Below are positions 1 through 64,000 of a stretch of DNA of 64,000 nt, piece by piece. This DNA comes from Nitrososphaerota archaeon (GTDB lineage Archaea > Thermoproteota > Nitrososphaeria > Nitrososphaerales > Nitrosopumilaceae). Made by a program: the position numbers and the translations under genes. Each line of letters opens with the position of its first letter. The first letter of the stretch is position 1. The notes beneath the pieces were generated by a model. That model was not told the DNA's origin and did not search any database. It saw only the letters and a list, made by a program, of their open reading frames with translations. Location of the stretch: the NCBI GenBank assembly GCA_028867755.1, contig JAGWFT010000001.1, positions 598,727-662,726 on the forward strand, given 5' to 3'.

Positions 1-2
1 AA

Positions 3-302
3 CATCACTTTATCAGGATGCTATTAACAGATCCAAAACATTTTGGTCATGATTCTACTCACCCGCCACATCCAAACCTAGTAAGGAAATGGGCAAGTGT
101 GAGAGATCTAGATGATATTTATGCAAAGCACGGAAAACAAGAAGGCGGAAAGAAAATAATAGATCTCTCAGAGCTTGGCTATGACAAGTTGTTAGGAGGA
201 GGACAGACAAAGAATGCCTATGTCGTAAAAGTAGAACGATTTTCTGCTACGGCAGAAGAAAAAGTTAAGAAATCTGGTGGCGAGGTGCTTGCAACAGAAT
301 GA
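3..302 (+). CDS. rpl15: Ribosomal protein uL15 (L15), C-terminal part, 5' end outside window
   Basis: The reading frame is open from the first bases, so the gene enters from the left. An internal ATG at 18 is not the true start, because codons before it are also coding. The sequence DPKHFGHDS matches the central archaeal L15 region, and the C-terminal lysine/glycine-rich stretch (LLGGGQTKNAYVV) fits the domain that packs on 23S rRNA. The gene overlaps the secY start by 4 bases (ATGA), which implies translational coupling. The order L15-SecY-adenylate kinase-CMP kinase-Cbf5 is the usual archaeal end of the spc-type ribosomal operon, and it supports the call as much as the short sequence does. 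Confidence 0.9.
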   Translation, partial: HHFIRMLLTDPKHFGHDSTHPPHPNLVRKWASVRDLDDIYAKHGKQEGGKKIIDLSELGYDKLLGGGQTKNAYVVKVERFSATAEEKVKKSGGEVLATE

Positions 303-1732
303 GTGAAGAAGCAACACCAACAGGTTTTCTTAGAACAATAATTTCTAAAGCAGAAACTTACATTCCGCAGGTACCAAAACCCAAGAAGAAAATTTCCTTA
401 CATGTTCGTTTGATATGGTGTGGAATAGCTTTATTCATATACATGATTATGGGGCAAACTCCTCTATATGGAGCAACTACTCCTGCATTTGACTTTCTTG
501 CTTTTGCAAGAGTAATTTTTGCATCTCAGCAAGGAACCTTAGTAGAACTTGGAATTGGGCCTATAGTAACAGCTGGACTCTTGATGCAGCTCTTAAAAGG
601 TTCTGAAATATTTCATTTGGATTTTAAAAAGCCAGAGGACAGAGAGCTCTATCAAACAGCAACAAAAATTGTAACATATATCGTAATCGTTGCAGAGTCG
701 TCATTATATGGAATGGCTGTATACGGGCCAAGACTTCCCAGCCATGAAGCTGCCTTTATTCTAATAGGGCAACTTATCGGTGCATCAGTAATCATCATGT
801 TATTAGACGAATTGGTCCAGAAAGGATGGGGCATTGGAAGTGGAATCAGTTTATTCATTGCTGCAGGTGTAGCTCAACAGGTCGTTTGGGCTCTAATCAG
901 TCCAATTCCAGCAGGAGACGGAGGTCCAGTTGGAGTTATTGCAAATATTATCTACGCGTTTCTACACCACGACTTTAGTAACCTGTTGTTTAGGGCAAAC
1001 CAAATACCTAGTGTCTTTGGTCTTCTTATCACAGCTGGTGTATTGCTAATTCTTGTATATACTCAAGGGATCAAAGTGGAAATTCCCATCGTATCAACAA
1101 AATACAGAGGATTTTCTGCAGTATATCCAATCAAACTCATGTACGTCTCAAACATCCCTGTCATCTTGGCATCAGCACTCACTGCCAACGCGGTGTTTAT
1201 TGGTCAAATAATGTGGGCTAACTTTAATCCGCGAAATGCAAATCCTATAATGAATTTCTTGGGAATGTTTGATCCGACTTCCCCATCTACTCCAACAGGA
1301 GGTATTCTTTACTATATAACAGCACCACGTGGTCTTGATATTGTTGCACTAGATCCAGGACGAGCTGTTGCGTATATCTTATTCATGGTGGGCATAGTTG
1401 TTCTCTTTGGAAGACTTTGGATTGAACTTGGAGGACTCTCTGCTAAAAGTGCAGCAAAGAATTTGCTTGATGCAGACGTGCAAATACCTGGCTTTAGGCG
1501 TTCCAATCAACCAGTAGAAAGCTTACTGCAAAAGTACATCCCATCTGTTACAATACTTGGCTCTATTATTCTTGGATTGCTAGCTGGATGTTCAGATGTA
1601 TTAGGAACTTTTGGCTCAGGGACTGGGATGCTACTTACAGTTGACATCTTGATTAACTATTACAACTTGTTAGTAAGAGAAAGAGTAGAAGAGGTAATGC
1701 CTACCCTGGGTGCGTTGCTTGGTAGAAAGTAA
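299..1732 (+). CDS. secY: Preprotein translocase subunit SecY (Sec61 alpha)
   Basis: This is the channel-forming subunit of the SecYE-beta translocon in the cytoplasmic membrane. The 477-residue length is normal for archaea, and about ten hydrophobic segments are visible. Family landmarks are the N-terminal KISLHVRLIW region, the plug/TM2 stretch with GIGPIVTAGLLMQLL, and the cytosolic loop with VEIPIVSTKYRGF, which contacts the ribosome. The start overlaps the L15 stop by 4 bases. It is cotranscribed with ribosomal genes, as in other archaea. Nothing is unusual. Confidence 0.97.
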   Translation: MSEEATPTGFLRTIISKAETYIPQVPKPKKKISLHVRLIWCGIALFIYMIMGQTPLYGATTPAFDFLAFARVIFASQQGTLVELGIGPIVTAGLLMQLLKGSEIFHLDFKKPEDRELYQTATKIVTYIVIVAESSLYGMAVYGPRLPSHEAAFILIGQLIGASVIIMLLDELVQKGWGIGSGISLFIAAGVAQQVVWALISPIPAGDGGPVGVIANIIYAFLHHDFSNLLFRANQIPSVFGLLITAGVLLILVYTQGIKVEIPIVSTKYRGFSAVYPIKLMYVSNIPVILASALTANAVFIGQIMWANFNPRNANPIMNFLGMFDPTSPSTPTGGILYYITAPRGLDIVALDPGRAVAYILFMVGIVVLFGRLWIELGGLSAKSAAKNLLDADVQIPGFRRSNQPVESLLQKYIPSVTILGSIILGLLAGCSDVLGTFGSGTGMLLTVDILINYYNLLVRERVEEVMPTLGALLGRK

Positions 1733-2324
1733 AAGAATAATAATTGTCGGAATTCCAGGGGTTGGAAAAACCACTCTTGTTTCCAAGGTTGTCGATGTAT
1801 TAAGAGAAAAAAAAATCAGTGTTAGTGTCTCAATATTTGGCACTGTAATGTTTGAAGAAGCAAAGAGGGTTAAGGGAATCCAAAGTAGGGATGATCTCCG
1901 TAAACTTTCTGTACGAGAACAAAAAGAACTTCAATCTATGGCCGCAAGAACAATAGCATCGATAACAGATGAAGTAGTGATAGTAGACACTCATGCGTTT
2001 ATCTCAACAAAGGAGGGCTTTTACCCTGGATTACCTCATAATGTTTTAGAAATTTTGATGCCTGACAGCTTTATTATGATTACTGCAAGACCAGAAGAGA
2101 TCTATAATCGAAGAATGAAAGATACCTCAAGAAATCGTGACATTGTATCAATTGACGCAATCAAGAAAGAACTCGATGTTACAAGTGCAATGCTTTCAAC
2201 CTGTTCCATACTTTGTGGCTCACCAATAAAGATGGTCCTCAATACTGAAGGTAAGATTGATGAGGCTGCAAAAGGGATTGTTAGTGCAATGGGATTTAAC
2301 AATGGAACAAATCATACTCTTTGA
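1710..2324 (+). CDS. adkA: Adenylate kinase, archaeal type
   Basis: A P-loop nucleotide kinase that interconverts 2 ADP with ATP and AMP. The Walker A motif GIPGVGKTT lies near residues 14-22. The 204-residue length and the sequence type fit the archaeal AdkA family rather than the bacterial Adk family. The start is taken as GTG at 1710, overlapping secY by 23 bases. A TTG at 1719 is an alternative and would begin closer to the first beta strand. Position directly after secY is conserved in archaea and supports the assignment. Confidence 0.93.
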   Translation: MRCLVESKRIIIVGIPGVGKTTLVSKVVDVLREKKISVSVSIFGTVMFEEAKRVKGIQSRDDLRKLSVREQKELQSMAARTIASITDEVVIVDTHAFISTKEGFYPGLPHNVLEILMPDSFIMITARPEEIYNRRMKDTSRNRDIVSIDAIKKELDVTSAMLSTCSILCGSPIKMVLNTEGKIDEAAKGIVSAMGFNNGTNHTL

Positions 2325-2345
2325 TCTTCTAAACGTGATACTAAA

Positions 2346-2930
2346 TTGCTCAAATCAGTAATAATATCAGGTCCTCCTGCTATAGGAAAGACTACTATCG
2401 CAAAGGGTCTTGCAAAGGAATTTGGCCTAAAATATCTCAGCGGGGGCGACGTACTAAAGGAAATGGCAAAAGAAGAGGGATTCAAGACTGGAAGGGACGA
2501 TTTTTGGGATACCGAGGCAGGAATGAAGTTTCTGAACATGAGAAAAGGAAATTCTGAATTTGATAAAGCAGTTGACGAGAAACTAAAGAAAATATTCCTA
2601 ACTGAAGATGTAGTCATAACTAGCTATACTCTTCCTTGGCTAGTCAAAGATGGGATCAAGATTTGGCTTGCTGGGTCACAAGAAATCAGTGCAAGAAGAA
2701 TGACTACAAGGGACAATATTTCATACGACAACGCATATGGAATTGTAAAAAAAAGATATGATGAAAACAAAATGATATACAAGACACTATATAGCTTTAA
2801 TTTTGGAGATGATCTATCTGTGTTCGACGAAATAATAAATACGGACGGTCTGGGTCCAGATCAGGTACTTGAACTTGCAAAGAAGGCAGTGAAAAATCAT
2901 TATGACACTCAAACAAATAGAAAATCTTAG
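2346..2930 (+). CDS. cmk: Cytidylate kinase (CMP/dCMP kinase)
   Basis: A P-loop kinase that phosphorylates CMP/dCMP. The motif GPPAIGKTTIAKGLA is at residues 9-23, followed by the NMP-binding stretch KYLSGGDVLKEMA. The 194-residue length fits the short archaeal Cmk family. The start is TTG at 2346, immediately before the first beta strand; no ATG fits better. It sits between adenylate kinase and cbf5 as in many archaea, and its 3' end overlaps cbf5 by 29 bases. The pairing of cmk with a pseudouridine synthase gene is a well-known archaeal arrangement. Confidence 0.92.
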   Translation: MLKSVIISGPPAIGKTTIAKGLAKEFGLKYLSGGDVLKEMAKEEGFKTGRDDFWDTEAGMKFLNMRKGNSEFDKAVDEKLKKIFLTEDVVITSYTLPWLVKDGIKIWLAGSQEISARRMTTRDNISYDNAYGIVKKRYDENKMIYKTLYSFNFGDDLSVFDEIINTDGLGPDQVLELAKKAVKNHYDTQTNRKS

Positions 2931-3900
2931 AGTAATAGATCAAGACATAACGAACGATTCGTATGGCACTTACTATGACAAAAGGTCGATAGAACAGCTA
3001 TTAAACTACGGTTTCATATTGCTGGATAAACCAAATGGTCCAACAAGTCATGAGGCTGTTGCATGGGTAAAAAAAATACTGAACATTCCAAAGGCAGGAC
3101 ATAGTGGAACTCTAGATCCTCAAGTGTCGGGAATTTTGCCAATTGGTTTTGGTGAGGCAACAAAATCATTGATAGTTCTTTTGCTTGGACCAAAAGAATA
3201 CCAGTCTTTGGGCAGGTTACACTCTTTGCCTTCCACGGAAAAACTAGATGAAGTGTTAAAATTGTTAACAGGAAAAATTTACCAAAAACCTCCACAACGA
3301 TCAGCTGTATCAAGACAAACCAGAATAAGACATGTTTATGAAATTGAAACTGTAGAACAAAAGGAACGACTCTTGCTTTTACGTATCTTGTGTGAAGCAG
3401 GAACATATATTAGAAAAATTTTTTATGATATGGGAGAAATTTTAGGACCTGGAGCCACAATGATAGAATTGAGAAGAACAAGAGTGGCACAATTCAATGA
3501 AGACTCTAACCTTGTGAGAATGCATGACCTTGTTGATGCATATGCACTATGGAAAGAAAAGAATGACGAATCCAAGATACGAAGAATACTCATGCCAATT
3601 GAATACTGTCTAAGCGAGATAAAATCAGTAGTCATAAGAGACTCTGCAGTGGATGCACTATGTCATGGAGCACAATTGGCAATTCCTGGAATTCTTGAAA
3701 TCTCACATGGGCTCAAGAAAGGGGACTTGGTTGGTGTTTATACGCAAAAAGGGGAGGTTGTAGCCCTTGCTGAAGCCATTATGCCAGAAGAAGAGATAGT
3801 TGAAAACACCAAAGGGTTTGCATTTCAGATAAAAAGAATCATCATGGCGCCTAACACCTATCCCAAAAGCTGGCGCTCAAAAGCAGTAGTTAACAATTAA
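2902..3900 (+). CDS. cbf5: rRNA/tRNA pseudouridine synthase Cbf5 (H/ACA RNP, TruB family)
   Basis: Catalytic subunit of the archaeal H/ACA guide RNP; it converts uridine to pseudouridine in rRNA and also acts on tRNA U55. Visible landmarks are LDKPNGPTSHEAV (residues 41-53), the catalytic-Asp motif GHSGTLDPQVSG with Asp72, and a C-terminal PUA domain around residues 245-320. The 332-residue length is right for archaeal Cbf5. The family consensus after the catalytic Asp is usually PKVTG and here is PQVSG, a mild variation. The ATG start overlaps cmk by 29 bases. Confidence 0.95.
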   Translation: MTLKQIENLRVIDQDITNDSYGTYYDKRSIEQLLNYGFILLDKPNGPTSHEAVAWVKKILNIPKAGHSGTLDPQVSGILPIGFGEATKSLIVLLLGPKEYQSLGRLHSLPSTEKLDEVLKLLTGKIYQKPPQRSAVSRQTRIRHVYEIETVEQKERLLLLRILCEAGTYIRKIFYDMGEILGPGATMIELRRTRVAQFNEDSNLVRMHDLVDAYALWKEKNDESKIRRILMPIEYCLSEIKSVVIRDSAVDALCHGAQLAIPGILEISHGLKKGDLVGVYTQKGEVVALAEAIMPEEEIVENTKGFAFQIKRIIMAPNTYPKSWRSKAVVNN

Positions 3901-3927
3901 AAAGGAATCAAATTCACCTTTTGAAAG

Positions 3928-4377
3928 TTGATTCCAAAAGGAGCTACGATTTGTTTTGTTGTAGGAGTAATAGGAGCAGGAATAATTGGGGCATTTTTGT
4001 TTCAAATTTCAAGCCAGGCACCAACTCTAGTCTACCAAAGTGGACCATCTCTTTCAGTAATACCAGATAAAATAAACTATCGACTAGGTGAACCAGTACA
4101 AATAAGGATAATTAATTCAGGAACTGCTCCTCTGACATTTTCTGACTCTTCGTTTGGATTGAAGATTAGAGGTCTTGATGGTACCATAATTTACTTGCCT
4201 ATATCTGCACAAATGGTCTCAACATTAAATTCTCATGAAGAGAAAATGTTTGTCTGGAATCAAACAAAGACAGATGGGAGCAAAGTTATTGAGGGTAGAT
4301 ATAAGATCGAGTCTAACACATCGCCAGACGCAGGCAATGTATTGAAAAAATCAGTTACAATAAACATCTTTCAGTGA
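3928..4377 (+). CDS. Membrane-anchored or exported Ig-like protein, function unknown
   Basis: A 149-residue protein starting at TTG 3928. Residues about 7-25 form one hydrophobic segment (signal peptide or anchor). The rest looks like a single beta-sandwich: INYRLGEPVQIRIINSG, then GLKIRGLDG and MFVWNQTKTDGSKVIEGRY. The FVWNQ...G...GRY pattern is typical of BsuPI/Ig-like extracellular domains. No catalytic residues are recognised. It lies 28 bases after cbf5 and may simply be read through from that operon. The stop codon lies in the left copy of a candidate attachment repeat (4375-4408). Confidence 0.6.
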   Translation: MIPKGATICFVVGVIGAGIIGAFLFQISSQAPTLVYQSGPSLSVIPDKINYRLGEPVQIRIINSGTAPLTFSDSSFGLKIRGLDGTIIYLPISAQMVSTLNSHEEKMFVWNQTKTDGSKVIEGRYKIESNTSPDAGNVLKKSVTINIFQ

Positions 4378-4408
4378 AATCATTGAAATCATGTGATGTA
4401 TCAATTAA
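4375..4408. repeat. Left copy of imperfect direct repeat, candidate att site
   Basis: TGAAATCATTGA (4375-4386) followed after 11 bases by GTATCAATTAA (4398-4408). The same two blocks recur at 7647-7672 (TGAAATCATTGA, 2 bases, GTATCAAATTAA). The two copies bracket the integrase, AbrB and Rep genes exactly. The 12-bp perfect block is seen directly; its role as an attachment core is inference. Confidence 0.4.
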
Positions 4409-4432
4409 CGTAATAACTAATCTAGCAATAAC

Positions 4433-4446
4433 CTATATTATATAAT
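4433..4446 (+). promoter_or_regulatory. TATA-like box for the integrase gene
   Basis: An AT-only stretch centred about 28 bases before ATG 4469, the spacing expected for a leaderless archaeal promoter. Confidence 0.5.
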
Positions 4447-4468
4447 TCCAAGGCTATATGATGGTGTA

Positions 4469-5578
4469 ATGCAGAGAAGCACCCTACGCTTTGAGAATGC
4501 GATCAAATCAGAGCATACCAGAAAGATGTACAGGTACTACCTTGAAAACTTCAAGAAATTTGTAAAGATAAGAGAGGATGATGGACTGTTACAGCTCAAA
4601 GAATCATTCTTGCAGGAAGCTGTGGAAGATTTTCTGTTTGACCTGAAAAAGAAGATTTCTCCCAATTCTATTCCACAAAGATTCTCAGCCTTACAGCTTT
4701 TCTTTTCAATGAATGACAAAGTGCTGAACTGGGAAAAAATCAAAAAGATGTTTCCTGCTACAGTCAAAAGAACGGGCGGGGATGCATGGTCTACACAAGA
4801 CATAAAGAAAATGCTTGAGAGTACTAAAAGCAAACGAGAGAAGGCACTAATTCACTTTCTTGCATCTACAGGTTGCAGAATAGGAGCCATACCTGACATT
4901 AAATTAAAACACGTTTCAGATATTGAAAATTGTAAGACTGTCAAGATCTATGAGGGGACAACCGAGGAATACCATGTGTTTCTGACACCCGAGGCAAACG
5001 TAGCCTTGGATGAATATTTAAACAAACGAAAATCTGATGGCGAAATCTTGAGTTCTGATTCACCGCTCTTTAGACAAAGGTACAGACTTGGAGGGGCTAA
5101 AGTCAAGCCAGTCAACACGGTTTTGTTAAAGGCTAAGATGACTGATGTAATACATGCAGCCAATATTGAGAGGCTCAAACAAGGAAGGAGATACAGCATA
5201 CAATTGGACCATGGATTCAGAAAGAGATTCAACACCTTACTTAAGAATAATTCTATAGGCAATATTGCGTTAAAAGAAAAGCTGATGGGTCACAAAGGAG
5301 TTTTTGATCTGGATGGTAGATACCACAAACCAGACGTCAAGACTTTATTTGAAGAATTTAAGCTTCACATTACAAATTTGGTCATTAGTGACTCAGAAAG
5401 AGATAAACTAACTATTGCTAAATTATCAGCCGAAAAATCAGAATCCGATAAAAAAGCTATGAGAATTGCAGAACTAGAAGAACAGGTGGCTGCCGTGATT
5501 CATAAACTGGATTTAATCTCGGGAACAAAGAGTGAAGAGAGAAAACCGCCCTTCACAAATGAAAGCCAGCTAGATTAG
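4469..5578 (+). CDS. Tyrosine recombinase (integrase)
   Basis: A site-specific recombinase of the phage integrase family, 369 residues. An N-terminal SAM-like/core-binding domain (about residues 10-95) is followed by a catalytic domain with Arg137 (TGCRIGA), His248 and Arg251 (HGFRKRF), His275 (LMGHKG) and the nucleophile Tyr285 (DGRYHKP). The complete R-H-x-x-R-H-Y set suggests an active enzyme. A C-terminal coiled coil (about 315-350) is similar to that in other thaumarchaeal integrases. The gene is intact, not split by integration. It marks the left end of an accessory island and probably mobilises the adjacent AbrB-Rep module. Its 3' end overlaps the convergent 237-residue gene by 26 bases. 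Confidence 0.9.
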   Translation: MQRSTLRFENAIKSEHTRKMYRYYLENFKKFVKIREDDGLLQLKESFLQEAVEDFLFDLKKKISPNSIPQRFSALQLFFSMNDKVLNWEKIKKMFPATVKRTGGDAWSTQDIKKMLESTKSKREKALIHFLASTGCRIGAIPDIKLKHVSDIENCKTVKIYEGTTEEYHVFLTPEANVALDEYLNKRKSDGEILSSDSPLFRQRYRLGGAKVKPVNTVLLKAKMTDVIHAANIERLKQGRRYSIQLDHGFRKRFNTLLKNNSIGNIALKEKLMGHKGVFDLDGRYHKPDVKTLFEEFKLHITNLVISDSERDKLTIAKLSAEKSESDKKAMRIAELEEQVAAVIHKLDLISGTKSEERKPPFTNESQLD

Positions 5579-6251
5579 CTTTATTCGAATGCCATATAGG
5601 TTCGAATCCAATCTGTCGGTCGTATTCTTTTGGTTGCTCCTCAGTTAAACCTGCTAAAAGAGATAGCCATCCCATCAATCTAGAATAATCTTCGTATGCA
5701 GACTTCCAGATTTGATTTCCAAATGAATACTGGCTAGATATTAAATGGTCCATCATGTCACCAACCACATTTAACATTTGATACATTATCCCAACCCTGA
5801 AATCTGTTGTTGGCTTTCCACCTCGTATTTTTCCATTAGGAATACTAACCATTGACATGACCAGCCTTGCAAGATTATTTTTTCTGAACTGGGTACTGTT
5901 AAATCGCATATTATTCCCGCTAAATTTGGCAGCTTCTGCAGCCTTTCGAGGATCTAGTAATTCAGCTACTTCATCCTCAAATGTTTCAGCTAATTTTTCA
6001 CTAACCGCTATTGATTCAAAAAAATATGTTAGATCAGCCATTGCAGGAAAAATAACAGTATCGAGAACGTATACTTTCATCCTGTCTAATTCCCGAATTT
6101 TCTTCTTTTCATCTGTTGAAAGTTCCTTGCCCGCCTTGGTCAGATTTTCCTTCTCTCGGTGTAATTGTAACCATTCTTGGACAAAGTTAACTAGCGTATC
6201 GTTAGGAATGTAACTTTTCATTTCACCAATCTTATGAACCTGCTTATTCAT
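5553..6251 (-). CDS. Unknown protein of the integrated element
   Basis: A predicted soluble, largely helical protein of about 232 residues with no family I recognise. An in-frame ATG lies five codons upstream (6266). The ATG at 6251 is preferred because a TATA-like box (around 6275-6283 on the opposite strand) lies about 25 bases before it. It is divergent from the AbrB-type regulator and shares a 45-base control region with it, which contains an 8+8 bp palindrome. It overlaps the integrase 3' end. Position inside the candidate element suggests a mobile-element accessory function; the sequence gives no motif for one. Confidence 0.65.
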   Translation of the reverse strand: MNKQVHKIGEMKSYIPNDTLVNFVQEWLQLHREKENLTKAGKELSTDEKKKIRELDRMKVYVLDTVIFPAMADLTYFFESIAVSEKLAETFEDEVAELLDPRKAAEAAKFSGNNMRFNSTQFRKNNLARLVMSMVSIPNGKIRGGKPTTDFRVGIMYQMLNVVGDMMDHLISSQYSFGNQIWKSAYEDYSRLMGWLSLLAGLTEEQPKEYDRQIGFEPIWHSNKANLAGFHL

Positions 6252-6276
6252 GTAACAGTAATTCATTATGTTACAT
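6250..6276. promoter_or_regulatory. Palindromic operator between the divergent AbrB-type and unknown genes
   Basis: ATGTAACA-N11-TGTTACAT, perfect 8-bp arms whose centres are 19 bp apart, about two helical turns. It overlaps the start region of the minus-strand gene and lies 20 bp before the AbrB-type start. Binding of the small AbrB-type product here would control both genes; this is inference. Confidence 0.55.
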
Positions 6277-6295
6277 ATATCTATTATTATATTGA

Positions 6296-6472
6296 ATGCA
6301 AGAAAATGCTGACAATAAAGAGATCGTAAAGACCTGGCTCACTGGCAACAGTTCCTGTACGCTTGTAATCCCAAAAAGGTTTGCGATAGAATACGGTCTT
6401 GACAAGCCAGCCCATGTAATTATAGAGAAAAGATCTGACGGTTTGCTGGTCCGAAAGCTGGATGTGATCTAA
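6296..6472 (+). CDS. AbrB/SpoVT-type DNA-binding protein, 58 residues
   Basis: A short gene beginning at ATG 6296. The product contains the swapped-hairpin AbrB pattern: WLTGNSSCTLVIPKRFAIEYGL, then HVIIEKRSDGLLVRKL. These match the N-terminal strand, the 'xxVxIPKxxRxxLGL' core and the following strand of AbrB/MazE-type regulators. It would act as a dimer on palindromic DNA. Its stop abuts the next ATG (TAAATG), so the two are one operon with Rep downstream. This arrangement (regulator before replication initiator) fits copy-number or maintenance control of a plasmid-like element. Confidence 0.8.
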   Translation: MQENADNKEIVKTWLTGNSSCTLVIPKRFAIEYGLDKPAHVIIEKRSDGLLVRKLDVI

Positions 6473-6685
6473 ATGCAGCCATCGAATCTTGACAAGCTTA
6501 GAAAATGCTGTGAAAACCAGAAAACCTATCTTATCGTATATGATGGCGGACCCACTCCAGATCTTCCAGTATTAGTTTGTCAGTCGTGTTATGACAGTTT
6601 TCCAGTATTTCAGAAATTCATAAAATCAAAACAATTCGTTGAAGATTCTTCGAATCAAAAAATGCCAACCCATTCTGTAAAGTGA
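6473..6685 (+). CDS. Small Cys-containing protein, unknown
   Basis: A 70-residue product with cysteines in CCENQ (residues 12-13) and VCQSCYD (around 40-43), which could bind a zinc ion through two C-x-x-C-like pairs. It starts immediately after the AbrB-type stop and ends 6 bases before the Rep start, so it is the middle gene of a three-gene operon. No family was recognised. Confidence 0.65.
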   Translation: MQPSNLDKLRKCCENQKTYLIVYDGGPTPDLPVLVCQSCYDSFPVFQKFIKSKQFVEDSSNQKMPTHSVK

Positions 6686-6691
6686 CAAAAA

Positions 6692-7672
6692 ATGAAATCA
6701 GAAAATGAAACTTTGATAAAATATTTCCGTCCTGCCTCTAAGCAAAGTACTCAGATTCTAGCAGCAGTAGCAGCATTTGTTGCAGACCACAAGTTTATGA
6801 CAAATTGGATGACAATAGAACGTGACGGATGGAATCTTCCATGCACTCTTGATAAATATGACTGGTGTGGTCTATGGGTAACTTTTGGTTGTCTGAAAGA
6901 TAGACTACATGAAATGTTAGGAAAGGGAAGACGGGTTTACATAAAGCAATACCAACGATCATGTTATAGATCATCTTGCATGGAATGTTATCTTAAATGG
7001 ATAGCAAGACAGGCAAATAGGGCAACTAGAAGAATTGAAGAATATGCCAAGCTAACAGGTCAAAAACCAGTTCATCTAATGCTCATGGTCAATCCTTCAC
7101 AATATGATCTTCCCTATGACTTGCTAAGAAAACGTATGATGGAGATACTCAAGATAGCTCAATGGGAAGGCGGGGCAGTTATCTTTCATCCCTTCAAATT
7201 CAATGAATCTTCCAGGGATTGGTATTATGCACCTCACTTTCATCTAGTAGGGTTTGGAGAAAAGGATAGAATTGCAAGAGCCTTTGGAAGGTACAAATGG
7301 TATGTGAAAATAGCAGAGGAAAGAAAATCAGTCTTTCAGACGTTCTGTTACCTTCTCTCACATTGCGGCATAAGAAAGAAACACCATACGGTAACTTGGA
7401 TAATGGGTTTATCATATAGCAAAGTACCTTCTGAAAAAGAGCCAAAAAACACGTGTTGCCCTGCCTGCGGAGGCGAATTTGTGCCTGTGTATTACGATGG
7501 AGTACATCCTATTGTGACCTCAGAGCGGCATTTTGAGGGTCTGGTGGACTCAGACGGGCATTGGAAGACAGTGGAAACTGGAAAATGGATTGGGAATGAA
7601 GATAATAGATTCGATTATGCCCCATTTAGAGATCTAAATGAAGTATTGAAATCATTGACAGTATCAAATTAA
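6692..7672 (+). CDS. HUH-type rolling-circle replication initiator (Rep-like)
   Basis: A 326-residue protein with features of HUH endonucleases. A hydrophobic strand carries the His-x-His metal motif PHFHLVGFG (His182, His184). About 35 residues later a helix, FQTFCYLLSHCGI, provides candidate nucleophile Tyr220. An N-terminal cysteine group (Cys91, Cys96, Cys99) and a C-terminal CCPACGG knuckle (255-261) resemble the zinc sites of archaeal plasmid and virus Reps. The lysine usually found after the tyrosine is replaced (YLLSH), so the match is not perfect. Next to the integrase it suggests an integrated plasmid. The stop codon falls in the right copy of the candidate attachment repeat. Confidence 0.72.
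   Translation: MKSENETLIKYFRPASKQSTQILAAVAAFVADHKFMTNWMTIERDGWNLPCTLDKYDWCGLWVTFGCLKDRLHEMLGKGRRVYIKQYQRSCYRSSCMECYLKWIARQANRATRRIEEYAKLTGQKPVHLMLMVNPSQYDLPYDLLRKRMMEILKIAQWEGGAVIFHPFKFNESSRDWYYAPHFHLVGFGEKDRIARAFGRYKWYVKIAEERKSVFQTFCYLLSHCGIRKKHHTVTWIMGLSYSKVPSEKEPKNTCCPACGGEFVPVYYDGVHPIVTSERHFEGLVDSDGHWKTVETGKWIGNEDNRFDYAPFRDLNEVLKSLTVSN
7647..7672. repeat. Right copy of imperfect direct repeat, candidate att site
   Basis: TGAAATCATTGA, 2 bases, GTATCAAATTAA. It matches the copy at 4375-4408 and includes the last codons and stop of the Rep gene. Together the copies would define an element of about 3.3 kb. Confidence 0.4.
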
Positions 7673-7755
7673 TTGTTCTAGAAATCTTTTTCATATAATG
7701 AGAAAACCGCAATAGACTGTGACATTAGCCAAATAATTTTAACCAAGGTTTGTCT

Positions 7756-8256
7756 TTATTGCAGTCGAATTGTTGAGTATATCCATTTGTTTCTTGTAAT
7801 CCAATATATTCTCAATACAAACACAAATGCAATTGCTTCTGCCAAGACAATCCCAGTAGGTAAAAATAATGTTGATAGTTGTATTATTGAACCAACTATG
7901 AGTAATGTAAGTGCTGATGATTCAAGTGAGGCACTATGAATTGCCTTTAACCATCTATTTGTATTCGATGTGTATGTCACAACATATTTTTTATGCTTTA
8001 GAATTAATTGGAATACACCTATAGCCAATAATATCCAAATCAGATGGTAAGTATTGACATTACCTAATACTGTATTCAATAGAATTATGCTTTGATTTGG
8101 AAATACAAAATGACCTGCAGTTAAACCGCTTATTACAGCTACGTATATTGTTACTATGTTCGAAAAAGTGTCTTTTATGAGTGGAATTGCCTTTGTAGTA
8201 ATCAAATATTTGATAATTGTATAGATGACGTATATGGCATATCTGAATTTTCCCAT
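7756..8256 (-). CDS. Multi-pass membrane protein, unknown
   Basis: A 166-residue protein with about four hydrophobic segments, for example around residues 32-52, 65-85, 110-130 and 133-152. No conserved motif or family is recognised. It lies outside the candidate attachment repeats but still in the accessory island, in the same direction as the next small membrane protein at 8412-8891. Confidence 0.55.
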   Translation of the reverse strand: MGKFRYAIYVIYTIIKYLITTKAIPLIKDTFSNIVTIYVAVISGLTAGHFVFPNQSIILLNTVLGNVNTYHLIWILLAIGVFQLILKHKKYVVTYTSNTNRWLKAIHSASLESSALTLLIVGSIIQLSTLFLPTGIVLAEAIAFVFVLRIYWITRNKWIYSTIRLQ

Positions 8257-8411
8257 ACTTATTGAATGTGGTACAACCTAAAAAAATCTTCTATCATACA
8301 ATATTGTAACTTCTTCGAAAATATCAAAGGCATAATCTAATACCTATTCAGCAGCAGTAAAATAGAGTTGTTTGCTTTTCGGGTTTCATTTCTTTTAGGT
8401 AGATGAATGAA

Positions 8412-8891
8412 TTAACCTGATTTTGGTTTGGATTCTTTCATTAATTTGTACATGTCTGATAGTAAATTTTCAATATTTTCCAGTTTCTGATATATTGGTT
8501 CAGGTTGTGGCATGATGGGATTTTTTCTAGCTTTTCTTGCTAATCTATCCACTGAGAAGAGGCTGAGCAATAGAATGGCTATTGTTATTATGCCACTAAT
8601 AAAATTGAAATCGTAAACAATGAAACCTATGCTAGTTAGCAATAATCCAATTCCTACTATTGTCAAACCTGCAACCGTGTTAGAGTATGTGCTTCCTTTT
8701 GGAATTCTACCTGTTGTTACATTAAGACGAGCTATAGTAGCAACCAAGAACAGTATAGCTGCTATGCCGAGAAATGTAAGCACGGCTACATTTTTTGAAT
8801 CCGCTTGAAGTAAGAAAAATAGTGCGGTTAATGTTGTTCCAGCTAAGAATGCAAATGCCGTAAAATGGGGGTCATGTGTAGAATTTTCCAA
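8412..8891 (-). CDS. Membrane protein with four predicted helices, unknown
   Basis: A 159-residue protein with hydrophobic segments around residues 10-27, 32-50, 68-90 and 92-110. It ends in a charged, probably coiled-coil cytoplasmic tail (IYQKLENIENLLSDMYKLMKE). The short tail may mediate oligomerisation or partner binding. No function is suggested by the sequence. Confidence 0.55.
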   Translation of the reverse strand: MENSTHDPHFTAFAFLAGTTLTALFFLLQADSKNVAVLTFLGIAAILFLVATIARLNVTTGRIPKGSTYSNTVAGLTIVGIGLLLTSIGFIVYDFNFISGIITIAILLLSLFSVDRLARKARKNPIMPQPEPIYQKLENIENLLSDMYKLMKESKPKSG

Positions 8892-9134
8892 GTTGTCCTG
8901 TCTGATTTTTACCTGTGTTTTGAATTAAGGTTATCCATCTATTTACGTGGGTCTTGCTGCAAAAGGAGTAAGTATTGAACTAAAGTCACCTATGCACTAG
9001 AAAGTTTATTCGACCAGACACCAAAGAATATTGAATTGAGTAAACTTGGATTTCTATTTTGTCTTGATTACGTTATTGTAAAAAATAGAACAAAAAATGC
9101 AAGAATAGTATCTAGTAAAGTAAAACCAAAAAAA

Positions 9135-9866
9135 ATGAATCCAATGAAGATTTTTGTTATGAAATTTTCTCAGATACCTCTGATTGTTTTCAAAGAAGGT
9201 CACGTTGTAATTGGAACAGATGATGAAGAAAAAGCATATACGATTTCAAATATCATAAAATCTAATCTAGCTAATTTTCAATGCTATCCTTCTGGAATCA
9301 AGGTACGGAAACTTATTGAGGTTTATTATGATTCTAATTTTAATTGCAATTTTTCCAATTTCTCATCGGATCCCTGTGGAGTGGTAAAGGGGGAAATTAC
9401 AGAAAAAGAATTGATGGAAGCTATTATAGAATCAGGCAAAATCTACAAAAATAAAGAATTAATGGAAGAATTATTGCTCTTGACGGATTCTCGTGAGCAT
9501 CTAAACAACAGAGACTATGCCGCTTCTTTCCTATTTTCATGGTTAATTCTAGAGAGAAAAATATTCAGTGATTGGGATTACAAAATTAAAAGTCTCAAAT
9601 TATCTAATGATAGAACCAGTCAATTCCTAAATCATAAGAGAGAGTGGTCACTTGGTCGTGTTCTTGAGATCAGTAATCTTTTAGGCATAATATCGAATGA
9701 AAAGTATCAAACATTAGCAAAATTCAGAGATATTAGAAATAACTTGGCACATGGATTTCTTAAAGTGGAAAGAGACGACGCAAAAAAATGTTTTGCAATG
9801 GCTGATTTTGAATTATCCAACAAGATGTTATTGCTCAAATCACCTAAAGCGGAAAGGACTGTTTGA
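9135..9866 (+). CDS. HEPN-like domain protein
   Basis: The frame is open from TTG 9036 (276 residues). ATG 9135 is preferred because the first 33 residues of the longer form are basic and low in structure. The C-terminal half is helical and ends in KFRDIRNNLAHG. The R-N-N-L-A-H stretch is a perfect R-x4-H motif, the ribonuclease signature of HEPN domains, and is preceded by two helices as in that fold. The N-terminal 110 residues are not recognised. HEPN proteins are common toxins or defence RNases, but many are inactive helper domains. No obvious antitoxin lies next to it. Confidence 0.55.
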   Translation: MNPMKIFVMKFSQIPLIVFKEGHVVIGTDDEEKAYTISNIIKSNLANFQCYPSGIKVRKLIEVYYDSNFNCNFSNFSSDPCGVVKGEITEKELMEAIIESGKIYKNKELMEELLLLTDSREHLNNRDYAASFLFSWLILERKIFSDWDYKIKSLKLSNDRTSQFLNHKREWSLGRVLEISNLLGIISNEKYQTLAKFRDIRNNLAHGFLKVERDDAKKCFAMADFELSNKMLLLKSPKAERTV

Positions 9867-9916
9867 ATTTGGTAAAAATGATCAAGTTAATGAAATGGTA
9901 ACACGATGAATGCCTA

Positions 9917-11470
9917 TTGCAAAAACGGGCTCTAATAACGGTAGTAATTGTAGTCGTAATTATAGTAGTATTAATCCCAGTTGGATATGGATTGGCACAG
10001 CGAGCTACAGTTACAAGCCTGAAATTTCATTTCAACAGGGCAGAACTTGCAAATGTTGATTTCTCCCAGACTCAAACAATCGGCAATTTAGAACAGTTGT
10101 ATAATAATATCCAAAACCCGTCCCTTGGGACCCTATCGGAGGTAGCCTCGATAGAATCTGCCGTTCCTTCTGAATCAACAATAATGTTTGACTTGTTAGC
10201 AAATACGAGATATACTTTCAACGTCTACGTGGATGTATCAAATCCTTCATTCATACCTGTCGTAATTGACAAAGAAGACATCAAGGTATCAATTAGTGGT
10301 CACGAGTTACCAGGGGATGTTACAATACCACAACAGATTACAGTTCCAGCTGGAGGATCGACCACAGTAGAATTGGAAGGAATAACAGCAAGTGGGAGAG
10401 ACATAGCAGATGTTCTTGCTAATTCCATAAGCAATGACTATGTTCTTGATTTCAATTTTGCAATAACTAGTTTTTATCCTACCTTATTTGGAGAGGTCCA
10501 AATTCCTGCTGACATTGATCTGATAACTTATCCGATTCCTCCAAAGCCAACTCTCTCTAACTTTCAACAAGACGGGTACAATGTAAATTCCTACACATTA
10601 TCATTTCAAAATTCAAACAATATTCCTATTGAAGGACAGATGCAAGTTGGGGTAATGAAGGGAAATTCCTATGGGTGTGATCCAGCCTGTATAGTGCCAG
10701 TGGATAGTGGATTGGGCACATTTCTGCGAATAACGGGAAGTGATCTGTTTGGAATTCAAGTCTTTGAAGCAAACTACAATCCATCGCCTGAACAAACGTT
10801 TTCTATGAATATACAAAATCCAACATTGAGAAACAACGCAAATTCTGCATTTATCATGAGATGGGTTCCAACCTTTGATACTATTCCTTATACCGCAACA
10901 ATTACCATTGCTGGAGTGCCAGAAACGTCACAGGGTGAATTTCATTCATCAACATTTAGCACGATTCGAGATGTGGTATACAATTTAGGAAGAGATTTTG
11001 GATATGTTGGGTCTAGAGAATTTGTATCTCCTACCATTGAAACCGCACAAACGCCAAGCTCCGCTTTGTCAAATACCATAAACTCTATTCTGAACGGAGT
11101 CTCATCAGCTCCCCAACTTCCTCCAGTTCAGAGTTCTGGCACACAAATAGTAAACGGAGTATACAACGTTCCTCCTGGAAGATATCAATACTTTACATTT
11201 ACCTCTTCCTGTACTGGCACTCTATCGGGAAGCTTTGCCGCACAAGCTACATTAGGAAATAACATTGTTACATACGTACTCGATCAAGCTGGTTTTAATC
11301 AATTTCAAGCTGGAAATTCTGCCTCAACCTACTATAACAGCGGAAAAATTTCATCGGGAAGTTTTCATGTATCTCTCGGAACTGGTACCTACTACATAAT
11401 ATTATCAAACACATATTCAATAATCTCAACTAAAACCGTCGATGTGCAAGCTTATTACAGTTGTAATTGA
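9917..11470 (+). CDS. Large exported protein with N-terminal membrane anchor
   Basis: A 517-residue protein starting at TTG 9917. One N-terminal hydrophobic segment (residues 5-27, mostly Val/Ile) is followed by an extracellular region rich in Ser, Thr, Asn and Pro. Residues about 90-200 look like a LEA/CARDB-type beta-sandwich (NPSFIPVVIDKEDIKVSI). The last 100 residues form another beta-rich domain of PPC/jelly-roll type (VPPGRYQYFTF, TGTYYIILSN). There is no PEFG or LPxTG signal. It is the first gene of a surface-protein block. Function is probably cell envelope or adhesion; no enzyme motif was seen. Confidence 0.6.
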   Translation: MQKRALITVVIVVVIIVVLIPVGYGLAQRATVTSLKFHFNRAELANVDFSQTQTIGNLEQLYNNIQNPSLGTLSEVASIESAVPSESTIMFDLLANTRYTFNVYVDVSNPSFIPVVIDKEDIKVSISGHELPGDVTIPQQITVPAGGSTTVELEGITASGRDIADVLANSISNDYVLDFNFAITSFYPTLFGEVQIPADIDLITYPIPPKPTLSNFQQDGYNVNSYTLSFQNSNNIPIEGQMQVGVMKGNSYGCDPACIVPVDSGLGTFLRITGSDLFGIQVFEANYNPSPEQTFSMNIQNPTLRNNANSAFIMRWVPTFDTIPYTATITIAGVPETSQGEFHSSTFSTIRDVVYNLGRDFGYVGSREFVSPTIETAQTPSSALSNTINSILNGVSSAPQLPPVQSSGTQIVNGVYNVPPGRYQYFTFTSSCTGTLSGSFAAQATLGNNIVTYVLDQAGFNQFQAGNSASTYYNSGKISSGSFHVSLGTGTYYIILSNTYSIISTKTVDVQAYYSCN

Positions 11471-11546
11471 TTTATGCTTCCTCATTTCTTGCCAATGTGT
11501 TCTGGAATATTGATGAAGCCATGCAAATTTCCATAAATCTTTTAAA

Positions 11547-13778
11547 TTGCCCAAAGAATGGTTATGTACGAAAATACTAGAAAAATTCTCCATTCAATAT
11601 TCTATACTTGTTGTGTTATCCTTATCTTTGGTAATTCTGGCAACTCCACACGCTTATGCAGCTAATGCCCAAGTAACAATTAGTAGCGGTGCATCTAATA
11701 CAGGAGGAACTTGTTCACCAACAAGCTGTTTCAATCCGCAAACCATGAACATCAATGTGGGGGATACTGTAACTTGGACAAACTATGACACAGTGGGACA
11801 CACTGCAACGAGTGGTAATCCATCCGACAATCAAACAGGTACTGTCTTTGATAGCAGTTTGATTGCAGCTAGTAGGACTTACACAAGCCCCGCTTTCAAT
11901 ATTGCAGGTACATACAATTATTTTTGTGCAGTTCATCCTTGGATGACAGGACAGATCATAGTTGGTAGCGGTGCATCGCAACCAACCCCGCAATACAATC
12001 CACCACCACAATACACGCCTCCGCCTCAGTATACGCCGCCTACTCAAAACCCTAATGCAGACATTACAATTAGTCGAGGAGCAAGTAATACTGGAGGAAG
12101 TTGTTCTGCAACAAGTTGCTTTAACCCAAATGTTTATTCAGCAAATGTAGGTCAGTCTGTTACATGGTATAATGCTGATACTGTGGGACATACCGTAACA
12201 AGTGGAAATCCTTCTGATAATAGAACAGGGACTATTTTTGATAGTAGCTTGATTCGGTCGGGAGGTAGTTATGGACTTGTCTTCAACTATGCAGGAACTT
12301 ACAACTATTTCTGTCAAGTACATCCATGGATGACAGGCGAGATAATTGTTGGTGGGGGGGCATCACAACTTCCGCCTCAACCACAATACACGCCTCCGCC
12401 AAACAACGTGATAATAAGTAGCGGTGCATCTAACACAAAAGGAACTTGCACCGCAACAAGCTGTTTCAATCCACAAGATGTATACATCAATATTGGAAAC
12501 ACTGTAACATGGACAAACTATGACACAGTGGGACATACGGCAACAAGTGGTCGCCCATCTGACCCACAGACGGGAACTATTTTTGACAGTAGCTTGATTT
12601 CAGCTGGCAGGTCTTACACTAGTCCTCCTTTCAACGTACAAGGCACTTACAACTATTTCTGCCAAGTACATCCATGGATGACAGGCGAGATAATTGTTGG
12701 TAATGGCGTGTCACAATCATCGCAATTACCAAGTACAATACCCGTAGATGGTACTAGTTACTCTATCACTTATGCCATTACTAATGGAAATGTCCTTGAT
12801 ATCAAAGCAAATCCTCAATCAAAATCCTTGACTGTATCTATCCAGACAACTGGCGACGGTTTGTTGACAATCACAATGCCAAGAGCATTAATTGACGCAA
12901 AGAAATCTGATGGTACCGATGATCAATTTGTAGTGTTAAATGATGGTCAGCTAAACAGTCAGTCGTATGTAACTTCTACGACAGGGACTGATAGGACATT
13001 GTCAGTTCCATTCAAGGCTGGAACACAACAAATAGAGATAGTCGGAACCTTTGTTGTAGGAGAATTTTCGTCCTCCTCTCAATCCAATCCATCAACGCAA
13101 ACTCCTTATTCTATAAATGTCCAAACAGACAAATCATCTTATAATTCAGGAGACACGGTAACAATCACTGCATATTCTCCTAATGTATCTGCAGGACAAA
13201 ATGTTGCTATACTTGTGACCGATCAGCTGTCTAATGTTGTTGCATCAAGAACAACACAATTTAACGGACAAGGATATGCAACACTTCAGATAGGATTACC
13301 TTCAAATTCGCAAGCTGGTACTTATCAAATAACTGCAAGTGCTTCTTCTAATGGAAATTATCTGACAGGAAGTGCTTCCTTTACTACCACATCTAATATT
13401 TACACGCCATCTACACCATCTATCACATCTGGTGTGTCAATAGTTTCCGTCCAGCCCACAAATCAACTAGGAAATAACGTGGTGACTTCTTATAGTAAGG
13501 GAACAACTGGTTTTGTCAAAGTTGTTGTCTCATCCACATCAAGTCAGTCTGCTCTCATCACTGTTAATCTTGTAGGCTCTGATGGCACAAGTCTAGGCGT
13601 AGGTTCTATCAAGACATCGTTAGGAACAGGCACTAGTGAGATGGTAATTTCATTTTATATCCCAGCAGGTGCAACTGTTGGCACAGCCAATATCTATGCA
13701 GACATGTATTCAGATTGGATCACTAATGGAGGCACTCCTCTTACAACTGAATCTTCATCCACGGTGGGTATACAATGA
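11547..13778 (+). CDS. Secreted triple-cupredoxin (plastocyanin-like) protein
   Basis: A 743-residue exported protein with a signal peptide ending near residue 39 (AYA). Three tandem type-1 copper domains occupy about residues 42-140, 172-268 and 288-383, joined by Pro/Gln/Tyr linkers. Each retains the complete ligand set: His85, Cys127, His130, Met133; His215, Cys256, His259, Met262; and His330, Cys372, His375, Met378. Each also has an extra C-x4-C pair near its start, likely a disulfide. A thaumarchaeal-type beta domain (390-510) and two MG2/CARDB-like domains (about 520-740) follow. It probably carries electrons or copper at the cell surface. It overlaps the PEFG gene by 4 bases. Confidence 0.88.
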   Translation: MPKEWLCTKILEKFSIQYSILVVLSLSLVILATPHAYAANAQVTISSGASNTGGTCSPTSCFNPQTMNINVGDTVTWTNYDTVGHTATSGNPSDNQTGTVFDSSLIAASRTYTSPAFNIAGTYNYFCAVHPWMTGQIIVGSGASQPTPQYNPPPQYTPPPQYTPPTQNPNADITISRGASNTGGSCSATSCFNPNVYSANVGQSVTWYNADTVGHTVTSGNPSDNRTGTIFDSSLIRSGGSYGLVFNYAGTYNYFCQVHPWMTGEIIVGGGASQLPPQPQYTPPPNNVIISSGASNTKGTCTATSCFNPQDVYINIGNTVTWTNYDTVGHTATSGRPSDPQTGTIFDSSLISAGRSYTSPPFNVQGTYNYFCQVHPWMTGEIIVGNGVSQSSQLPSTIPVDGTSYSITYAITNGNVLDIKANPQSKSLTVSIQTTGDGLLTITMPRALIDAKKSDGTDDQFVVLNDGQLNSQSYVTSTTGTDRTLSVPFKAGTQQIEIVGTFVVGEFSSSSQSNPSTQTPYSINVQTDKSSYNSGDTVTITAYSPNVSAGQNVAILVTDQLSNVVASRTTQFNGQGYATLQIGLPSNSQAGTYQITASASSNGNYLTGSASFTTTSNIYTPSTPSITSGVSIVSVQPTNQLGNNVVTSYSKGTTGFVKVVVSSTSSQSALITVNLVGSDGTSLGVGSIKTSLGTGTSEMVISFYIPAGATVGTANIYADMYSDWITNGGTPLTTESSSTVGIQ

Positions 13779-14227
13779 ATTATTTTAGATTATTTTCAAC
13801 TGGTTTTGTTTTAGCGATAATATACCTTGGAATATCAGAGTCATTTGCACAGAATGCAATTATCATAAATACTGACAAGACTTCATACGGTCCAGGTGAT
13901 CTTGTAACTGTTACTGGTACAGTATCAGGTGCACCAAATCAACTTGTGGCTATACAGGTAAAAGATCCTAGTGGAAACCTTATTTCAATACGAACTGTTC
14001 AAACAGACTCCAAAGGTAATTTTGAATTGACATTCAAAGTACCATCAACCGCCACATCTGGGAGTTTTGAGATTAACGCAAATACGAAAATTAATGGTCA
14101 GACAGTATCGACAACCCAAACATTTGCTCAAGCCGTACCCGAGTTTGGGACTTTAGCATCAGTTGTTTTTTCGATTAGCATTATTACAACTATAGTAGTA
14201 TCTGGAAAACTTCGCCTCTGTACCTAA
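13775..14227 (+). CDS. Small PEFG-CTERM surface protein
   Basis: A 150-residue secreted protein. The signal peptide is about residues 1-25, then one MG2/Ig-like beta domain (INTDKTSYGPGDLVTVTGTV) that resembles the domain near the end of the cupredoxin gene before it. The C-terminus is a textbook thaumarchaeal sorting signal: Pro-Glu-Phe-Gly at 122-125, a hydrophobic helix, then basic residues. An archaeosortase would cleave here and anchor the product. The ATGA overlap with the cupredoxin gene means that the two are cotranslated and probably act together at the surface. Confidence 0.85.
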   Translation: MNYFRLFSTGFVLAIIYLGISESFAQNAIIINTDKTSYGPGDLVTVTGTVSGAPNQLVAIQVKDPSGNLISIRTVQTDSKGNFELTFKVPSTATSGSFEINANTKINGQTVSTTQTFAQAVPEFGTLASVVFSISIITTIVVSGKLRLCT

Positions 14228-14284
14228 GATTGTACCAAACCTCATAAGATCGTATTTATCTAAAACTCAAGGTTTAACGAAGGA

Positions 14285-14767
14285 ATGGGATCTGTATGTA
14301 CCTTCATAGACTGTCTGAAGCCTCTGGTATATCCTGACCTTTTCTCTTGCAAGTATTGTGGATTCAAATTTTGTGCAAAACATAGACAACCTGAGAATCA
14401 TTCCTGCGGAAGACCATCCTATGTAAAATACGTAAGAAAAACATGGCTTAGAAAGCATGGGCAGAACATTTCAAGTGGACAATACCTTGTTGTATGTGAT
14501 GCTTGTGGTTATGTCTCATCAGAACCGCAACTCATAGATCTTGCAGGTAGAGAGTTAGAAGCTCATCTATCAAACAATGACAGGTGTTCAACAAAAACTG
14601 CTTTTTTGGAAGAAGTTCTTCCACCAGATGTGTTCAAGATTTTAGCTAGTCAACGAGAAAATATTGTTCATGATAATAGATCATTCTGGGTTTGTGCACA
14701 CTGTCGTCCACCACAGAAATTTAAGACAAGAGACGAATACATAGCCCATCACTTTGTTCATAATTAG
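14285..14767 (+). CDS. AN1-type zinc-finger protein
   Basis: A 160-residue protein. Residues 5-47 carry the AN1 pattern (CTFIDCLK, SCKYCGFKFCAKHRQPENHSCG) with the expected Cys/His spacing. A central C-x2-C (VCDACGY) may pair with later residues, and a C-terminal C2H2-like finger (WVCAHCRPPQKFKTRDEYIAHHFVH) is present. The function of AN1 fingers in archaea is unknown; in eukaryotes they occur in stress and ubiquitin-pathway proteins. It ends 9 bases before the first ATG of the CAP gene, which suggests an operon. Confidence 0.85.
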   Translation: MGSVCTFIDCLKPLVYPDLFSCKYCGFKFCAKHRQPENHSCGRPSYVKYVRKTWLRKHGQNISSGQYLVVCDACGYVSSEPQLIDLAGRELEAHLSNNDRCSTKTAFLEEVLPPDVFKILASQRENIVHDNRSFWVCAHCRPPQKFKTRDEYIAHHFVHN

Positions 14768-14776
14768 ATTGTGAAA

Positions 14777-16785
14777 ATGGATGGTGAAAAAGCATAACCG
14801 ACAATGTAGAAGGAATAATTAAGATTGGTTTTTCTAAAGATCAAAGACTTGAAGTTAGAGCGTTTCTAGAAAAAGATGCATTCCTACCTTCAGTTAGTGC
14901 AAATGACAATCAAATTCACCTCAAAATTGATCTACAAAGCCCAAAAACGCCATCGTCTGCCTCTTGGTATTATGGTACAGATCGTTCTATTGGAAGTAGT
15001 TCTTCTCCAGGCTATCTTCTAAATGTAGAGTTGCAACAGGAAAACCAACTTTTGATGCGACTTGTTGTTAATACCGTACAAAAGTTTGGATTCAATAGTC
15101 TTTTAACAAATTACAAAATACACAGAAATTTCGCATCTGATCCCAACCCAACAACAGATGGTGCACAGAAACTTCTCAGAAGCATATCTGATGACATTGT
15201 ATCTAGCTTAGAATTGTTAAGTGAATTCGAAGTAAGGGAAATTAAAAAAGAAAACGGTAAGCATCATAAACAAGCGGTAGATTATGAATCAAAGCCTCTA
15301 TCACCTAAAGAAATAATGAAGATGCATAAAAGAAACAAGTCAGGAGGCAGACATAGAAATAGAAAAAGAAAGACCGCAATATCGATAGCGATAACATGTG
15401 TTATCATATTTGGGTTTATTCTCTTCAAGATGGGGTTATTTCCAAGTCTAAATGACATAGCAATGACTACTCCCACCTTACCTCCACAAATAAGCAAAAT
15501 TGTTAATGATACTGTGGGAAATACCGTTACCTCTATTCAAAAAAATATCTTAAACAATGAAACTTCGCAACCGCCTAGCACAAATCAACCAACTATCGTG
15601 AAAATCCCAGTTCCATCAGTTTCCAACAATCAAACAACAACTCAACTAACAAATCCTGAAAATCCACAAACAAACAACAATGCAGAACAGAGTCAGGTAA
15701 CTAGCAGTACTGACAATACATATTCCCATGACGAATTAGTCGCTTATGCATTGCAGTTAATTAATTCTGACAGACAAAATGCGAATCTTCCTCCTGTGGA
15801 ATTAAGCGACAATCAAGCAGCACAGGTTCATGCTGAAGACATGCTCAAAGTGCGTACTCTATCTCACTATATGACAGATGGTGAAAAACCCTACATGGTT
15901 TATACAAAATATGGCGGACTAGGATATGTTGCTCAAAACGCAGCTTTCCAAGGATATCAAGACATTTCTCAATGTAACAATCTAGATACAATTTGTAATG
16001 CGATAGACCCTAAACAAGCCATACAACAGGCAGAGTATGACATGATGAACAACGACCAAGCCTCTAACTGGGGTCACAGAGATAACATACTGGATAAAGA
16101 TCATACAAATGTAAGCATCGGAATTGCGTATGATCAATATTCATTTTATATGACACAAAACTTTGAGAATAACTACATCGAGTATACTAAACCGATATCT
16201 GAAAATAACGGAATAGTAAGCTTTGTAGGCTCTTTATCTGGTGGCACAGTTGACAATATTGAAATAGCATACGATGATTTGCCGACTAGTTCAACTTATG
16301 AATTGCATAAGAACGACGGATTTTACGAGCTTGGCGATTACATAACAAATGTTCAGGCTCCTTTACCTGATAATCAATATTATCAGCCATCAAATAACAC
16401 ATTTGAGGTTGCTGACAAATGGAATGTTCAAGCAAACTCTGCTGACGTATCATTTGACATATCGCCATTTGTAACAAAACCTGGTGTTTACACCATAGTC
16501 GTTTATTTACAAAATAATGGAGAAAGCATTCCTGTAACATCATACTCAATAACAAAAACGTCAGCAATGGTTCCAGATGGGTTCAAGTCGCCTAAAGTAT
16601 ACTATGCATGTACCACAACTCAGCTTTCTCAATACGATCAACTGCAACAGCAATATGACACATTAAAGGCTCAATATGATAGCAGACCAAAGACTGCCAC
16701 CTCTGACCAAGAATACCAACAAGATACGCAAATGTATAATCAATTAAACTCATTACAAAACCAATTAGAAAGTTTTAGGTGCTAA
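14777..16785 (+). pseudogene. Membrane-anchored CAP/SCP (YkwD-like) domain protein with a frameshifted 5' end
   Basis: From TTG 15031 the frame gives 584 residues, but the same frame is open and protein-like back to 14788 without any ATG, GTG or TTG. An ATG at 14777 begins a frame (MDGEKA) that stops at 14795. One extra A in the A-run at 14787-14791 would join the two and give a protein of about 669 residues. Numbered from TTG 15031, there is one transmembrane helix (about 110-130), a Thr/Gln/Asn-rich stalk, and a CAP domain (about 235-385) with VHAEDM, LSHYM and GHRDNIL, ending in a C-terminal coiled coil. The extracellular CAP domain looks intact. It could be a true frameshift, a programmed slip, a sequencing error or a short active form. 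Confidence 0.7.
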
Positions 16786-16920
16786 GGAAAAATCTCACAT
16801 GATGGTTTAGAGAATATTTTCTAGATGTTATCAATCATAATAAAGAAAATGAAGAATTCTCAGGATTATCCACTCCAAAGAACACAATATCTTTGAACTA
16901 GGTTACATATAGGATGTTAA

Positions 16921-18222
16921 ATGACATACGATTATCTCATTGAGATTAGACCAATTATAGAAAAATACAGGTTAAAGGGAAAAACTACGTCATTAAAACA
17001 CAAGCTTGGGTTAAGAAAGACAACCCGAGTTCCACATCTAACACTAGTATACAATTTCATCCCAAAAATTCCAGCTTATAAGATTGCAGAGTTGATAAAA
17101 GAAACTGCATCAAAATACAAAGAATTGCGTTTTACCTATTGTGACTTGGATCTGAAAGAAGGAGATAGGGGTCATACGCTTGTCTTCAGAATAGAGCCAA
17201 GCGAAGAGCTCAGAGAATTTCGCTATGAATTATATCAAAAACTCAAGAATTCCATCATAGAGAATCCTAGAACTAAGAAATTCAATGCAGTTTCTAAAAA
17301 TGATTTCTGGTTCCATGCTGCAATAGCCATTCATCAGGACGATAAAAAGGCAGAAAAAATTGATGATTTTATTGAGAATAAAGAAACCCTTCTTGAGAAA
17401 TTTCTTGGCTACTTTAGAGACAACGAAGATAAACATACTTCACACACACGAAGGTCTCTAGTTTATCCAAGTGAAGCTGCAAGAATAACAATACTTAGAT
17501 CTGGTAAAATAGCATACGAATACGACAAATTCATAAACAAAATACTTGGAAGGAGTGAATCTCTTTCATGGAATTATAAAAGATTAACATTAGAAGCTTA
17601 TAGAAAAAAGAAACAAATCGAGTTTATGCCAACTAATGTAAAAGATTCAGCAGGCGAGAACTGGCTTATCTCGGATACTCATTTTGGACATTCTAATATC
17701 ATTGATTTGTGTGCAAGACCATTTGTAGATGTAAAGGAAATGAATAACATACTTGAAAATAATTGGAATGCCACAGTCAAGAAGGAAGACACGGTTTACT
17801 TTCTTGGAGATATTACTCTTGGTAGGGGTGCAAGACCAAAAGATTATTGGTTGAGTAAATTAAATGGCAATATTGTCTATATACGTGGCAATCACGACAA
17901 AGAGATAGAGCATACAAAACTGAGCGAAACAGTAGACTACAAGGGTTATAGGTTTTTACTGATTCACGATCCAAGTGAAAAGCCCAAAGAATGGAACGAC
18001 TGGGTAATACATGGGGATAAACACAACAACAATCTTGGAAAATATCCTCTTATCAATAGGGATCAGAAAACAGTAAACGTGTGTGTTGAACTGATAAAAT
18101 ATAGACCGATTAATTTTGATAAAATAATAGAGATGATAGAGAATAAAAAAGACGGCAATGTTCTTACGTTAGATTACGAATGTAACTGCAACTCCTCGAC
18201 CAAGCAGTATTCAAATCAATAG
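16921..18222 (+). CDS. 2H phosphoesterase fused to a calcineurin-like metallophosphatase
   Basis: A 433-residue protein with two domains. The N-terminal half (about 1-210) has the 2H (LigT/AKAP7-like) arrangement, with the motif H39-L-T-L and a second motif H132-A-A-I in which the usual Ser/Thr is Ala. 2H enzymes act on 2',3'-cyclic or 2'-5' RNA linkages. The C-terminal half (about 245-410) has a full metallophosphoesterase set: D252-T-H254, G296-D297, G323-N-H-D326, H349 and H364-G-D-K-H368. The pair could open a cyclic phosphate and then remove the resulting monophosphate, i.e. heal RNA ends; this is inference. A folded intergenic RNA lies immediately downstream. Confidence 0.82.
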   Translation: MTYDYLIEIRPIIEKYRLKGKTTSLKHKLGLRKTTRVPHLTLVYNFIPKIPAYKIAELIKETASKYKELRFTYCDLDLKEGDRGHTLVFRIEPSEELREFRYELYQKLKNSIIENPRTKKFNAVSKNDFWFHAAIAIHQDDKKAEKIDDFIENKETLLEKFLGYFRDNEDKHTSHTRRSLVYPSEAARITILRSGKIAYEYDKFINKILGRSESLSWNYKRLTLEAYRKKKQIEFMPTNVKDSAGENWLISDTHFGHSNIIDLCARPFVDVKEMNNILENNWNATVKKEDTVYFLGDITLGRGARPKDYWLSKLNGNIVYIRGNHDKEIEHTKLSETVDYKGYRFLLIHDPSEKPKEWNDWVIHGDKHNNNLGKYPLINRDQKTVNVCVELIKYRPINFDKIIEMIENKKDGNVLTLDYECNCNSSTKQYSNQ

Positions 18223-18281
18223 ATTCTGCTGTAATAATTATACTAAAAGTTAATACCTCCGTTTGTACCTACCTTAAGATA

Positions 18282-18372
18282 GGTGAGTGAAGTCTACTAG
18301 GCAACTAGTAGGATCTGGGCTGAAAGGTAGATGCCCGTGGAACGGGATGGAACAAGTAAGCTCAGAGTCACC
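18282..18372 (+). ncRNA. Candidate structured RNA, three-way junction
   Basis: The plus strand folds into: a closing stem GGUGA (18282-18286) with UCACC (18368-18372); a hairpin CUACUAG-GCAA-CUAGUAG (18294-18311) with a perfect 7-bp stem and a GNRA loop; and a long stem UCUGGGCU (18314-18321) with AGCUCAGA (18359-18366), 8 pairs with one G-U. The last stem encloses hairpin CCCGU-GGA-ACGGG (18334-18346). A weaker hairpin, ACCUA with UAGGU (18267-18284), precedes it. The GNRA loop and the G-U pair favour the plus strand. It lies between the 2H-phosphatase fusion and DUF3800 genes and runs over the DUF3800 stop codon. I cannot assign a family; a remnant of a group II intron domain I is one possibility. 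Confidence 0.6.
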
Positions 18373-19060
18373 AATTAATTCTATTATGCCAATCCCACTG
18401 GTCTTTGTGCTTTATCTTCTCCTTGATTAAATCATAATATCTATTGTCTAGTCTCTCAGATTTAGCAAAAATACATCCTGCTATGTAATCTGCAATTTGC
18501 AAGCAAACGTCATCTCGGGAGTCAGAATGCTTGATTTTTACTGTAATATCACCTTTGAATTGTCTATCCTTCTTCGCATAGGATATCTTTCCCTCACAAT
18601 ATTCGTTAAAATGCTTGATCGCTTTTTGAGATAAGCTCCTATCTATCGTATAATGAATTTCGTTGTATGGAACCCATGGTTTCAAATATGAATTGACAAT
18701 AGTGTTGATTACGTAATCTACAGCTAAGTAATTGTATAGTATAGGCTGGTTTCCTTTCAAATTATCCTTAACACTATCTTTCATTATGACCACAGTGCCT
18801 AGGGACAGATCAAATGACTTGATCTTTCTTAGGAATCTCTCACGAGTTGTATGGGCATCATTTGAAAACTTGAATTCTTCAGACTTGCCTCTAATCTTGC
18901 GTCTTGTATTGGTGTTTTTCAATAACCTACGTACTTTATTGCGAATAAACAGAGGTGTATCATTTATCATGATAACGTAACTTAGAACAAAGGATTTTGT
19001 GGATTGTTGAGAAAATCCTAGATCTCCAGCCTCATCCACAAACACATTCACTACAGGCAA
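18368..19060 (-). CDS. DUF3800 protein (predicted RNase H-like fold)
   Basis: A 230-residue protein with the DUF3800 hallmarks: an N-terminal VFVDEAGDLGF (Asp9, Glu10) and a C-terminal DDVCLQIADYIAGCIF. The acidic residues at equivalent positions are proposed metal ligands of an RNase H-like nuclease fold. The family is frequent in phages, plasmids and genomic islands of bacteria and archaea; its biochemical role is not established. It is convergent with the 2H-phosphatase fusion gene, and its last codon lies within the folded RNA candidate. Confidence 0.82.
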   Translation of the reverse strand: MPVVNVFVDEAGDLGFSQQSTKSFVLSYVIMINDTPLFIRNKVRRLLKNTNTRRKIRGKSEEFKFSNDAHTTRERFLRKIKSFDLSLGTVVIMKDSVKDNLKGNQPILYNYLAVDYVINTIVNSYLKPWVPYNEIHYTIDRSLSQKAIKHFNEYCEGKISYAKKDRQFKGDITVKIKHSDSRDDVCLQIADYIAGCIFAKSERLDNRYYDLIKEKIKHKDQWDWHNRINW

Positions 19061-19223
19061 ACATTACAGAAAGAGGCAAGCAGAAGTTAAGCATTATGCG
19101 TAGATGGAACTAAACTATGACGTAATGAACTCTTTTGACTGTAACTGTGTATAATCTATGAAATGCCTAGTTTACAGTAATATATGGTAGATTTTTACAA
19201 CGAAGTTGACTTGGCGAATTGAT

Positions 19224-19320
19224 GCCGGGGTCGCCTAGCCTGGTAGGGCGCGCGCCTGGAAATGAAAACCATAAAGCGCGTACTCGCAAGGGTCCGAGAG
19301 TTCAAATCTCTCTCCCGGCG
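19224..19320 (+). tRNA. trnS: tRNA-Ser(GGA) with a short intron
   Basis: Acceptor GCCGGGG (19224-19230) pairs with TCCCGGC (19313-19319), and G19320 is the discriminator. D-stem GCCT/GGGC, anticodon stem CGCGC (19251-19255)/GCGCG (19276-19280), and T-arm GAGAG-TTCAAAT-CTCTC. The anticodon GGA is at 19258-19260. The long variable arm ACTC-GCAA-GGGT is typical of tRNA-Ser. The anticodon loop has 20 instead of 7 bases, so an intron of about 13 nt lies at the usual 37/38 position (about 19262-19274). UGG (19257-19259) can pair with CCA (19269-19271) to form a relaxed bulge-helix-bulge. CCA is not fully encoded. It stands at the right border of the accessory island. Confidence 0.92.
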
Positions 19321-19430
19321 CCTTTTATAAAATATCTATAATTTGAAAAATGAGACACAAGAGCCTTAATGCATTTGTTTCTAGAAGTATTTTGACCAAA
19401 CTTAATATTGTTAAATGATGCAGCAAGACC

Positions 19431-19691
19431 ATGTTCCCAGAACGCTGTTCTGTTAGAGCAGATGGAAGAGATTGTCCAATGCCTCCAGAATTTGTCATCT
19501 CTGTAAAGTCAAAAGATGGCGAATACATGGTTGGAGTAACATGTGACAACCACAAGAAGATGTTTTCTGATAAATTGGAATCTTTACAGAAAGAAGGCAA
19601 AGTTCCACAAGGGTCAATTCACTTTGCAGAACTCAAGCCAGTTGGAACTAGTTGTATTAAGATAGACCCAAACGACCTGATTCAACTTTAA
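19431..19691 (+). CDS. Small conserved protein, unknown
   Basis: An 86-residue protein beginning at ATG 19431, with a Cys-containing N-terminus (ERCSVRADGRDCPMPPEF) and VTCDNH, so a Cys/His metal site is possible. No family was recognised. Its 3' end overlaps the convergent dehydrogenase gene by 35 bases. Confidence 0.65.
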   Translation: MFPERCSVRADGRDCPMPPEFVISVKSKDGEYMVGVTCDNHKKMFSDKLESLQKEGKVPQGSIHFAELKPVGTSCIKIDPNDLIQL

Positions 19692-20643
19692 CTTGGTAGA
19701 CTGGTCTTTTTCCGCCAAGTGAGAGTATTAGATTTTTTATTGTTATTTCTGCCATCTCTCTTCTAGTTTCCACAGTTGCACTTCCAATGTGCGGAGTAAT
19801 TATCACATTCTTTAGTTTTGTCAAAGAATTTGAAATGTCTATAGGCTCATCTTGAAATACATCAAGAGCAGCTCCTGCAATCATCTTCTTCTTTAAGGCA
19901 ACAATGAGATCTTTTTCGTTTATTATCTTACCACGTGATGTATTTACCAAAAACGAAGCCTTCTTCATCTTTTTGAGCAATTTTAGATTCACTATCTCAT
20001 GTGTCTTTGGTGTATATGGTGCATGGATACTTATCACATCACTTCTTCTGAACAACTCATCAAGTGAGACATATCTTGCATCCAATTTTTTCTCTTCTAA
20101 AGAAGATAAACGTTTTCTGCTATGGTATAATATTTTCATCTCAAAACCGCTAGCCCTTCTTGCAACTGCTTTACCTATTCTCCCCATGCCAAATATTCCC
20201 AAGGTTTTTCCGTACAGATCCGTGCCTAGAAACTCATATGGCCCAAATATTGTCTTCCACTCATTTTTGCGAATTATCTCATATCCCTCATTGATTCTTC
20301 GAAAGAGAGACAGCACGAGTGCCATGGAAAGATCTGCTGTAGCTCTTGTAAGAACTTCTGGGGTATAACTTACAACTATTCCTCTCTCTGACGCTGCATT
20401 AACATCAATGTGGTTATATCCTACGCTAAAAGTGGAGATTGCTTTGAGTTTGTTTCCAGCATTTATCACATCTGAATCTATTTTGTCATACGGATAGCAA
20501 ATCAAACCATCTTTGTCCCTTATTCTAGAGATCAGCAATTTCTTTGGCATTGGAATCTTGCCTGCATGTATCTCAACATCATATCTTCTCTTTAATTCTC
20601 GAACAGCAAAACCATGCAATCTACGAGTAAGCAAAATCTTCAA
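19657..20643 (-). CDS. D-2-hydroxyacid dehydrogenase (glyoxylate/hydroxypyruvate reductase type)
   Basis: A cytosolic NAD(P)-dependent reductase of 328 residues. The substrate domain encloses a Rossmann domain with GKTLGIFGMGRIGKAVARRA (about 145-164). Catalytic residues are in the usual stretches: Arg in VNTSRGKIINE, Glu in FQDEPID, and His in IITPHIGSAT. FSVGYNHIDV is the substrate-loop region of glyoxylate reductase-like members. The exact substrate (glyoxylate, hydroxypyruvate or phosphoglycerate) cannot be decided; there is no ACT domain, so it is not a typical SerA. Confidence 0.88.
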   Translation of the reverse strand: MKILLTRRLHGFAVRELKRRYDVEIHAGKIPMPKKLLISRIRDKDGLICYPYDKIDSDVINAGNKLKAISTFSVGYNHIDVNAASERGIVVSYTPEVLTRATADLSMALVLSLFRRINEGYEIIRKNEWKTIFGPYEFLGTDLYGKTLGIFGMGRIGKAVARRASGFEMKILYHSRKRLSSLEEKKLDARYVSLDELFRRSDVISIHAPYTPKTHEIVNLKLLKKMKKASFLVNTSRGKIINEKDLIVALKKKMIAGAALDVFQDEPIDISNSLTKLKNVIITPHIGSATVETRREMAEITIKNLILSLGGKRPVYQVKVESGRLGLS

Positions 20644-20727
20644 ACTAATCTTTTTTCAGCTAGATCTCGATTTTAAGCATGATCTTGCTCAAAAATGATT
20701 TATAATAAAACAATCTATCAAATAGCA

Positions 20728-20862
20728 TTGAAGAAAAAGGTAGAGTTTGCTGTCTGCGTTAGCTGTGGAAACGATTTAGAAAAATGTGTATGTGTGTGTC
20801 CTTTTTGTGGAGAGCGTGACAAGTGTGAATGTGCCCTCTTTGATGCAGCAACTGGTGGATAG
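20728..20862 (+). CDS. Cys-rich mini zinc-ribbon protein
   Basis: A 44-residue product from TTG 20728. An in-frame ATG at 20695 would give 55 residues, but a TATA-like box (20699-20708) lies on top of that region and about 25 bases before the TTG, which supports a leaderless TTG start. Eight cysteines occur in 26 residues: CVSCG, KCVCVCPFCG, KCEC. Two zinc knuckles are likely. It lies just upstream of the 2-oxoacid:ferredoxin oxidoreductase genes. Function is unknown. Confidence 0.7.
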   Translation: MKKKVEFAVCVSCGNDLEKCVCVCPFCGERDKCECALFDAATGG

Positions 20863-20887
20863 ACATCGAAAATCGAGAACCATAGCA

Positions 20888-20903
20888 TTATTAATATTTG
20901 ATT
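20888..20903 (+). promoter_or_regulatory. TATA-like box for korAB
   Basis: The AT-rich stretch TTATTAATATTTGATT lies about 27 bases before ATG 20921, consistent with a leaderless transcript of the two-gene oxidoreductase operon. Confidence 0.5.
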
Positions 20904-20920
20904 AAAGTCTTAAGTGTATC

Positions 20921-22834
20921 ATGTCTTCTATTGATTTAACTTGGGTTATCGGCGGCCCACAGGGTGGAGGAGTTGAGACTGCAGCTAACATTTTTGCAGG
21001 GGCCTGTGCAGGTTGCGGCCTCAAGATCTTTGGAAAAAGGGAATACTATTCTAATATCAAAGGTGAACACAGCTATTTTGGAGTCCGAGTGTCTGATAGT
21101 ACAATTCGTTCAAATGTTTCTGGTATAACGATGCTTGTTGCCTTTGATGCAGAGACGATATTTCGACATGCTGAAGATGTATTTGATGACGGTGCAATTG
21201 TTTATGAATCTGATTTATCCCAAGTTAAAGCAGACGAAGTCCAGACACTTGACTTACAATTCAAGGGCAGACTAGTAAAATATCTTGACTCAAAAAATAA
21301 ACCCGCTACAATACAAGGTGCACTTGATGCAGCAAAAGAAAGGGGAGTTACACTCTATCCTGTTTCATTTAAGGCCATTTTATCCAATCTTGCAGATGAA
21401 ACAGGTAACCCAAAGCTTCGTGGTATGTTTCGTATGCAAAATGTACTTGCAGTATCAGTATCGCTTGGGCTGCTGGGCCTTGCACCTGATACATTGTTAA
21501 GTTCAGTAGCGAATATTTTTGCAAAGAAAAAAGAGATTGCAGAAATGAACAAGCACGCAGCAAACTATGCTTACAATTTTGCAGCAGCCAAGTTTCAAAA
21601 ATTCAAACATCAATTGTCTCCAATTCCAAAAGAACCAAACACAATTCTGGTTCAGGGATTTCAATCAACAGGTCTTGCCAAGATAGCTTGTGGCTGTAGA
21701 TTCCAATCATACTATCCAATTACTCCAGCCTCTGACGAGAGTGTCTTTTTGGAATCAAATGAGACCTTTGATATAGAAAATGAAAGGCCTGGCTCTACAA
21801 TGGTTGTTCAAACAGAAGATGAGATCTCTGCAATTGGCATGGTAATAGGAGCTGCACTTACTGGCACAAGATCTGCAACAAGTACATCAGGACCAGGATT
21901 TTCACTTATGGCAGAGATGCTTGGCTGGGCTGGTATCAACGAAGTGCCAATTGTAGTCACGTTGTACCAACGTAGTGGTCCATCAACTGGACTTCCAACA
22001 AGACATGGTCAAGATGATCTGCAGTTTGCAATTCACGCAGGTCATGGAGATTTCCCAAGGATAGTATATGCGTCAGGCGATACTGAAGAAGGATTCTATG
22101 ATACTGCCAAGTGTTTCAACTTTGCAGAAAACTTTCAGATACCAGTAATTCACATGATGGACAAATTCATTGCAAGTACAGTCTCTACGGTACCAAGATT
22201 TGATGTCAAAAAGATAACAATTGAACGTGGTAAGCTTTTGCAAAAAATCGATTCCGAAGGTTACACAAGATTTGCACCATCTCCAGATGGTATGTCTCCA
22301 CGATCAAAACTTGGACTTGAAAATGGCATATTTTGGAATACAGGTGACGAAAGTGATGAGCATGGACATATCTCAGAAGATCCTGTAAATAGAGTCTACA
22401 AGATGGATAAACGAGCCAAAAAACTCGAGGTAGCCTTGCAAACCATTTCAAAGGAAGACCAGGCAGTAAAATATGAAGGATCTGAGACATGTATTGTAAG
22501 TTGGGGCTCAACCAAAGGTCCCATACTTGATGCAATTGAGATGCTGAAAAAAGAAAACAAAAAAGTTGGATTTGTACAAATAAAATTATTACATCCATTT
22601 CCAGCAGATTATATCAAATCCCTGCTCAAAGATGTTAACACTATAATCAATATAGAAGCTAATCATTCTGCACAACTTGGTTCATTGCTTAATGAATACT
22701 TAGACAGAAAGGTTGACTATCATATTCTAAAGTATACTGGAAGACCAATGACTTGTAACGAAATTTATGAGTCAGTCAAAAAAGTCTTGGATGATAAAGC
22801 TGAGAAAAAAGAGGTACTAACATATGGTGTCTAA
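20921..22834 (+). CDS. korA: 2-oxoacid:ferredoxin oxidoreductase, fused gamma-alpha subunit
   Basis: A 637-residue subunit. Residues 1-200 are the gamma domain ([21 protein letters not shown], then [14 protein letters not shown]). Residues about 230-620 are the alpha domain with the characteristic [10 protein letters not shown] motif and [18 protein letters not shown]. With the beta subunit it oxidatively decarboxylates a 2-oxoacid (2-oxoglutarate, pyruvate or both) to acyl-CoA, or runs in reverse during carbon fixation, using ferredoxin. The gamma-alpha fusion is the aerobic archaeal two-subunit type. It overlaps korB by 11 bases. Confidence 0.93.
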
Positions 22835-23789
22835 TTTATCAGATTACAAAACCGAAGTCCATAACGATTGGTGTCCAGGATGTGGGGATTTTGGCATTGT
22901 AAATGCAATCCAAATGGCACTTGCGGAGATGGAGATTCCAAGGCACAAGGCAGCAATATTTTCAGGAGTTGGCTGTTCTGGCAAGACATCTCATTTTATC
23001 AACACATATGGTGTTCATACGTTACACGGTAGGGTTCTTACTTTTGCTCAGGGTGCCAAGCTTGCAAATCCTGGGATGACAGTTGTTGCTGCTGGAGGTG
23101 ATGGTGATGGACTTGGTATCGGAGCAGGACATTTTGTTGCAGCGGGAAGAAGAAATGTGGACATGACATACATCATATTCAATAATGCAGTTTATGGTTT
23201 AACAAAGGGTCAAGCATCCCCAACTCTAAAGCTTGGATTGAAAACCAAATCGTTGCCAGAACCAAATGTAAACCAGTCTGTAAATCCAATCGCACTTGCA
23301 ATTGCAAGTGGATTTACATTTGTCGCAAGAGGATACGCCTATGATGTAAGGCAATTAAAGGATCTAATTGTAGCGGCTGTAAAGCACAGAGGTCTTGCAT
23401 TTCTTGATGTTTTACAACCATGTCCTACCTACAATGACATAAACACAAGAGACTGGTTTGCAGGAATGGATAACATTGATGAAATCACAAAAAAACCTCT
23501 ACCGAGAATCTACAAACTAGAAGATACGGGGTATGATCCCGTAGTACATATTGATTCTACAATGGAAGAAAATGAGAAACTCACACAGGCTTTAATAAAA
23601 TCAAATGAATGGGATGCAAAGATTCCAACAGGTATCTTCTACAAGAACGAGCTCATTGCACCATATGACCAACGAATCTCTGATAGGATACCAAATTATC
23701 TTGAAAATCCACCTGCATCTCAAGAAATTTCTAACAACGGTAAACCTATAACCAATATTTCAAAAATCTTGGATTCACTTGAGGTTTAG
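22824..23789 (+). CDS. korB: 2-oxoacid:ferredoxin oxidoreductase, beta subunit
   Basis: A 321-residue subunit that binds thiamine diphosphate and a [4Fe-4S] cluster. The cluster cysteines are visible in [17 protein letters not shown] and LQPCPTYND. The thiamine-diphosphate motif is [14 protein letters not shown] with a following [15 protein letters not shown]. Length and order fit the two-subunit archaeal enzyme. ATG 22824 lies inside korA, so translation is coupled. Confidence 0.94.
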
Positions 23790-23906
23790 AGTTTTAGTTT
23801 AAGTGTGAGTCAAAGATACCTTTTAGTCCTGTGTTCGACTTTTGTAAAATTCCGTTAACGTTAATGATATAAGTTATTAGCATGATAACAAAAGAGTAGT
23901 TCTACA

Positions 23907-24341
23907 TTGAATTTAGAGGAAGTTAATAAGATATTCCGCAAATCAATTATCAAGGGATACTTTGAGCCCAGCCTTCTGAACCTAGATTTTAAAAAGTCAA
24001 ACCTAAAACATCCAACCATACGGGATGATGGTCTTATGCAAACAAATCTTCTTCACCTATTCTTTGATATTGAAACAGGTTATGATTATCCTGATGGCGA
24101 TGAATGGTTTATGGCAGAGTTTCTCTTTCCTCATAATGTTAAACTTCCTGACAGTCTCAAAGGCCCAGATTACTTTAGTACTATGTCAGTTGGTGAGGGA
24201 AAAAATTTTTGGAGACATAGAGAGCTCATCAGATACAAGTACGGCAAATCAAAAAAACTTGAAGAATCCTTGGATTTTATAGAAAAAAAATATCGTGAAT
24301 TGCATTCTTTACTGGAACCTCTAGAAAAAGAGATCAAGTAA
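23907..24341 (+). CDS. Conserved protein, unknown
   Basis: A 144-residue soluble acidic/aromatic protein starting at TTG 23907, with segments such as YDYPDGDEWFMAEFLFPHN and a basic C-terminal helix. No family or catalytic motif was recognised. An AT-rich stretch near 23868-23880 may be its promoter. It is convergent with and overlaps the next gene by 8 bases. Confidence 0.6.
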   Translation: MNLEEVNKIFRKSIIKGYFEPSLLNLDFKKSNLKHPTIRDDGLMQTNLLHLFFDIETGYDYPDGDEWFMAEFLFPHNVKLPDSLKGPDYFSTMSVGEGKNFWRHRELIRYKYGKSKKLEESLDFIEKKYRELHSLLEPLEKEIK

Positions 24342-24867
24342 TTTTCCACTCGTTCTGTGAGAAACCATACGTTTCATTTTCTGATGTTGCTGAATCAATG
24401 TTCCATCTCTCAGTTTTATCATTAAAATTATAAACAATTTCAGTGATACTTGCAGGTATTTTGTGTGGATCAAGATGATAAGGAAGAAGTTCTAAAACAA
24501 AACTTGTCTTCTCTATAGCAGAATCAAACAAGTTTTTGTCATCTAGATCTAACATGAATTTTATGCTCGGTTTCCCAATAAATTTAATGTAAACTCGCAG
24601 CGTCCTTCCTCCGCCACGTCTTCTTTTTAATTCCTTTAGAATTGCCTTGAACTTGTCCCATCTTGCGTTTCCAAACCATTTGAAGAATGCGTCATTGAAT
24701 GCAAGAGGAAAAACAATGTCAATCATTGTGGTGAAATCTTCATCTGGTTGTTCTCGTGGATCTTCTTTTACTTGGAATAAACTATGAAGAAGACTGTATA
24801 ACACCTCCAATTCCCATGGGGATACACCATAGAATCTAAGCGAGAGAGGAAGCTTGGAACTCATCAC
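24334..24867 (-). CDS. Conserved protein, unknown
   Basis: A 177-residue soluble protein. It has a basic central patch (ILKELKRRRGGGRTLRVYIKF) that could bind nucleic acid or phosphate, and an acidic N-terminal third. No signal peptide, membrane segment or known domain was seen. It heads a short run of minus-strand genes with no clear functional links. Confidence 0.55.
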   Translation of the reverse strand: MMSSKLPLSLRFYGVSPWELEVLYSLLHSLFQVKEDPREQPDEDFTTMIDIVFPLAFNDAFFKWFGNARWDKFKAILKELKRRRGGGRTLRVYIKFIGKPSIKFMLDLDDKNLFDSAIEKTSFVLELLPYHLDPHKIPASITEIVYNFNDKTERWNIDSATSENETYGFSQNEWKIT

Positions 24868-24968
24868 ATATAATTCTAAAAAATTCTAATTAAAGCTTCA
24901 ATTCCGCTCTAGGAATAGATTATTTCTATCCTTTACCTGAATTGATTATTGCTTGTATTGATGTGCAT

Positions 24969-25397
24969 CTAGATGATGGCTAGATTGTTGGCAATATAAG
25001 ATCTGACTAGCTCATTTGCCCTTTGGTATTGGTACTCTGAATCTCCTATCTTTGCATAATAAATATCATTTAGCATCGTTTTCTCCTCTCTTGTCACCTC
25101 TCTGTGTAGTAGTGTATCATAACTGGGACCATCGTAAAATATAATCTTGATAAACCCAATGATCCTTTTTACGAATGAATTGCCGTGTGATATGCGATTT
25201 GTGTTCTTTACAACAATAGCTTCTCCAATAAAGCAATGTCTACTGTTTTCCTGTCTTAGTGTGCCGCTAGTTACTGATGATGATATTTTAGATCTTTGTA
25301 GTGAAGAAAGCTGGTTCCATAGCCAATCCACTTTGCTCAGGTATTCTAACTCATGTATATTCAATTGATGGCTGTTGTCATACCATGACATTGCCAT
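24969..25397 (-). CDS. Hypothetical protein
   Basis: A 142-residue soluble protein with no recognised domain. It is helical at both ends, and the middle contains a short hydrophobic stretch (IIGFIKIIFYDG) too short for a membrane helix. Codon use resembles the neighbouring genes, so it is probably real. Confidence 0.5.
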   Translation of the reverse strand: MAMSWYDNSHQLNIHELEYLSKVDWLWNQLSSLQRSKISSSVTSGTLRQENSRHCFIGEAIVVKNTNRISHGNSFVKRIIGFIKIIFYDGPSYDTLLHREVTREEKTMLNDIYYAKIGDSEYQYQRANELVRSYIANNLAII

Positions 25398-25455
25398 GTA
25401 TTATCTAAGTCGAGGATTGATTTAAGAATTAAATCGTATGGCTAATTCCATAGTT

Positions 25456-26007
25456 CTAAATTGTCAAGATATATTTGAAGAGATACAATATGCCTGTTGC
25501 TCCTATGAAAAATACCATTGGCTTCCAGGCCAAAACTGGAAAACTTGGGGTCTTTAGCTGAACCTTATAGTTGTCAACAACTGCCTTGACATATTTTCTT
25601 ATTCTTTCATTCCAGATTTTGTACTCGACTTGATGCTTTTTGAGCAGTGTTTCGATTTCGTATAGTACGGGTGTTCGCTGACAAAAGAGATGTTGCAAAT
25701 AGTCTCGTGAAACCTCGACTTCGGCTTGTATTGCAACCAGACCTTTCTTCATTTCTAGTAACCTCACATGCATTTCCCATGGTTTTTTTAGTTTCAACGA
25801 AAGACCATGGCCTATTTGTAATGTCTGCTTGTGTTCAAATTTGACATGAGTGAAACCCTCATGAGCAAAGATCTTTAGCATTTCTTCAACACTTTTCTTT
25901 ACCACTATGGTGAGTTGTTCTACTCCGTTTGTATCCACCTTTACCATCTCTCTCATACCATCTAGGAGTGATACTGTCTTTGGATATCTAGTGAAAAACT
26001 CTACCAT
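25456..26007 (-). CDS. Hypothetical protein with C-terminal membrane anchor
   Basis: A 183-residue protein with a soluble alpha/beta region and a single hydrophobic helix at the C-terminus (residues about 163-183, WKPMVFFIGATGILYLFKYIL). This gives a tail-anchored topology with the bulk in the cytoplasm. The region around 60-100 (VKFEHKQTLQIGHGLSLKL) resembles a lipid-binding or SRPBCC-like beta sheet, but this is weak. Confidence 0.5.
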   Translation of the reverse strand: MVEFFTRYPKTVSLLDGMREMVKVDTNGVEQLTIVVKKSVEEMLKIFAHEGFTHVKFEHKQTLQIGHGLSLKLKKPWEMHVRLLEMKKGLVAIQAEVEVSRDYLQHLFCQRTPVLYEIETLLKKHQVEYKIWNERIRKYVKAVVDNYKVQLKTPSFPVLAWKPMVFFIGATGILYLFKYILTI

Positions 26008-26048
26008 AACCTGCCGTCAAATTCAGCTCTATTAAAACTATAGTTGTA

Positions 26049-26819
26049 TCATATTCTTGTCCCTAGTCCACGAACATATACACACTGGTCATATGAGATG
26101 GCCATCTCATTTTCTTGAATTCGTCTATCTGTGAGTGTGATTCCAGCATCTCTTATGAGTACAGCAGGAATAGCGTCTGCTCCTTCTCCCATCTTGAGGT
26201 TTGCAATCGATGCCAGGTCATCAGCAACAGCCTGTAATGTTACCTTGAGTGGATTTCCATACAAATCCTTCTGGCCTCTAAGATCTGATAGTGGTTCTAT
26301 ACCTGCACATGCAATTGTAACACCTACAGTTCCTGATCTTGCTGGCATCAACCTGCTGTCTATTATGATGATTCCGACATGAACCTGATATGTGAGCAAA
26401 AACTTGCGTCTGAGCTGCTCTGATACTACATAAGGATCATTAGGGTATAGAATCACAGCTCCCTTTTTTGCATTAGATTTGTCAATGCCTGCATTTGGTG
26501 CCATGATGTAATCTGACGATGTTATCACAAATCCCGGAATGCCTCCAAATATTACATCTGATTCTCTTATGATGATCTCAGCTATCTCTGGTTTGATGTG
26601 AAACTTTGACGCAACAGTTGTTGCCTCCAAAGATGGTGACACCTTATCATATTCTACTATTCTGTCTTGAGAATTTGCAACATACTTGCTTGATATTGAT
26701 ATAACGTCTCCATTTTGAGGTGTTAATCCCTCATTTTGAAGATCTGATCTGAGACTTTCGAACAGATCAAATCTTTTAGTCTTGGGGGAGGATTTTATTG
26801 GAAATACTGAAAGTGGCAT
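26049..26819 (-). CDS. cofE: Coenzyme F420-0:L-glutamate ligase
   Basis: Adds L-glutamate residues to F420-0 using GTP. The 256-residue length is right for archaeal CofE. Landmarks are the N-terminal FPIKSSPKTKRFDLFESL with NGDVISISSKYVANSQDRIVE, the central PNAGIDKSN and GTVGVTIACAGIEPL, and the C-terminal GEGADAIPAVLIRDA. F420 is made by Thaumarchaeota, and another probable F420-using protein lies in this window (57,882-58,202). Confidence 0.93.
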   Translation of the reverse strand: MPLSVFPIKSSPKTKRFDLFESLRSDLQNEGLTPQNGDVISISSKYVANSQDRIVEYDKVSPSLEATTVASKFHIKPEIAEIIIRESDVIFGGIPGFVITSSDYIMAPNAGIDKSNAKKGAVILYPNDPYVVSEQLRRKFLLTYQVHVGIIIIDSRLMPARSGTVGVTIACAGIEPLSDLRGQKDLYGNPLKVTLQAVADDLASIANLKMGEGADAIPAVLIRDAGITLTDRRIQENEMAISYDQCVYVRGLGTRI

Positions 26820-26867
26820 GAATATCTATGATTGAATTTACTATTTAGCGTTCTGCAGATGGCACAA

Positions 26868-27494
26868 TTATTCAGGCGTACTTGATCTTTTTTGCTTTGC
26901 AAGAATCTTTTTTCTAACTATGAACCCGGCAAGACCTACAGCAATAGATACAAGAGCACCATCAACCAAAAGGTGTCTATTATCTGTGTTAATGGTTGTA
27001 TTGGTACTGTTTGCAGAGCCGATCTGAGACGTTGTATTGGAAACAGTTTGGTTTGATGTTTGTAATTCTCCCTGTCCTATGTAAATAGGAAAGGTAACCT
27101 CATCTAGTTGAGATGAACTATCTTTTGAAAAAGCAGTATCATTTAGGTCTACTTCCACTTGATAGCTTCCAGGATAATCAAATTGATATGGTATTCCAAC
27201 CTTTCCTGTAATTGTAGATCCTCCTGGCAGTATGAGTAGCTGAGAAGTTTCATTTCTTATGATAAACTTGTAATAAATGTCTCCGCGTGGGGCTTTAGTC
27301 TGTGGGTCTATAAACTGGATGAGAATGATAGTGGGTTGACCTGTGATGGGGTCTGCCGGAGCAGTTGAGAGATTAACATATGCTAGTCCCTTACTTGATA
27401 ATCTGGTTTGTGGCACAGATTCTTCTTGAGCATAGACTATGTGTTGGAATAATAATGCAAGCATGACAAAAGCTGACAATTTTAACAATGTCAA
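26868..27494 (-). CDS. Exported membrane-anchored protein, unknown
   Basis: A 208-residue protein with an N-terminal signal peptide (about 1-22), an extracellular beta domain (FIDPQTKAPRGDIYYKFII, GYPGSYQVEV-like strands), a Ser/Thr/Asn-rich stalk, and one C-terminal transmembrane helix (about 176-196) followed by basic residues. This type-I layout is common among thaumarchaeal surface proteins. No PEFG signal is present. Confidence 0.6.
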   Translation of the reverse strand: MTLLKLSAFVMLALLFQHIVYAQEESVPQTRLSSKGLAYVNLSTAPADPITGQPTIILIQFIDPQTKAPRGDIYYKFIIRNETSQLLILPGGSTITGKVGIPYQFDYPGSYQVEVDLNDTAFSKDSSSQLDEVTFPIYIGQGELQTSNQTVSNTTSQIGSANSTNTTINTDNRHLLVDGALVSIAVGLAGFIVRKKILAKQKRSSTPE

Positions 27495-27585
27495 AACTAA
27501 TCTTTTTTAGATGACTTTTATTGGAATGTAAACGTTTGGAGGAATTCTTCTGCAAACGTTTTAATTTCTAAAAGGATCATTTCTC

Positions 27586-28860
27586 TTGTTGAATATAACT
27601 GAAAAAATTCTAGCTAGAGCATCAGGAAAAACCAGAGTCTCGCCAGATGATGTTGTGTTTGCTAATGTAGATAAAGTAATGATGCATGATGTGTCTGGGC
27701 CAGGTGTAATCGCAGTATTTGAAAAGCTAAAGAAGACTGGGATGAAGATTGAAAAATTATGGGCTCCGGAAAAAGTGTGGGTTGCTGAGGATCATTTTGT
27801 ACCAGCAGCTGATAAAGTATCTGCTCAAAATGTGGTTTTATTAACACAGTTCACAAAACAGTATGGCATAGGAAAGCATTTCAAATATGGAATGGGTCAG
27901 TATGGTATTTGCCATACGCTTTCCCATGAAGAGGCTATGGTATTGCCAGGTGAAGTCTACGTTGGAGGAGACTCGCATACCAATACCACTGGTGCTCTGG
28001 GTGCATTTGCGGCAGGACTTGGGCATACTGATGTGGCATATGTTCTGTTAAATGGAAAGATCTGGTTCAAGATTCCAGAGACATTATACTTTAAGCTAAA
28101 TGGAAAATTGCCAGATTATGTGATGGCAAAGGATCTGATATTGAAAATAATTGGAGATATTGGAACAGATGGTGCAGCATACAAGACAATGCAATTTGGA
28201 GGATCTGGAATTTCTGAAATGTCTGTTGAGGAGAGATTAACCTTAACTAATATGACTACTGAAGCTGGAGCAAAAAGCGGAATAATAGAGCCAGATCAAA
28301 AAATAAGAGATTATCTTGTACAGAGAGGAGCGACCAACTACAATGAAGTTCATGGGGATGCCGACTCGCAATATTCCAAAGTCTACGAGTATGATGCTGC
28401 TGAACTTGACCCAATTGTAGCTAAACCATTCTCTCCAGAGAATGTTGCAGTTGTACGAGATCTGTCATCTATATCACTTGACAAGGCATACATTGGTTCA
28501 TGTACTGGAGCAAAACTTGAGGACTTGAGAGCAGCTGCAAAAATACTCAAGGGAAGGACTGTAAAGATTAGGACCGAAATACTTCCTGCAGCGATATCTA
28601 TCTTCAAGAAGGCGATGGATGAGGGACTGGTAAAGATCTTCATGGATGCAGGGGCAATGGTAGGACCACCAACCTGTGGAGCCTGTTGTGGTGCACATAT
28701 GGGAGTCTTGGCAAAAGACGAGGTATGCATAAGCACCACTAATAGAAACTTCCCAGGCAGAATGGGGCATGTTGAATCAAAAACATATCTTGCTTCACCA
28801 CTTGTTGCAGCAGCATCTGCAATTACAGGTAAAATTACAGACCCGAGGGATATCAAATGA
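27586..28860 (+). CDS. leuC: Isopropylmalate/homoaconitate dehydratase family, large subunit, archaeal type
   Basis: A 424-residue aconitase-family protein starting at TTG 27586. The [4Fe-4S] cysteines are in GSCTGAKLEDLRAA and PTCGACCGAHMG. The gene overlaps its small subunit by 4 bases. The size and sequence type are archaeal (about 420 residues), in contrast to the bacterial-type LeuC at 29,408. It may be the isopropylmalate isomerase or the homoaconitase of the LysW-dependent lysine pathway, or both; sequence alone does not decide. Confidence 0.9.
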   Translation: MLNITEKILARASGKTRVSPDDVVFANVDKVMMHDVSGPGVIAVFEKLKKTGMKIEKLWAPEKVWVAEDHFVPAADKVSAQNVVLLTQFTKQYGIGKHFKYGMGQYGICHTLSHEEAMVLPGEVYVGGDSHTNTTGALGAFAAGLGHTDVAYVLLNGKIWFKIPETLYFKLNGKLPDYVMAKDLILKIIGDIGTDGAAYKTMQFGGSGISEMSVEERLTLTNMTTEAGAKSGIIEPDQKIRDYLVQRGATNYNEVHGDADSQYSKVYEYDAAELDPIVAKPFSPENVAVVRDLSSISLDKAYIGSCTGAKLEDLRAAAKILKGRTVKIRTEILPAAISIFKKAMDEGLVKIFMDAGAMVGPPTCGACCGAHMGVLAKDEVCISTTNRNFPGRMGHVESKTYLASPLVAAASAITGKITDPRDIK

Positions 28861-29339
28861 AAGGTTCTGTAATAAAATATGAAAGAGACAATATTGACAC
28901 TGATGTGATCTTACCAGGACCATATCTCAAGATTCATGACTATGCGGAGCTTGCAACACATGCAATGGAAGGAATTGACAAAGATTTCCACAAAAAAGTA
29001 AAACCAGGAGATTTCATAGTTACGGGCAGAAATTTTGGTTGCGGTTCATCTAGGGAACATGCACCAATAGCTCTGTCATATTCTGGGGTCAAGGCGGTTC
29101 TGGCAATCTCATTTGCAAGAATCTTCTACCGAAATGCGGTAGATGGAGCATTCTTGTTACCTATAGAAATAGAAGAGAATACCTACAAGGACATATCTGA
29201 AGGAGATCAGCTCGAGATTGACACATCTAAAAATGAAATAAGGAATATCACAAAAAGCAAGACTTACAATATGAGACCATTTCCAGAATTGATAGGAAAA
29301 ATAATTGCAGCAGGTGGGCTGTTCAATTATAAACCATAG
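28857..29339 (+). CDS. leuD: Isopropylmalate/homoaconitate dehydratase family, small subunit, archaeal type
   Basis: A 160-residue swivel-domain subunit. The conserved NIDTDVILPGPYL and NFGCGSSREHAP motifs bind substrate and contact the Fe-S site of the partner. Its length is that of archaeal LeuD/LysU, about 36 residues shorter than the second copy in this window. The 4-base overlap with the large-subunit gene shows that they form one complex. Confidence 0.92.
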   Translation: MKGSVIKYERDNIDTDVILPGPYLKIHDYAELATHAMEGIDKDFHKKVKPGDFIVTGRNFGCGSSREHAPIALSYSGVKAVLAISFARIFYRNAVDGAFLLPIEIEENTYKDISEGDQLEIDTSKNEIRNITKSKTYNMRPFPELIGKIIAAGGLFNYKP

Positions 29340-29407
29340 TAAAATAACTGTCTAAAACAATTCTTTGTTATACCATTATATCTCCGATTTGAAGGTAAAT
29401 ACTTTAG

Positions 29408-30823
29408 ATGACAAAGACCTTATTTGAAAAAATCTGGGACTCGCATGTAGTATTAGATGAGGGAAATGGACGTTCTTTACTATATGTTGACAGGCATCTA
29501 GTACACGAGGTTACATCACCGCAGGCCTTTGATGGCTTGCGTATAGCCAAGAGAAAGGTGAGAAGAACAGATCTTACTTTTGCAACAATGGATCATAATG
29601 TGCCAACAAATAACAGATCATTACCCCTAGTAGACCAAACTTCTGCAATGCAGATAAAGACACTTGAAAGAAACTGTAAAGATTTTGGCATTGAGCTTTT
29701 TGATATAGATAGCCCAGACCAAGGAATAGTTCATGTTATAGGACCTGAGCTTGGTATAACATTGCCAGGAACGACCATTGTTTGTGGTGACAGTCATACT
29801 TCGACACATGGAGCTTTTGGTGCACTTGCCTTTGGAATTGGCACAAGTGATGTAGAGCATGTATTAGCTACTCAATGCATATGGCTGGAAAAGCCAAAAA
29901 CATTCGAGATTCGTGTGGAAGGAAAGCGAAAAAATCCCCACGCAGTAACTGCAAAGGATATCATATTATCAATAATACGAAAAATTGGTACTGCTGGTGG
30001 TACAGGTGCAGCATTTGAGTATAGAGGAGAGGCAATCTCTGAACTTAGCATGGAACAAAGGATGACAATATGTAACATGTCAATTGAAGGAGGGGCACGA
30101 GCTGGCCTTGTAGCCCCAGATAAAAAGACATTTGATTATTTACGAGGCAGAAGATATGTCCCAAAAAATTATGATGCATTAGTCGAGTATTGGCAAGAAA
30201 ACTTGAAGACTGATAGTAATGTGCAATTTGACAAAAGTTTTACATTGCATGCAGACACCATTGCACCTCAGGTTAGTTGGGGCACAAATCCTGCAATGAC
30301 TGTTGACGTTACAGGAAAGGTTCCGTTTCCTGAAGAATATGCACAAGGAAGCATAGAGGAAGAAAAAGCTGCATCCAAAGCACTACAATACATGGGGCTA
30401 AAACCAGGAACCTCTATTACAGACATTGATCTAGACCGAGTCTTCATCGGCTCTTGTACAAATTCTAGGCTTGAAGACTTGACCGAGGCTGCAAGAGTGG
30501 TAAAAGGAAAGAAGGTTTCATCAAAAGTAAGAGCAATGATTGTACCAGGTTCACAGCATGTAAAGAGACAAGCAGAGGAACTGGGTCTTGATAGAGTCTT
30601 CAAGGATGCAGGTTTTGAGTGGCGTGAGTCAGGATGTAGCATGTGCCTTGGAATGAATCCAGATATACTATCTGCCGGGGAGCGATGTGCTAGTACTTCT
30701 AACAGAAATTTCGAAGGCAGACAAGGTTCTGGTGGTAGAACTCATCTTGTTAGTCCAGTAATGGCAGCTGCTGCAGCAATTCGGGGACATTTTGTTGATG
30801 TACGAGATCTGGACTTGAACTGA
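29408..30823 (+). CDS. leuC: 3-isopropylmalate dehydratase large subunit, bacterial type
   Basis: A 471-residue protein of the bacterial LeuC type. It has [29 protein letters not shown] and [15 protein letters not shown]. The Fe-S ligands are in [13 protein letters not shown] and [12 protein letters not shown]. It isomerises 2- and 3-isopropylmalate in leucine synthesis. It differs strongly from the archaeal-type set immediately upstream, so the two are not recent duplicates; one was probably acquired from bacteria. The small subunit follows after 1 base. Confidence 0.93.
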
Positions 30824-30824
30824 A

Positions 30825-31415
30825 ATGGAACCTTTTACAAAAATTAAGAGCATTGTAACTCCGCTTGACAAGGTTAACGTTGACACAGATCAGATAATCC
30901 CAAAGCAATTCCTAAAGCTAATTCAAAAAACTGGATTTGGCCAGTACCTCTTTTATGATTGGAGATATGAAAAAGATGGAACTCCGCGAAAAGACTTTGT
31001 CCTAAACGAGTCTAGATATAAAGATTCCAAGATATTGCTAACAAGAAATAATTTTGGATGTGGTTCAAGTAGGGAGCATGCAGCTTGGGCACTCTTAGAT
31101 TTTGGATTCCGAGCTATAATATCTACCTCATTTGCTGATATTTTTTACAATAATTGTTTCAAAAATGGTATACTTGCAATAAAGGTAAGCGAAGAAACAC
31201 TACAAAAATTATTTGAAAACACGTCTGAAATTGAGATAGACCTGGAAAAACAAATCATAAGTAATGATGGTACTATTACGTCTTTTGAGATTGAGCCTCA
31301 TTGGAAGAAAATTCTTCTTGAGGGCCTTGATGATATTGCAGTTACATTACAATACAATGATGAGATCTCAAAATATGAAAATAAACAGAGAAACTCTAAG
31401 ATCCGAGTTTCTTAA
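30825..31415 (+). CDS. leuD: 3-isopropylmalate dehydratase small subunit, bacterial type
   Basis: A 196-residue protein. It contains VNVDTDQIIPKQFLK, FLYDWRYEKDG-like YLFYDWRYEKDG, and NNFGCGSSREHAAWAL, all typical of bacterial LeuD of about 200 residues. It is directly coupled to the large subunit. The 3' end overlaps a convergent nucleotidyltransferase gene by 20 bases. Confidence 0.93.
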   Translation: MEPFTKIKSIVTPLDKVNVDTDQIIPKQFLKLIQKTGFGQYLFYDWRYEKDGTPRKDFVLNESRYKDSKILLTRNNFGCGSSREHAAWALLDFGFRAIISTSFADIFYNNCFKNGILAIKVSEETLQKLFENTSEIEIDLEKQIISNDGTITSFEIEPHWKKILLEGLDDIAVTLQYNDEISKYENKQRNSKIRVS

Positions 31416-32130
31416 TTATTACACTTACTAGTTCTTTTTCTCTTTCTACACGGCTTGGGGAATCAACGTCAATCCATGGGCTCTTTCCTATGTCGTAGGC
31501 ACTAATCTTGCCTTCTTTTGATAGCGATTGTAGAATATCATATGAGAGATTCAATGCTTTTCTTCTAGTCTTTTTTAATTTGATTATCTTTAGAATTTTT
31601 GAATTTAATATGTAAACGCCAAGACATTCTGCCATCTCAAGTTTTATCATGGGTTTTTCCCTGAATTCAACGACAATCCCGTCTTCTACTATGGCATATC
31701 CAGTCTCTTCTTTTCTGTATCTTCTTGTAGCTATTGTGGCCAAAGTGTTTTGTTTTATGTGGAACTGGAACATATTTTTGATATCAATGGGTGTTAGGTT
31801 ATCCACAAACCATAACAGAAATTCTGCATTTTTTCCTAGCATTTTTTCTAAATGTACTAGATCTCCACCAGTTCCGCTCTGTGAGTCCTGAATGAATTTG
31901 AGAGGTTTTCCTGCTATTTTCTGATTTTCAAAATATCTTTCTATCTGCTTGCCAAGTCCATCAAAGTCTGCAAGAATGATTATCCCATCTATGATCTTAA
32001 ACGATGAAAGATATCTAACAATGTGTGCAATCAGTGGCTTTCCATGAATTGGTATCATTGCCTTTGGAATATAGTCTGTAAACGGCCTTCCACGTGTTCC
32101 ATGTCCGCCGGCCAGAATTACAGCTTTCAA
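31396..32130 (-). CDS. NDP-sugar pyrophosphorylase-type nucleotidyltransferase
   Basis: A 244-residue protein. The N-terminus has AVILAGGHGTRGRPFTDYIPKAMIP, the nucleotide-binding signature of sugar-1-phosphate nucleotidyltransferases; WFVDNL and VVEFREKP give the sugar- and metal-binding strands. The substrate (glucose- or mannose-1-phosphate) is uncertain. It begins 3 bases after the stop of ribosomal protein S9 and is probably transcribed with it. That is unusual, because rpoN and rpoK commonly follow S9 in archaea. Confidence 0.85.
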   Translation of the reverse strand: MKAVILAGGHGTRGRPFTDYIPKAMIPIHGKPLIAHIVRYLSSFKIIDGIIILADFDGLGKQIERYFENQKIAGKPLKFIQDSQSGTGGDLVHLEKMLGKNAEFLLWFVDNLTPIDIKNMFQFHIKQNTLATIATRRYRKEETGYAIVEDGIVVEFREKPMIKLEMAECLGVYILNSKILKIIKLKKTRRKALNLSYDILQSLSKEGKISAYDIGKSPWIDVDSPSRVEREKELVSVIIKKLGS

Positions 32131-32132
32131 AA

Positions 32133-32588
32133 CTATCTGTAAGATTTCTGTTTTCTTCTTCTGGCGCTTGGACCACCAAACTTCTTTGGTTCCTTTCTCC
32201 TGTCATCGCCACTAAGCAAGTGTTTATCATATTCTGAGATTTTCTTTTTTAGATCTTCGCGAACTGATCTTGTGAACGGATGGTCTTTTGGCTCTTTTCT
32301 TGTCTTTGTCCAGCCTGTCAGAGCTCTTGATATTGCAACAGCACTAGCATATGATTGTCCCATGAAGCCGCCTCCATGTACTCTAACTGAAAGATCAACT
32401 TTGTTTCTAAGTTCGCCTGTGAGTTCAAGCGGTGCAAGTATTACCTCTCTTGATATCTCTTGTTGAATCATCTCTACTGGAACATTGTTGATTCTAACTT
32501 GACCTTCTCCTTTTGTAATAAAAGCATGAGCTCGTGCGGCCTTTCTTGATGCAAAGTAAGTTTCAAGTTTTGCCATTATTCGTGCCAT
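32133..32588 (-). CDS. rps9: Ribosomal protein uS9
   Basis: A small-subunit protein whose C-terminal tail reaches the P site. Landmarks are YFASRKAARAHAFI, GEGQVRINNVPVE, VHGGGFMGQSYASAVAISRAL, and the basic C-terminus ending in RRRKQKSYR. The 151-residue length is slightly longer than typical because of the N-terminal MARIMAKLE; an internal ATG gives an alternative start. Overlaps uL13 by 13 bases. Confidence 0.96.
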   Translation of the reverse strand: MARIMAKLETYFASRKAARAHAFITKGEGQVRINNVPVEMIQQEISREVILAPLELTGELRNKVDLSVRVHGGGFMGQSYASAVAISRALTGWTKTRKEPKDHPFTRSVREDLKKKISEYDKHLLSGDDRRKEPKKFGGPSARRRKQKSYR

Positions 32589-33055
32589 CCTACTACTCTG
32601 CCTAGATCCCCAAAAGTTGTGTAATATGCAGCAGGCTTTCTTATTTTTGCATCATCAAACTGGGTAGTCTTTTTTGATCTTAATTCATTTGGAACTCCCA
32701 AGTATGCTCTCAATCTCTTCAAGGCTGTTTGGCCGGAAGGTTTGTTTTTTGGAAGCATACCTCGAACCATTTTCGTGATCATCGTATCAGGTCTACGAGG
32801 ATGGAATGGACCAAATTTAGGATTTGTAATACTTGCTATCTCAAGAAACTTTCTGTATTCTTCAATTATCATCATTTTGTTACCACTAAGCATGATGTTT
32901 TCAGAATTTACAATTGAAACTCTCGTTCCATTTATCAGTAATTTTGCAACATGTGAGCACAGTCTTCCTGCAATCTGATTCGTACCGTCTACAATTACAT
33001 CCTGTGGATTTTTAGATTCTGTCTTCTTTACTTGTGACTGTTCTTGCTTAACCAA
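32576..33055 (-). CDS. rpl13: Ribosomal protein uL13
   Basis: A 159-residue large-subunit protein with an extra charged N-terminal tail of about 18 residues before the core (VIVDGTNQIAGRLCSHVAKLL). FHPRRPDTMITKMVRGMLPKNKPSGQTALKRLRAYLG is the family-defining region. It lies in the order L18e-L13-S9 expected in archaea, overlapping L18e by 8 bases. Confidence 0.95.
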   Translation of the reverse strand: MVKQEQSQVKKTESKNPQDVIVDGTNQIAGRLCSHVAKLLINGTRVSIVNSENIMLSGNKMMIIEEYRKFLEIASITNPKFGPFHPRRPDTMITKMVRGMLPKNKPSGQTALKRLRAYLGVPNELRSKKTTQFDDAKIRKPAAYYTTFGDLGRVVGWHE

Positions 33056-33395
33056 TTATTTTCACTCCTTTACCTGTTGGGTTGCTCTTAATCAACTGTG
33101 CAAAGTCTACAATCTTTCCGCCTGACTGTGTTACCTTCTTTGCTCCTGTTGTAGAGATTGAGAAAGAACACAATGTTATCTTGTGTGAAATATTTCCGGT
33201 ACCGAGAACTTTTCCAGGTACGACCACTACATCATTATCACTTACAAATCTGTTAATTTGACCTAGGTTGACTACTCTTTTTGTTCTGGATGGTTTTAAC
33301 GCCATCTCTGCAAGCTTTAACCAAATGGGAGCTTTATTCTTCTTTGAGGCTACCTTGAGCTCTTTTGCCATTTGTATAACAACTTGATTAGTCAT
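33048..33395 (-). CDS. rpl18e: Ribosomal protein eL18
   Basis: A 115-residue archaeal/eukaryotic large-subunit protein, with WLKLAEMALKPSRTKRVVNLGQINRF, VVVPGKVLGTGNISHKIT and a conserved GTGVKIIG-like ending. It is the second gene after rpoD, as in most archaea. Confidence 0.95.
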   Translation of the reverse strand: MTNQVVIQMAKELKVASKKNKAPIWLKLAEMALKPSRTKRVVNLGQINRFVSDNDVVVVPGKVLGTGNISHKITLCSFSISTTGAKKVTQSGGKIVDFAQLIKSNPTGKGVKIIG

Positions 33396-33435
33396 GTGTA
33401 ATTATGCCAATTTTTACCCAAATATAATATATGCT

Positions 33436-34071
33436 TCAACCAAGTGCAGCAATTGTCTGCTGGAACTCGCCTAGCCTTTTCTCTAACTCTTCAACTGCAG
33501 CTTTTACTACTTGACCTGGAGCAAGGTTTCCGACTGTTTCCACAGTCAAGATATGTTCGTCTGCATTGCTACCGTCAGTTAGGACTGAAACAGTTGAAGA
33601 ATTCCACTTGGCATGCTCGCTACCACGTCCAAGTCTTGCATAAGCCTCAATCTTCAGCTTTTGACCTGGTGCCAAAGCTACTATTGGAATATTGGGATTT
33701 ACTGGTTTGACAACCTCATCTTCGGAGCTAAGATCTTGTGATGTGACAGTACGAGTTGTGTCAGAATTACCAGAATCTAGCATCAATAAAACCCTGCAAC
33801 GGCTACAGCCTACCTCACTGTGGCAATCGCATGCAGATGGTTCTACAAACCTAGAAAGATCAGTCCTCAATGGAAGCATTGCAAGTCTGTGAGATACGCC
33901 TTCATCTGCAAGAACAGACGAGTTTTCAATTATCACAACATCATCAACTGCAAAAGTAGGCACGCCAGAAAGACAAATTCTTCTAAGTGCATTGGCATAC
34001 TGAAGCGGTATTCCCTTTAGTTTAACAATAATTTTGTTTTCACTTTCTTCAATTATCTCTAGAGAAGTCAA
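33436..34071 (-). CDS. rpoD: DNA-directed RNA polymerase subunit D, short form without ferredoxin-like domain
   Basis: Homologue of eukaryotic Rpb3 and bacterial alpha. The 211 residues include KGIPLQYANALRRICLSGVPTFAVDDV (dimerisation domain) and VSHRLAMLPLRTD. Cys81, Cys83, Cys89 and Cys92 form a C-x-C-x5-C-x2-C site that resembles the zinc site of Rpb3. Many archaeal RpoD proteins have about 260 residues with an extra ferredoxin-like Fe-S domain; that domain is absent here. It is the first gene of the minus-strand operon with L18e, L13 and S9. Confidence 0.95.
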   Translation of the reverse strand: MTSLEIIEESENKIIVKLKGIPLQYANALRRICLSGVPTFAVDDVVIIENSSVLADEGVSHRLAMLPLRTDLSRFVEPSACDCHSEVGCSRCRVLLMLDSGNSDTTRTVTSQDLSSEDEVVKPVNPNIPIVALAPGQKLKIEAYARLGRGSEHAKWNSSTVSVLTDGSNADEHILTVETVGNLAPGQVVKAAVEELEKRLGEFQQTIAALG

Positions 34072-34156
34072 ATCTTGTAGATGAAGACTGAAATTCCAAA
34101 TAAAAATCTAGCGAGTTTTTCTCTATAGATAAATACCGAGAGTGAATACCTCAGTC

Positions 34157-34843
34157 ATGGACAAAGTTACTGTTGTTAGGTTGTCTGTAGAGGGAGAAAA
34201 GTTCGAAATTATAGTCAAACCCGATCCTGCCCTTGAGTTCAAACTTGGAAAAAGGAAGGAAATTTCAGGCATCTTAGTTTCTGATGAAGTATACGAGGAT
34301 TCTAACAAAGGAACACGTGCATCTACAGAAAAGCTGATGAAAGCGTTCAAAACTGCAGATGCCAACTCTATTGCGACAATCATACTGCAAAAAGGAGACC
34401 TTAATCTTACTACGGATCAGAGACGAAAGATGGTCTCAGAAAAGCGCAAGCAAATTGTGGACTTTATTGCAAAAACCTACGTCGATCCAAGATCCCATCT
34501 TCCACACCCGCCACTTAGAATAGAGCAAGCAATGGATGATGCTAGAGTCTCAATTGATCCATTTAGGAATCTAGATGAGCAAATAAAAGAAACGGTTGAA
34601 CATCTTCGCTCGATCATTCCTCTAAAGTCTGAAAACATGTTGCTTGAAATTATGGTACCTGCACAATTTGCAGCTCAATCTTATTCCGTGTTAAAATCAT
34701 TTGGTTCTCTGAAAAATGAACAATGGCAATCAAATGGATCTCTTAAAGTAATACTAGATATACCGGCTGCGGCAAGAGCAAATGTGATTGATAGATTGGG
34801 CTCGGTAACGAAAGGTACTGCTTCTGTTGAGGTTGCAAAATGA
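34157..34843 (+). CDS. SBDS family ribosome maturation protein
   Basis: Archaeal homologue of the Shwachman-Bodian-Diamond protein (Sdo1), which helps release an anti-association factor from the large subunit. Seen are FEIIVKPDPALEFKLGKRKEIS, the QKGDLNLTTDQRRKMVSEKRKQIV stretch and KTYVDPRSHLPHPPLRIEQAM. GTG 34142 is an alternative start, but a TATA-like box around 34123-34132 places a leaderless start at ATG 34157. It overlaps rrp4 by 4 bases and heads the exosome operon, the classic archaeal arrangement. Confidence 0.94.
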   Translation: MDKVTVVRLSVEGEKFEIIVKPDPALEFKLGKRKEISGILVSDEVYEDSNKGTRASTEKLMKAFKTADANSIATIILQKGDLNLTTDQRRKMVSEKRKQIVDFIAKTYVDPRSHLPHPPLRIEQAMDDARVSIDPFRNLDEQIKETVEHLRSIIPLKSENMLLEIMVPAQFAAQSYSVLKSFGSLKNEQWQSNGSLKVILDIPAAARANVIDRLGSVTKGTASVEVAK

Positions 34844-35544
34844 TGGATGTAAAAAGGCGGTATGTTATACCTGGGGATGTTGTCGCAACTGGACCGTTAA
34901 GGCCAGAACAAAATGTATACCAAGATGGCGAACGAATAATCTCAACATGTGTAGGCATATCAGAAATTTTTGAGAACGCTGTAAGAGTTATTCCACTAAC
35001 TGGAGTGTATATACCAAAAACAAACGACCTGGTAATAGGCAAAGTCATTGGTACCTCGCCGTTATCTTGGGAATTTGAAATTAATTCTTGTTTTATAGGG
35101 TTTTTACCAGCACAGGATGTTTTTGGCAGAGACTATTCTCCAACTAAAGATGAATTAAAGCAGAGATTGAACATTGGTGACTTGGTTGCTGCAAGAGTTG
35201 CAAATTTTGATAGATCACGAGATCCACTTCTGACAGTTCAAGATAGAGACTTGGGTAAGATTGATTCTGGTGAACTCGTTGAGATATCGCCAAGCAAAGT
35301 ACCTAGATTGATAGGTAAGAAAGGTTCGATGATCCAAACTATAGAGATGGCAACAAAGGCAATTATAACAATAGGGCAGAATGGTTGGGTTGTAGTATCT
35401 TGCGACGATCCAGAGGGATTATTAAAGGCGATTGAAGCAGTAAAAATGGTGGATGCCCTAGCGCATACACCAAACTTGACTGAAAGAGTCAAATCTATGC
35501 TAGGAGTACCAGAGGGTGAAAATAATGACACAATTAATGAGTGA
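34840..35544 (+). CDS. rrp4: Exosome RNA-binding subunit Rrp4
   Basis: The S1/KH cap subunit of the archaeal exosome. The 234 residues include an N-terminal domain (YVIPGDVVATGPLRPEQNVY), an S1 domain around residues 60-140, and a KH domain with LIGKKGSMIQTIEMAT. It recruits and orients RNA on the hexameric Rrp41-Rrp42 ring. The 4-base overlap with SBDS and the 29-base overlap with rrp41 indicate one operon. Confidence 0.96.
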   Translation: MMDVKRRYVIPGDVVATGPLRPEQNVYQDGERIISTCVGISEIFENAVRVIPLTGVYIPKTNDLVIGKVIGTSPLSWEFEINSCFIGFLPAQDVFGRDYSPTKDELKQRLNIGDLVAARVANFDRSRDPLLTVQDRDLGKIDSGELVEISPSKVPRLIGKKGSMIQTIEMATKAIITIGQNGWVVVSCDDPEGLLKAIEAVKMVDALAHTPNLTERVKSMLGVPEGENNDTINE

Positions 35545-36241
35545 AGATGGAATTAGATGTGATGGACGAAGAGTAGACCAACTAAGGAATATTTCGATCA
35601 AAGTTGGCGTCCTAAAGAATGCAGATGGCTCTGCATACATTGAATTTGGTAAAAATAAGATTCTTGCAGGTGTATTTGGACCACGTGATGTCCATCCAAA
35701 ACATATGGCAAATCAAGATACTGGAATTTTGCGATGTAGATATCACATGTCGCCATTTTCTGTGACTGAAAGAAAAAATCCGGCTCCATCCAGAAGAGAA
35801 ATTGAGATATCCAAAGTACTAAAAGAAGCACTTCAACCAGCTCTTATCTTGAAAGATTTTCCAAGAACTGTGATTGATGTCTTTGTGGAAGTTCTTCAGG
35901 CTGATGGCGGTTCTAGATGTGCTGCTCTTGATGCAGCAGCAGTGGCATTAGCAGATGCTGGAATACCAATGAGAGACTTGGTGTCAGCATGTGCAGCAGG
36001 TAAAGTAGCTGACAGAATAGTTCTTGATGTAAACAACGAAGAGGACCAAGAAGGTCAGGCGGATATGCCAGTTGCAATAATGCCAAACATGGGAAAAGTT
36101 ACTCTGATGCAGCTTGATGGGATTTTGACAGCAGATGAATACAAAACATGCCTGCAAACGGCCATAGGTGGTTGCAGGCAAGTCTACGAGGTCCAAAGAA
36201 GAGCACTTGTTGAAAGATATTTTGAAAGCGGAGCGCAATAA
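35516..36241 (+). CDS. rrp41: Exosome catalytic subunit Rrp41
   Basis: An RNase PH-domain subunit with phosphorolytic 3'-5' exonuclease activity. The 241 residues include IRCDGRRVDQLRNISIKVG, ADGSAYIEFG, the arginines in GILRCRYHM, and FVEVLQADGGSRCAALDAAA. The catalytic Asp region (DMPVAIMP) is intact. It pairs with the adjacent Rrp42. Confidence 0.96.
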   Translation: MKIMTQLMSEDGIRCDGRRVDQLRNISIKVGVLKNADGSAYIEFGKNKILAGVFGPRDVHPKHMANQDTGILRCRYHMSPFSVTERKNPAPSRREIEISKVLKEALQPALILKDFPRTVIDVFVEVLQADGGSRCAALDAAAVALADAGIPMRDLVSACAAGKVADRIVLDVNNEEDQEGQADMPVAIMPNMGKVTLMQLDGILTADEYKTCLQTAIGGCRQVYEVQRRALVERYFESGAQ

Positions 36242-36243
36242 AA

Positions 36244-37047
36244 TTGGAGTCTGTAATACTTGATCAGTTAAAACGAAATAAAATCTTAGACTTGCTCCAA
36301 CAAGGAAAAAGACTGGATGGGAGATCTCTTGATGAGCAACGTCCTCTAATCATAGAAACAGGAGTAATTCCAAAAGCAAATGGTTCTGCTAGAGTAAAGC
36401 TAGGAAACACCGAAGTCATTACAGGAGTAAAAATACAGCCTGACAAACCATTTCCTGATCTAGGTGACAAAGGAATTCTTATCTGTACTGCTGAGATTCT
36501 TCCGCTTGCAGATCCTCTTGTAGAACCTGGGCCTCCAAATGAAGAAGTGATTGAGCTTGCCAGAGTTGTAGATCGTGGTATCAGAGAAACTGAAATGATT
36601 GATCTGCACCAACTTGTTTTAATTGAGAATAAATCTGTCGTAGGAATATTTATTGACAGTAGTGTTATTGACTCGGCTGGAAATCTTTTTGATGCCTGTT
36701 CATACGCTTCAGTGTCAGCAATTCTTTCCTGCACAGTTCCAAAATATGAAATTAAAGATGAAGCACCAGTTTTAGTCGAGGGAGTTACATCCAAGCCTCC
36801 GGTGAAAACATTGCCAGTATCAGTTACTATGGCAAGAATAGGAGATTACATAATTGTAGATCCTACAAAAGAAGAGGAAGCATGCATGGATGCAAGAATT
36901 ACAATTACCACAAATTCTGCAGGTAACATTTGTGCGCTACAGAAGGGTGGAAGTGATGGATTTTCTGTTGATCAACTTCTCAAGTGCTCAGAAATAGCAC
37001 TTTCTGTAGGAACAAAAATAAGGAAGAAATTTGAGCAGTTGATGTAG
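36244..37047 (+). CDS. rrp42: Exosome non-catalytic subunit Rrp42
   Basis: A 267-residue RNase PH-domain protein, starting at TTG 36244, that forms the ring with Rrp41 and shapes its active site. RLDGRSLDEQRPLIIETGVI, VKLGNTEVITGVKIQPDKP and ELARVVDRGIRETEMIDLHQL are typical Rrp42 sequences. It follows rrp41 after 2 bases. Confidence 0.95.
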   Translation: MESVILDQLKRNKILDLLQQGKRLDGRSLDEQRPLIIETGVIPKANGSARVKLGNTEVITGVKIQPDKPFPDLGDKGILICTAEILPLADPLVEPGPPNEEVIELARVVDRGIRETEMIDLHQLVLIENKSVVGIFIDSSVIDSAGNLFDACSYASVSAILSCTVPKYEIKDEAPVLVEGVTSKPPVKTLPVSVTMARIGDYIIVDPTKEEEACMDARITITTNSAGNICALQKGGSDGFSVDQLLKCSEIALSVGTKIRKKFEQLM

Positions 37048-37048
37048 C

Positions 37049-37264
37049 ATGGCAAAAGGTAAAGGATCTTCGCTAAAAGGCTTGGGTCAAAAATATGGAT
37101 TAAAACCACGCAAAAAGTTCACTGCAGTACATAGATTATTGAAATCAAAGCGAAGATGCCCAGATTGTGGCTCACTTCGATTCGGTAGGGAAGCAGTTGG
37201 CATATGGGTATGCAAGAAATGTGGTTTCAAAGTAGCAGGCATGGCCTATGACGTCAAACTATAG
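37049..37264 (+). CDS. rpl37ae: Ribosomal protein eL43 (L37Ae)
   Basis: A 71-residue zinc ribosomal protein: GLGQKYGLKPRKKFTAVHRL and a C2C2 ribbon formed by CPDC and CKKC. It starts 1 base after the rrp42 stop, and its stop overlaps the Pcc1 start. The gene is normally part of the archaeal exosome superoperon. Confidence 0.96.
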   Translation: MAKGKGSSLKGLGQKYGLKPRKKFTAVHRLLKSKRRCPDCGSLRFGREAVGIWVCKKCGFKVAGMAYDVKL

Positions 37265-37493
37265 TGCTGAAATCAAAATTTTTGCTGGTAGAAAAAACAA
37301 GGCAATTTTCAAGTCTCTAGAGACTGATAACAAATTTTATGATGAAAACCCAACTCAGACAAATATGTCGCTTGACAAAGAGATTACAATTCTAATTGAC
37401 ACCCAAGAACTTTCACATCTTCGTGCCAACTTGAATTCTACCCTGAGACTTGTTCAGACAAGTAACGATGCAATCGAATCGGTAAAAATATAA
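37248..37493 (+). CDS. pcc1: KEOPS complex subunit Pcc1
   Basis: An 81-residue protein of the Pcc1/CTAG family, the dimerising subunit of the KEOPS complex that makes tRNA t6A. The strand-helix pattern YSAEIKIFAG, MSLDKEITILIDTQELSHLRANLNSTLRLVQTS fits. Position between L37Ae and prefoldin beta is conserved in archaea and is the strongest support, since the family is short and divergent. Confidence 0.85.
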   Translation: MTSNYSAEIKIFAGRKNKAIFKSLETDNKFYDENPTQTNMSLDKEITILIDTQELSHLRANLNSTLRLVQTSNDAIESVKI

Positions 37494-37516
37494 GCAAAAC
37501 AACTACTCGAACAAGC

Positions 37517-37909
37517 ATGTCGTCAGGAGAACAAATTCCACCATGGTTACAAGAACAAGTAGGAAGATTGCAACAATTACAACAAAATCTTCAATCAATC
37601 ATGGCTCAAAAACAACATCTGGAGGCAGAACAACTCGAAACAGAAAGAGCTCTTGATACACTAAAGAAGGCAAGCGATAACGATGCAGTTTACAAGGTAG
37701 CAGGCTCGATTCTTGTCAAATCGACAAAAGTAACTCTGGTCTCAGAGCTTGAGGAAAGAAAGGAACTTGCAAACACACGTCTAACTGTACTGGCAAAACA
37801 AGAATCTAGACTAAAAGAAAATCTTAAAGAAGCAGAAACAAAAATCCGAGAAATGTTGCGTGGTCCTCCAGCAGCTCCAGGCGGACAAAAGACAGATACT
37901 CCTAAATAA
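37517..37909 (+). CDS. pfdB: Prefoldin subunit beta
   Basis: A 130-residue chaperone subunit made of two long helices with a central beta hairpin (AVYKVAGSILVKSTKVTLVSEL). It assembles with the alpha subunit into a hexamer that passes unfolded proteins to the thermosome. It follows pcc1 in the usual archaeal order. The final 15 residues are Pro/Gly-rich. Confidence 0.94.
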   Translation: MSSGEQIPPWLQEQVGRLQQLQQNLQSIMAQKQHLEAEQLETERALDTLKKASDNDAVYKVAGSILVKSTKVTLVSELEERKELANTRLTVLAKQESRLKENLKEAETKIREMLRGPPAAPGGQKTDTPK

Positions 37910-37935
37910 AATACTGACTGAATTTTAGCGATTCA

Positions 37936-38622
37936 ATGAAGATAGAAGACCTGAGAATGGTAATTGACGAACGAGAAAAAAAGAGTGGCATTCCTGATCT
38001 ATTAAAAGAAATTGGAGTGAAAGTAGAGATGAAAAATTTACCAATAGGAGATTATATTGTTGCTTCTGAAACAGTAGTAGAAAGAAAGAGTGTATATGAT
38101 TTTATTTCATCAGTTTTTGATGGTAGGCTATTTGATCAATGTAATAGACTGAAGGAACATTTTGAGCATCCGGCTATAATAATAGAGGGCAACATTGATG
38201 AGATAACTCAACATGCTGAAAACCCACTGGTCTTTTATGGCGCAATCTCCTCTGTCGCATTAGATTTCAAGATACCTGTCTTGCCAACTCCAAATGCATC
38301 AAATACAGCCAAGTTGCTAGTTGCAATGTGTGCAAGACAGGGAAAGACAAAAGGACCATTTCTTAAGAAAATAAGAAAGTCGGGAGATATTCATCGACAG
38401 CAATTGTCTGTTTTATGCAGCCTACCAGGCATAGGTGAAAAACTTGCATCACGAATGTTGGAAAGATTTGGATCTCCAAATAACTCACTTAATGCATCTA
38501 TTGCAGATCTCTCAAAGATTGAAGGCATGGGTGAATCACGAGCAAAAAAAATACGACAATTACTTGATGTACAAACAAAAAATGACAAAAAAATTGGCCA
38601 GAAAACTTTGCACGATATTTGA
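37936..38622 (+). CDS. XPF/ERCC4-family nuclease with HhH domain
   Basis: A 228-residue structure-specific nuclease like the short archaeal XPF. The nuclease motif is VIDEREKKS (about residues 9-17) with GDYIVASETVVERKSVYDFISSV (GDx(n)ERKx3D pattern). The C-terminus has tandem helix-hairpin-helix motifs (LPGIGEKLASRMLERFG, EGMGESRAKKIRQLL). It lacks the SF2 helicase domain found in euryarchaeal Hef. A role in repair or fork processing follows from the family. Confidence 0.92.
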   Translation: MKIEDLRMVIDEREKKSGIPDLLKEIGVKVEMKNLPIGDYIVASETVVERKSVYDFISSVFDGRLFDQCNRLKEHFEHPAIIIEGNIDEITQHAENPLVFYGAISSVALDFKIPVLPTPNASNTAKLLVAMCARQGKTKGPFLKKIRKSGDIHRQQLSVLCSLPGIGEKLASRMLERFGSPNNSLNASIADLSKIEGMGESRAKKIRQLLDVQTKNDKKIGQKTLHDI

Positions 38623-38662
38623 TATACGATAAAATACTGCTCCTTAGCTTGAACAACCAGAT

Positions 38663-39421
38663 ATGATAATTTCTCATTCTTGGCTTGCTGAACATTACAA
38701 TGATTCTGATCTTGTCATCTTGGATTCTAGGGGAAATGTTGCTTATTCATATGCACACATTCCAAAGTCGCAGCCTCTTGGAGTAGAAAAAGTAGTCAAG
38801 ATGACTGACTCTGGAGCAAATCTTGTTCTGGAATCTGAAAATGCTGCTATCTTATTTGGTTCGCTTGGAATCGATGAAACAAAGACCGTGATAATATACG
38901 GTGATTATATGGATCCATCTGCAGCAAGAATAGCCTGGACTCTGCTATACTATGGGCATGAGAAAACAAAGATCCTTGACATTGGAATCAGAAGTTGGCA
39001 TCAAAAAGGACTTGCAATCACAAAAGAAGTTTACAAAGCAAGCCCTGTAACATTTGTGCCAAAAATAAATTCATCTATTAGAATGGAGGCAGAAGAAGTT
39101 CAAAAGAAAATAAATTCTGCTTTTATCATTGATGCTAGATCTCCACAAGAGTATATGGGCGGAAGAATACCTAATGCAGTTCTCCTTCCCTTCACTGATG
39201 GAGTAGGCGAGAAAGGCTCTCTTTTCAAAGAAAAAGATGAACTTGTACAGATCTTCGAAGAACAAAAAATTCCAAAAGACAAAGAATTAGTATGCTATTG
39301 TGCACTTGGTCACAGAGCAGCAAATGTGTTTGTTCAACTTACTATTGCTGGCTATGAAAATGTCAAACTGTATGATGGCTCCTTTGCAGACTGGATGGGA
39401 CGAAGACTACCTCTTGGATGA
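38663..39421 (+). CDS. Rhodanese-like sulfurtransferase (two-domain)
   Basis: A 252-residue protein with two rhodanese domains. The N-terminal domain (1-120) is inactive-like. The C-terminal domain has IIDARSPQEYMGGRIPNAVLLPF and the active-site loop CYCALGHRAANV, with the second Cys as nucleophile. The substrate (thiosulfate, 3-mercaptopyruvate or a persulfide) is not known. Its 3' end overlaps the convergent nob1 by 15 bases. A related enzyme is encoded at 40,778. Confidence 0.88.
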   Translation: MIISHSWLAEHYNDSDLVILDSRGNVAYSYAHIPKSQPLGVEKVVKMTDSGANLVLESENAAILFGSLGIDETKTVIIYGDYMDPSAARIAWTLLYYGHEKTKILDIGIRSWHQKGLAITKEVYKASPVTFVPKINSSIRMEAEEVQKKINSAFIIDARSPQEYMGGRIPNAVLLPFTDGVGEKGSLFKEKDELVQIFEEQKIPKDKELVCYCALGHRAANVFVQLTIAGYENVKLYDGSFADWMGRRLPLG

Positions 39422-39883
39422 TTTTCGCATCAGTTTGCTTCCACAGATTGGGCAAATAGAATCTTTTGAAAAATTTGATTTGCAACCGGGGCAAAAATAA
39501 ACCCAACTTACCTTATTTGCACCTTTTGTCATGACTGGAATGACCTTCAAATTCAGATGTTTTGCTACATTTGAAACCGCAAAATCGTCTGTAACCAGCT
39601 CTCCTCCTAACTGCAAACCTAATGCAATAACTGAAACATCTTCTTTAGAAAGATGATGATGGTCTCCAGTCTCCTCTGATTTTTCAAGTGTCATTTCTAT
39701 GAATTTTTTTTCTGGTTCAATAATTTTCAATCTGTCTGATTCTATGAGAACTGTTATTGCGCCATGATCTTTTTTGATGTGTTTGACTTCTTCAAAAACT
39801 AATGGTGTGGTATAGTTGATATCTTGTGACAAGAATGGTATACCTGCGTAAAAAGAGGTAGCATCTAAAATTCTAAAAACCAA
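39407..39883 (-). CDS. nob1: Nob1-like rRNA endonuclease
   Basis: A 158-residue protein with a PIN nuclease domain (Asp7 in RILDATSFY; acidic cluster VTDDFAVSNVA) and a C-terminal zinc ribbon (YFCPGCKSNF, CPICGSKL). This is the layout of the Nob1 endonuclease that matures the 3' end of 16S rRNA. The ATG start overlaps the NAD kinase stop by 11 bases, suggesting cotranscription. Confidence 0.92.
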   Translation of the reverse strand: MVFRILDATSFYAGIPFLSQDINYTTPLVFEEVKHIKKDHGAITVLIESDRLKIIEPEKKFIEMTLEKSEETGDHHHLSKEDVSVIALGLQLGGELVTDDFAVSNVAKHLNLKVIPVMTKGANKVSWVYFCPGCKSNFSKDSICPICGSKLMRKSSKR

Positions 39884-40688
39884 GTTTGCTCATCTGTCTC
39901 AGACCTCTCTTCTTGAGCCTCACAAATACTGCTTGTTTTTTGTACTTTCTAATCGTGATCACCTCATCAAATCTTGCTGCCTTTACTACTTGGGCATCCA
40001 TAATTATGTTGGAATCGTGATTGCTGATTATCTCAATTTTTTCATCTGGCACTACTATGGAAGGCAATTTGTTAACTGGTGCCACTGGAGTTATTATCAG
40101 AACGTCCAAGCTTTCATGCAGTATTGGACCTCCCAAAGAATACGAGTGTCCGGTTGAACCGCTTGGAGTTGCAATTATCACACCATCCATCTTCTGTGTA
40201 ACAGTATCATTTTGGAATCTTATCTCAAAAAGCGATGTTTTGGTGAGATTTTGTCTGTTAATGTATATCTCATTTAGTGCAGTAGGAAACTCTTGACCTG
40301 CACAAGAGGCGACAACTCTAGTTCTTTTATCTAACAGTATGTTACCTGAGATTATCTGATCTATTGCAGTATCTATTTCTGGTAATGTTATTTCTGATAA
40401 AATTCCTCTGTTTCCACCAACATTAATGGCTAAATTTGGAACCTCATTTTCTAAATATCTAAATGTACGCAGAGTAGTACCATCGCCGCCAAGCGTGATT
40501 GTGAGATCAAGCTTTGTAGCCTTGAGGTCTTCCAGATCATCTACTTTCTTAGCTCCTTCTACCTGAACAGGAGACACTGTGTAGACTCGAACTTTTTTTC
40601 CAAGTAGCTTTTTTACTACTTTCTTTGCTGCGTCTTCTGCCTCTTTTGAGCCGACTTTGCTAACAACGGCTGCGTTATTGAGTTCCAA
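39873..40688 (-). CDS. nadK: NAD kinase
   Basis: Phosphorylates NAD to NADP. The 271 residues include the diagnostic ITLGGDGTTLRTFRYLE (GGDGT loop), NVGGNRGILSEI, and the later NEIYINRQNLT and TPSGSTGHSYSLGGPILH motifs. The usual GNLGFL loop reads GNRGIL, a small change also seen in other archaeal members. It is first in a two-gene operon with nob1. Confidence 0.93.
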   Translation of the reverse strand: MELNNAAVVSKVGSKEAEDAAKKVVKKLLGKKVRVYTVSPVQVEGAKKVDDLEDLKATKLDLTITLGGDGTTLRTFRYLENEVPNLAINVGGNRGILSEITLPEIDTAIDQIISGNILLDKRTRVVASCAGQEFPTALNEIYINRQNLTKTSLFEIRFQNDTVTQKMDGVIIATPSGSTGHSYSLGGPILHESLDVLIITPVAPVNKLPSIVVPDEKIEIISNHDSNIIMDAQVVKAARFDEVITIRKYKKQAVFVRLKKRGLRQMSKLGF

Positions 40689-40777
40689 TCAAAAGTACTA
40701 TTCCAATTTCGCTTAAAAAGCATATGATAAGTATAAAATATTAAGAACCCTTTTCTGTAACTTAATCAGAAGACGTT

Positions 40778-41623
40778 ATGAGTTATGCACATCCTGAAGT
40801 TTTGATAGATACTGAGACAGTGGCAAAAAACCTAAGCAATAATTCAATTAAGATTGTTGAAGTTGATTATGATCCGGAGAATGCATACAGGCAGGGACAC
40901 ATTCAAAATGCTAGTTTGATTTGGTGGAAGAGAGACATTAATGATCCTGTGACAAGAGATATCGTTACCAAGTCGCAATTTGAAGAACTGATGTCAAGAA
41001 ATGGAATAACTCCAGAATCTGAAGTAATTCTTTATGGTGATTTCAATAACTGGTTTGCCGCTTTTGTATTTTGGATATTCAAGTATTATGGACACGAGAA
41101 AATAAAGATCATGAACGGCGGTAGAAAAAAGTGGGAAATGGAGAAAAAACCATATACAAAAGAAGAACCGCAGATTCAAAAAACAAACTATGCGTCAAAA
41201 CCGCCAAACGAGGGAATGCGAGCTTATCTGTTTGATGTAAGAAGGGCCCTTGCAAAAACAGATACAGTCTTAGTTGATGTGCGTTCCCCAAAAGAATTCT
41301 CAGGAGAAATCACTGCACCGCCAGAATATCCTATGGAGCATGCTCAGAGGGGCGGACATATTCCTGGCGCACACAATATACCGTGGGCTACTGCTGTAAA
41401 TGATACTGATGGTACTTTCAAAGCTGTTGATGAATTGAAGAAGAATTATGAAACCAAAGGTGTTACACCGGATAAAGATGTGATTTGCTATTGTAGAATC
41501 GGAGAGAGATCATCTCATTCATGGTTTGTGTTAAAATATCTCTTGGGATATCCACAAGTCAGAAATTATGACGGTTCTTGGACTGAATGGGGTAATATGA
41601 TTGGAAACCCCATCGAAAAATAA
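40778..41623 (+). CDS. Thiosulfate sulfurtransferase (rhodanese)
   Basis: A 281-residue two-domain rhodanese. It has VDVRSPKEFSGE and the active loop CYCRIGERSSHSW; the Cys-Arg start of the loop is typical for thiosulfate sulfurtransferases rather than mercaptopyruvate enzymes. Unlike the shorter rhodanese at 38,663, the inter-domain region is of full length. A TATA-like stretch (40,729-40,742) precedes it. It overlaps the next gene by 23 bases. Confidence 0.9.
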   Translation: MSYAHPEVLIDTETVAKNLSNNSIKIVEVDYDPENAYRQGHIQNASLIWWKRDINDPVTRDIVTKSQFEELMSRNGITPESEVILYGDFNNWFAAFVFWIFKYYGHEKIKIMNGGRKKWEMEKKPYTKEEPQIQKTNYASKPPNEGMRAYLFDVRRALAKTDTVLVDVRSPKEFSGEITAPPEYPMEHAQRGGHIPGAHNIPWATAVNDTDGTFKAVDELKKNYETKGVTPDKDVICYCRIGERSSHSWFVLKYLLGYPQVRNYDGSWTEWGNMIGNPIEK

Positions 41624-41933
41624 TGAATTAGATCAGGAGCTTCCTGTACTAAGTAAAGGCATATTCTATGCCATAAGAGATGGACCTACCGATCTCATCA
41701 TGGAAGACAAAACCAAGCGAGGTCTTACAGTACAAGAGCGATCAATAGATGAAAAATACAATGTAATCTCAGAGAAGGGAATGATCTATGATATGGATGG
41801 AATTGGTCATAAAGTAGGTATCAGGTGGTTCTTTCCTAAAGATATGTACACTTTTGAGAAGGTGCTCGAGCACGCCAAAGAGATGGAAGAAAGATACAGA
41901 AAGATTCGTGAAGAGACATGTCCAGACTACTGA
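41601..41933 (+). CDS. Small conserved soluble protein, unknown
   Basis: A 110-residue protein beginning at TTG 41601 inside the rhodanese gene. The middle reads DGIGHKVGIRWFFPKDMYTFEKVLEHAKEMEERYRKI, with a helical charged end. No known domain. The overlap with the rhodanese gene and the short spacing to the ferredoxin gene suggest an operon concerned with sulfur or electron transfer; this is inference from position only. Confidence 0.6.
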   Translation: METPSKNNELDQELPVLSKGIFYAIRDGPTDLIMEDKTKRGLTVQERSIDEKYNVISEKGMIYDMDGIGHKVGIRWFFPKDMYTFEKVLEHAKEMEERYRKIREETCPDY

Positions 41934-41969
41934 GAAGAGTTTTTAAAGACTTTTTTCACTAACAAACAC

Positions 41970-42926
41970 ATGTCCCTTCTTCTAAAAGATAAGGTGTACA
42001 CAGTTCAATCTGGTACTTCAAAGAGAGGGATTTATCCATTGCACAGCTACAAGCTGGGCCTTTTTCGTCTACCAATAAAATTGGAAGACAAGTATGAAAT
42101 AGATTCTATCGTTAGCGGTTTTAAGAAAATTTTTGTTATGGATCAGTTTGCCGACAGAGTCTATGCAACGTATAGGTGGAAAGAAGAAAATTCTGCTGAC
42201 CAAGATGATCGAGGATACAAACAGATTGAACTTGAAGTGCAAGTTGAGGTTGTAACAGGAGAGGTGGTTGACATGATATACCAGATCTATCCAGTTGAAA
42301 AATATGGTGATGGACTATGGGTAAAAGATTACAGAAGAAAAGCCGATGCAAATGCCAAGATGGTGATTGATACTATATTGCGTAATAGTGTTCTTGCCGA
42401 TAAGATGATTGAACATATTGTGAAAACTAAACAAGTAGAACAAGATATTGCTATCAAAGAACTGGAAGAAATGACTCCGTTGGCACAGATAGTTCCAAAT
42501 GCCAAACCCAAACCAAAGCCAGCAGCTCCTCCGCCTGGACAAGAGGCACAACAACCGGTGGAAATAGAAACCCCATCTGGTGCAAAACAAGGTCCAATAG
42601 ACGTAGAATTCAAGTCAAAACTCAAAGTTACCGAGACATTCACTGCACCATCTAGTGGTGGCAAGATTAAGATCTTCGGCCCACGAAAAGGAAATGAAGT
42701 ATTAGGCATATGGGGCGAGTTTGTCTCAGTAGATTTTGATGTCTGTATAGGAGACGGAGCATGTATTGATGCGTGTCCTGTCAAGGTTTACGAGTGGGCT
42801 GATTTTCCAGGTAGTCCATCATCTGAGAAAAAACCTTTGATGGCAAGAGAACCAGATTGTATATTCTGCTTGGCATGTGAGAATGTTTGCCCTGTACAAG
42901 CAATTAAGATCTCAAAAAAAGGCTAG
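41970..42926 (+). CDS. Fusion of an unknown domain to a 7Fe-type archaeal ferredoxin
   Basis: A 318-residue protein. Residues 1-165 are a soluble domain of unknown type; a Pro/Lys/Gln-rich linker follows (about 175-205). The C-terminal ~95 residues are a dicluster ferredoxin. The first cluster motif is CIGDGACIDACPVKVYEW, in which the usual second Cys is Asp, as in the [3Fe-4S] site of Sulfolobus and Thermoplasma ferredoxins. The second is a full CIFCLACENVCP [4Fe-4S] motif. It could transfer electrons to or from the 2-oxoacid oxidoreductase or other partners. Confidence 0.82.
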   Translation: MSLLLKDKVYTVQSGTSKRGIYPLHSYKLGLFRLPIKLEDKYEIDSIVSGFKKIFVMDQFADRVYATYRWKEENSADQDDRGYKQIELEVQVEVVTGEVVDMIYQIYPVEKYGDGLWVKDYRRKADANAKMVIDTILRNSVLADKMIEHIVKTKQVEQDIAIKELEEMTPLAQIVPNAKPKPKPAAPPPGQEAQQPVEIETPSGAKQGPIDVEFKSKLKVTETFTAPSSGGKIKIFGPRKGNEVLGIWGEFVSVDFDVCIGDGACIDACPVKVYEWADFPGSPSSEKKPLMAREPDCIFCLACENVCPVQAIKISKKG

Positions 42927-42973
42927 TAAAACAACGGTACGCCTATAAGGACTAGTGAGTTGAAAGACTCCAA

Positions 42974-45004
42974 ATGATAATACATACTCTACCTACTCCT
43001 TTAACACAATTCCTATGGAATATGTTCATCGGAATAGCTCTTGTAATAACTCTGTATACCTGCAATTTCTATTATCTTGTTTTCTTGGCACGACAAAAAA
43101 GGAAGACAACAAAATCTATTGAATTAAAAGAAATTCCCACTGTTACAATCCAACTTCCAATTTATAATGAAAAATATGTAGCAGCCAGACTTGTAAATGC
43201 TGTTTGTGCGCAAGATTATCCAAAAGAAAAACTGTGTATCCAAATACTAGATGATTCTGATGATGATACATTTCATATTCTTGAAGATCTAGTAAATGAT
43301 TACCAAAAAAAAGGGTTTGATATAACCCACGTAAGAAGAGGAAACAGAAAAGGGTACAAGGCAGGAGCACTACGTCATGCAATGACCTTTGCAAAAGGAG
43401 ACTTTGTTGCAATATTTGATGCAGACTTTATTCCACCTTCATGGTTTCTAAAAAAAGCGCTCTCATACTTTTGCAAGCCTGAAATAGGCCTAGTGCAATG
43501 CAGGTGGGGACATGTTAATGAAAAATACTCTGCTCTAACTATGGCTCAAGCATTAAGCTTGGATTTTCACTTTCTCATAGAACAAAAGGCAAAAAGTAAC
43601 TCTCATCTATTTATGAATTTCAATGGAACAGCAGGTGTATGGAGAAGGGAATGTATTGAAGATTCTGGTGGGTGGCATACTGCAACACTAGTAGAAGATC
43701 TAGATCTTAGCTATAGAGCACAGATGAAAGGTTGGAAGTGTGTATTCATACCTGATATCGTAGTTGATGCAGAGCTTCCCGTGCAAATGAATGCAGCAAA
43801 GAGGCAACAATTCAGGTGGGCAAAGGGATCAATTCAATGTGCTATAAAATTACTAGGTGATGTTGCAATAAAAAAAATCCCCGTTGACACAAAAGTTCAG
43901 GCCTTTGTTCAACTTACAAGACATATTGCGTTTCCGTTGATGTTGGTTCAATTCTTAATTTTGCCAATACTGCTAGCTTCCAAAATTAATCTGTACATAA
44001 TAAGTGGACTGCCAGCACTCACCATACTTGCCTATCTTGCTATGGGCCCACTTGTGTATATCATGATAATTCGTGATATGTATAACACAAGCTGGAAATC
44101 TAAAATACTATCATATTTTTACATGGTATTTTATTCGGCAGGTATGTCAGTTAACAATACTGTAGCTGTGTTTGATGCATTGTTTGGAAAGAAAAATGAA
44201 TTTCTGCGTACTCCAAAGTTTGGAATAATAAACAAGAATGATGATTGGAGGGATAAAGCCTACGCGCTGCCTTTTACAAAAACGACATTGCTTGAGATAT
44301 TCTTTGGTGTGTATGGAATCATAGGAATATTTATCGCGATCTTTTCAAGCAATCCAATCTTTGCCCCAATAATAGGAATTCAAGTTGTAGGCTTCTTCTA
44401 TATTGCATATCTGAGCATATCTCACTCCGCATCTAGAAAAGGCAAATCAAGAAATATCCCTGTTGTATCAAGTAATCAAAGAATGGCAAGTGCGTACTAC
44501 AAATTTGCAATGGGTGGAATTATGGGGCTGATAATAATAGGCGTAGTGATGGCTTTTGAGGAATATAGTACCACAATATATCCAATTGACCAAGCTAGAG
44601 GTCTTTTGCTAAGAATTCAGGCCACATCTGATCCTCAGGCTATTCATAATGATCTCAAAAACGTAATGATACTTCTTCCAAAATCTGGCAACCCAGTGTG
44701 GATATTTCCTACTGAAGATACGGACTTTGGATTAATGCAAGGAGATCTACAAACAATGCTTGGAACTGTAGATAAGATTTCAAGCACATCTCCTGACAGT
44801 GCAGCATTTCATGCTGGAATGCTAAATGTTCATTATCAAGCTAGCGCAATTGTATTCAACCTGCTTGATGCCACGCCATACATGTATGTGAGTATATCAA
44901 ACATCCTGTTTGGCTGTATATGGGTAGCTGTGATAATTGGAATATTTACAGTGCTCAAGAGAAAAAGAGAACGTCTGAGATCTTACGATCTGGAAGATAG
45001 CTAA
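42974..45004 (+). CDS. Membrane GT2 glycosyltransferase (cellulose synthase-like)
   Basis: A 676-residue processive-type family 2 glycosyltransferase. After an N-terminal transmembrane helix (about 14-36) the catalytic domain has ILDDSDDDT, AIFDADFIP (DxD), LVEDLDLSYRAQMKGW, and the QQFRWAKGSIQ (QxxRW) acceptor motif. About five further transmembrane helices follow. The C-terminal extracellular stretch (about 545-645) is an extra domain of unknown role, closed by a last helix. It probably makes or exports a surface polysaccharide or glycolipid. Confidence 0.9.
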   Translation: MIIHTLPTPLTQFLWNMFIGIALVITLYTCNFYYLVFLARQKRKTTKSIELKEIPTVTIQLPIYNEKYVAARLVNAVCAQDYPKEKLCIQILDDSDDDTFHILEDLVNDYQKKGFDITHVRRGNRKGYKAGALRHAMTFAKGDFVAIFDADFIPPSWFLKKALSYFCKPEIGLVQCRWGHVNEKYSALTMAQALSLDFHFLIEQKAKSNSHLFMNFNGTAGVWRRECIEDSGGWHTATLVEDLDLSYRAQMKGWKCVFIPDIVVDAELPVQMNAAKRQQFRWAKGSIQCAIKLLGDVAIKKIPVDTKVQAFVQLTRHIAFPLMLVQFLILPILLASKINLYIISGLPALTILAYLAMGPLVYIMIIRDMYNTSWKSKILSYFYMVFYSAGMSVNNTVAVFDALFGKKNEFLRTPKFGIINKNDDWRDKAYALPFTKTTLLEIFFGVYGIIGIFIAIFSSNPIFAPIIGIQVVGFFYIAYLSISHSASRKGKSRNIPVVSSNQRMASAYYKFAMGGIMGLIIIGVVMAFEEYSTTIYPIDQARGLLLRIQATSDPQAIHNDLKNVMILLPKSGNPVWIFPTEDTDFGLMQGDLQTMLGTVDKISSTSPDSAAFHAGMLNVHYQASAIVFNLLDATPYMYVSISNILFGCIWVAVIIGIFTVLKRKRERLRSYDLEDS

Positions 45005-46335
45005 GAAATATTTAGCTCGTGTCTTACTTCATCTACAGCTCTAATTCCAAATAGATCACGAACCTGTTCCATTCTGAGCGACTCTTTAACAAGGTCAGCT
45101 CCAAATTCACTTATGAATAGTCTGAAGACATCTGTGAATCTGATTTCCCACCTGTCAGCACAGTCAAGGATCTTTGATATGCTCCACTGCTTTACTTCAA
45201 GAGGAAGTGGCATCTTTGATTCTGCTTCGACAGAAAGCCTGTCAAATAGATTTATCATGTCAACTGTTTGAGATACCATTTTTTGCATATCTTCTAACGT
45301 ACCATATTTTGATTCTGATCTCATACGTATGTTGGACTGAAATTCAGAAAGACGTAACAGTCCCATGACTTCTCTTGAGGTGTTTTGTGAAGTCTTATGG
45401 GTTACGTTTCTAATCTCATTTAACTGCTGGGAAATATCATGAGTCTTTTTATTAAATTCTGATATTGCAGATGAGTTTCTATTGAGCAATTCGGTAAAGT
45501 CTGATATCTTCTCTTCCAGATCCTTTGTCTTACCCAATACATTTTCCTTGAAATTACTAAATTCAGCATTTACGTTTCTAATATCACTGCCAAGTACATC
45601 TAGAGAATCTGTTTTCTTTATCAGCAAGTCAATCTCTACGCCCACATTCCTAATTTGAGAATCAAGACCTAAGATCGGTTCTGTCTTTGAGACAACTCTC
45701 TCAATATCGGTTTTGAGACTTGATATGCTTTCTTCAAGATGTGCCATTTTTCCAGTTTTCTCAGAAATCTCTCTTGTGCTTTTCTTTACCTCATCAATTT
45801 CAGAACCAATGTTTGATAATGATTCTGTCTTGCTTGCTACGCTCTTTATCTCTTCACGTATCTTTTCTGTCTTCTCGGATACATGCATTATCATCTTGGT
45901 ATTATTTCTGATAGAATCTAGATTGTCTGCTACATTTTGCATAAGTTTGTGAGCATCGGGAATACTCTCTTGTTTTTGGTGAATCTTGCTAACTTGATCC
46001 TGAAGACGATCTATCTGACCATTAATTTTCTCTATAATATTGGAATGTGCTTTTACTTGACTCATTCCATGAAAGAGCCGTTGTGTGTCTTCCTCGATAA
46101 TATTTATTTGTCTAGAACTTTTTTGAATTTGATCTAATGAAGAGTTAACTCCATCTATCATGCTTTTTAATGAAATTAGTATTTTCTGATTTTCAGTGAA
46201 AATCTTTGACATTGTTTTCACTTCTGAGGCCAAAACTTTGGTTGCGTCAGAAATTGAACTCATCTTTTTGAGAACATCTGAAGTCGGATCCTTGGATGAT
46301 CCCTTATTACCCTCAGATCGTTTTGTTTGTTTCAC
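45001..46335 (-). CDS. Long coiled-coil protein, unknown
   Basis: A 444-residue soluble protein. Residues about 20-330 are almost continuous heptads with periodic repeats of the type SLDVLGSDIRNVNAEF / SLSNIGSEIDEVKKS, about 35-40 residues apart. The last 100 residues (from KYGTLEDMQKMVSQTV) appear globular and helical. It resembles structural or MCP-like coiled coils, but no HAMP, signalling or membrane region is present. The gene is convergent with and overlaps the GT2 gene by 4 bases. Confidence 0.75.
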   Translation of the reverse strand: MKQTKRSEGNKGSSKDPTSDVLKKMSSISDATKVLASEVKTMSKIFTENQKILISLKSMIDGVNSSLDQIQKSSRQINIIEEDTQRLFHGMSQVKAHSNIIEKINGQIDRLQDQVSKIHQKQESIPDAHKLMQNVADNLDSIRNNTKMIMHVSEKTEKIREEIKSVASKTESLSNIGSEIDEVKKSTREISEKTGKMAHLEESISSLKTDIERVVSKTEPILGLDSQIRNVGVEIDLLIKKTDSLDVLGSDIRNVNAEFSNFKENVLGKTKDLEEKISDFTELLNRNSSAISEFNKKTHDISQQLNEIRNVTHKTSQNTSREVMGLLRLSEFQSNIRMRSESKYGTLEDMQKMVSQTVDMINLFDRLSVEAESKMPLPLEVKQWSISKILDCADRWEIRFTDVFRLFISEFGADLVKESLRMEQVRDLFGIRAVDEVRHELNIS

Positions 46336-46403
46336 TTTAAATTACAATAACTGTAGCCGATAAAAAAGTTCGGTTTTAATTTTCTTCAAAAAATAACCAA
46401 AAA

Positions 46404-46511
46404 TTAGTTGTTGACTAATTCTGGGTCATGCATTACTTCATGAAATGTCTTCTCTACCAAGCCATTAGCAGTCTCGAAGAACTGCCTTGGACAGAATTCA
46501 CAATTTAACAT
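46404..46511 (-). CDS. 35-residue C2H2 zinc-finger mini-protein
   Basis: A very short gene. The product has Cys4-x2-Cys7 and His24-x3-His28 (MLNCEFCPRQFFE ... FHEVMH), a single C2H2 finger. An AT-rich TATA-like stretch lies about 25 bases upstream, and a perfect palindrome (46516-46532) stands between it and the start, consistent with a leaderless, regulated gene. Thaumarchaeal genomes contain other tiny C2H2 proteins. Its existence is inferred from the motif and the promoter; the reading frame is short. Confidence 0.5.
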   Translation of the reverse strand: MLNCEFCPRQFFETANGLVEKTFHEVMHDPELVNN

Positions 46512-46515
46512 GTCT

Positions 46516-46532
46516 TACCGTACCATACGGTA
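46516..46532. promoter_or_regulatory. Palindromic operator before the mini zinc-finger gene
   Basis: TACCGTA-CCA-TACGGTA, perfect 7-bp arms, 5 to 21 bases before the start of the 46404-46511 gene. A second weaker dyad, GGTAA-N8-TTACC, lies at 46546-46563. Placement between TATA-like box and start fits a repressor site. Confidence 0.5.
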
Positions 46533-46574
46533 CTATTAACATCAAGGTAACTGTAGTATTACCCGACAAGAATT

Positions 46575-46949
46575 TTACTTTTTTTCAAGTTTTAGCGATG
46601 CAGAATTTATGCAATACCGCAATCCTGTGGGTGCAGGACCATCCTCAAAAACATGTCCTAGATGTGAGCCACACTTTTTGCACATGACCTCAACTCGCAT
46701 CACACCGTAGCTAGTATCAGTTTCAGTTTGTATGTTGTCAGATACAGGTTCCCAAAAACTTGGCCATCCTGTACCAGAGTCAAATTTTGTTTTAGAACTG
46801 AATAGCTCTGAACCACAACAAACACACTGGTAAACTCCGTTGTCTTTGCAATTGTAGTATAGGCCAGAAAAGGGTGGTTCTGTACCTTTCATTCTACAAA
46901 TAAAGTACTGATCCTGTGTAAGCTCCTTTTTCCATTCGTCTTCAGGCAT
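46575..46949 (-). CDS. msrB: Peptide-methionine (R)-S-oxide reductase MsrB
   Basis: Reduces methionine-R-sulfoxide in proteins. From ATG 46949 the product has about 124 residues; the frame is open to 47042 but the extra 31 residues do not resemble MsrB, whereas [26 protein letters not shown] is the usual N-terminus. Zinc ligands are CVCCG and [15 protein letters not shown] and the catalytic Cys in [10 protein letters not shown] are present. A TATA-like stretch lies about 28 bases before 46949. Confidence 0.92.
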
Positions 46950-47251
46950 TTCTGATAACAGTGATGTTTTTTGAGATATTAATCTTGGTTCTGTCAAGTT
47001 TACGGCCCATGTCTTCAAACCCAACTTTAAGACTCTACACACTTGGATGTATAGTCAAGAAACTATTGGCAAAAGGCCATAAGCGTAGAATGTCTTCAAA
47101 AGGCAGTCAGATACCCCAGGTATAATTCATCATAAAATCAGCAAACCCAATCATCATTCTGCAATCTCTATTATCTGAATACGCTTTATAATGTGAGCGA
47201 TTGTAATGAAACGCTTGCTGCTTGATTCACGGAAAATGATGAAAGGTGTGT

Positions 47252-47263
47252 ATATTTTTAAAA
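47252..47263 (+). promoter_or_regulatory. TATA-like box for the 47,288 gene
   Basis: ATATTTTTAAAA, ending about 25 bases before ATG 47288; leaderless promoter spacing. Confidence 0.45.
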
Positions 47264-47287
47264 CAAGGCCTAGTCAATCTCTAGCAT

Positions 47288-47710
47288 ATGGCAGACAATG
47301 AATTGGAAAGACTTCTAGCCCAACGGCATAAAGACGTTACACTTTTTGATTTTGAAGGTAAAAAGGTACCATGTATCATAATGGAGGAAAAGCGATTTGA
47401 TGAGATCATGAAAACTATAGCTGGAAAACCAATTTCAGTTGAAACCAATCTTAACATACTGCAGGACGGATTGGGTCATGTATTTGTCAATATGGCGTTG
47501 AACTTTTCTCAAGGAGAAATTGAAGAAAAGATATTGTTGTATGCAAACGAGTCCATGGAATTCTTTGAGGCATTAACTGATACATCCATGTTAGCTCTAT
47601 CTTCTCCTCGTTCGGAATATGGACGTTCTAATGTGTTTATGATACAACTTCCTAAACCTGAAAGAACTGCAGATGCTTTAGAGATAATCAAGAAAGGTCT
47701 TAAGATATAG
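47288..47710 (+). CDS. Conserved protein, unknown
   Basis: A 140-residue acidic soluble protein of alpha/beta character with no recognised domain. A helical C-terminus (RTADALEIIKKGLKI) and a central strand region (LGHVFVNMALNFSQGEIEEKILLYA) are seen. It has its own promoter-like element. Nothing in its neighbourhood points to a role. Confidence 0.65.
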   Translation: MADNELERLLAQRHKDVTLFDFEGKKVPCIIMEEKRFDEIMKTIAGKPISVETNLNILQDGLGHVFVNMALNFSQGEIEEKILLYANESMEFFEALTDTSMLALSSPRSEYGRSNVFMIQLPKPERTADALEIIKKGLKI

Positions 47711-47800
47711 ATGCGGGGGCAAAGAAACCAGACGCTCATTTGACCTTTTTTAGAATAAATTTTGGAAAACAAAAAAAAGCTAAGAAATAAGTCCTAGAGC

Positions 47801-48028
47801 TTACTTTCTTAGTTTAAGCCCTATTTTTGCAGCAAGACCCCATGAAAGCAAAGTAAATCCTATTGGAAATACCCCACTTGATAGCATGGATAGAATCCCT
47901 TGTACAGAGATTCCGTTGTTGCTGTATGCGGCTAGAGCTATTGGCAATGCTGCCAAGCCAATTACACCAAATTTCTTTTGGGTTGTAGAGGCGCCGTCTT
48001 GTCTTGTTTGAATGTTTTGTGTGGTCAT
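47801..48028 (-). CDS. Small membrane protein with two helices
   Basis: A 75-residue protein with two hydrophobic segments (about 22-38 and 47-68) connected by a short loop, flanked by basic ends. It is divergent from the Lrp-type regulator, and their shared 147-base region carries two operator-like dyads, so it may be a target of that regulator. The function is unknown. Confidence 0.6.
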   Translation of the reverse strand: MTTQNIQTRQDGASTTQKKFGVIGLAALPIALAAYSNNGISVQGILSMLSSGVFPIGFTLLSWGLAAKIGLKLRK

Positions 48029-48092
48029 TTTATTTCTGATGTAGGTATACCATGGTGCTATTTAGAATCGGTCTAACTTTCGAATACATCTT

Positions 48093-48139
48093 TGTTCACT
48101 TGTTGAACTTTTTGACAATTTCAGTTCAAGTTTTGAACT
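48093..48139. promoter_or_regulatory. Two operator-like dyads in front of the Lrp-type gene
   Basis: GTTCA-N5-TGAAC (48093-48107) and AGTTCAA-N3-TTGAACT (48123-48139) share a TGAAC half-site and lie 31 bp apart, about three helical turns. The TATA-like box for the regulator (48150-48159) follows. Binding by the adjacent Lrp/AsnC-type protein is inferred. Confidence 0.6.
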
Positions 48140-48175
48140 CTGTAACGTATCTTATAATTTCTCAAATATGGCACG

Positions 48176-48763
48176 ATGGACGAGATTGATAGGCAAATCC
48201 TGAACCTGCTCATTACAAATGGGAGAATCTCTGCACGAAACATCGTAAAGAGCCTTGAAGACAAGGGAATAAGGATGTCGGAACGAGGGGTAGGAAAAAG
48301 AATGGAAAAGCTTGAGAAAGATAAGGTCATTTTGGGTTACACGACCATTGTAGACCCTAAAACAGTGAATATGACAGTGGCTCGTCTTATTACTGTCAAA
48401 TTTACATCACCACGAGACTTTCTTGAGAGGGTAGAAGAGATGAAAAAATATCTATCTGATGCACCATATTGTGATTTCTCTGCAAGAGCAAATGGCGACA
48501 TAGACTGGATAGAATTAAAGTTTTTCAACAACTCAGAACAAGCAAGGAAGGAAGAAGATCTGTACAGGGCATGGTTTGGAGATATAATTGAGAATTACAA
48601 GTCATATGACCTTGATATTCAGAAGTGGGGCTGGCAAATATTTGACGAAGGAACTTTTGATAGGTTCATACAGCAAATGCTGAAAAAAGATGGACGAATG
48701 TCCTTAGATGAACTAGTTGCGACAAGAAAGAACAAGTTGTTAGAGCATTCCTTATCACATTAA
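48176..48763 (+). CDS. Lrp/AsnC-family transcriptional regulator
   Basis: A 195-residue DNA-binding protein. The N-terminal winged helix has MDEIDRQILNLLITNGRISARNIVKSL and KRMEKLEKDKVILGYTTIVDP, classic Lrp sequence. The remaining half is an extended alpha/beta sensing region (LITVKFTSPRDFLERVEEMKKYL and later), longer than a minimal RAM domain. The leaderless ATG is placed 17 bases after the TATA-like box. Autoregulation through the upstream dyads is likely. Confidence 0.87.
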   Translation: MDEIDRQILNLLITNGRISARNIVKSLEDKGIRMSERGVGKRMEKLEKDKVILGYTTIVDPKTVNMTVARLITVKFTSPRDFLERVEEMKKYLSDAPYCDFSARANGDIDWIELKFFNNSEQARKEEDLYRAWFGDIIENYKSYDLDIQKWGWQIFDEGTFDRFIQQMLKKDGRMSLDELVATRKNKLLEHSLSH

Positions 48764-48813
48764 GGTCTAAGAAAGGTCAAATGAGCATCCGCTGTCTTTA
48801 CCCAAGATGTAAA

Positions 48814-48887
48814 TGCGGTTGCCGGGATTTGAACCCGGGTCGCGGAATTGGCAATCCCGCATATTAACCAAGCTGTACTACAACCGC
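48814..48887 (-). tRNA. trnG: tRNA-Gly(GCC)
   Basis: On the minus strand the acceptor GCGGTTG pairs with CAACCGC. The anticodon loop is TTGCCAA with anticodon GCC, the anticodon stem CGGGA/TTCCG, the T-arm CCGGG-TTCAAAT-CCCGG. The discriminator is A; CCA is not encoded. No intron is present. Confidence 0.95.
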
Positions 48888-48970
48888 TCAATCGATTTAG
48901 AAATTTCTAGTATATTAAAGGGTACTGTTTGGAAACACATTTTTTTAACATCAAGATATCAACTAATATT

Positions 48971-49246
48971 ATGAATCCCCAGCTTGAAGAAAAAGTTAAC
49001 CAGAAAATAAAAGAGGTGACTGGAAAATCAGACGAAATATTTAAAATAATAAATTCACTAGATGATCTCAGAACTCATTCAGACTCTTTTGCTTATGGGA
49101 TTGCTATAGGAAGATTATACAATTCATTTTATTATCAATGCAGAAGAATACTCAAACGCAGTCCTACAGATGAAGAATTTTCAGAGTTCCTTGAAATGCT
49201 TGGCAAAAAGCAAAAAGAAATTCTTGATGCGTTAAGACTTGACTGA
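48971..49246 (+). CDS. Small conserved helical protein, unknown
   Basis: A 91-residue acidic protein from ATG 48971; an in-frame upstream TTG at 48929 would add 14 residues that look non-conserved. The AT-rich stretch at 48940-48950 fits a leaderless promoter for the ATG. Content is mainly helical (LYNSFYYQCRRILKRSPTDEEFSEFLEMLG). No family was recognised. Confidence 0.6.
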   Translation: MNPQLEEKVNQKIKEVTGKSDEIFKIINSLDDLRTHSDSFAYGIAIGRLYNSFYYQCRRILKRSPTDEEFSEFLEMLGKKQKEILDALRLD

Positions 49247-49750
49247 AGCTGGTTTTAAAGAAATTACCTTGATTGTTGGAGTGAGGGGCAATTTTACAGC
49301 GGCGTTGTGCATTGCTTTTTTTGCTACTTCTAGATGTTCTTTTTTGACAAATGCTTCCATGAGTATCTGACCCCTATTGACACGAGCAGCTAAACTGATG
49401 GCTTTGCCAAAAGCTCCTCTCATTCCTTCTTGAAGTCTATCTGCTCCGGCAGTCGCAATCATTTTGTTTTCTCTAAGCAATATGTGAGGATAAATTCTAA
49501 GACTAGAGAAATATCCAGTTTCTCCTGCTACAGTTTCAATGGCTTTGTTTGCGGCAAGTCTTGCTGACTCTATTGCCATGTGTCTTATCTGTATTTTTTC
49601 ATTGGAACATAGCTGGACACAATAATCATAATCTGCATCCCTTTTTCCACCTCCTGAAAACTTGGCAATTTTTATTTGAGGTTTACCCTTGATGAATTCT
49701 TTCCTTGTATAGGGTTGACCATTGCCAGTTCGATAGTTTGCGCCGTGCAT
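49232..49750 (-). CDS. rpl10e: Ribosomal protein uL16 (L10e)
   Basis: A 172-residue large-subunit protein that shapes the peptidyl-transferase and tRNA-corridor region. Landmarks: YTRKEFIKGKPQIKIAKFSGG, IRIYPHILLRENKMIATAGADRLQEGMRGAFGK-type sequence, and the basic C-terminus. It is a solitary minus-strand gene that overlaps the unknown 48971-49246 gene by 15 bases. Confidence 0.96.
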   Translation of the reverse strand: MHGANYRTGNGQPYTRKEFIKGKPQIKIAKFSGGGKRDADYDYCVQLCSNEKIQIRHMAIESARLAANKAIETVAGETGYFSSLRIYPHILLRENKMIATAGADRLQEGMRGAFGKAISLAARVNRGQILMEAFVKKEHLEVAKKAMHNAAVKLPLTPTIKVISLKPASVKS

Positions 49751-49904
49751 AAGAACACTTTTTCATGCTATTTGCGCCCATATTTTAACCGTGAGATCGT
49801 TTGGGTGTTATGGCTTACTCGTAAAACCCATTTTTTCTAGATGACTAGTGTTTAAACAAAATATTGAGTAATATTATATTGTGATCGGGCTCATTGAATT
49901 TCTG

Positions 49905-50474
49905 ATGTCTGAACTAGAATCAAAGGTAGAGGGGACTTTAATTAAAGATCATGTCTTGATCTTGGACAAAAATATGCAACACAGCCTGGAGCAAAAAGGA
50001 TTTGGAGAGACCATCAAGAAGAAGTTCTTTCTCAAACCATTTGAGTCTCTGTACCTGTTATATGCAGACAAACTCAAACTTCTCAAGGGAAAACAACCCA
50101 TAAACTTTGATTCTCTTATGACTGAATGTGTCAAACAAGACAATGAAGCTTTTACAAAGTTTTTGATTTATCGTGACTTGAGAACTCGAGGATATGTTGC
50201 AAAAGATGGGTTTGGATTTGGTTCAGATTTCAGAGTATATGAAAGGGGGCAATTCGGAGAAAAGGGTGCCAAGTATGTAGTGTTCGGCCTCACAGAGGGA
50301 AGAAGGCAAAAAATAGGCATACTGCAAAAACAGATAGAGCAAATTGTCACAATGGGTAAAGAACCGGTACTTGCTGTAATTGAGAGGCGAGGAGAAGTAA
50401 TCTACTATAAGATATCAAAGATTCAGTTTCATCAAAACAAAGACCAGCCGGGATTCTCAAGCATAGAATTCTAA
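49905..50474 (+). CDS. endA: tRNA-splicing endonuclease subunit (EndA family), catalytic His missing
   Basis: About 189 residues from ATG 49905. GTG 49881 is in frame, but a TATA-like box (49869-49880) sits on it and fits the ATG better. The catalytic-domain signature is GYVAKDGFGFGSDFRVYERG, including the expected Tyr. The next motif, normally H-S/A-x-Y (EHxxY), reads KGAKYVV, so the catalytic His is Gly; a Lys aligned with the catalytic one is present (MGKEPVLAVIE). A heterotetrameric enzyme with a second subunit elsewhere is likely. The window also encodes an intron-bearing tRNA-Ser. Confidence 0.82.
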   Translation: MSELESKVEGTLIKDHVLILDKNMQHSLEQKGFGETIKKKFFLKPFESLYLLYADKLKLLKGKQPINFDSLMTECVKQDNEAFTKFLIYRDLRTRGYVAKDGFGFGSDFRVYERGQFGEKGAKYVVFGLTEGRRQKIGILQKQIEQIVTMGKEPVLAVIERRGEVIYYKISKIQFHQNKDQPGFSSIEF

Positions 50475-50508
50475 TTTTAAATATAGTGAATTTTCTATAT
50501 TACAATGA

Positions 50509-50670
50509 ATGGAATTTAAAGAAATTTACTGTTTTAACTGTAAGAAAAGCCTAGGCAGGTATAGCGACAAATATTTTTCAGATCAAAAGATGGGTGAGAT
50601 CATAAAAGTAAATCATTCCACCCATGTGTATGAAGGACATGAGATCGTAGTAAGACGCATAACGACTTGA
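50509..50670 (+). CDS. Small Cys-containing protein, unknown
   Basis: A 53-residue protein starting at ATG 50509, with a single N-terminal C-x2-C (IYCFNCKK) and a basic C-terminus (EIVVRRITT). It may be a partial zinc knuckle with two further ligands from His35/His39 (NHSTHV). It lies just after the endonuclease subunit in the same direction. Confidence 0.55.
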   Translation: MEFKEIYCFNCKKSLGRYSDKYFSDQKMGEIIKVNHSTHVYEGHEIVVRRITT

Positions 50671-50765
50671 ATTAATTTTTATTTAAATTGTCCTAATGGT
50701 AAAAGATAAATCAAATCTAGATGATTTCATAGTAACTATTTTATATCTAGAGCATATGGTCAGAC

Positions 50766-51188
50766 TTGTTGAGACTTTCTCTTTTTCTAGTTTTAGGTTT
50801 GGTCTTGTCTTTGGGAACCCTACAATTGGCTCATGCCAGCTATAGTAATATCTCGATATCGGATCCCACCACCATGGTAGACACAACTGGACATGCGCTT
50901 TCAAGTTTTACTGTGGGTCAAGAGATTGGTGTCCAATCTGTCCTGACTAATCATGGAACGACAAACCAAAACTATGCTTACATGGTTCAAGTAATGGACG
51001 GTTCTGGTGGAACAGACTATTTTCAGGCGCAGTCCGCCTCTCTAGAAGGTAATCAATCTTTCACCGTAGTACAAACATGGATTCCAACAAGTCCTGGCAC
51101 ATATACAGTACAAGTATTTGTCTGGGATGGACTTGCTTCAGCCATTCCACTTACAAATGTAGTTGAAAAACAAGTCACAGTAAATTAA
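50766..51188 (+). CDS. Secreted beta-sandwich protein (CARDB-like)
   Basis: A 140-residue protein starting at TTG 50766. The signal peptide is about residues 1-24 (ends AHAS). The mature part is a single Ig/CARDB-type domain: TVGQEIGVQSVLTNHGTTNQNYAYMVQV, QSFTVVQTWIPTSPGTYTVQVFVWDG, similar in layout to the thaumarchaeal surface domains in this window. It has no anchor, so it is released or bound to other surface proteins. Confidence 0.7.
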   Translation: MLRLSLFLVLGLVLSLGTLQLAHASYSNISISDPTTMVDTTGHALSSFTVGQEIGVQSVLTNHGTTNQNYAYMVQVMDGSGGTDYFQAQSASLEGNQSFTVVQTWIPTSPGTYTVQVFVWDGLASAIPLTNVVEKQVTVN

Positions 51189-51285
51189 CCAAAACAATCT
51201 GCCTCATTTTGAATTTAAGTCTTAGGTAGAACTTTGCAGTACAAATTCTTCGCATTACTTAATAAAAATAAAATTTTTTGGTCTG

Positions 51286-51903
51286 GTGATGCCTGACGAA
51301 TCTTGCAGAACCTGTGGAGGAGAGCTCATGACGCACTCTCAATGTGCAGAATGTAGAAAAACTATACAAAAAATATGCAAAACTTGCAGCATTCTTACAC
51401 GTAAGCAGTTTCATAACAGGTGTGGCAACCAACCAATTCCAATCTCTCATAATGGAAACGTGCTAGAAATAGTCCAGAAGAAGAGGTCTTTTAGTAAATT
51501 TGCTTTAATTCGCTCAGTGACTATAACTCTTGGTGTTTTAGGCCTTTTCATACTTGGTTTTGCTACGGCTGCATCTCTTGACATATTTCAGGATCATCCT
51601 GTCAGTGCTACAATGACAAAATCTGGTAATACTCCTGTACCTCAAGTATATCATACTGTAACCACGTCCAATTCTTTACAAGACTGTATTGCATATGGAA
51701 GCGGAGAATCGGTTACGGTAACATGTCCCACACAATATGGATATGTGTACAAGGCAATACTAGATATGCCACAGGATCTTGCAAGCAAATTCGCTGATTC
51801 GGTTTTTTCAATAAGGGGTGTATCTGTTATTGAACACTCAGACGGTTCTGTTATCCTACAGTATCAAAATAATGACTATATCACAAACTTTTTTGCAAGT
51901 TAG
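51286..51903 (+). CDS. Membrane protein with N-terminal zinc ribbon
   Basis: A 205-residue protein. The cytoplasmic N-terminus has CRTCGG, CAECRK, CKTC (about residues 7-40), a double zinc-ribbon. A single transmembrane helix spans about residues 80-100, followed by an extracellular domain with two cysteines (DCIAY, VTCPTQ), probably a disulfide. The layout is similar to membrane-bound zinc-ribbon sensors in archaea; no enzyme domain was found. Confidence 0.65.
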   Translation: MMPDESCRTCGGELMTHSQCAECRKTIQKICKTCSILTRKQFHNRCGNQPIPISHNGNVLEIVQKKRSFSKFALIRSVTITLGVLGLFILGFATAASLDIFQDHPVSATMTKSGNTPVPQVYHTVTTSNSLQDCIAYGSGESVTVTCPTQYGYVYKAILDMPQDLASKFADSVFSIRGVSVIEHSDGSVILQYQNNDYITNFFAS

Positions 51904-52070
51904 CCAATAATGCAAATCTCACAGTCACAGGAAACCTTGTCATCTGCCTTGGCAAGGCATTTTGGGTGCTGTCCTGCCTGGCATTGAACGCATATGGATT
52001 CTGCATTATCTAGATCAGAGTATTTTTTTCCTCCATCAAACCCAAAACCGCCATCTCTTGGTCCTACCAT
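51900..52070 (-). CDS. Small Cys-rich protein, unknown
   Basis: A 56-residue protein with six cysteines: CVQC, HPKCLAKADDKVSCDCEIC. It suits one or two zinc sites. Its stop overlaps the stop of the membrane zinc-ribbon gene (convergent, 4 bases). The Gly-rich N-terminus (GPRDGGFGFDGG) is flexible. It is too short for homology to be judged by eye; the Cys pattern and the tidy overlap support it. Confidence 0.6.
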   Translation of the reverse strand: MVGPRDGGFGFDGGKKYSDLDNAESICVQCQAGQHPKCLAKADDKVSCDCEICIIG

Positions 52071-52171
52071 GTTTATTGTATTACAATTCAGGTATTTTAG
52101 ACCTCGTAAATCTCAAAAAAAATGATTATATTTTTTTCTATCCTGTCTAGTTATTAGAAAATTAAATCGTA

Positions 52172-52247
52172 TGCTCCCGCCGGGATTTGAACCCGGGATC
52201 ACTGCCTTGAGAGGGCAGTATGCTTAGCCGGACTACACCACAGGAGC
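52172..52247 (-). tRNA. trnE: tRNA-Glu(CTC)
   Basis: On the minus strand the acceptor GCTCCTG pairs with CGGGAGC (one G-U). The anticodon loop is CTCTCAA with anticodon CTC; stem CTGCC/GGCAG. T-arm CCGGG-TTCAAAT-CCCGG. The discriminator is A and no CCA is encoded. No intron. Confidence 0.95.
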
Positions 52248-52362
52248 TATCTTAAAGCCATAAGGAATAGCAATTTAAAGGCTGGCCTATTGATTGGAAA
52301 ATTGCAATAAAAAAGCATTAACGTAATGTTTTCTGCAACCATATGTGATCCGGGTTGATGCA

Positions 52363-52839
52363 TTATTTCTTGCTGTTTACCAAATCGGCCCAGAGTTTTC
52401 GCTCTTCTAACTGCGGGCTTTGATGACCTTCTTCCACTTCTTCCTTTATCAACTGTAGTGCAAGCTCTGCTTCGTTTTGTAGTTTTTGTGAAATGCTTTT
52501 TGAAAAAATACTTGTAACTCCTAGTATAGTATAACTCATCTGAGTTTCAAGAATTGTTGTACTTCCGGAAGTGTAAAGCAAGATGTCCTTTATGCCTGTT
52601 ATTGGACCTTTGAGCCACTTTATGTGAATTCCTTCTTTTGGAAATAGAGTTACTCTTTGTTGGCACTTGTTATCTTTTCCAAGAAACACATCACGAATTA
52701 TGACATTTTGTTCTTTTGATATGTTTCTGATGTGAGTTATTGCCTTCCAGTATGATGGGTCATTGTCAATTTCAGATATTATTTTCCACACCTTTTCTCG
52801 CGATGCGTTGATCTGAATTTTTGCATTAATCTCTACCAT
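52363..52839 (-). CDS. SRPBCC (START/Bet v1-like) protein
   Basis: A 158-residue protein with the polyketide-cyclase/START signature at the N-terminus: INAKIQINASREKVWKIISEIDNDPSYWKAI. A long C-terminal helix (LQNEAELALQLIKEE) completes the helix-grip fold. These proteins bind hydrophobic ligands; the ligand is unknown. Confidence 0.8.
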   Translation of the reverse strand: MVEINAKIQINASREKVWKIISEIDNDPSYWKAITHIRNISKEQNVIIRDVFLGKDNKCQQRVTLFPKEGIHIKWLKGPITGIKDILLYTSGSTTILETQMSYTILGVTSIFSKSISQKLQNEAELALQLIKEEVEEGHQSPQLEERKLWADLVNSKK

Positions 52840-52941
52840 GAGATGAAATTAGTAAATTTGGGATAAATATGGGTGGTACACACTGTAATACAGTCAGAGG
52901 CAAATATGATGTCTAAATCGCTAGTTTGTGAATGGTAAAGA

Positions 52942-54405
52942 CTATGACTTGAGTTTGATTATTCCCTTCTGTATCATGTATTGGAGACCTTGAACAAACT
53001 GATCATCGCCAATTTGTCCTTGCGACCACCAACCGGCGTCATTTTTTATCCATGCTGGAATTAGTTGAGTCCCAGACGCTACAGATGAAGTTCCAGATTG
53101 CGTTGGTATCTGTATTATTCCCTTCTGTATCATGTATTGGAGACCTTGAACAAACTGATCATCGCCAATTTGTCCTTGCGACCACCAACCTGCATTGTTC
53201 TTAATCCATGAAGGAATAACAGTAGATTGAGTTGTATTGGAGGTACTTGTGGTGTTTGTTATGGTAGTTCCAGTAGCAGCAAAAGATGGTGATGTATTGA
53301 CAGTTATATTTATCAAACCAGCTAGGCTTGTGTCAGGTGTTGTTCCTGCTGGACCAATCCCTAGTGCTGCAATTATAAAATGAGTTACAGGTGTTGTTCC
53401 CTTCAAAACTATAGTCAAGTCATCGTCACCTACTGGTGCAAATAACGCAGTTCTGCCACCGTCTTGAGCTACAGAATCAATTTGATGTCCTTGGTCATCT
53501 ACTGTATAGATATCATATTGAACACTGGAATATTTCTGACTCTGATCAAAGGTTTTCTCAAAAGATAATCTCCATTCCATGGTGCATCCTATGTGTGGTG
53601 TGGCAGGACTATAACGATATGCAACTATCATGTTTCCTGAATCTGTTGTCTGTGAGTCATGACCAACATCATTTACCATGTCAGGTGCAGGGCATTTTGA
53701 GTTTACACCTCTCTGTGTAGTAGATTGTGTATTCAAGAATGATGGTTCAGTAGGGCTATTGCCTGTTTGCAATAATTCCAAAGTAAAATCTGGCGGCGGA
53801 GTTCCGCTTGTAACATCGGTATATACAATTGCCTTTACTGGGAATGCAAGGTTTGGTGTAACCCAGAGCATGTTATCCACATCTTTGTGCCAACCAAGGA
53901 TCCATGTCTGGAAAGTTCCAGCTTGTACTGTAACTGACTGTTGTCCCATAGAGCCTACTGATTGACCTCCAACAGAACCAGTTCTGCCCCAGGAAGGAGA
54001 GCCAAATGTCTGAGCGTTATCTTTTGAAGAAAATGCATCAAGCCATGCTATAGTATTCTTGTAAACGTTTGCATAATCAGTGATGTTGGGATCTGTAGAA
54101 GTTGGATCTGGCGTTTCTGTACCTATGGTTACTATTCCTTTCTGTACGATGGAACCATCGATTGCTAACATTTCCAAGTTCCAGCCCTGACCATCACTAG
54201 TTTGGTTCTTCACCCAGAAATCAATCTCAAGTGGTGTACAATTATGCCAATCTGTCCAACATACGTTATACTTGTAATAATCACCTTGCTTGAGACTTTC
54301 TCCTGGATACCACGTTGTTGCAAACGCGTTGGGTACTACCATAAAAATACTGCCCATAATTATCGACGCTAGGATAATTGCTAATGAAAAGTAACTAGTC
54401 TTCAT
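52942..54405 (-). CDS. Secreted protein with two C-terminal WIKNNAGWW repeats
   Basis: A 487-residue exported protein. Signal peptide about residues 1-29; a central beta-rich region of about 350 residues with several Cys residues (CWTDWHNC, CPAPDM, HIGCTMEW). The C-terminus has two copies of a ~40-residue module: IPSWIKNNAGWWSQGQIGDD, then QFVQGLQYMIQKGII. This module is common at the ends of thaumarchaeal secreted proteins and may bind the S-layer or a surface polymer. The two copies are nearly identical at DNA level. Confidence 0.75.
   Translation of the reverse strand: MKTSYFSLAIILASIIMGSIFMVVPNAFATTWYPGESLKQGDYYKYNVCWTDWHNCTPLEIDFWVKNQTSDGQGWNLEMLAIDGSIVQKGIVTIGTETPDPTSTDPNITDYANVYKNTIAWLDAFSSKDNAQTFGSPSWGRTGSVGGQSVGSMGQQSVTVQAGTFQTWILGWHKDVDNMLWVTPNLAFPVKAIVYTDVTSGTPPPDFTLELLQTGNSPTEPSFLNTQSTTQRGVNSKCPAPDMVNDVGHDSQTTDSGNMIVAYRYSPATPHIGCTMEWRLSFEKTFDQSQKYSSVQYDIYTVDDQGHQIDSVAQDGGRTALFAPVGDDDLTIVLKGTTPVTHFIIAALGIGPAGTTPDTSLAGLINITVNTSPSFAATGTTITNTTSTSNTTQSTVIPSWIKNNAGWWSQGQIGDDQFVQGLQYMIQKGIIQIPTQSGTSSVASGTQLIPAWIKNDAGWWSQGQIGDDQFVQGLQYMIQKGIIKLKS
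52958..53034. repeat. 77-bp direct repeat, copy 1
   Basis: Identical over 77 bp to 53114-53190; the copies start 156 bp apart, i.e. 52 codons. It encodes the C-terminal WIKNNAGWW-type module of the secreted protein. Confidence 0.9.
53114..53190. repeat. 77-bp direct repeat, copy 2
   Basis: Second copy of the repeat at 52958-53034. Identity at DNA level implies recent duplication or gene conversion. Confidence 0.9.
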
Positions 54406-54678
54406 GCCCTGATATGTACAATGTATTTTTGAGGACTAATAAACTTCATTAAACTATGTTAATGGTTACGGATTTCGCAGCTTGGCAGCAATTAGTGGTA
54501 CAACAGTCAAACAAAGGAAAAAGGACAACCTATGAGTAGAACTGCTGTACAATTTGCTTTCTAAGGCATCTTGGATATACAGAACTTCTTAAGGAAACAA
54601 ACAATCTAACAGAACAACAGTTTTTGTAAATTTTAACAGCTTGGACGCTTTATAGCAAAATCAATAATTGGGATTCCT

Positions 54679-55563
54679 GTGGACGTACAAAAGATTCCAG
54701 AATTGCTGTCATTATCGGAATACCCTGTAGGCTTTGGTGGATGTAGAAATGACGGATCGAATCTTGATTGTTGTGAGTACAATATTAGCGTCTTTGATGG
54801 CAAGTCAGGTGAGTCAATTCATGATCTTTCTGGAAATTTAATTAAACTGCATCATTGCTCATTGTCAGAATCCAACGTTTCAGTTCTAAATCAGTTAGAA
54901 AACTTGACCATACTTCATGATGCCCAATGGAATTTACGAATGTTTCTGGCTCAGATAAAAGAAAAAAAAGAAAAGATCTCAAACTCATACACTCAAAGCT
55001 GCCTTGTTGATGCAGGAGTCTTTGCAAATAAAGCCAAGGAGGCGGCAAAAGCCAATGACTCTTTTGCAGCGATATGGGTAAAATGCTCTGCATATTCTCT
55101 TGCAGACGCGTTGCTCTCAATTAACTCAAAACGGCCCAGCCCCACGCACATGTTAGAAATAACTAGAAACCTGAAAAAAAGTGAGATCAATCAAACTTTT
55201 TCTATGGTTCATCAAATACTTGGTATGGAAAGGGCTTCCACGTCGGTTCTTCAGCGAATGGTAAAATCAACTATAGGATTTTCTGACATGGTTGAAAATA
55301 ATGGACACTCAAAGATCATACAAAGAAAATATGACTATCTATCTGAAAACTCATTGTTATCTGATTGCTATTTCTATCTAGGATATGTGAACAGGGGCAA
55401 CATTCTAAAAATAAAAAATAGAATTCATAAAAATCCAGAATATATTCATGTGCTAAAGGTAGCACTTGATATAGAAAGCGATCAATTAGTTATAGACAAA
55501 CAAGCAGGTATGCTATTACAAAGAATAAACGAACTTCTTGTCGATATAAAAGATCAAAAATAG
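54679..55563 (+). CDS. Conserved protein, unknown
   Basis: A 294-residue soluble protein from GTG 54679. The N-terminal 75 residues contain a Cys cluster (GFGGCRNDGSNLDCCEYN); the rest is helical (SYTQSCLVDAGVFANKAKEAAKANDSFAAIWVKCSAYSLADALL). The helical region resembles HEPN-like or nucleotidyltransferase-substrate domains, but no R-x4-H was seen. No known family. Confidence 0.6.
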   Translation: MDVQKIPELLSLSEYPVGFGGCRNDGSNLDCCEYNISVFDGKSGESIHDLSGNLIKLHHCSLSESNVSVLNQLENLTILHDAQWNLRMFLAQIKEKKEKISNSYTQSCLVDAGVFANKAKEAAKANDSFAAIWVKCSAYSLADALLSINSKRPSPTHMLEITRNLKKSEINQTFSMVHQILGMERASTSVLQRMVKSTIGFSDMVENNGHSKIIQRKYDYLSENSLLSDCYFYLGYVNRGNILKIKNRIHKNPEYIHVLKVALDIESDQLVIDKQAGMLLQRINELLVDIKDQK

Positions 55564-55589
55564 CACACGGTTTTCTTGAATTTTTTAAC

Positions 55590-55600
55590 AACCTTTAAAA
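55590..55600 (+). promoter_or_regulatory. TATA-like box for the metallothionein-like gene
   Basis: A CCTTTAAAACC-type stretch about 27 bases before ATG 55623; consistent with a strong leaderless promoter. Confidence 0.5.
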
Positions 55601-55622
55601 CCCTGTAGGAGATCTCCCAGAT

Positions 55623-55766
55623 ATGACAGATGCAGCATGCGGATGTGACTCAGCATCAGAAAATAAGGTAGAATGCGATTGCGCAATGCAAGGCGAATGC
55701 TATTGTGACGCTAATTGTTCTTGCAAAGCATCAGTTTGTAAGGAACAAGTAGCATCATTCAGATAG
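55623..55766 (+). CDS. Metallothionein-like Cys-rich mini-protein
   Basis: A 47-residue protein with nine cysteines, eight of them in four C-x-C pairs (CGC, CDC, CYC, CSC). This pattern is typical of metallothioneins, which bind Cu(I) or Zn(II) in thiolate clusters. No aromatic core exists apart from one Tyr. A leaderless promoter precedes it, and a T-rich terminator follows. Copper buffering would fit a cell that makes many cupredoxins; the metal is not known. Confidence 0.72.
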   Translation: MTDAACGCDSASENKVECDCAMQGECYCDANCSCKASVCKEQVASFR

Positions 55767-55774
55767 GTTTTAGA

Positions 55775-55797
55775 CCCTTTTTTCTTTTATTTTTTAA
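55775..55797 (+). terminator. T-rich archaeal terminator
   Basis: Several T-runs (CCCTTTTTTC, then TTTTATTTTTT) immediately after the metallothionein-like gene, the usual form of archaeal intrinsic terminators. Confidence 0.5.
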
Positions 55798-55805
55798 AGT
55801 ACTAT

Positions 55806-55976
55806 TTACTTTTCGTCTTCATCTTTGATTCCCCATGTTCTAACAAGCTCTTTTTGAAACTTGTCTACCTGTTTTTCATTTAGGGAATCGCCACAATTCT
55901 TATGTGTTGGAACTACTGTCATACCGTCCAACTTGAATTCAACTTCGTACATGTGGACTTTTTCACATTCACACAT
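55806..55976 (-). CDS. Small protein with N-terminal CEC motif, unknown
   Basis: A 56-residue protein: MCECEKVHMYEVEFKLDG with a Cys-x-Cys at residues 2-4 and a third Cys at 28 (HKNCGD). The rest is a beta hairpin and a charged helix (EKQVDKFQKELVRTWGI). It could bind a metal together with His8 or His26. It converges with the metallothionein-like gene. Confidence 0.6.
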   Translation of the reverse strand: MCECEKVHMYEVEFKLDGMTVVPTHKNCGDSLNEKQVDKFQKELVRTWGIKDEDEK

Positions 55977-56053
55977 GTGCGAAGTACATTATGTTCCACT
56001 ATATTTGCTTATTTGAAACCTTTAACTATAAGACGGCGAGGTAGCTGAAACAG

Positions 56054-56728
56054 ATGGCCAACATTAAGCTGGTGGCACTTTTTGCTATTATTATAGTATC
56101 AGCTGGTGCAGGATTGGCTTGGCCATTTTTTACAAATCTTCATTTTACCATACTACCAATTACAGCAAGCCAATGGCACATGGGAAAGGGCTCCCAATAT
56201 GCACCTGAAATGGTGTACCTAGTATCCTATAACAATACAAACTTTACCGCCGACATGAAATTTTTACCTATACAAGGCCAGAATCAAAGCCTGTCTGTGC
56301 AGATAAAACCTAGTGGAAGTGACAAAATAATAACTCAGACAGTACAGATCGGCCTTGTTTATGATTATCCTAATGTCTCAGATGAAGCAAAACCATATTT
56401 TGACATTTTAGATCAGTCGGTATTTTCTATGCGTGATTATGCAACTACTGATCAGTATCTTGTAAAAGGTGCTGAATGGGGAGATCTCTACATTGGGGCA
56501 AACCACGAAAAACTTACTGTGACAGATTCTGGAAATATGCCATTTGGATTTGGCTCGGCAAATGCATTTTTGTTATCTTATAGGATAGGTGCAAATGAAA
56601 ACAAGTTCTGGATTGTGGACAATCTTCCTTTGCCAGTAAAATCCCAAGTATATAATTTTAATGGCACTATGATTTACAATTTTGAATTGGTATCACTCAA
56701 GGCACCCTCAACTCCTGGCTTGAGCTGA
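56054..56728 (+). CDS. Exported or membrane-anchored protein, unknown
   Basis: A 224-residue protein with one N-terminal hydrophobic segment (residues 5-25) and an extracellular beta-rich domain. The body contains many aromatic residues and N-x-S/T sites. It shows similarity of layout to the N-terminal domain of the 487-residue secreted protein (MGKGSQYAPEMVYLVSY). No known family. Confidence 0.6.
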   Translation: MANIKLVALFAIIIVSAGAGLAWPFFTNLHFTILPITASQWHMGKGSQYAPEMVYLVSYNNTNFTADMKFLPIQGQNQSLSVQIKPSGSDKIITQTVQIGLVYDYPNVSDEAKPYFDILDQSVFSMRDYATTDQYLVKGAEWGDLYIGANHEKLTVTDSGNMPFGFGSANAFLLSYRIGANENKFWIVDNLPLPVKSQVYNFNGTMIYNFELVSLKAPSTPGLS

Positions 56729-57186
56729 TAACAGTTAATCAAAAGCCAGTCACAAAACTTTGTTATGTTATCATCGAATTTGCCCCATACATGCAGGGAT
56801 GCAGGCAATATGTCCAACCTTGAATTTTCTAACATTACCCTAACCCCCTCCTTTCCCTCATACATGTATGCATCATGCACGTCAGGCTTGTCCAAAATCT
56901 CAATGGCTTTTGATTTTATCAAATCTCGGGCAATTAGAAAATTCCTGCTATTTCGCTGAAAGACCATTCCAACATTTTCTGTTCCATAAGATTCAAAATC
57001 TTCAATTTTTCCTCTTTGGGGAAAATTCAATGAAAGGTTGATACCGTATTTTTTTCCTATCCTTGACGCTGTTTCATTTATTATAGTAAATGCCATTGCT
57101 GGACTTTTTTTCAAAAGGATTCTGATTTGTGGCATATTTGATACAAGTTCCATTCTAAGTTCAGTAACAATCAAAGAAAAACTCAC
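56674..57186 (-). CDS. Conserved soluble protein, unknown
   Basis: A 170-residue alpha/beta protein that overlaps the previous gene's 3' end by 55 bases. Segments such as MAFTIINETASRIGKKYGINLSL and VRVMLENSRLDILPASLHVWG are seen. An in-frame ATG a few codons later gives an alternative start. Nothing is known of its function. Confidence 0.55.
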   Translation of the reverse strand: MSFSLIVTELRMELVSNMPQIRILLKKSPAMAFTIINETASRIGKKYGINLSLNFPQRGKIEDFESYGTENVGMVFQRNSRNFLIARDLIKSKAIEILDKPDVHDAYMYEGKEGVRVMLENSRLDILPASLHVWGKFDDNITKFCDWLLINCYQLKPGVEGALSDTNSKL

Positions 57187-57256
57187 AACTATAAATTAGA
57201 AATTTTCTCATATATTTATTGAGTTCACTTAATTACCAGCTTTTTGATATTTACTC

Positions 57257-57898
57257 ATGCTTCCACTTGACAAGGATGGGGTTCCTCATGATGAAGGCTC
57301 AGAAAGAGCGTCAAGCGTTGAAGACTACAAGGTAACATGCATACAGTTCATCGAAGATATTTGTAACGACTATCTTGCATGGGTGGATTACTACAAACTT
57401 CCTCCTGACGAGGACAAAAAAAGAAGAGACATGATACACGCAATAGTGGAGCGCACAAATGAGTGGATTGCCAAAGTTGCAACCACAATCAAGGCAGTCG
57501 ATGTTGTCATGAACGATGGCATTCAAAAGATGGCAGAAAATACTGCAGGCTATCCTTTCCAAATTGGAGTTTTTGTTAACAACATGTCTGGATACACAAT
57601 TGCAAAACCTGGAATGATAGATATCAACATCAAAGCAGTTGGGAGAGATGGCTCAAAAGTAAAACTAGGCTGGCACCAAAAAGAAAAACGATTTCTCATA
57701 AGCTCCACAAACCCTGTTGTAATTGAAGAATCAAATGTTATGAATCAAGAGTTCGAAATGCTGGACATACACCTAAACATGGATGCTAAAAAATGTCATC
57801 CTAGAGATGTCATATCATTTACTGCAATTGTAGCAGAAATAAAAGAGGGTCAAGAATATGATCGACGGGGAATTACCACAATTATTCACATAGGGTGA
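57257..57898 (+). CDS. Conserved soluble protein, unknown
   Basis: A 213-residue protein. The N-terminal 100 residues are helical and charged (DDEDKKRRDMIHAIVERTNEWIAKVATT-like), the C-terminal half is beta-rich (INIKAVGRDGSKVKLGWHQKEKRFLIS). No enzyme motif is visible. The 3' end overlaps the convergent gene by 17 bases. Confidence 0.6.
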   Translation: MLPLDKDGVPHDEGSERASSVEDYKVTCIQFIEDICNDYLAWVDYYKLPPDEDKKRRDMIHAIVERTNEWIAKVATTIKAVDVVMNDGIQKMAENTAGYPFQIGVFVNNMSGYTIAKPGMIDINIKAVGRDGSKVKLGWHQKEKRFLISSTNPVVIEESNVMNQEFEMLDIHLNMDAKKCHPRDVISFTAIVAEIKEGQEYDRRGITTIIHIG

Positions 57899-58202
57899 CT
57901 TCTAGTACTATTCTTGAATCCTCTGCTCGCTTGTCAGCATATTTCATATGGGATATTTTCCTTGTAATATCCTCTTCTTTGACCAACGATGCATAGCCTT
58001 GTAGAGTTGTTGTATTATTTACTATTATTTTGACAAAGGGATTTGCAATTGCGTTTTTTAACCAATCACTATTTGAATTTCTTCTTGAAAAATAGAATTT
58101 ACCATTGTAAAATACTGCTCTGAGATCAACAACATGCTTTCTTCCAGTCTTTCTTCCAGTAGTGACTAGAGTGGCGGCAAGTGGACCTTCTGTAAATTCC
58201 AT
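57882..58202 (-). CDS. Deazaflavin (F420)-dependent nitroreductase/PNPOx-like protein
   Basis: A 106-residue protein with the split-barrel pattern of the F420H2-dependent (Ddn/DUF385-type) family: LVTTGRKTGRKHVVDLRAVFYNGKFYF, DWLKNAIANPFVKIIVNN. The G-R-x-T-G-R stretch contacts the cofactor phosphate in related proteins. F420 rather than FMN is likely, in line with cofE in the window. The substrate is unknown. Confidence 0.75.
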   Translation of the reverse strand: MEFTEGPLAATLVTTGRKTGRKHVVDLRAVFYNGKFYFSRRNSNSDWLKNAIANPFVKIIVNNTTTLQGYASLVKEEDITRKISHMKYADKRAEDSRIVLEVTLCE

Positions 58203-58290
58203 GGATTCGATTCCTGTTCTAAAGAATTTAACCCATTAGATTGAAAACTCTGATACCTGATTCAATAAACTGACTTGGCGACGCTCTCGT

Positions 58291-58737
58291 ATGGCAACCT
58301 CACTAGAACTTAATAGAAATCAGATAAAGGCAGACGAATTTAAGGGGAAAAAAGTCATCGATAGAGAAGGCATAGAATACGGTAAGGTAAAGCATGTACA
58401 CATAAACTCAGATACATTAGAAGTAGTGGGAATCACAGTGCACGAAGGGATTCACAAAGATTACTTCTTGTCACGAGATTATGTGGATAGGTTTACTGAA
58501 GAATCTGTTCTGCTTTCCTCTGCACCAATAAGAACTGACATAACCGTGGTTGATATTGATGGCAAAAAAGTTGGAAAGGTGAAAAGACTTCATATGAACA
58601 AAGACACCAACGAACTCGAATCAATCGAAGTAACAGAGGGTCTTACAGGCTCGAGAATCTTTCACACCTCTGAGATTTGGGGCGTTGGAGAGAAGATTAT
58701 TCTCAGACTGACAAAAGACGAATACAAAAAACCTTAA
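58291..58737 (+). CDS. PRC-barrel domain protein (two copies)
   Basis: A 148-residue protein with two tandem PRC-barrel repeats: FKGKKVIDREGIEYGKVKHVHINSDTLEV and TVVDIDGKKVGKVKRLHMNKDTNELESI. PRC barrels in archaea bind RNA- or division-related partners (for example CdpB). Here the repeat gives a fused dimer; no specific partner is indicated by the context. Confidence 0.82.
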   Translation: MATSLELNRNQIKADEFKGKKVIDREGIEYGKVKHVHINSDTLEVVGITVHEGIHKDYFLSRDYVDRFTEESVLLSSAPIRTDITVVDIDGKKVGKVKRLHMNKDTNELESIEVTEGLTGSRIFHTSEIWGVGEKIILRLTKDEYKKP

Positions 58738-58891
58738 TTTTCTACAATTTTCTTTTTAATTATTTGTTGTATTCAGTATATCTCATTAGGCAGACTGAAA
58801 AGCCAGTTATGTGCTCACACAAGACATCTAATTTACCATAGTTGACAAAAACTGCAATAATTCCTCACTTAGGAGATCTTCTTGGTATTCT

Positions 58892-61800
58892 ATGACTTCC
58901 TCATCGTTGAGGTCCTCTCTTACACTAGTAGGAATTATAGTACTTGTACTATCAAGTACCCTGTTTGAATATGCATGGGCAGATGGTTCACCGCCTTTTG
59001 TAGTTCAATGGGGCACCTATGGATTACAGACTAGCGGAAAATTTGCATTTCCTCAAGGAATAGCTACTGATTCTGCAGGTAATGTCTATGTTACAGACTT
59101 GGGCAATCGAAGAGTCCAGGAGTTTGATAACAATGGCAGCTTTTTGTCTACATGGGGAATCAAAGGATCTGGTAATGGTGCTTTTGAAGAACCTGCGGGA
59201 ATAGCAGTGGGAGGAGGTTTCATTTACGTTGTTGATAATGATTTGAGTTTTGTTCAAAAATTTGATATGAGCGGACACTTTGTCATGCAGTGGGGAAGCA
59301 AGGGTAGTGACAATGGTCAATTCTTACTTCCTCAAGGGATTGCGGCAGACTCTAAAGGTAATGTTTACGTTGTAGATACAGGAAATAGCAGAGTAGAAAA
59401 ATTTAACAATAATGGAACCTTTCTGCTTTCAATTGGAAGTAGCGGCCTTGGAGAGGGACAGTTTCTTTCTCCTCATGGAGTGGCTGTTGATTCATACAAT
59501 TATGTTTACGTCACAGATACCGGAAATAACCGAGTTGAAAAGTTTGCCCAAGATGGAACCTATCTCCAGTCATATGGTACAACTACAAGTTTAAAATCTC
59601 CAATTGGAATTGCGGTAGATAAGCCTGGCAATATCTATGTAGCAGACGACGGAAATAACAGAGTTGTTGAATTTGATAGTAACGGAAATGTAATAACTTG
59701 GGGTAATTCTGGCACAGGACCAGACTTTTTTATGGAGCCAAGAGATGTTGCAGTTGATTCAGTAGGAAGTGTCTTTGTTGTAGATAGTGATAATAACAGG
59801 ATACAAAAGTTTGGCTCATCTACACCACCGCCACAACCACAATCTCAAGCACAACCTCAAACACAAGCCACTGGCAACCAAACCAATCAAAACATTCAAG
59901 CACAAAATCAAAATACTGTACAAAATACAACTGTTTCACTAATTACGGATCCAAATGAGAAAACACTACCACAAATTACTGCTCCTCCTGATATGACTGT
60001 TGAAGCAACTGGAGTTTTGACTCCTGTCTCTATTGGTCAAGCTACTGCAACAGATGCGGTCAAAGTTGTCTCTATTACTAACAATGCACCATCCAAATTC
60101 CCATTAGGTGCTACAATGATAACATGGACTGCCATGAATGCAGGAGGAAACATTGTAAAGGCGGTTCAAAAAATAACTATAGTTGATACTACTCCTCCAA
60201 CACTAACGGCTCCACCAAATGTTACCGTTAAGGCAACAAGTTCTAATCATAATACTGTAGATCTAGGACTACCATCTACCTATGATGCGGTAGGGGTAGA
60301 ATCTGTTACAAATGATGCTACTCCATACTTTCCATTGGGACAAACAGTTGTCACTTGGAAAGCAATCGATACATCAGGAAATGTGGCAACCGCTACACAA
60401 ACAGTGACAGTTCAAGACACTACTCCACCAACAATAAAGGCACCTGCCGATATGACTGTAAATGCAACTGGAGTATTAACTCAAGTCAATGTTGGACAAG
60501 CAACTACTACTGATACTGTTGGAATTTCTTCACTTACCAACAATGCTCCTCAACAAGGATTTCAACTTGGTACCACCATAGTTACTTGGACTGCAGTTGA
60601 CGCAGGCGAACTTACTGCAAATGCAACGCAAAAGATAACAGTTGTTAACCACACACCTCCAAAGATAACTCCACCATCAGATATCACATTCGAGGCTACA
60701 TCTGCTACTGAAAACATAATACCAATAGGCAATGCAACAGCTACCGACATCGAGCCAGTTACCATAACTAACAATGCTCCTAGTGTCTTTCCACTAGGAA
60801 AGATAACCATACTTTGGACTGCAAAGGATACATCAGGCAATACTGCTAATGCTACTCAGACTGTTAATGTAGTGGATACAACTGCTCCCAAGATAACACC
60901 ACCAGCTAACATTACATTCGAGGCTACATCGCTTGACAATAACACAGTACCAATAGGCAATGCAACAGCTACCGACATCGAACCAGTTACCATAACTAAC
61001 AACGCATCAAAGACATTCCCACTAGGAAAGACAACAATACTTTGGACTGCAAAGGATACATCAGGCAATACCGCTAATACTACTCAGATAATTGATGTAA
61101 CTCATACCATCCCACCCAAGATAACTCCTCCACCAAACGTCACCTTCGAAGCAACATCTGTCAGTGATAACACAGTACCAATAGGCAATGCAACAGCTAC
61201 CGACATCGAACCAGTCACAATCACTAACAACGCATCAAAGACATTCCCACTTGGCAAGACAACAATATTGTGGATTGCTACTGACAAGGCAGGAAACAAA
61301 GCGAATGTTACTCAAGTAATTAATGTGATAGACACTACTACTCCAAAGCTAACACCACCAGCTAACATTACATTTGAGGCTACATCGCTTGATAATAACA
61401 CAGTACCATTGGGTACTCCTAAGATAACCGATATTGAGCAGGTAACCATGACAAATGACGCTCCAAAATCATTCCCAATAGGAATGACTACTGTAACTTG
61501 GACTGCAAAGGATACATCAGGCAATACTGCTAACGCTACTCAGACTGTTGTTGTCAAAGATACAACTGCACCAAATCTAACTCCTCCACCAAACGTCACC
61601 TTCGAAGCAACATCTGTCAGTGATAACACAGTACCAATAGGCAATGCAACAGCTACCGACATCGAACCAGTCACAATCACTAACAACGCATCAAAGACAT
61701 TCCCACTAGGAAAGACAACAATATTGTGGATTGCAAAGGACACATCAAACAATAAAGTAAATGCCACTCAGACTGTTGATGTGGTAGATACAACTGCTCC

Positions 61801-63067
61801 CAAGATAACTCCACCAGCTAACATTACATTTGAGGCTACATCGCTTGACAATAACACAGTACCAATAGGCAATGCAACAGCTACCGACATCGAACCAGTC
61901 ACAATCACTAACAACGCATCAAAGACATTCCCACTTGGCAAGACAACAATATTGTGGATTGCTACTGACAAGGCAGGAAACAAGTCTAACGCCACCCAAA
62001 CCATTGATGTTGTAAATACCACTCCTCCAAAGCTAACTGTCCCCTCTACAATAACATTCGAGGCCACTTCATTGAATAATAACACAGTACCAATAGGCAA
62101 TGCAACAGCTACCGACATCGAGCCAGTCACAATCACTAACAACGCATCAAAGACATTCCCACTTGGCAAGACAACAATATTGTGGATTGCAAAGGACACA
62201 TCAAACAATAAAGTAAATGCCACTCAGACTGTTGATGTGGTAGATACAACAGCACCAAAAATTACAGCTCCACATCAGGTCATAGTAAATGCCACAAGTT
62301 CTACAAGCAACAGTGTAAACATTGGTAATGCAACAGCTACTGATAATACTAAAGTAGTTTCCATTACTAGCGACGCTCCTGCAGTATTTCCGTTTGGAAA
62401 CACAACAGTAACTTGGACCGCAAAAGATGTGGCAGGAAATATCGCAACTGCCACCCAACTAGTTGAGGTTGTTGATCATACACCACCACAACTAACAGTT
62501 CCATCTGATATTGTAATCAACGCTACTTCCTTTGCAACTTCGGTTTCAACAGGCCAAGCTACAGCGAGTGGTATCATTGATACTTCACCAAAGATAACAA
62601 ACAACTCTACTGGTATATTCCACATAGGAAAGACTACGGTACAATGGACTGCAGTTGACAAGTTTGGTAATGCCAAAACACTTGATCAAACAATTAATGT
62701 CCTAGCATGTGGCAAGCCAGAATCTTTCTATAATGTAATGATGGGAACTAATAGTAGTGATATCTTAACAGGTTCGCCAGTACCTAATTTGATATTAGGA
62801 CTTGGTGGTAATGATACTATTCACGCAGGTCCAGCAGGAGATTGTATAATTGCAGGAGATGGTAACAACATAATATTTGGAGGTAGTGGAAACGACATGA
62901 TCATTGCAGGTAATGGAAACAATATCATACAAGGAAGTACTGGTAACGAATTGGTCTACGTGGGAACTGGAAGAGACATAATCCAAGGTGGTAGTGGTCA
63001 TAACACATGTTATCTAGGTAACCCAAATACAGACACAGTGGTTAATTGCCAAGCCCAAAAACAATAA
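58892..63067 (+). CDS. Giant secreted NHL / HYR / RTX-like repeat protein
   Basis: A 1391-residue exported protein. Signal peptide about 1-30. Residues about 40-310 hold six NHL repeats (for example FPQGIATDSAGNVYVTD), a complete six-bladed propeller. A Gln/Asn/Thr-rich linker leads to 12 tandem HYR domains (residues about 360-1270, 76 residues each). The C-terminal 120 residues have hemolysin-type (RTX-like) calcium-binding repeats (GGNDTIHAG, GGSGNDMIIAG) and a terminal Cys pair. HYR domains are extracellular adhesion modules. No PEFG or membrane anchor exists, so it is probably held by the RTX-like or other interactions. Confidence 0.9.
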   Translation: MTSSSLRSSLTLVGIIVLVLSSTLFEYAWADGSPPFVVQWGTYGLQTSGKFAFPQGIATDSAGNVYVTDLGNRRVQEFDNNGSFLSTWGIKGSGNGAFEEPAGIAVGGGFIYVVDNDLSFVQKFDMSGHFVMQWGSKGSDNGQFLLPQGIAADSKGNVYVVDTGNSRVEKFNNNGTFLLSIGSSGLGEGQFLSPHGVAVDSYNYVYVTDTGNNRVEKFAQDGTYLQSYGTTTSLKSPIGIAVDKPGNIYVADDGNNRVVEFDSNGNVITWGNSGTGPDFFMEPRDVAVDSVGSVFVVDSDNNRIQKFGSSTPPPQPQSQAQPQTQATGNQTNQNIQAQNQNTVQNTTVSLITDPNEKTLPQITAPPDMTVEATGVLTPVSIGQATATDAVKVVSITNNAPSKFPLGATMITWTAMNAGGNIVKAVQKITIVDTTPPTLTAPPNVTVKATSSNHNTVDLGLPSTYDAVGVESVTNDATPYFPLGQTVVTWKAIDTSGNVATATQTVTVQDTTPPTIKAPADMTVNATGVLTQVNVGQATTTDTVGISSLTNNAPQQGFQLGTTIVTWTAVDAGELTANATQKITVVNHTPPKITPPSDITFEATSATENIIPIGNATATDIEPVTITNNAPSVFPLGKITILWTAKDTSGNTANATQTVNVVDTTAPKITPPANITFEATSLDNNTVPIGNATATDIEPVTITNNASKTFPLGKTTILWTAKDTSGNTANTTQIIDVTHTIPPKITPPPNVTFEATSVSDNTVPIGNATATDIEPVTITNNASKTFPLGKTTILWIATDKAGNKANVTQVINVIDTTTPKLTPPANITFEATSLDNNTVPLGTPKITDIEQVTMTNDAPKSFPIGMTTVTWTAKDTSGNTANATQTVVVKDTTAPNLTPPPNVTFEATSVSDNTVPIGNATATDIEPVTITNNASKTFPLGKTTILWIAKDTSNNKVNATQTVDVVDTTAPKITPPANITFEATSLDNNTVPIGNATATDIEPVTITNNASKTFPLGKTTILWIATDKAGNKSNATQTIDVVNTTPPKLTVPSTITFEATSLNNNTVPIGNATATDIEPVTITNNASKTFPLGKTTILWIAKDTSNNKVNATQTVDVVDTTAPKITAPHQVIVNATSSTSNSVNIGNATATDNTKVVSITSDAPAVFPFGNTTVTWTAKDVAGNIATATQLVEVVDHTPPQLTVPSDIVINATSFATSVSTGQATASGIIDTSPKITNNSTGIFHIGKTTVQWTAVDKFGNAKTLDQTINVLACGKPESFYNVMMGTNSSDILTGSPVPNLILGLGGNDTIHAGPAGDCIIAGDGNNIIFGGSGNDMIIAGNGNNIIQGSTGNELVYVGTGRDIIQGGSGHNTCYLGNPNTDTVVNCQAQKQ
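59969..62705 (+). repeat. HYR-domain array with exact 228-bp register
   Basis: The 12 HYR domains of the giant protein are spaced by 228 bp. ACCGACATCGA recurs at 60743, 60971, 61199, 61655, 61883 and 62111, each a multiple of 228 apart; around it roughly 100 bp are nearly identical. Units 4-10 are far more alike than units 1-3 and 11-12. Confidence 0.9.
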
Positions 63068-63136
63068 AACTTCTATCATTTTTTATTGAATAATTTTCAT
63101 ATAGATTATAATGACAATCTATCTTTTTGAAGATAG

Positions 63137-64000
63137 ATGCCAAACTCAAAGAGATTGTTTTTGAGGTCAAAAAAAGTAATTCCATCTGGAATCAACAGTC
63201 CAGTTAGATACTATGATCCTTATCCATTCTTTGTCAAAAAAGCCCAAGGAAGTTCACTTTGGGATGTTGATGGAAATCGCTATTTTGATTTTTGTAATGG
63301 ATATGGTGCGTTATTGTTAGGACATAGGAAAAAAGAAATTATTTCCAGCGTTTTATCTCAGATGAGAAAGGGAACTCTTTACTGTGCACCAACAGAACTT
63401 GAGGTAGAACTGTCTGAATTGATATCAAAAAATTTTCCTTCAATGCAAAAAGTTCGGCTAGTAAATACAGGAAGCGAGGCAACTATGACAGCTATAAGGC
63501 TTGCACGAGGCTTTACAAAAAAGAAAAAGATTATCAAATTTGAAGGATGTTATCATGGAGCACATGATTATGTCTTGGTAAAGGCAGGATCTGGAGCGGC
63601 TCATATTGGTATATCAGTCTCTGATGGAAGTCTTGAAGAAGTTTCAAAGAACACGCTAGTTGCTCAATACAATAATTCTGAGAACCTTGCTTCTATTTTG
63701 GAAAAAGAAAAGGACGTTGCTGCTGTAATAGTGGAACCAGTTCTTGCAAATATGGGTCTTGTACCTCCAGAAAAAAATTTCCTAAGTGATATCAAAAAGA
63801 TTACATCAGAAAATGATAGTCTTTTGATATTTGATGAGGTTGTTACGGGATTTCGTGTGTCTACTGGAGGCGCTCAAAAATCATACTCAGTAGTGCCAGA
63901 TATCACTACTCTTGGTAAAGCACTAGGAAATGGTTTTGTTATTGCAGCAGTTGGAGGAAAAAGCAAGATCATGGATATGCTTTCTCCTGAAGGAAATGTC
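63137..64000 (+). CDS. hemL: Glutamate-1-semialdehyde 2,1-aminomutase, 3' end outside window
   Basis: A PLP enzyme of tetrapyrrole synthesis that converts glutamate-1-semialdehyde to 5-aminolevulinate. The frame runs from ATG 63137 to the end of the window (288 codons). Diagnostic sequences are VIPSGINSPVRYYDP, YFDFCNGYGALLLGH, GSEATMTAIRLARG, FEGCYHGAHD, DEVVTGFR and the PLP-Lys in TTLGKALGNG. The next gene is not visible. Confidence 0.95.
   Translation, partial: MPNSKRLFLRSKKVIPSGINSPVRYYDPYPFFVKKAQGSSLWDVDGNRYFDFCNGYGALLLGHRKKEIISSVLSQMRKGTLYCAPTELEVELSELISKNFPSMQKVRLVNTGSEATMTAIRLARGFTKKKKIIKFEGCYHGAHDYVLVKAGSGAAHIGISVSDGSLEEVSKNTLVAQYNNSENLASILEKEKDVAAVIVEPVLANMGLVPPEKNFLSDIKKITSENDSLLIFDEVVTGFRVSTGGAQKSYSVVPDITTLGKALGNGFVIAAVGGKSKIMDMLSPEGNV

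Follow-up and report, generated by a model that had tools for sequence, protein, structure and literature searches.

A DUF3800-X RNA and its convergent DUF3800 gene in a Nitrososphaerota archaeon

Between a phosphatase fusion gene and a DUF3800 gene of a Nitrososphaerota archaeon lies a short, strongly folding segment of DNA. This raises the question of whether the segment encodes a functional RNA, and if so, what such an RNA might do beside a DUF3800 gene. The window analysed here is the whole stretch of 64,000 nt that contains the segment. A first-pass annotation had proposed a functional RNA, possibly new, that was associated with mobile elements or defence, or was the remnant of a group II intron.

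Family identity and fold

At the sequence level, the segment at 18281–18373 is a member of a catalogued family, Rfam RF02984 (DUF3800-X). The covariance-model match is full length (model positions 1–73) and scores 41.9 bits, above the gathering score of 38.2, with an E value of 1.6e-5 for the whole 64 kb window. In addition, a DUF3800 gene adjoins the segment, and the consensus stems display compensatory changes. The match above the gathering score and the covariation in relatives support the proposal of a functional RNA, but the novelty claimed for it does not stand, as the family is already in Rfam. A visual resemblance is all that speaks for a group II intron remnant. Searches with group II models gave no match, either across the window at the gathering score or within 18200–18450 at E ≤ 1; the segment matches another family, and the RNA comes with a promoter of its own and a constant protein partner. 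The intron origin is therefore given practically no credence.

The closed three-way junction described in the first-pass annotation was recovered, with all four stems in place (Table 1). When 18279–18379 is folded, i.e. from the 5′ end predicted by the promoter, the minimum free energy (MFE) structure is exactly this junction (−34.7 kcal/mol; z −4.34), and none of 200 shuffles folds equally well. Folding of 18260–18380, the range originally proposed, gives a z of −2.5 and an MFE structure in which the closing stem is swapped for an upstream hairpin. The window RNA has the same three stems as the RF02984 consensus (P1–P3), and P2 encloses, besides P3, the conserved unpaired stretches GAAAGGTAGATG and ATGGAACAAGTA. 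It differs from the consensus in an added hairpin between P1 and P2 that is common to its lineage, and it is this insertion that makes the junction three-way. The added hairpin covaries, with compensatory forms CTACTGA/TCAGTAG in one relative (L007) and CTACTAA/TTAGTAG in two others (L008 and L022). At the fourth pair of P1, 20 of the 38 distinct RNAs have C-G and 17 have U-A.

Table 1. Features at and around the DUF3800-X RNA (window coordinates)
Feature	Position	Strand	Basis or remark
2′-5′ RNA ligase-like (2H) + calcineurin-like metallophosphatase fusion gene	16921–18222	+	Directly before RNA; RNA-end-processing look
A-rich BRE-like stretch AAAAG, before TATA box	18245–18249	+	Sequence
Putative TATA box TTAATA, −31 to −26 from RNA 5′ end	18250–18255	+	Hexamer position across relatives
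DUF3800-X small RNA (RF02984)	18281–18373	+	Rfam 41.9 bits, E 1.6e-5; fold z −4.34
P1 5′ arm GGTGA (partner TCACC, 18368–18372)	18282–18286	+	Rfam alignment, pair counts, covariation, MFE fold
Extra GNRA hairpin CTACTAG-GCAA-CTAGTAG	18294–18311	+	Insert columns relative to Rfam consensus
P2: TCTGGGCT (18314–18321) with AGCTCAGA (18359–18366)	18314–18366	+	Rfam alignment, pair counts, covariation
P3, within P2: CCCGT-GGA-ACGGG (18334–18338 with 18342–18346)	18334–18346	+	Rfam alignment, pair counts, covariation
P1 3′ arm TCACC	18368–18372	+	Opposite strand holds DUF3800 stop codon TGA, 18370–18368
DUF3800 gene (PF12686), 230 aa, predicted RNase H-like nuclease	18368–19060	−	Pfam E 5.8e-13; pLDDT 91.5
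tRNA gene, 97 nt	19224–19320	+	Rfam 39.6 bits; missed by ARAGORN

Strand, promoter and the convergent gene

The strand of the RNA was assessed by the classes of mismatch in paired positions. With registers fixed on Watson-Crick pairs alone, the pair cells of the 38 distinct RNAs comprise 570 Watson-Crick, 70 G-U, 11 A-C and 71 other combinations, A-C being the class that would be tolerated if the RNA were the minus strand. These counts support the plus strand as the RNA strand. In the MAFFT alignment (A2), RNAs that lack the insert had their P1 5′ arm in the wrong place, and pairs were therefore counted on a stem-anchored register and, separately, on the insert-free RNAs, a set in which covariation of the X-type RNA is also present. 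Exact TATA-like hexamers concentrate at −31 to −25 (21 of 31 matches in 35 non-redundant loci), and this pile-up at a fixed distance points to an independent small-RNA gene that starts at the closing stem. The minus-strand alternative, i.e. a fold in the 3′ UTR of the DUF3800 mRNA (minus-strand z −3.1), was rejected on the G-U/A-C counts and the promoter position.

The RNA and the DUF3800 gene are convergent, and the stop codon of the gene is within the 3′ arm of P1. In the genus of the window and in other near relatives the two overlap by exactly 6 nt; the value ranges from −2 to +9 in most remaining loci and is −13 in one (L093). The host genome has a single copy of the RNA and a single DUF3800 gene. 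In one set of 10 RNA-bearing genomes, the window's own included, all have a DUF3800 match at the RNA, one of these being broken. The nearest relatives of the protein are found in Thaumarchaeota MAGs, one of which is labelled Candidatus Nitrosotalea. In two loci (L190/L231 and L238) DUF3800 is in two frames, by a stop or a frameshift, behind an intact-looking RNA, which may represent recoding or decay.

Close relatives with different flanks have homology limited to promoter, RNA and DUF3800 gene, a block of ∼0.85 kb. Of the relatives, just the nearest (L010/L132) was seen to have the 2H fusion gene next to the pair, and the fusion gene is thus not considered part of the module. To the left of ∼19172 most congeners have a sequence unlike that of the window, and many of them keep the tRNA-like gene at 19224, which is perhaps intron-bearing or long-armed. 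The comparison with congeners revealed no precise empty insertion site.

At the protein level, DUF3800 is predicted to be an RNase H-like metal-dependent nuclease. The nearest solved folds to its AlphaFold2 model (pLDDT 91.5) are RNase HII and RNase H2 (1eke, E 2.8e-6, TM ∼0.5). A comparison of 25 X-type and bacterial proteins shows no variation at D9, E10, G12, G15, Y109, Q188 and D191, and D9 E10 and D191 provide the conserved acidic residues of an RNase H-like fold. RNase HII, the closest solved fold, also has a DE(A/S)G-type motif in common with DUF3800, but at a TM of ∼0.5 the likeness is structural and does not extend to the sequence profiles. Pfam returns DUF3800 alone, with no match to the RNase HII profile (PF01351), and hhalign gives a probability of 0.3 per cent; homology at the sequence level was rejected, as the profiles do not align. 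A predicted RNase H fold and association with Cas12a2 and with ncRNAs have been reported for DUF3800 (PMC10910872), and DUF3800 genes are found in some type VI-F and V-A2 CRISPR loci (PMC12669027).

Distribution and related RNAs

In all counts related genomes are taken separately, and MAG binning may misplace some loci (e.g. L156, Acidobacteria). For the RNA, 48 RNA-X loci were compiled. A convergent DUF3800 gene is intact in 20, broken in four and absent in 16 (of which four score below gathering), and eight are cut by a contig end. Thus, half of the 40 loci not so cut (20) have a broken or absent gene. The solo RNA copies keep the fold and often the promoter. Conversely, only one locus (L154) was seen without the RNA among the nearest proteins, and there the DUF3800 C-terminus is altered. 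Loss of the gene apparently precedes loss of the RNA, which is expected if the nuclease is costly without its RNA, but a relic of 72 nt is also more readily detected than a reading frame that is still intact. At some of these loci the RNA might function by itself, or persist as a relic.

Three well-folded DUF3800-X RNAs (L018, L024 and L025) have no DUF3800 gene nearby and are neighboured by HepT, PIN-like and AbiEii genes. That the RNA is the tail of a varied toxin cargo, as such neighbours of orphan RNAs might imply, is weakened by the DUF3800 C-terminal remnants that several orphan RNAs carry. At three other loci (L019, L098 and L101, from two genomes, one of which has two such ends) the contig ends exactly 49 nt past the RNA, which may point to a repeated, multi-copy element collapsed in assembly.

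A protein search with one genome per species yielded 78 DUF3800 loci, and in ∼60 of these an RNA of the same plan is found at the convergent position. RF02984 at gathering accounts for 24, DUF3800-V for one (L173), matches below threshold for two, an X model made here for four, a bacterial-type model for 25 (19 of them seeds of that model), and weaker matches for ∼4. A descriptor consisting of a 5-bp stem, GTAA and a second stem, which was drawn up after some of the sequences were known, was run on 81 antisense 3′ regions, including three from viral contigs, and matches 31 of them; control matches are 0 of 79 on the gene strand, 0–3 per shuffled set and 35 of 3814 background windows. The RNA model used alone on 22 whole genomes found five further copies, four of which adjoin DUF3800.

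The bacterial type, termed group B, has the plan P1-GTAAK-(T)CC-P2-inner hairpin-P2′-P1′, and is likewise convergent to DUF3800 with a promoter of its own. It differs from DUF3800-X in the inner hairpin and in the promoter, which is sigma-70-like; the best −10 hexamer starts at −12/−13 of the first stem base in 15 of 25 loci (mean score 9.9, compared with 8.05 in shuffles). In the bacterial-type alignment (A4), 98.9% of cells are paired, a value inflated by the choice of members partly by P1/P2 pairing. This choice hardly affects the spread of pair types; two-sided changes occur at 12 pairs, and covariation is 0.579, versus 0.189 in shuffled and ≤0.128 in slid alignments. Group B RNAs directly behind DUF3800 on the minus strand, with an inner hairpin GGGG..CCTC, were observed in L157, L160, L163, L166, L172, L176 and others. 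A search of ten loci (eight of group B) against Rfam 15 at E ≤ 10 gave no match with the strand and extent of the RNA at its site; the one overlapping match in L163, sno_ncR3 with E 6.2, is at chance level. The other bacterial loci were scanned at the gathering score, a scan that covered loci other than L192, L194, L197 and L201. DUF3800-V (RF02964), seen in L173, is found at the same position, behind DUF3800 and convergent to it, and has a closing stem followed by GTAAG, but is a separate and longer Rfam family (96 positions).

The recurrence of the two-gene arrangement across bacteria and archaea suggests that the nuclease is kept with its own partner RNA. It is tentatively proposed that the X, V and undescribed bacterial and archaeal DUF3800 RNAs form one ancient superfamily, marked by a closing stem, GTAAG and a TCC stem, with an obligate convergent RNase H-like nuclease partner, and that the pair would represent a new RNA-regulated defence or toxin–antitoxin system.

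Proposed function and comparison with known systems

Sequence analysis establishes, as far as it can, the family membership, strand and promoter of the RNA, its fixed convergent overlap with DUF3800, the co-occurrence of the two, and the recurrence of the plan in distant DUF3800 loci. Taken as a whole, the best explanation is probably a discrete DUF3800-X RNA gene that forms a module of cognate RNA and nuclease. That the RNA is a discrete partner of DUF3800 is considered likely. It would be transcribed from its own plus-strand promoter, end head-on in the 3′ end of the minus-strand DUF3800 gene and fold, and DUF3800 may bind the folded RNA as its cognate partner. The bound RNA might restrain or license the predicted nuclease, as an antitoxin or a defence-nuclease cofactor, such that the pair would act like an RNA-antitoxin/nuclease-toxin or defence module. 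That the RNA holds the nuclease in check is a possibility held with some reserve, the direction of regulation being conjectural. Head-on transcription through the overlap might also place the nuclease mRNA under antisense control.

The association with defence made in the first-pass annotation is plausible and gains partial support from the predicted nuclease partner and from bacterial pairs in type I restriction-modification operons. DUF3800 and its RNA lie within such operons in L177, L183, L192 and L194; hsdM is directly upstream of DUF3800 in L177, L192 and L194 and downstream of it in L183, and in L192 and L194 the downstream gene is hsdS. In a set of 93 neighbour proteins the commonest family is that of HsdM-type methylases (four), followed by integrases (three). 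Most of the immediate neighbours of the pairs, however, are ordinary genes.

Three other functions have been weighed. The RNA could be mainly a cis-acting antisense RNA or a double-sided terminator for DUF3800, with a fold that serves stability alone. The convergent overlap at the stop codon and the T-rich stretches downstream of many DUF3800 RNAs are consistent with this, but a terminator would need neither the conservation seen in unpaired stretches nor the compensatory changes of the inner pairs, the promoter is precisely placed, and RNAs without the gene still have the fold and often the promoter; this function is rather unlikely. Perhaps RNA and DUF3800 are instead a minimal mobile or homing element in which the RNA serves mobility. 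Such a cassette would fit the sporadic distribution, the differing flanks among close relatives, the variable spot next to a conserved tRNA-like gene and the several copies in some genomes. However, terminal repeats or a target duplication have not been demonstrated, there is as a rule one copy per genome, the shared block has no transposase, and horizontal transfer explains the pattern equally well. Mobility as the role of the RNA is thus quite improbable.

A guide or scaffold function, by which DUF3800 would find or cut nucleic acid with the RNA in an OMEGA/TnpB-like or crRNA-like manner, is suggested by a conserved structured RNA adjoining an RNase H-like nuclease and by the DUF3800 genes of some class 2 CRISPR loci. 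It is less likely because no hypervariable guide segment was seen; conservation of RNA and promoter extends throughout the promoter-RNA-gene block, and the RNA is convergent to the gene, its 3′ end directed into the gene and not out of the module. A guide function is accordingly regarded as quite unlikely, and the module of cognate RNA and nuclease is preferred.

In the literature considered, the 2017 motif paper of Weinberg and colleagues not included, no described function for DUF3800 RNAs was found; compared with that same literature, the anatomy of the RNA, i.e. promoter, convergent overlap, DUF3800 co-occurrence and a bacterial branch, is new here. Strand, start site, partner gene and a bacterial arrangement with RNAs absent from Rfam make this a concrete two-component system. 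The ∼0.85 kb pair is of a size that can be cloned to ask whether the RNA controls the nuclease, and it would bear on why DUF3800 accompanies some class 2 CRISPR systems.

The pair can be compared with two known systems. The OMEGA/TnpB guide RNA shares a strand with its nuclease gene, overlaps the 3′ end of that gene and continues into a variable guide, whereas the DUF3800 RNA is on the opposite strand and has no variable guide segment that could be seen. In type III toxin–antitoxin (ToxIN-like) systems, a tandem-repeat RNA is encoded upstream on the toxin strand. The DUF3800 RNA is, in contrast, single-copy, convergent and downstream, with its own putative promoter. Nevertheless, both have a nuclease gene beside a small structured RNA that could restrain the nuclease.
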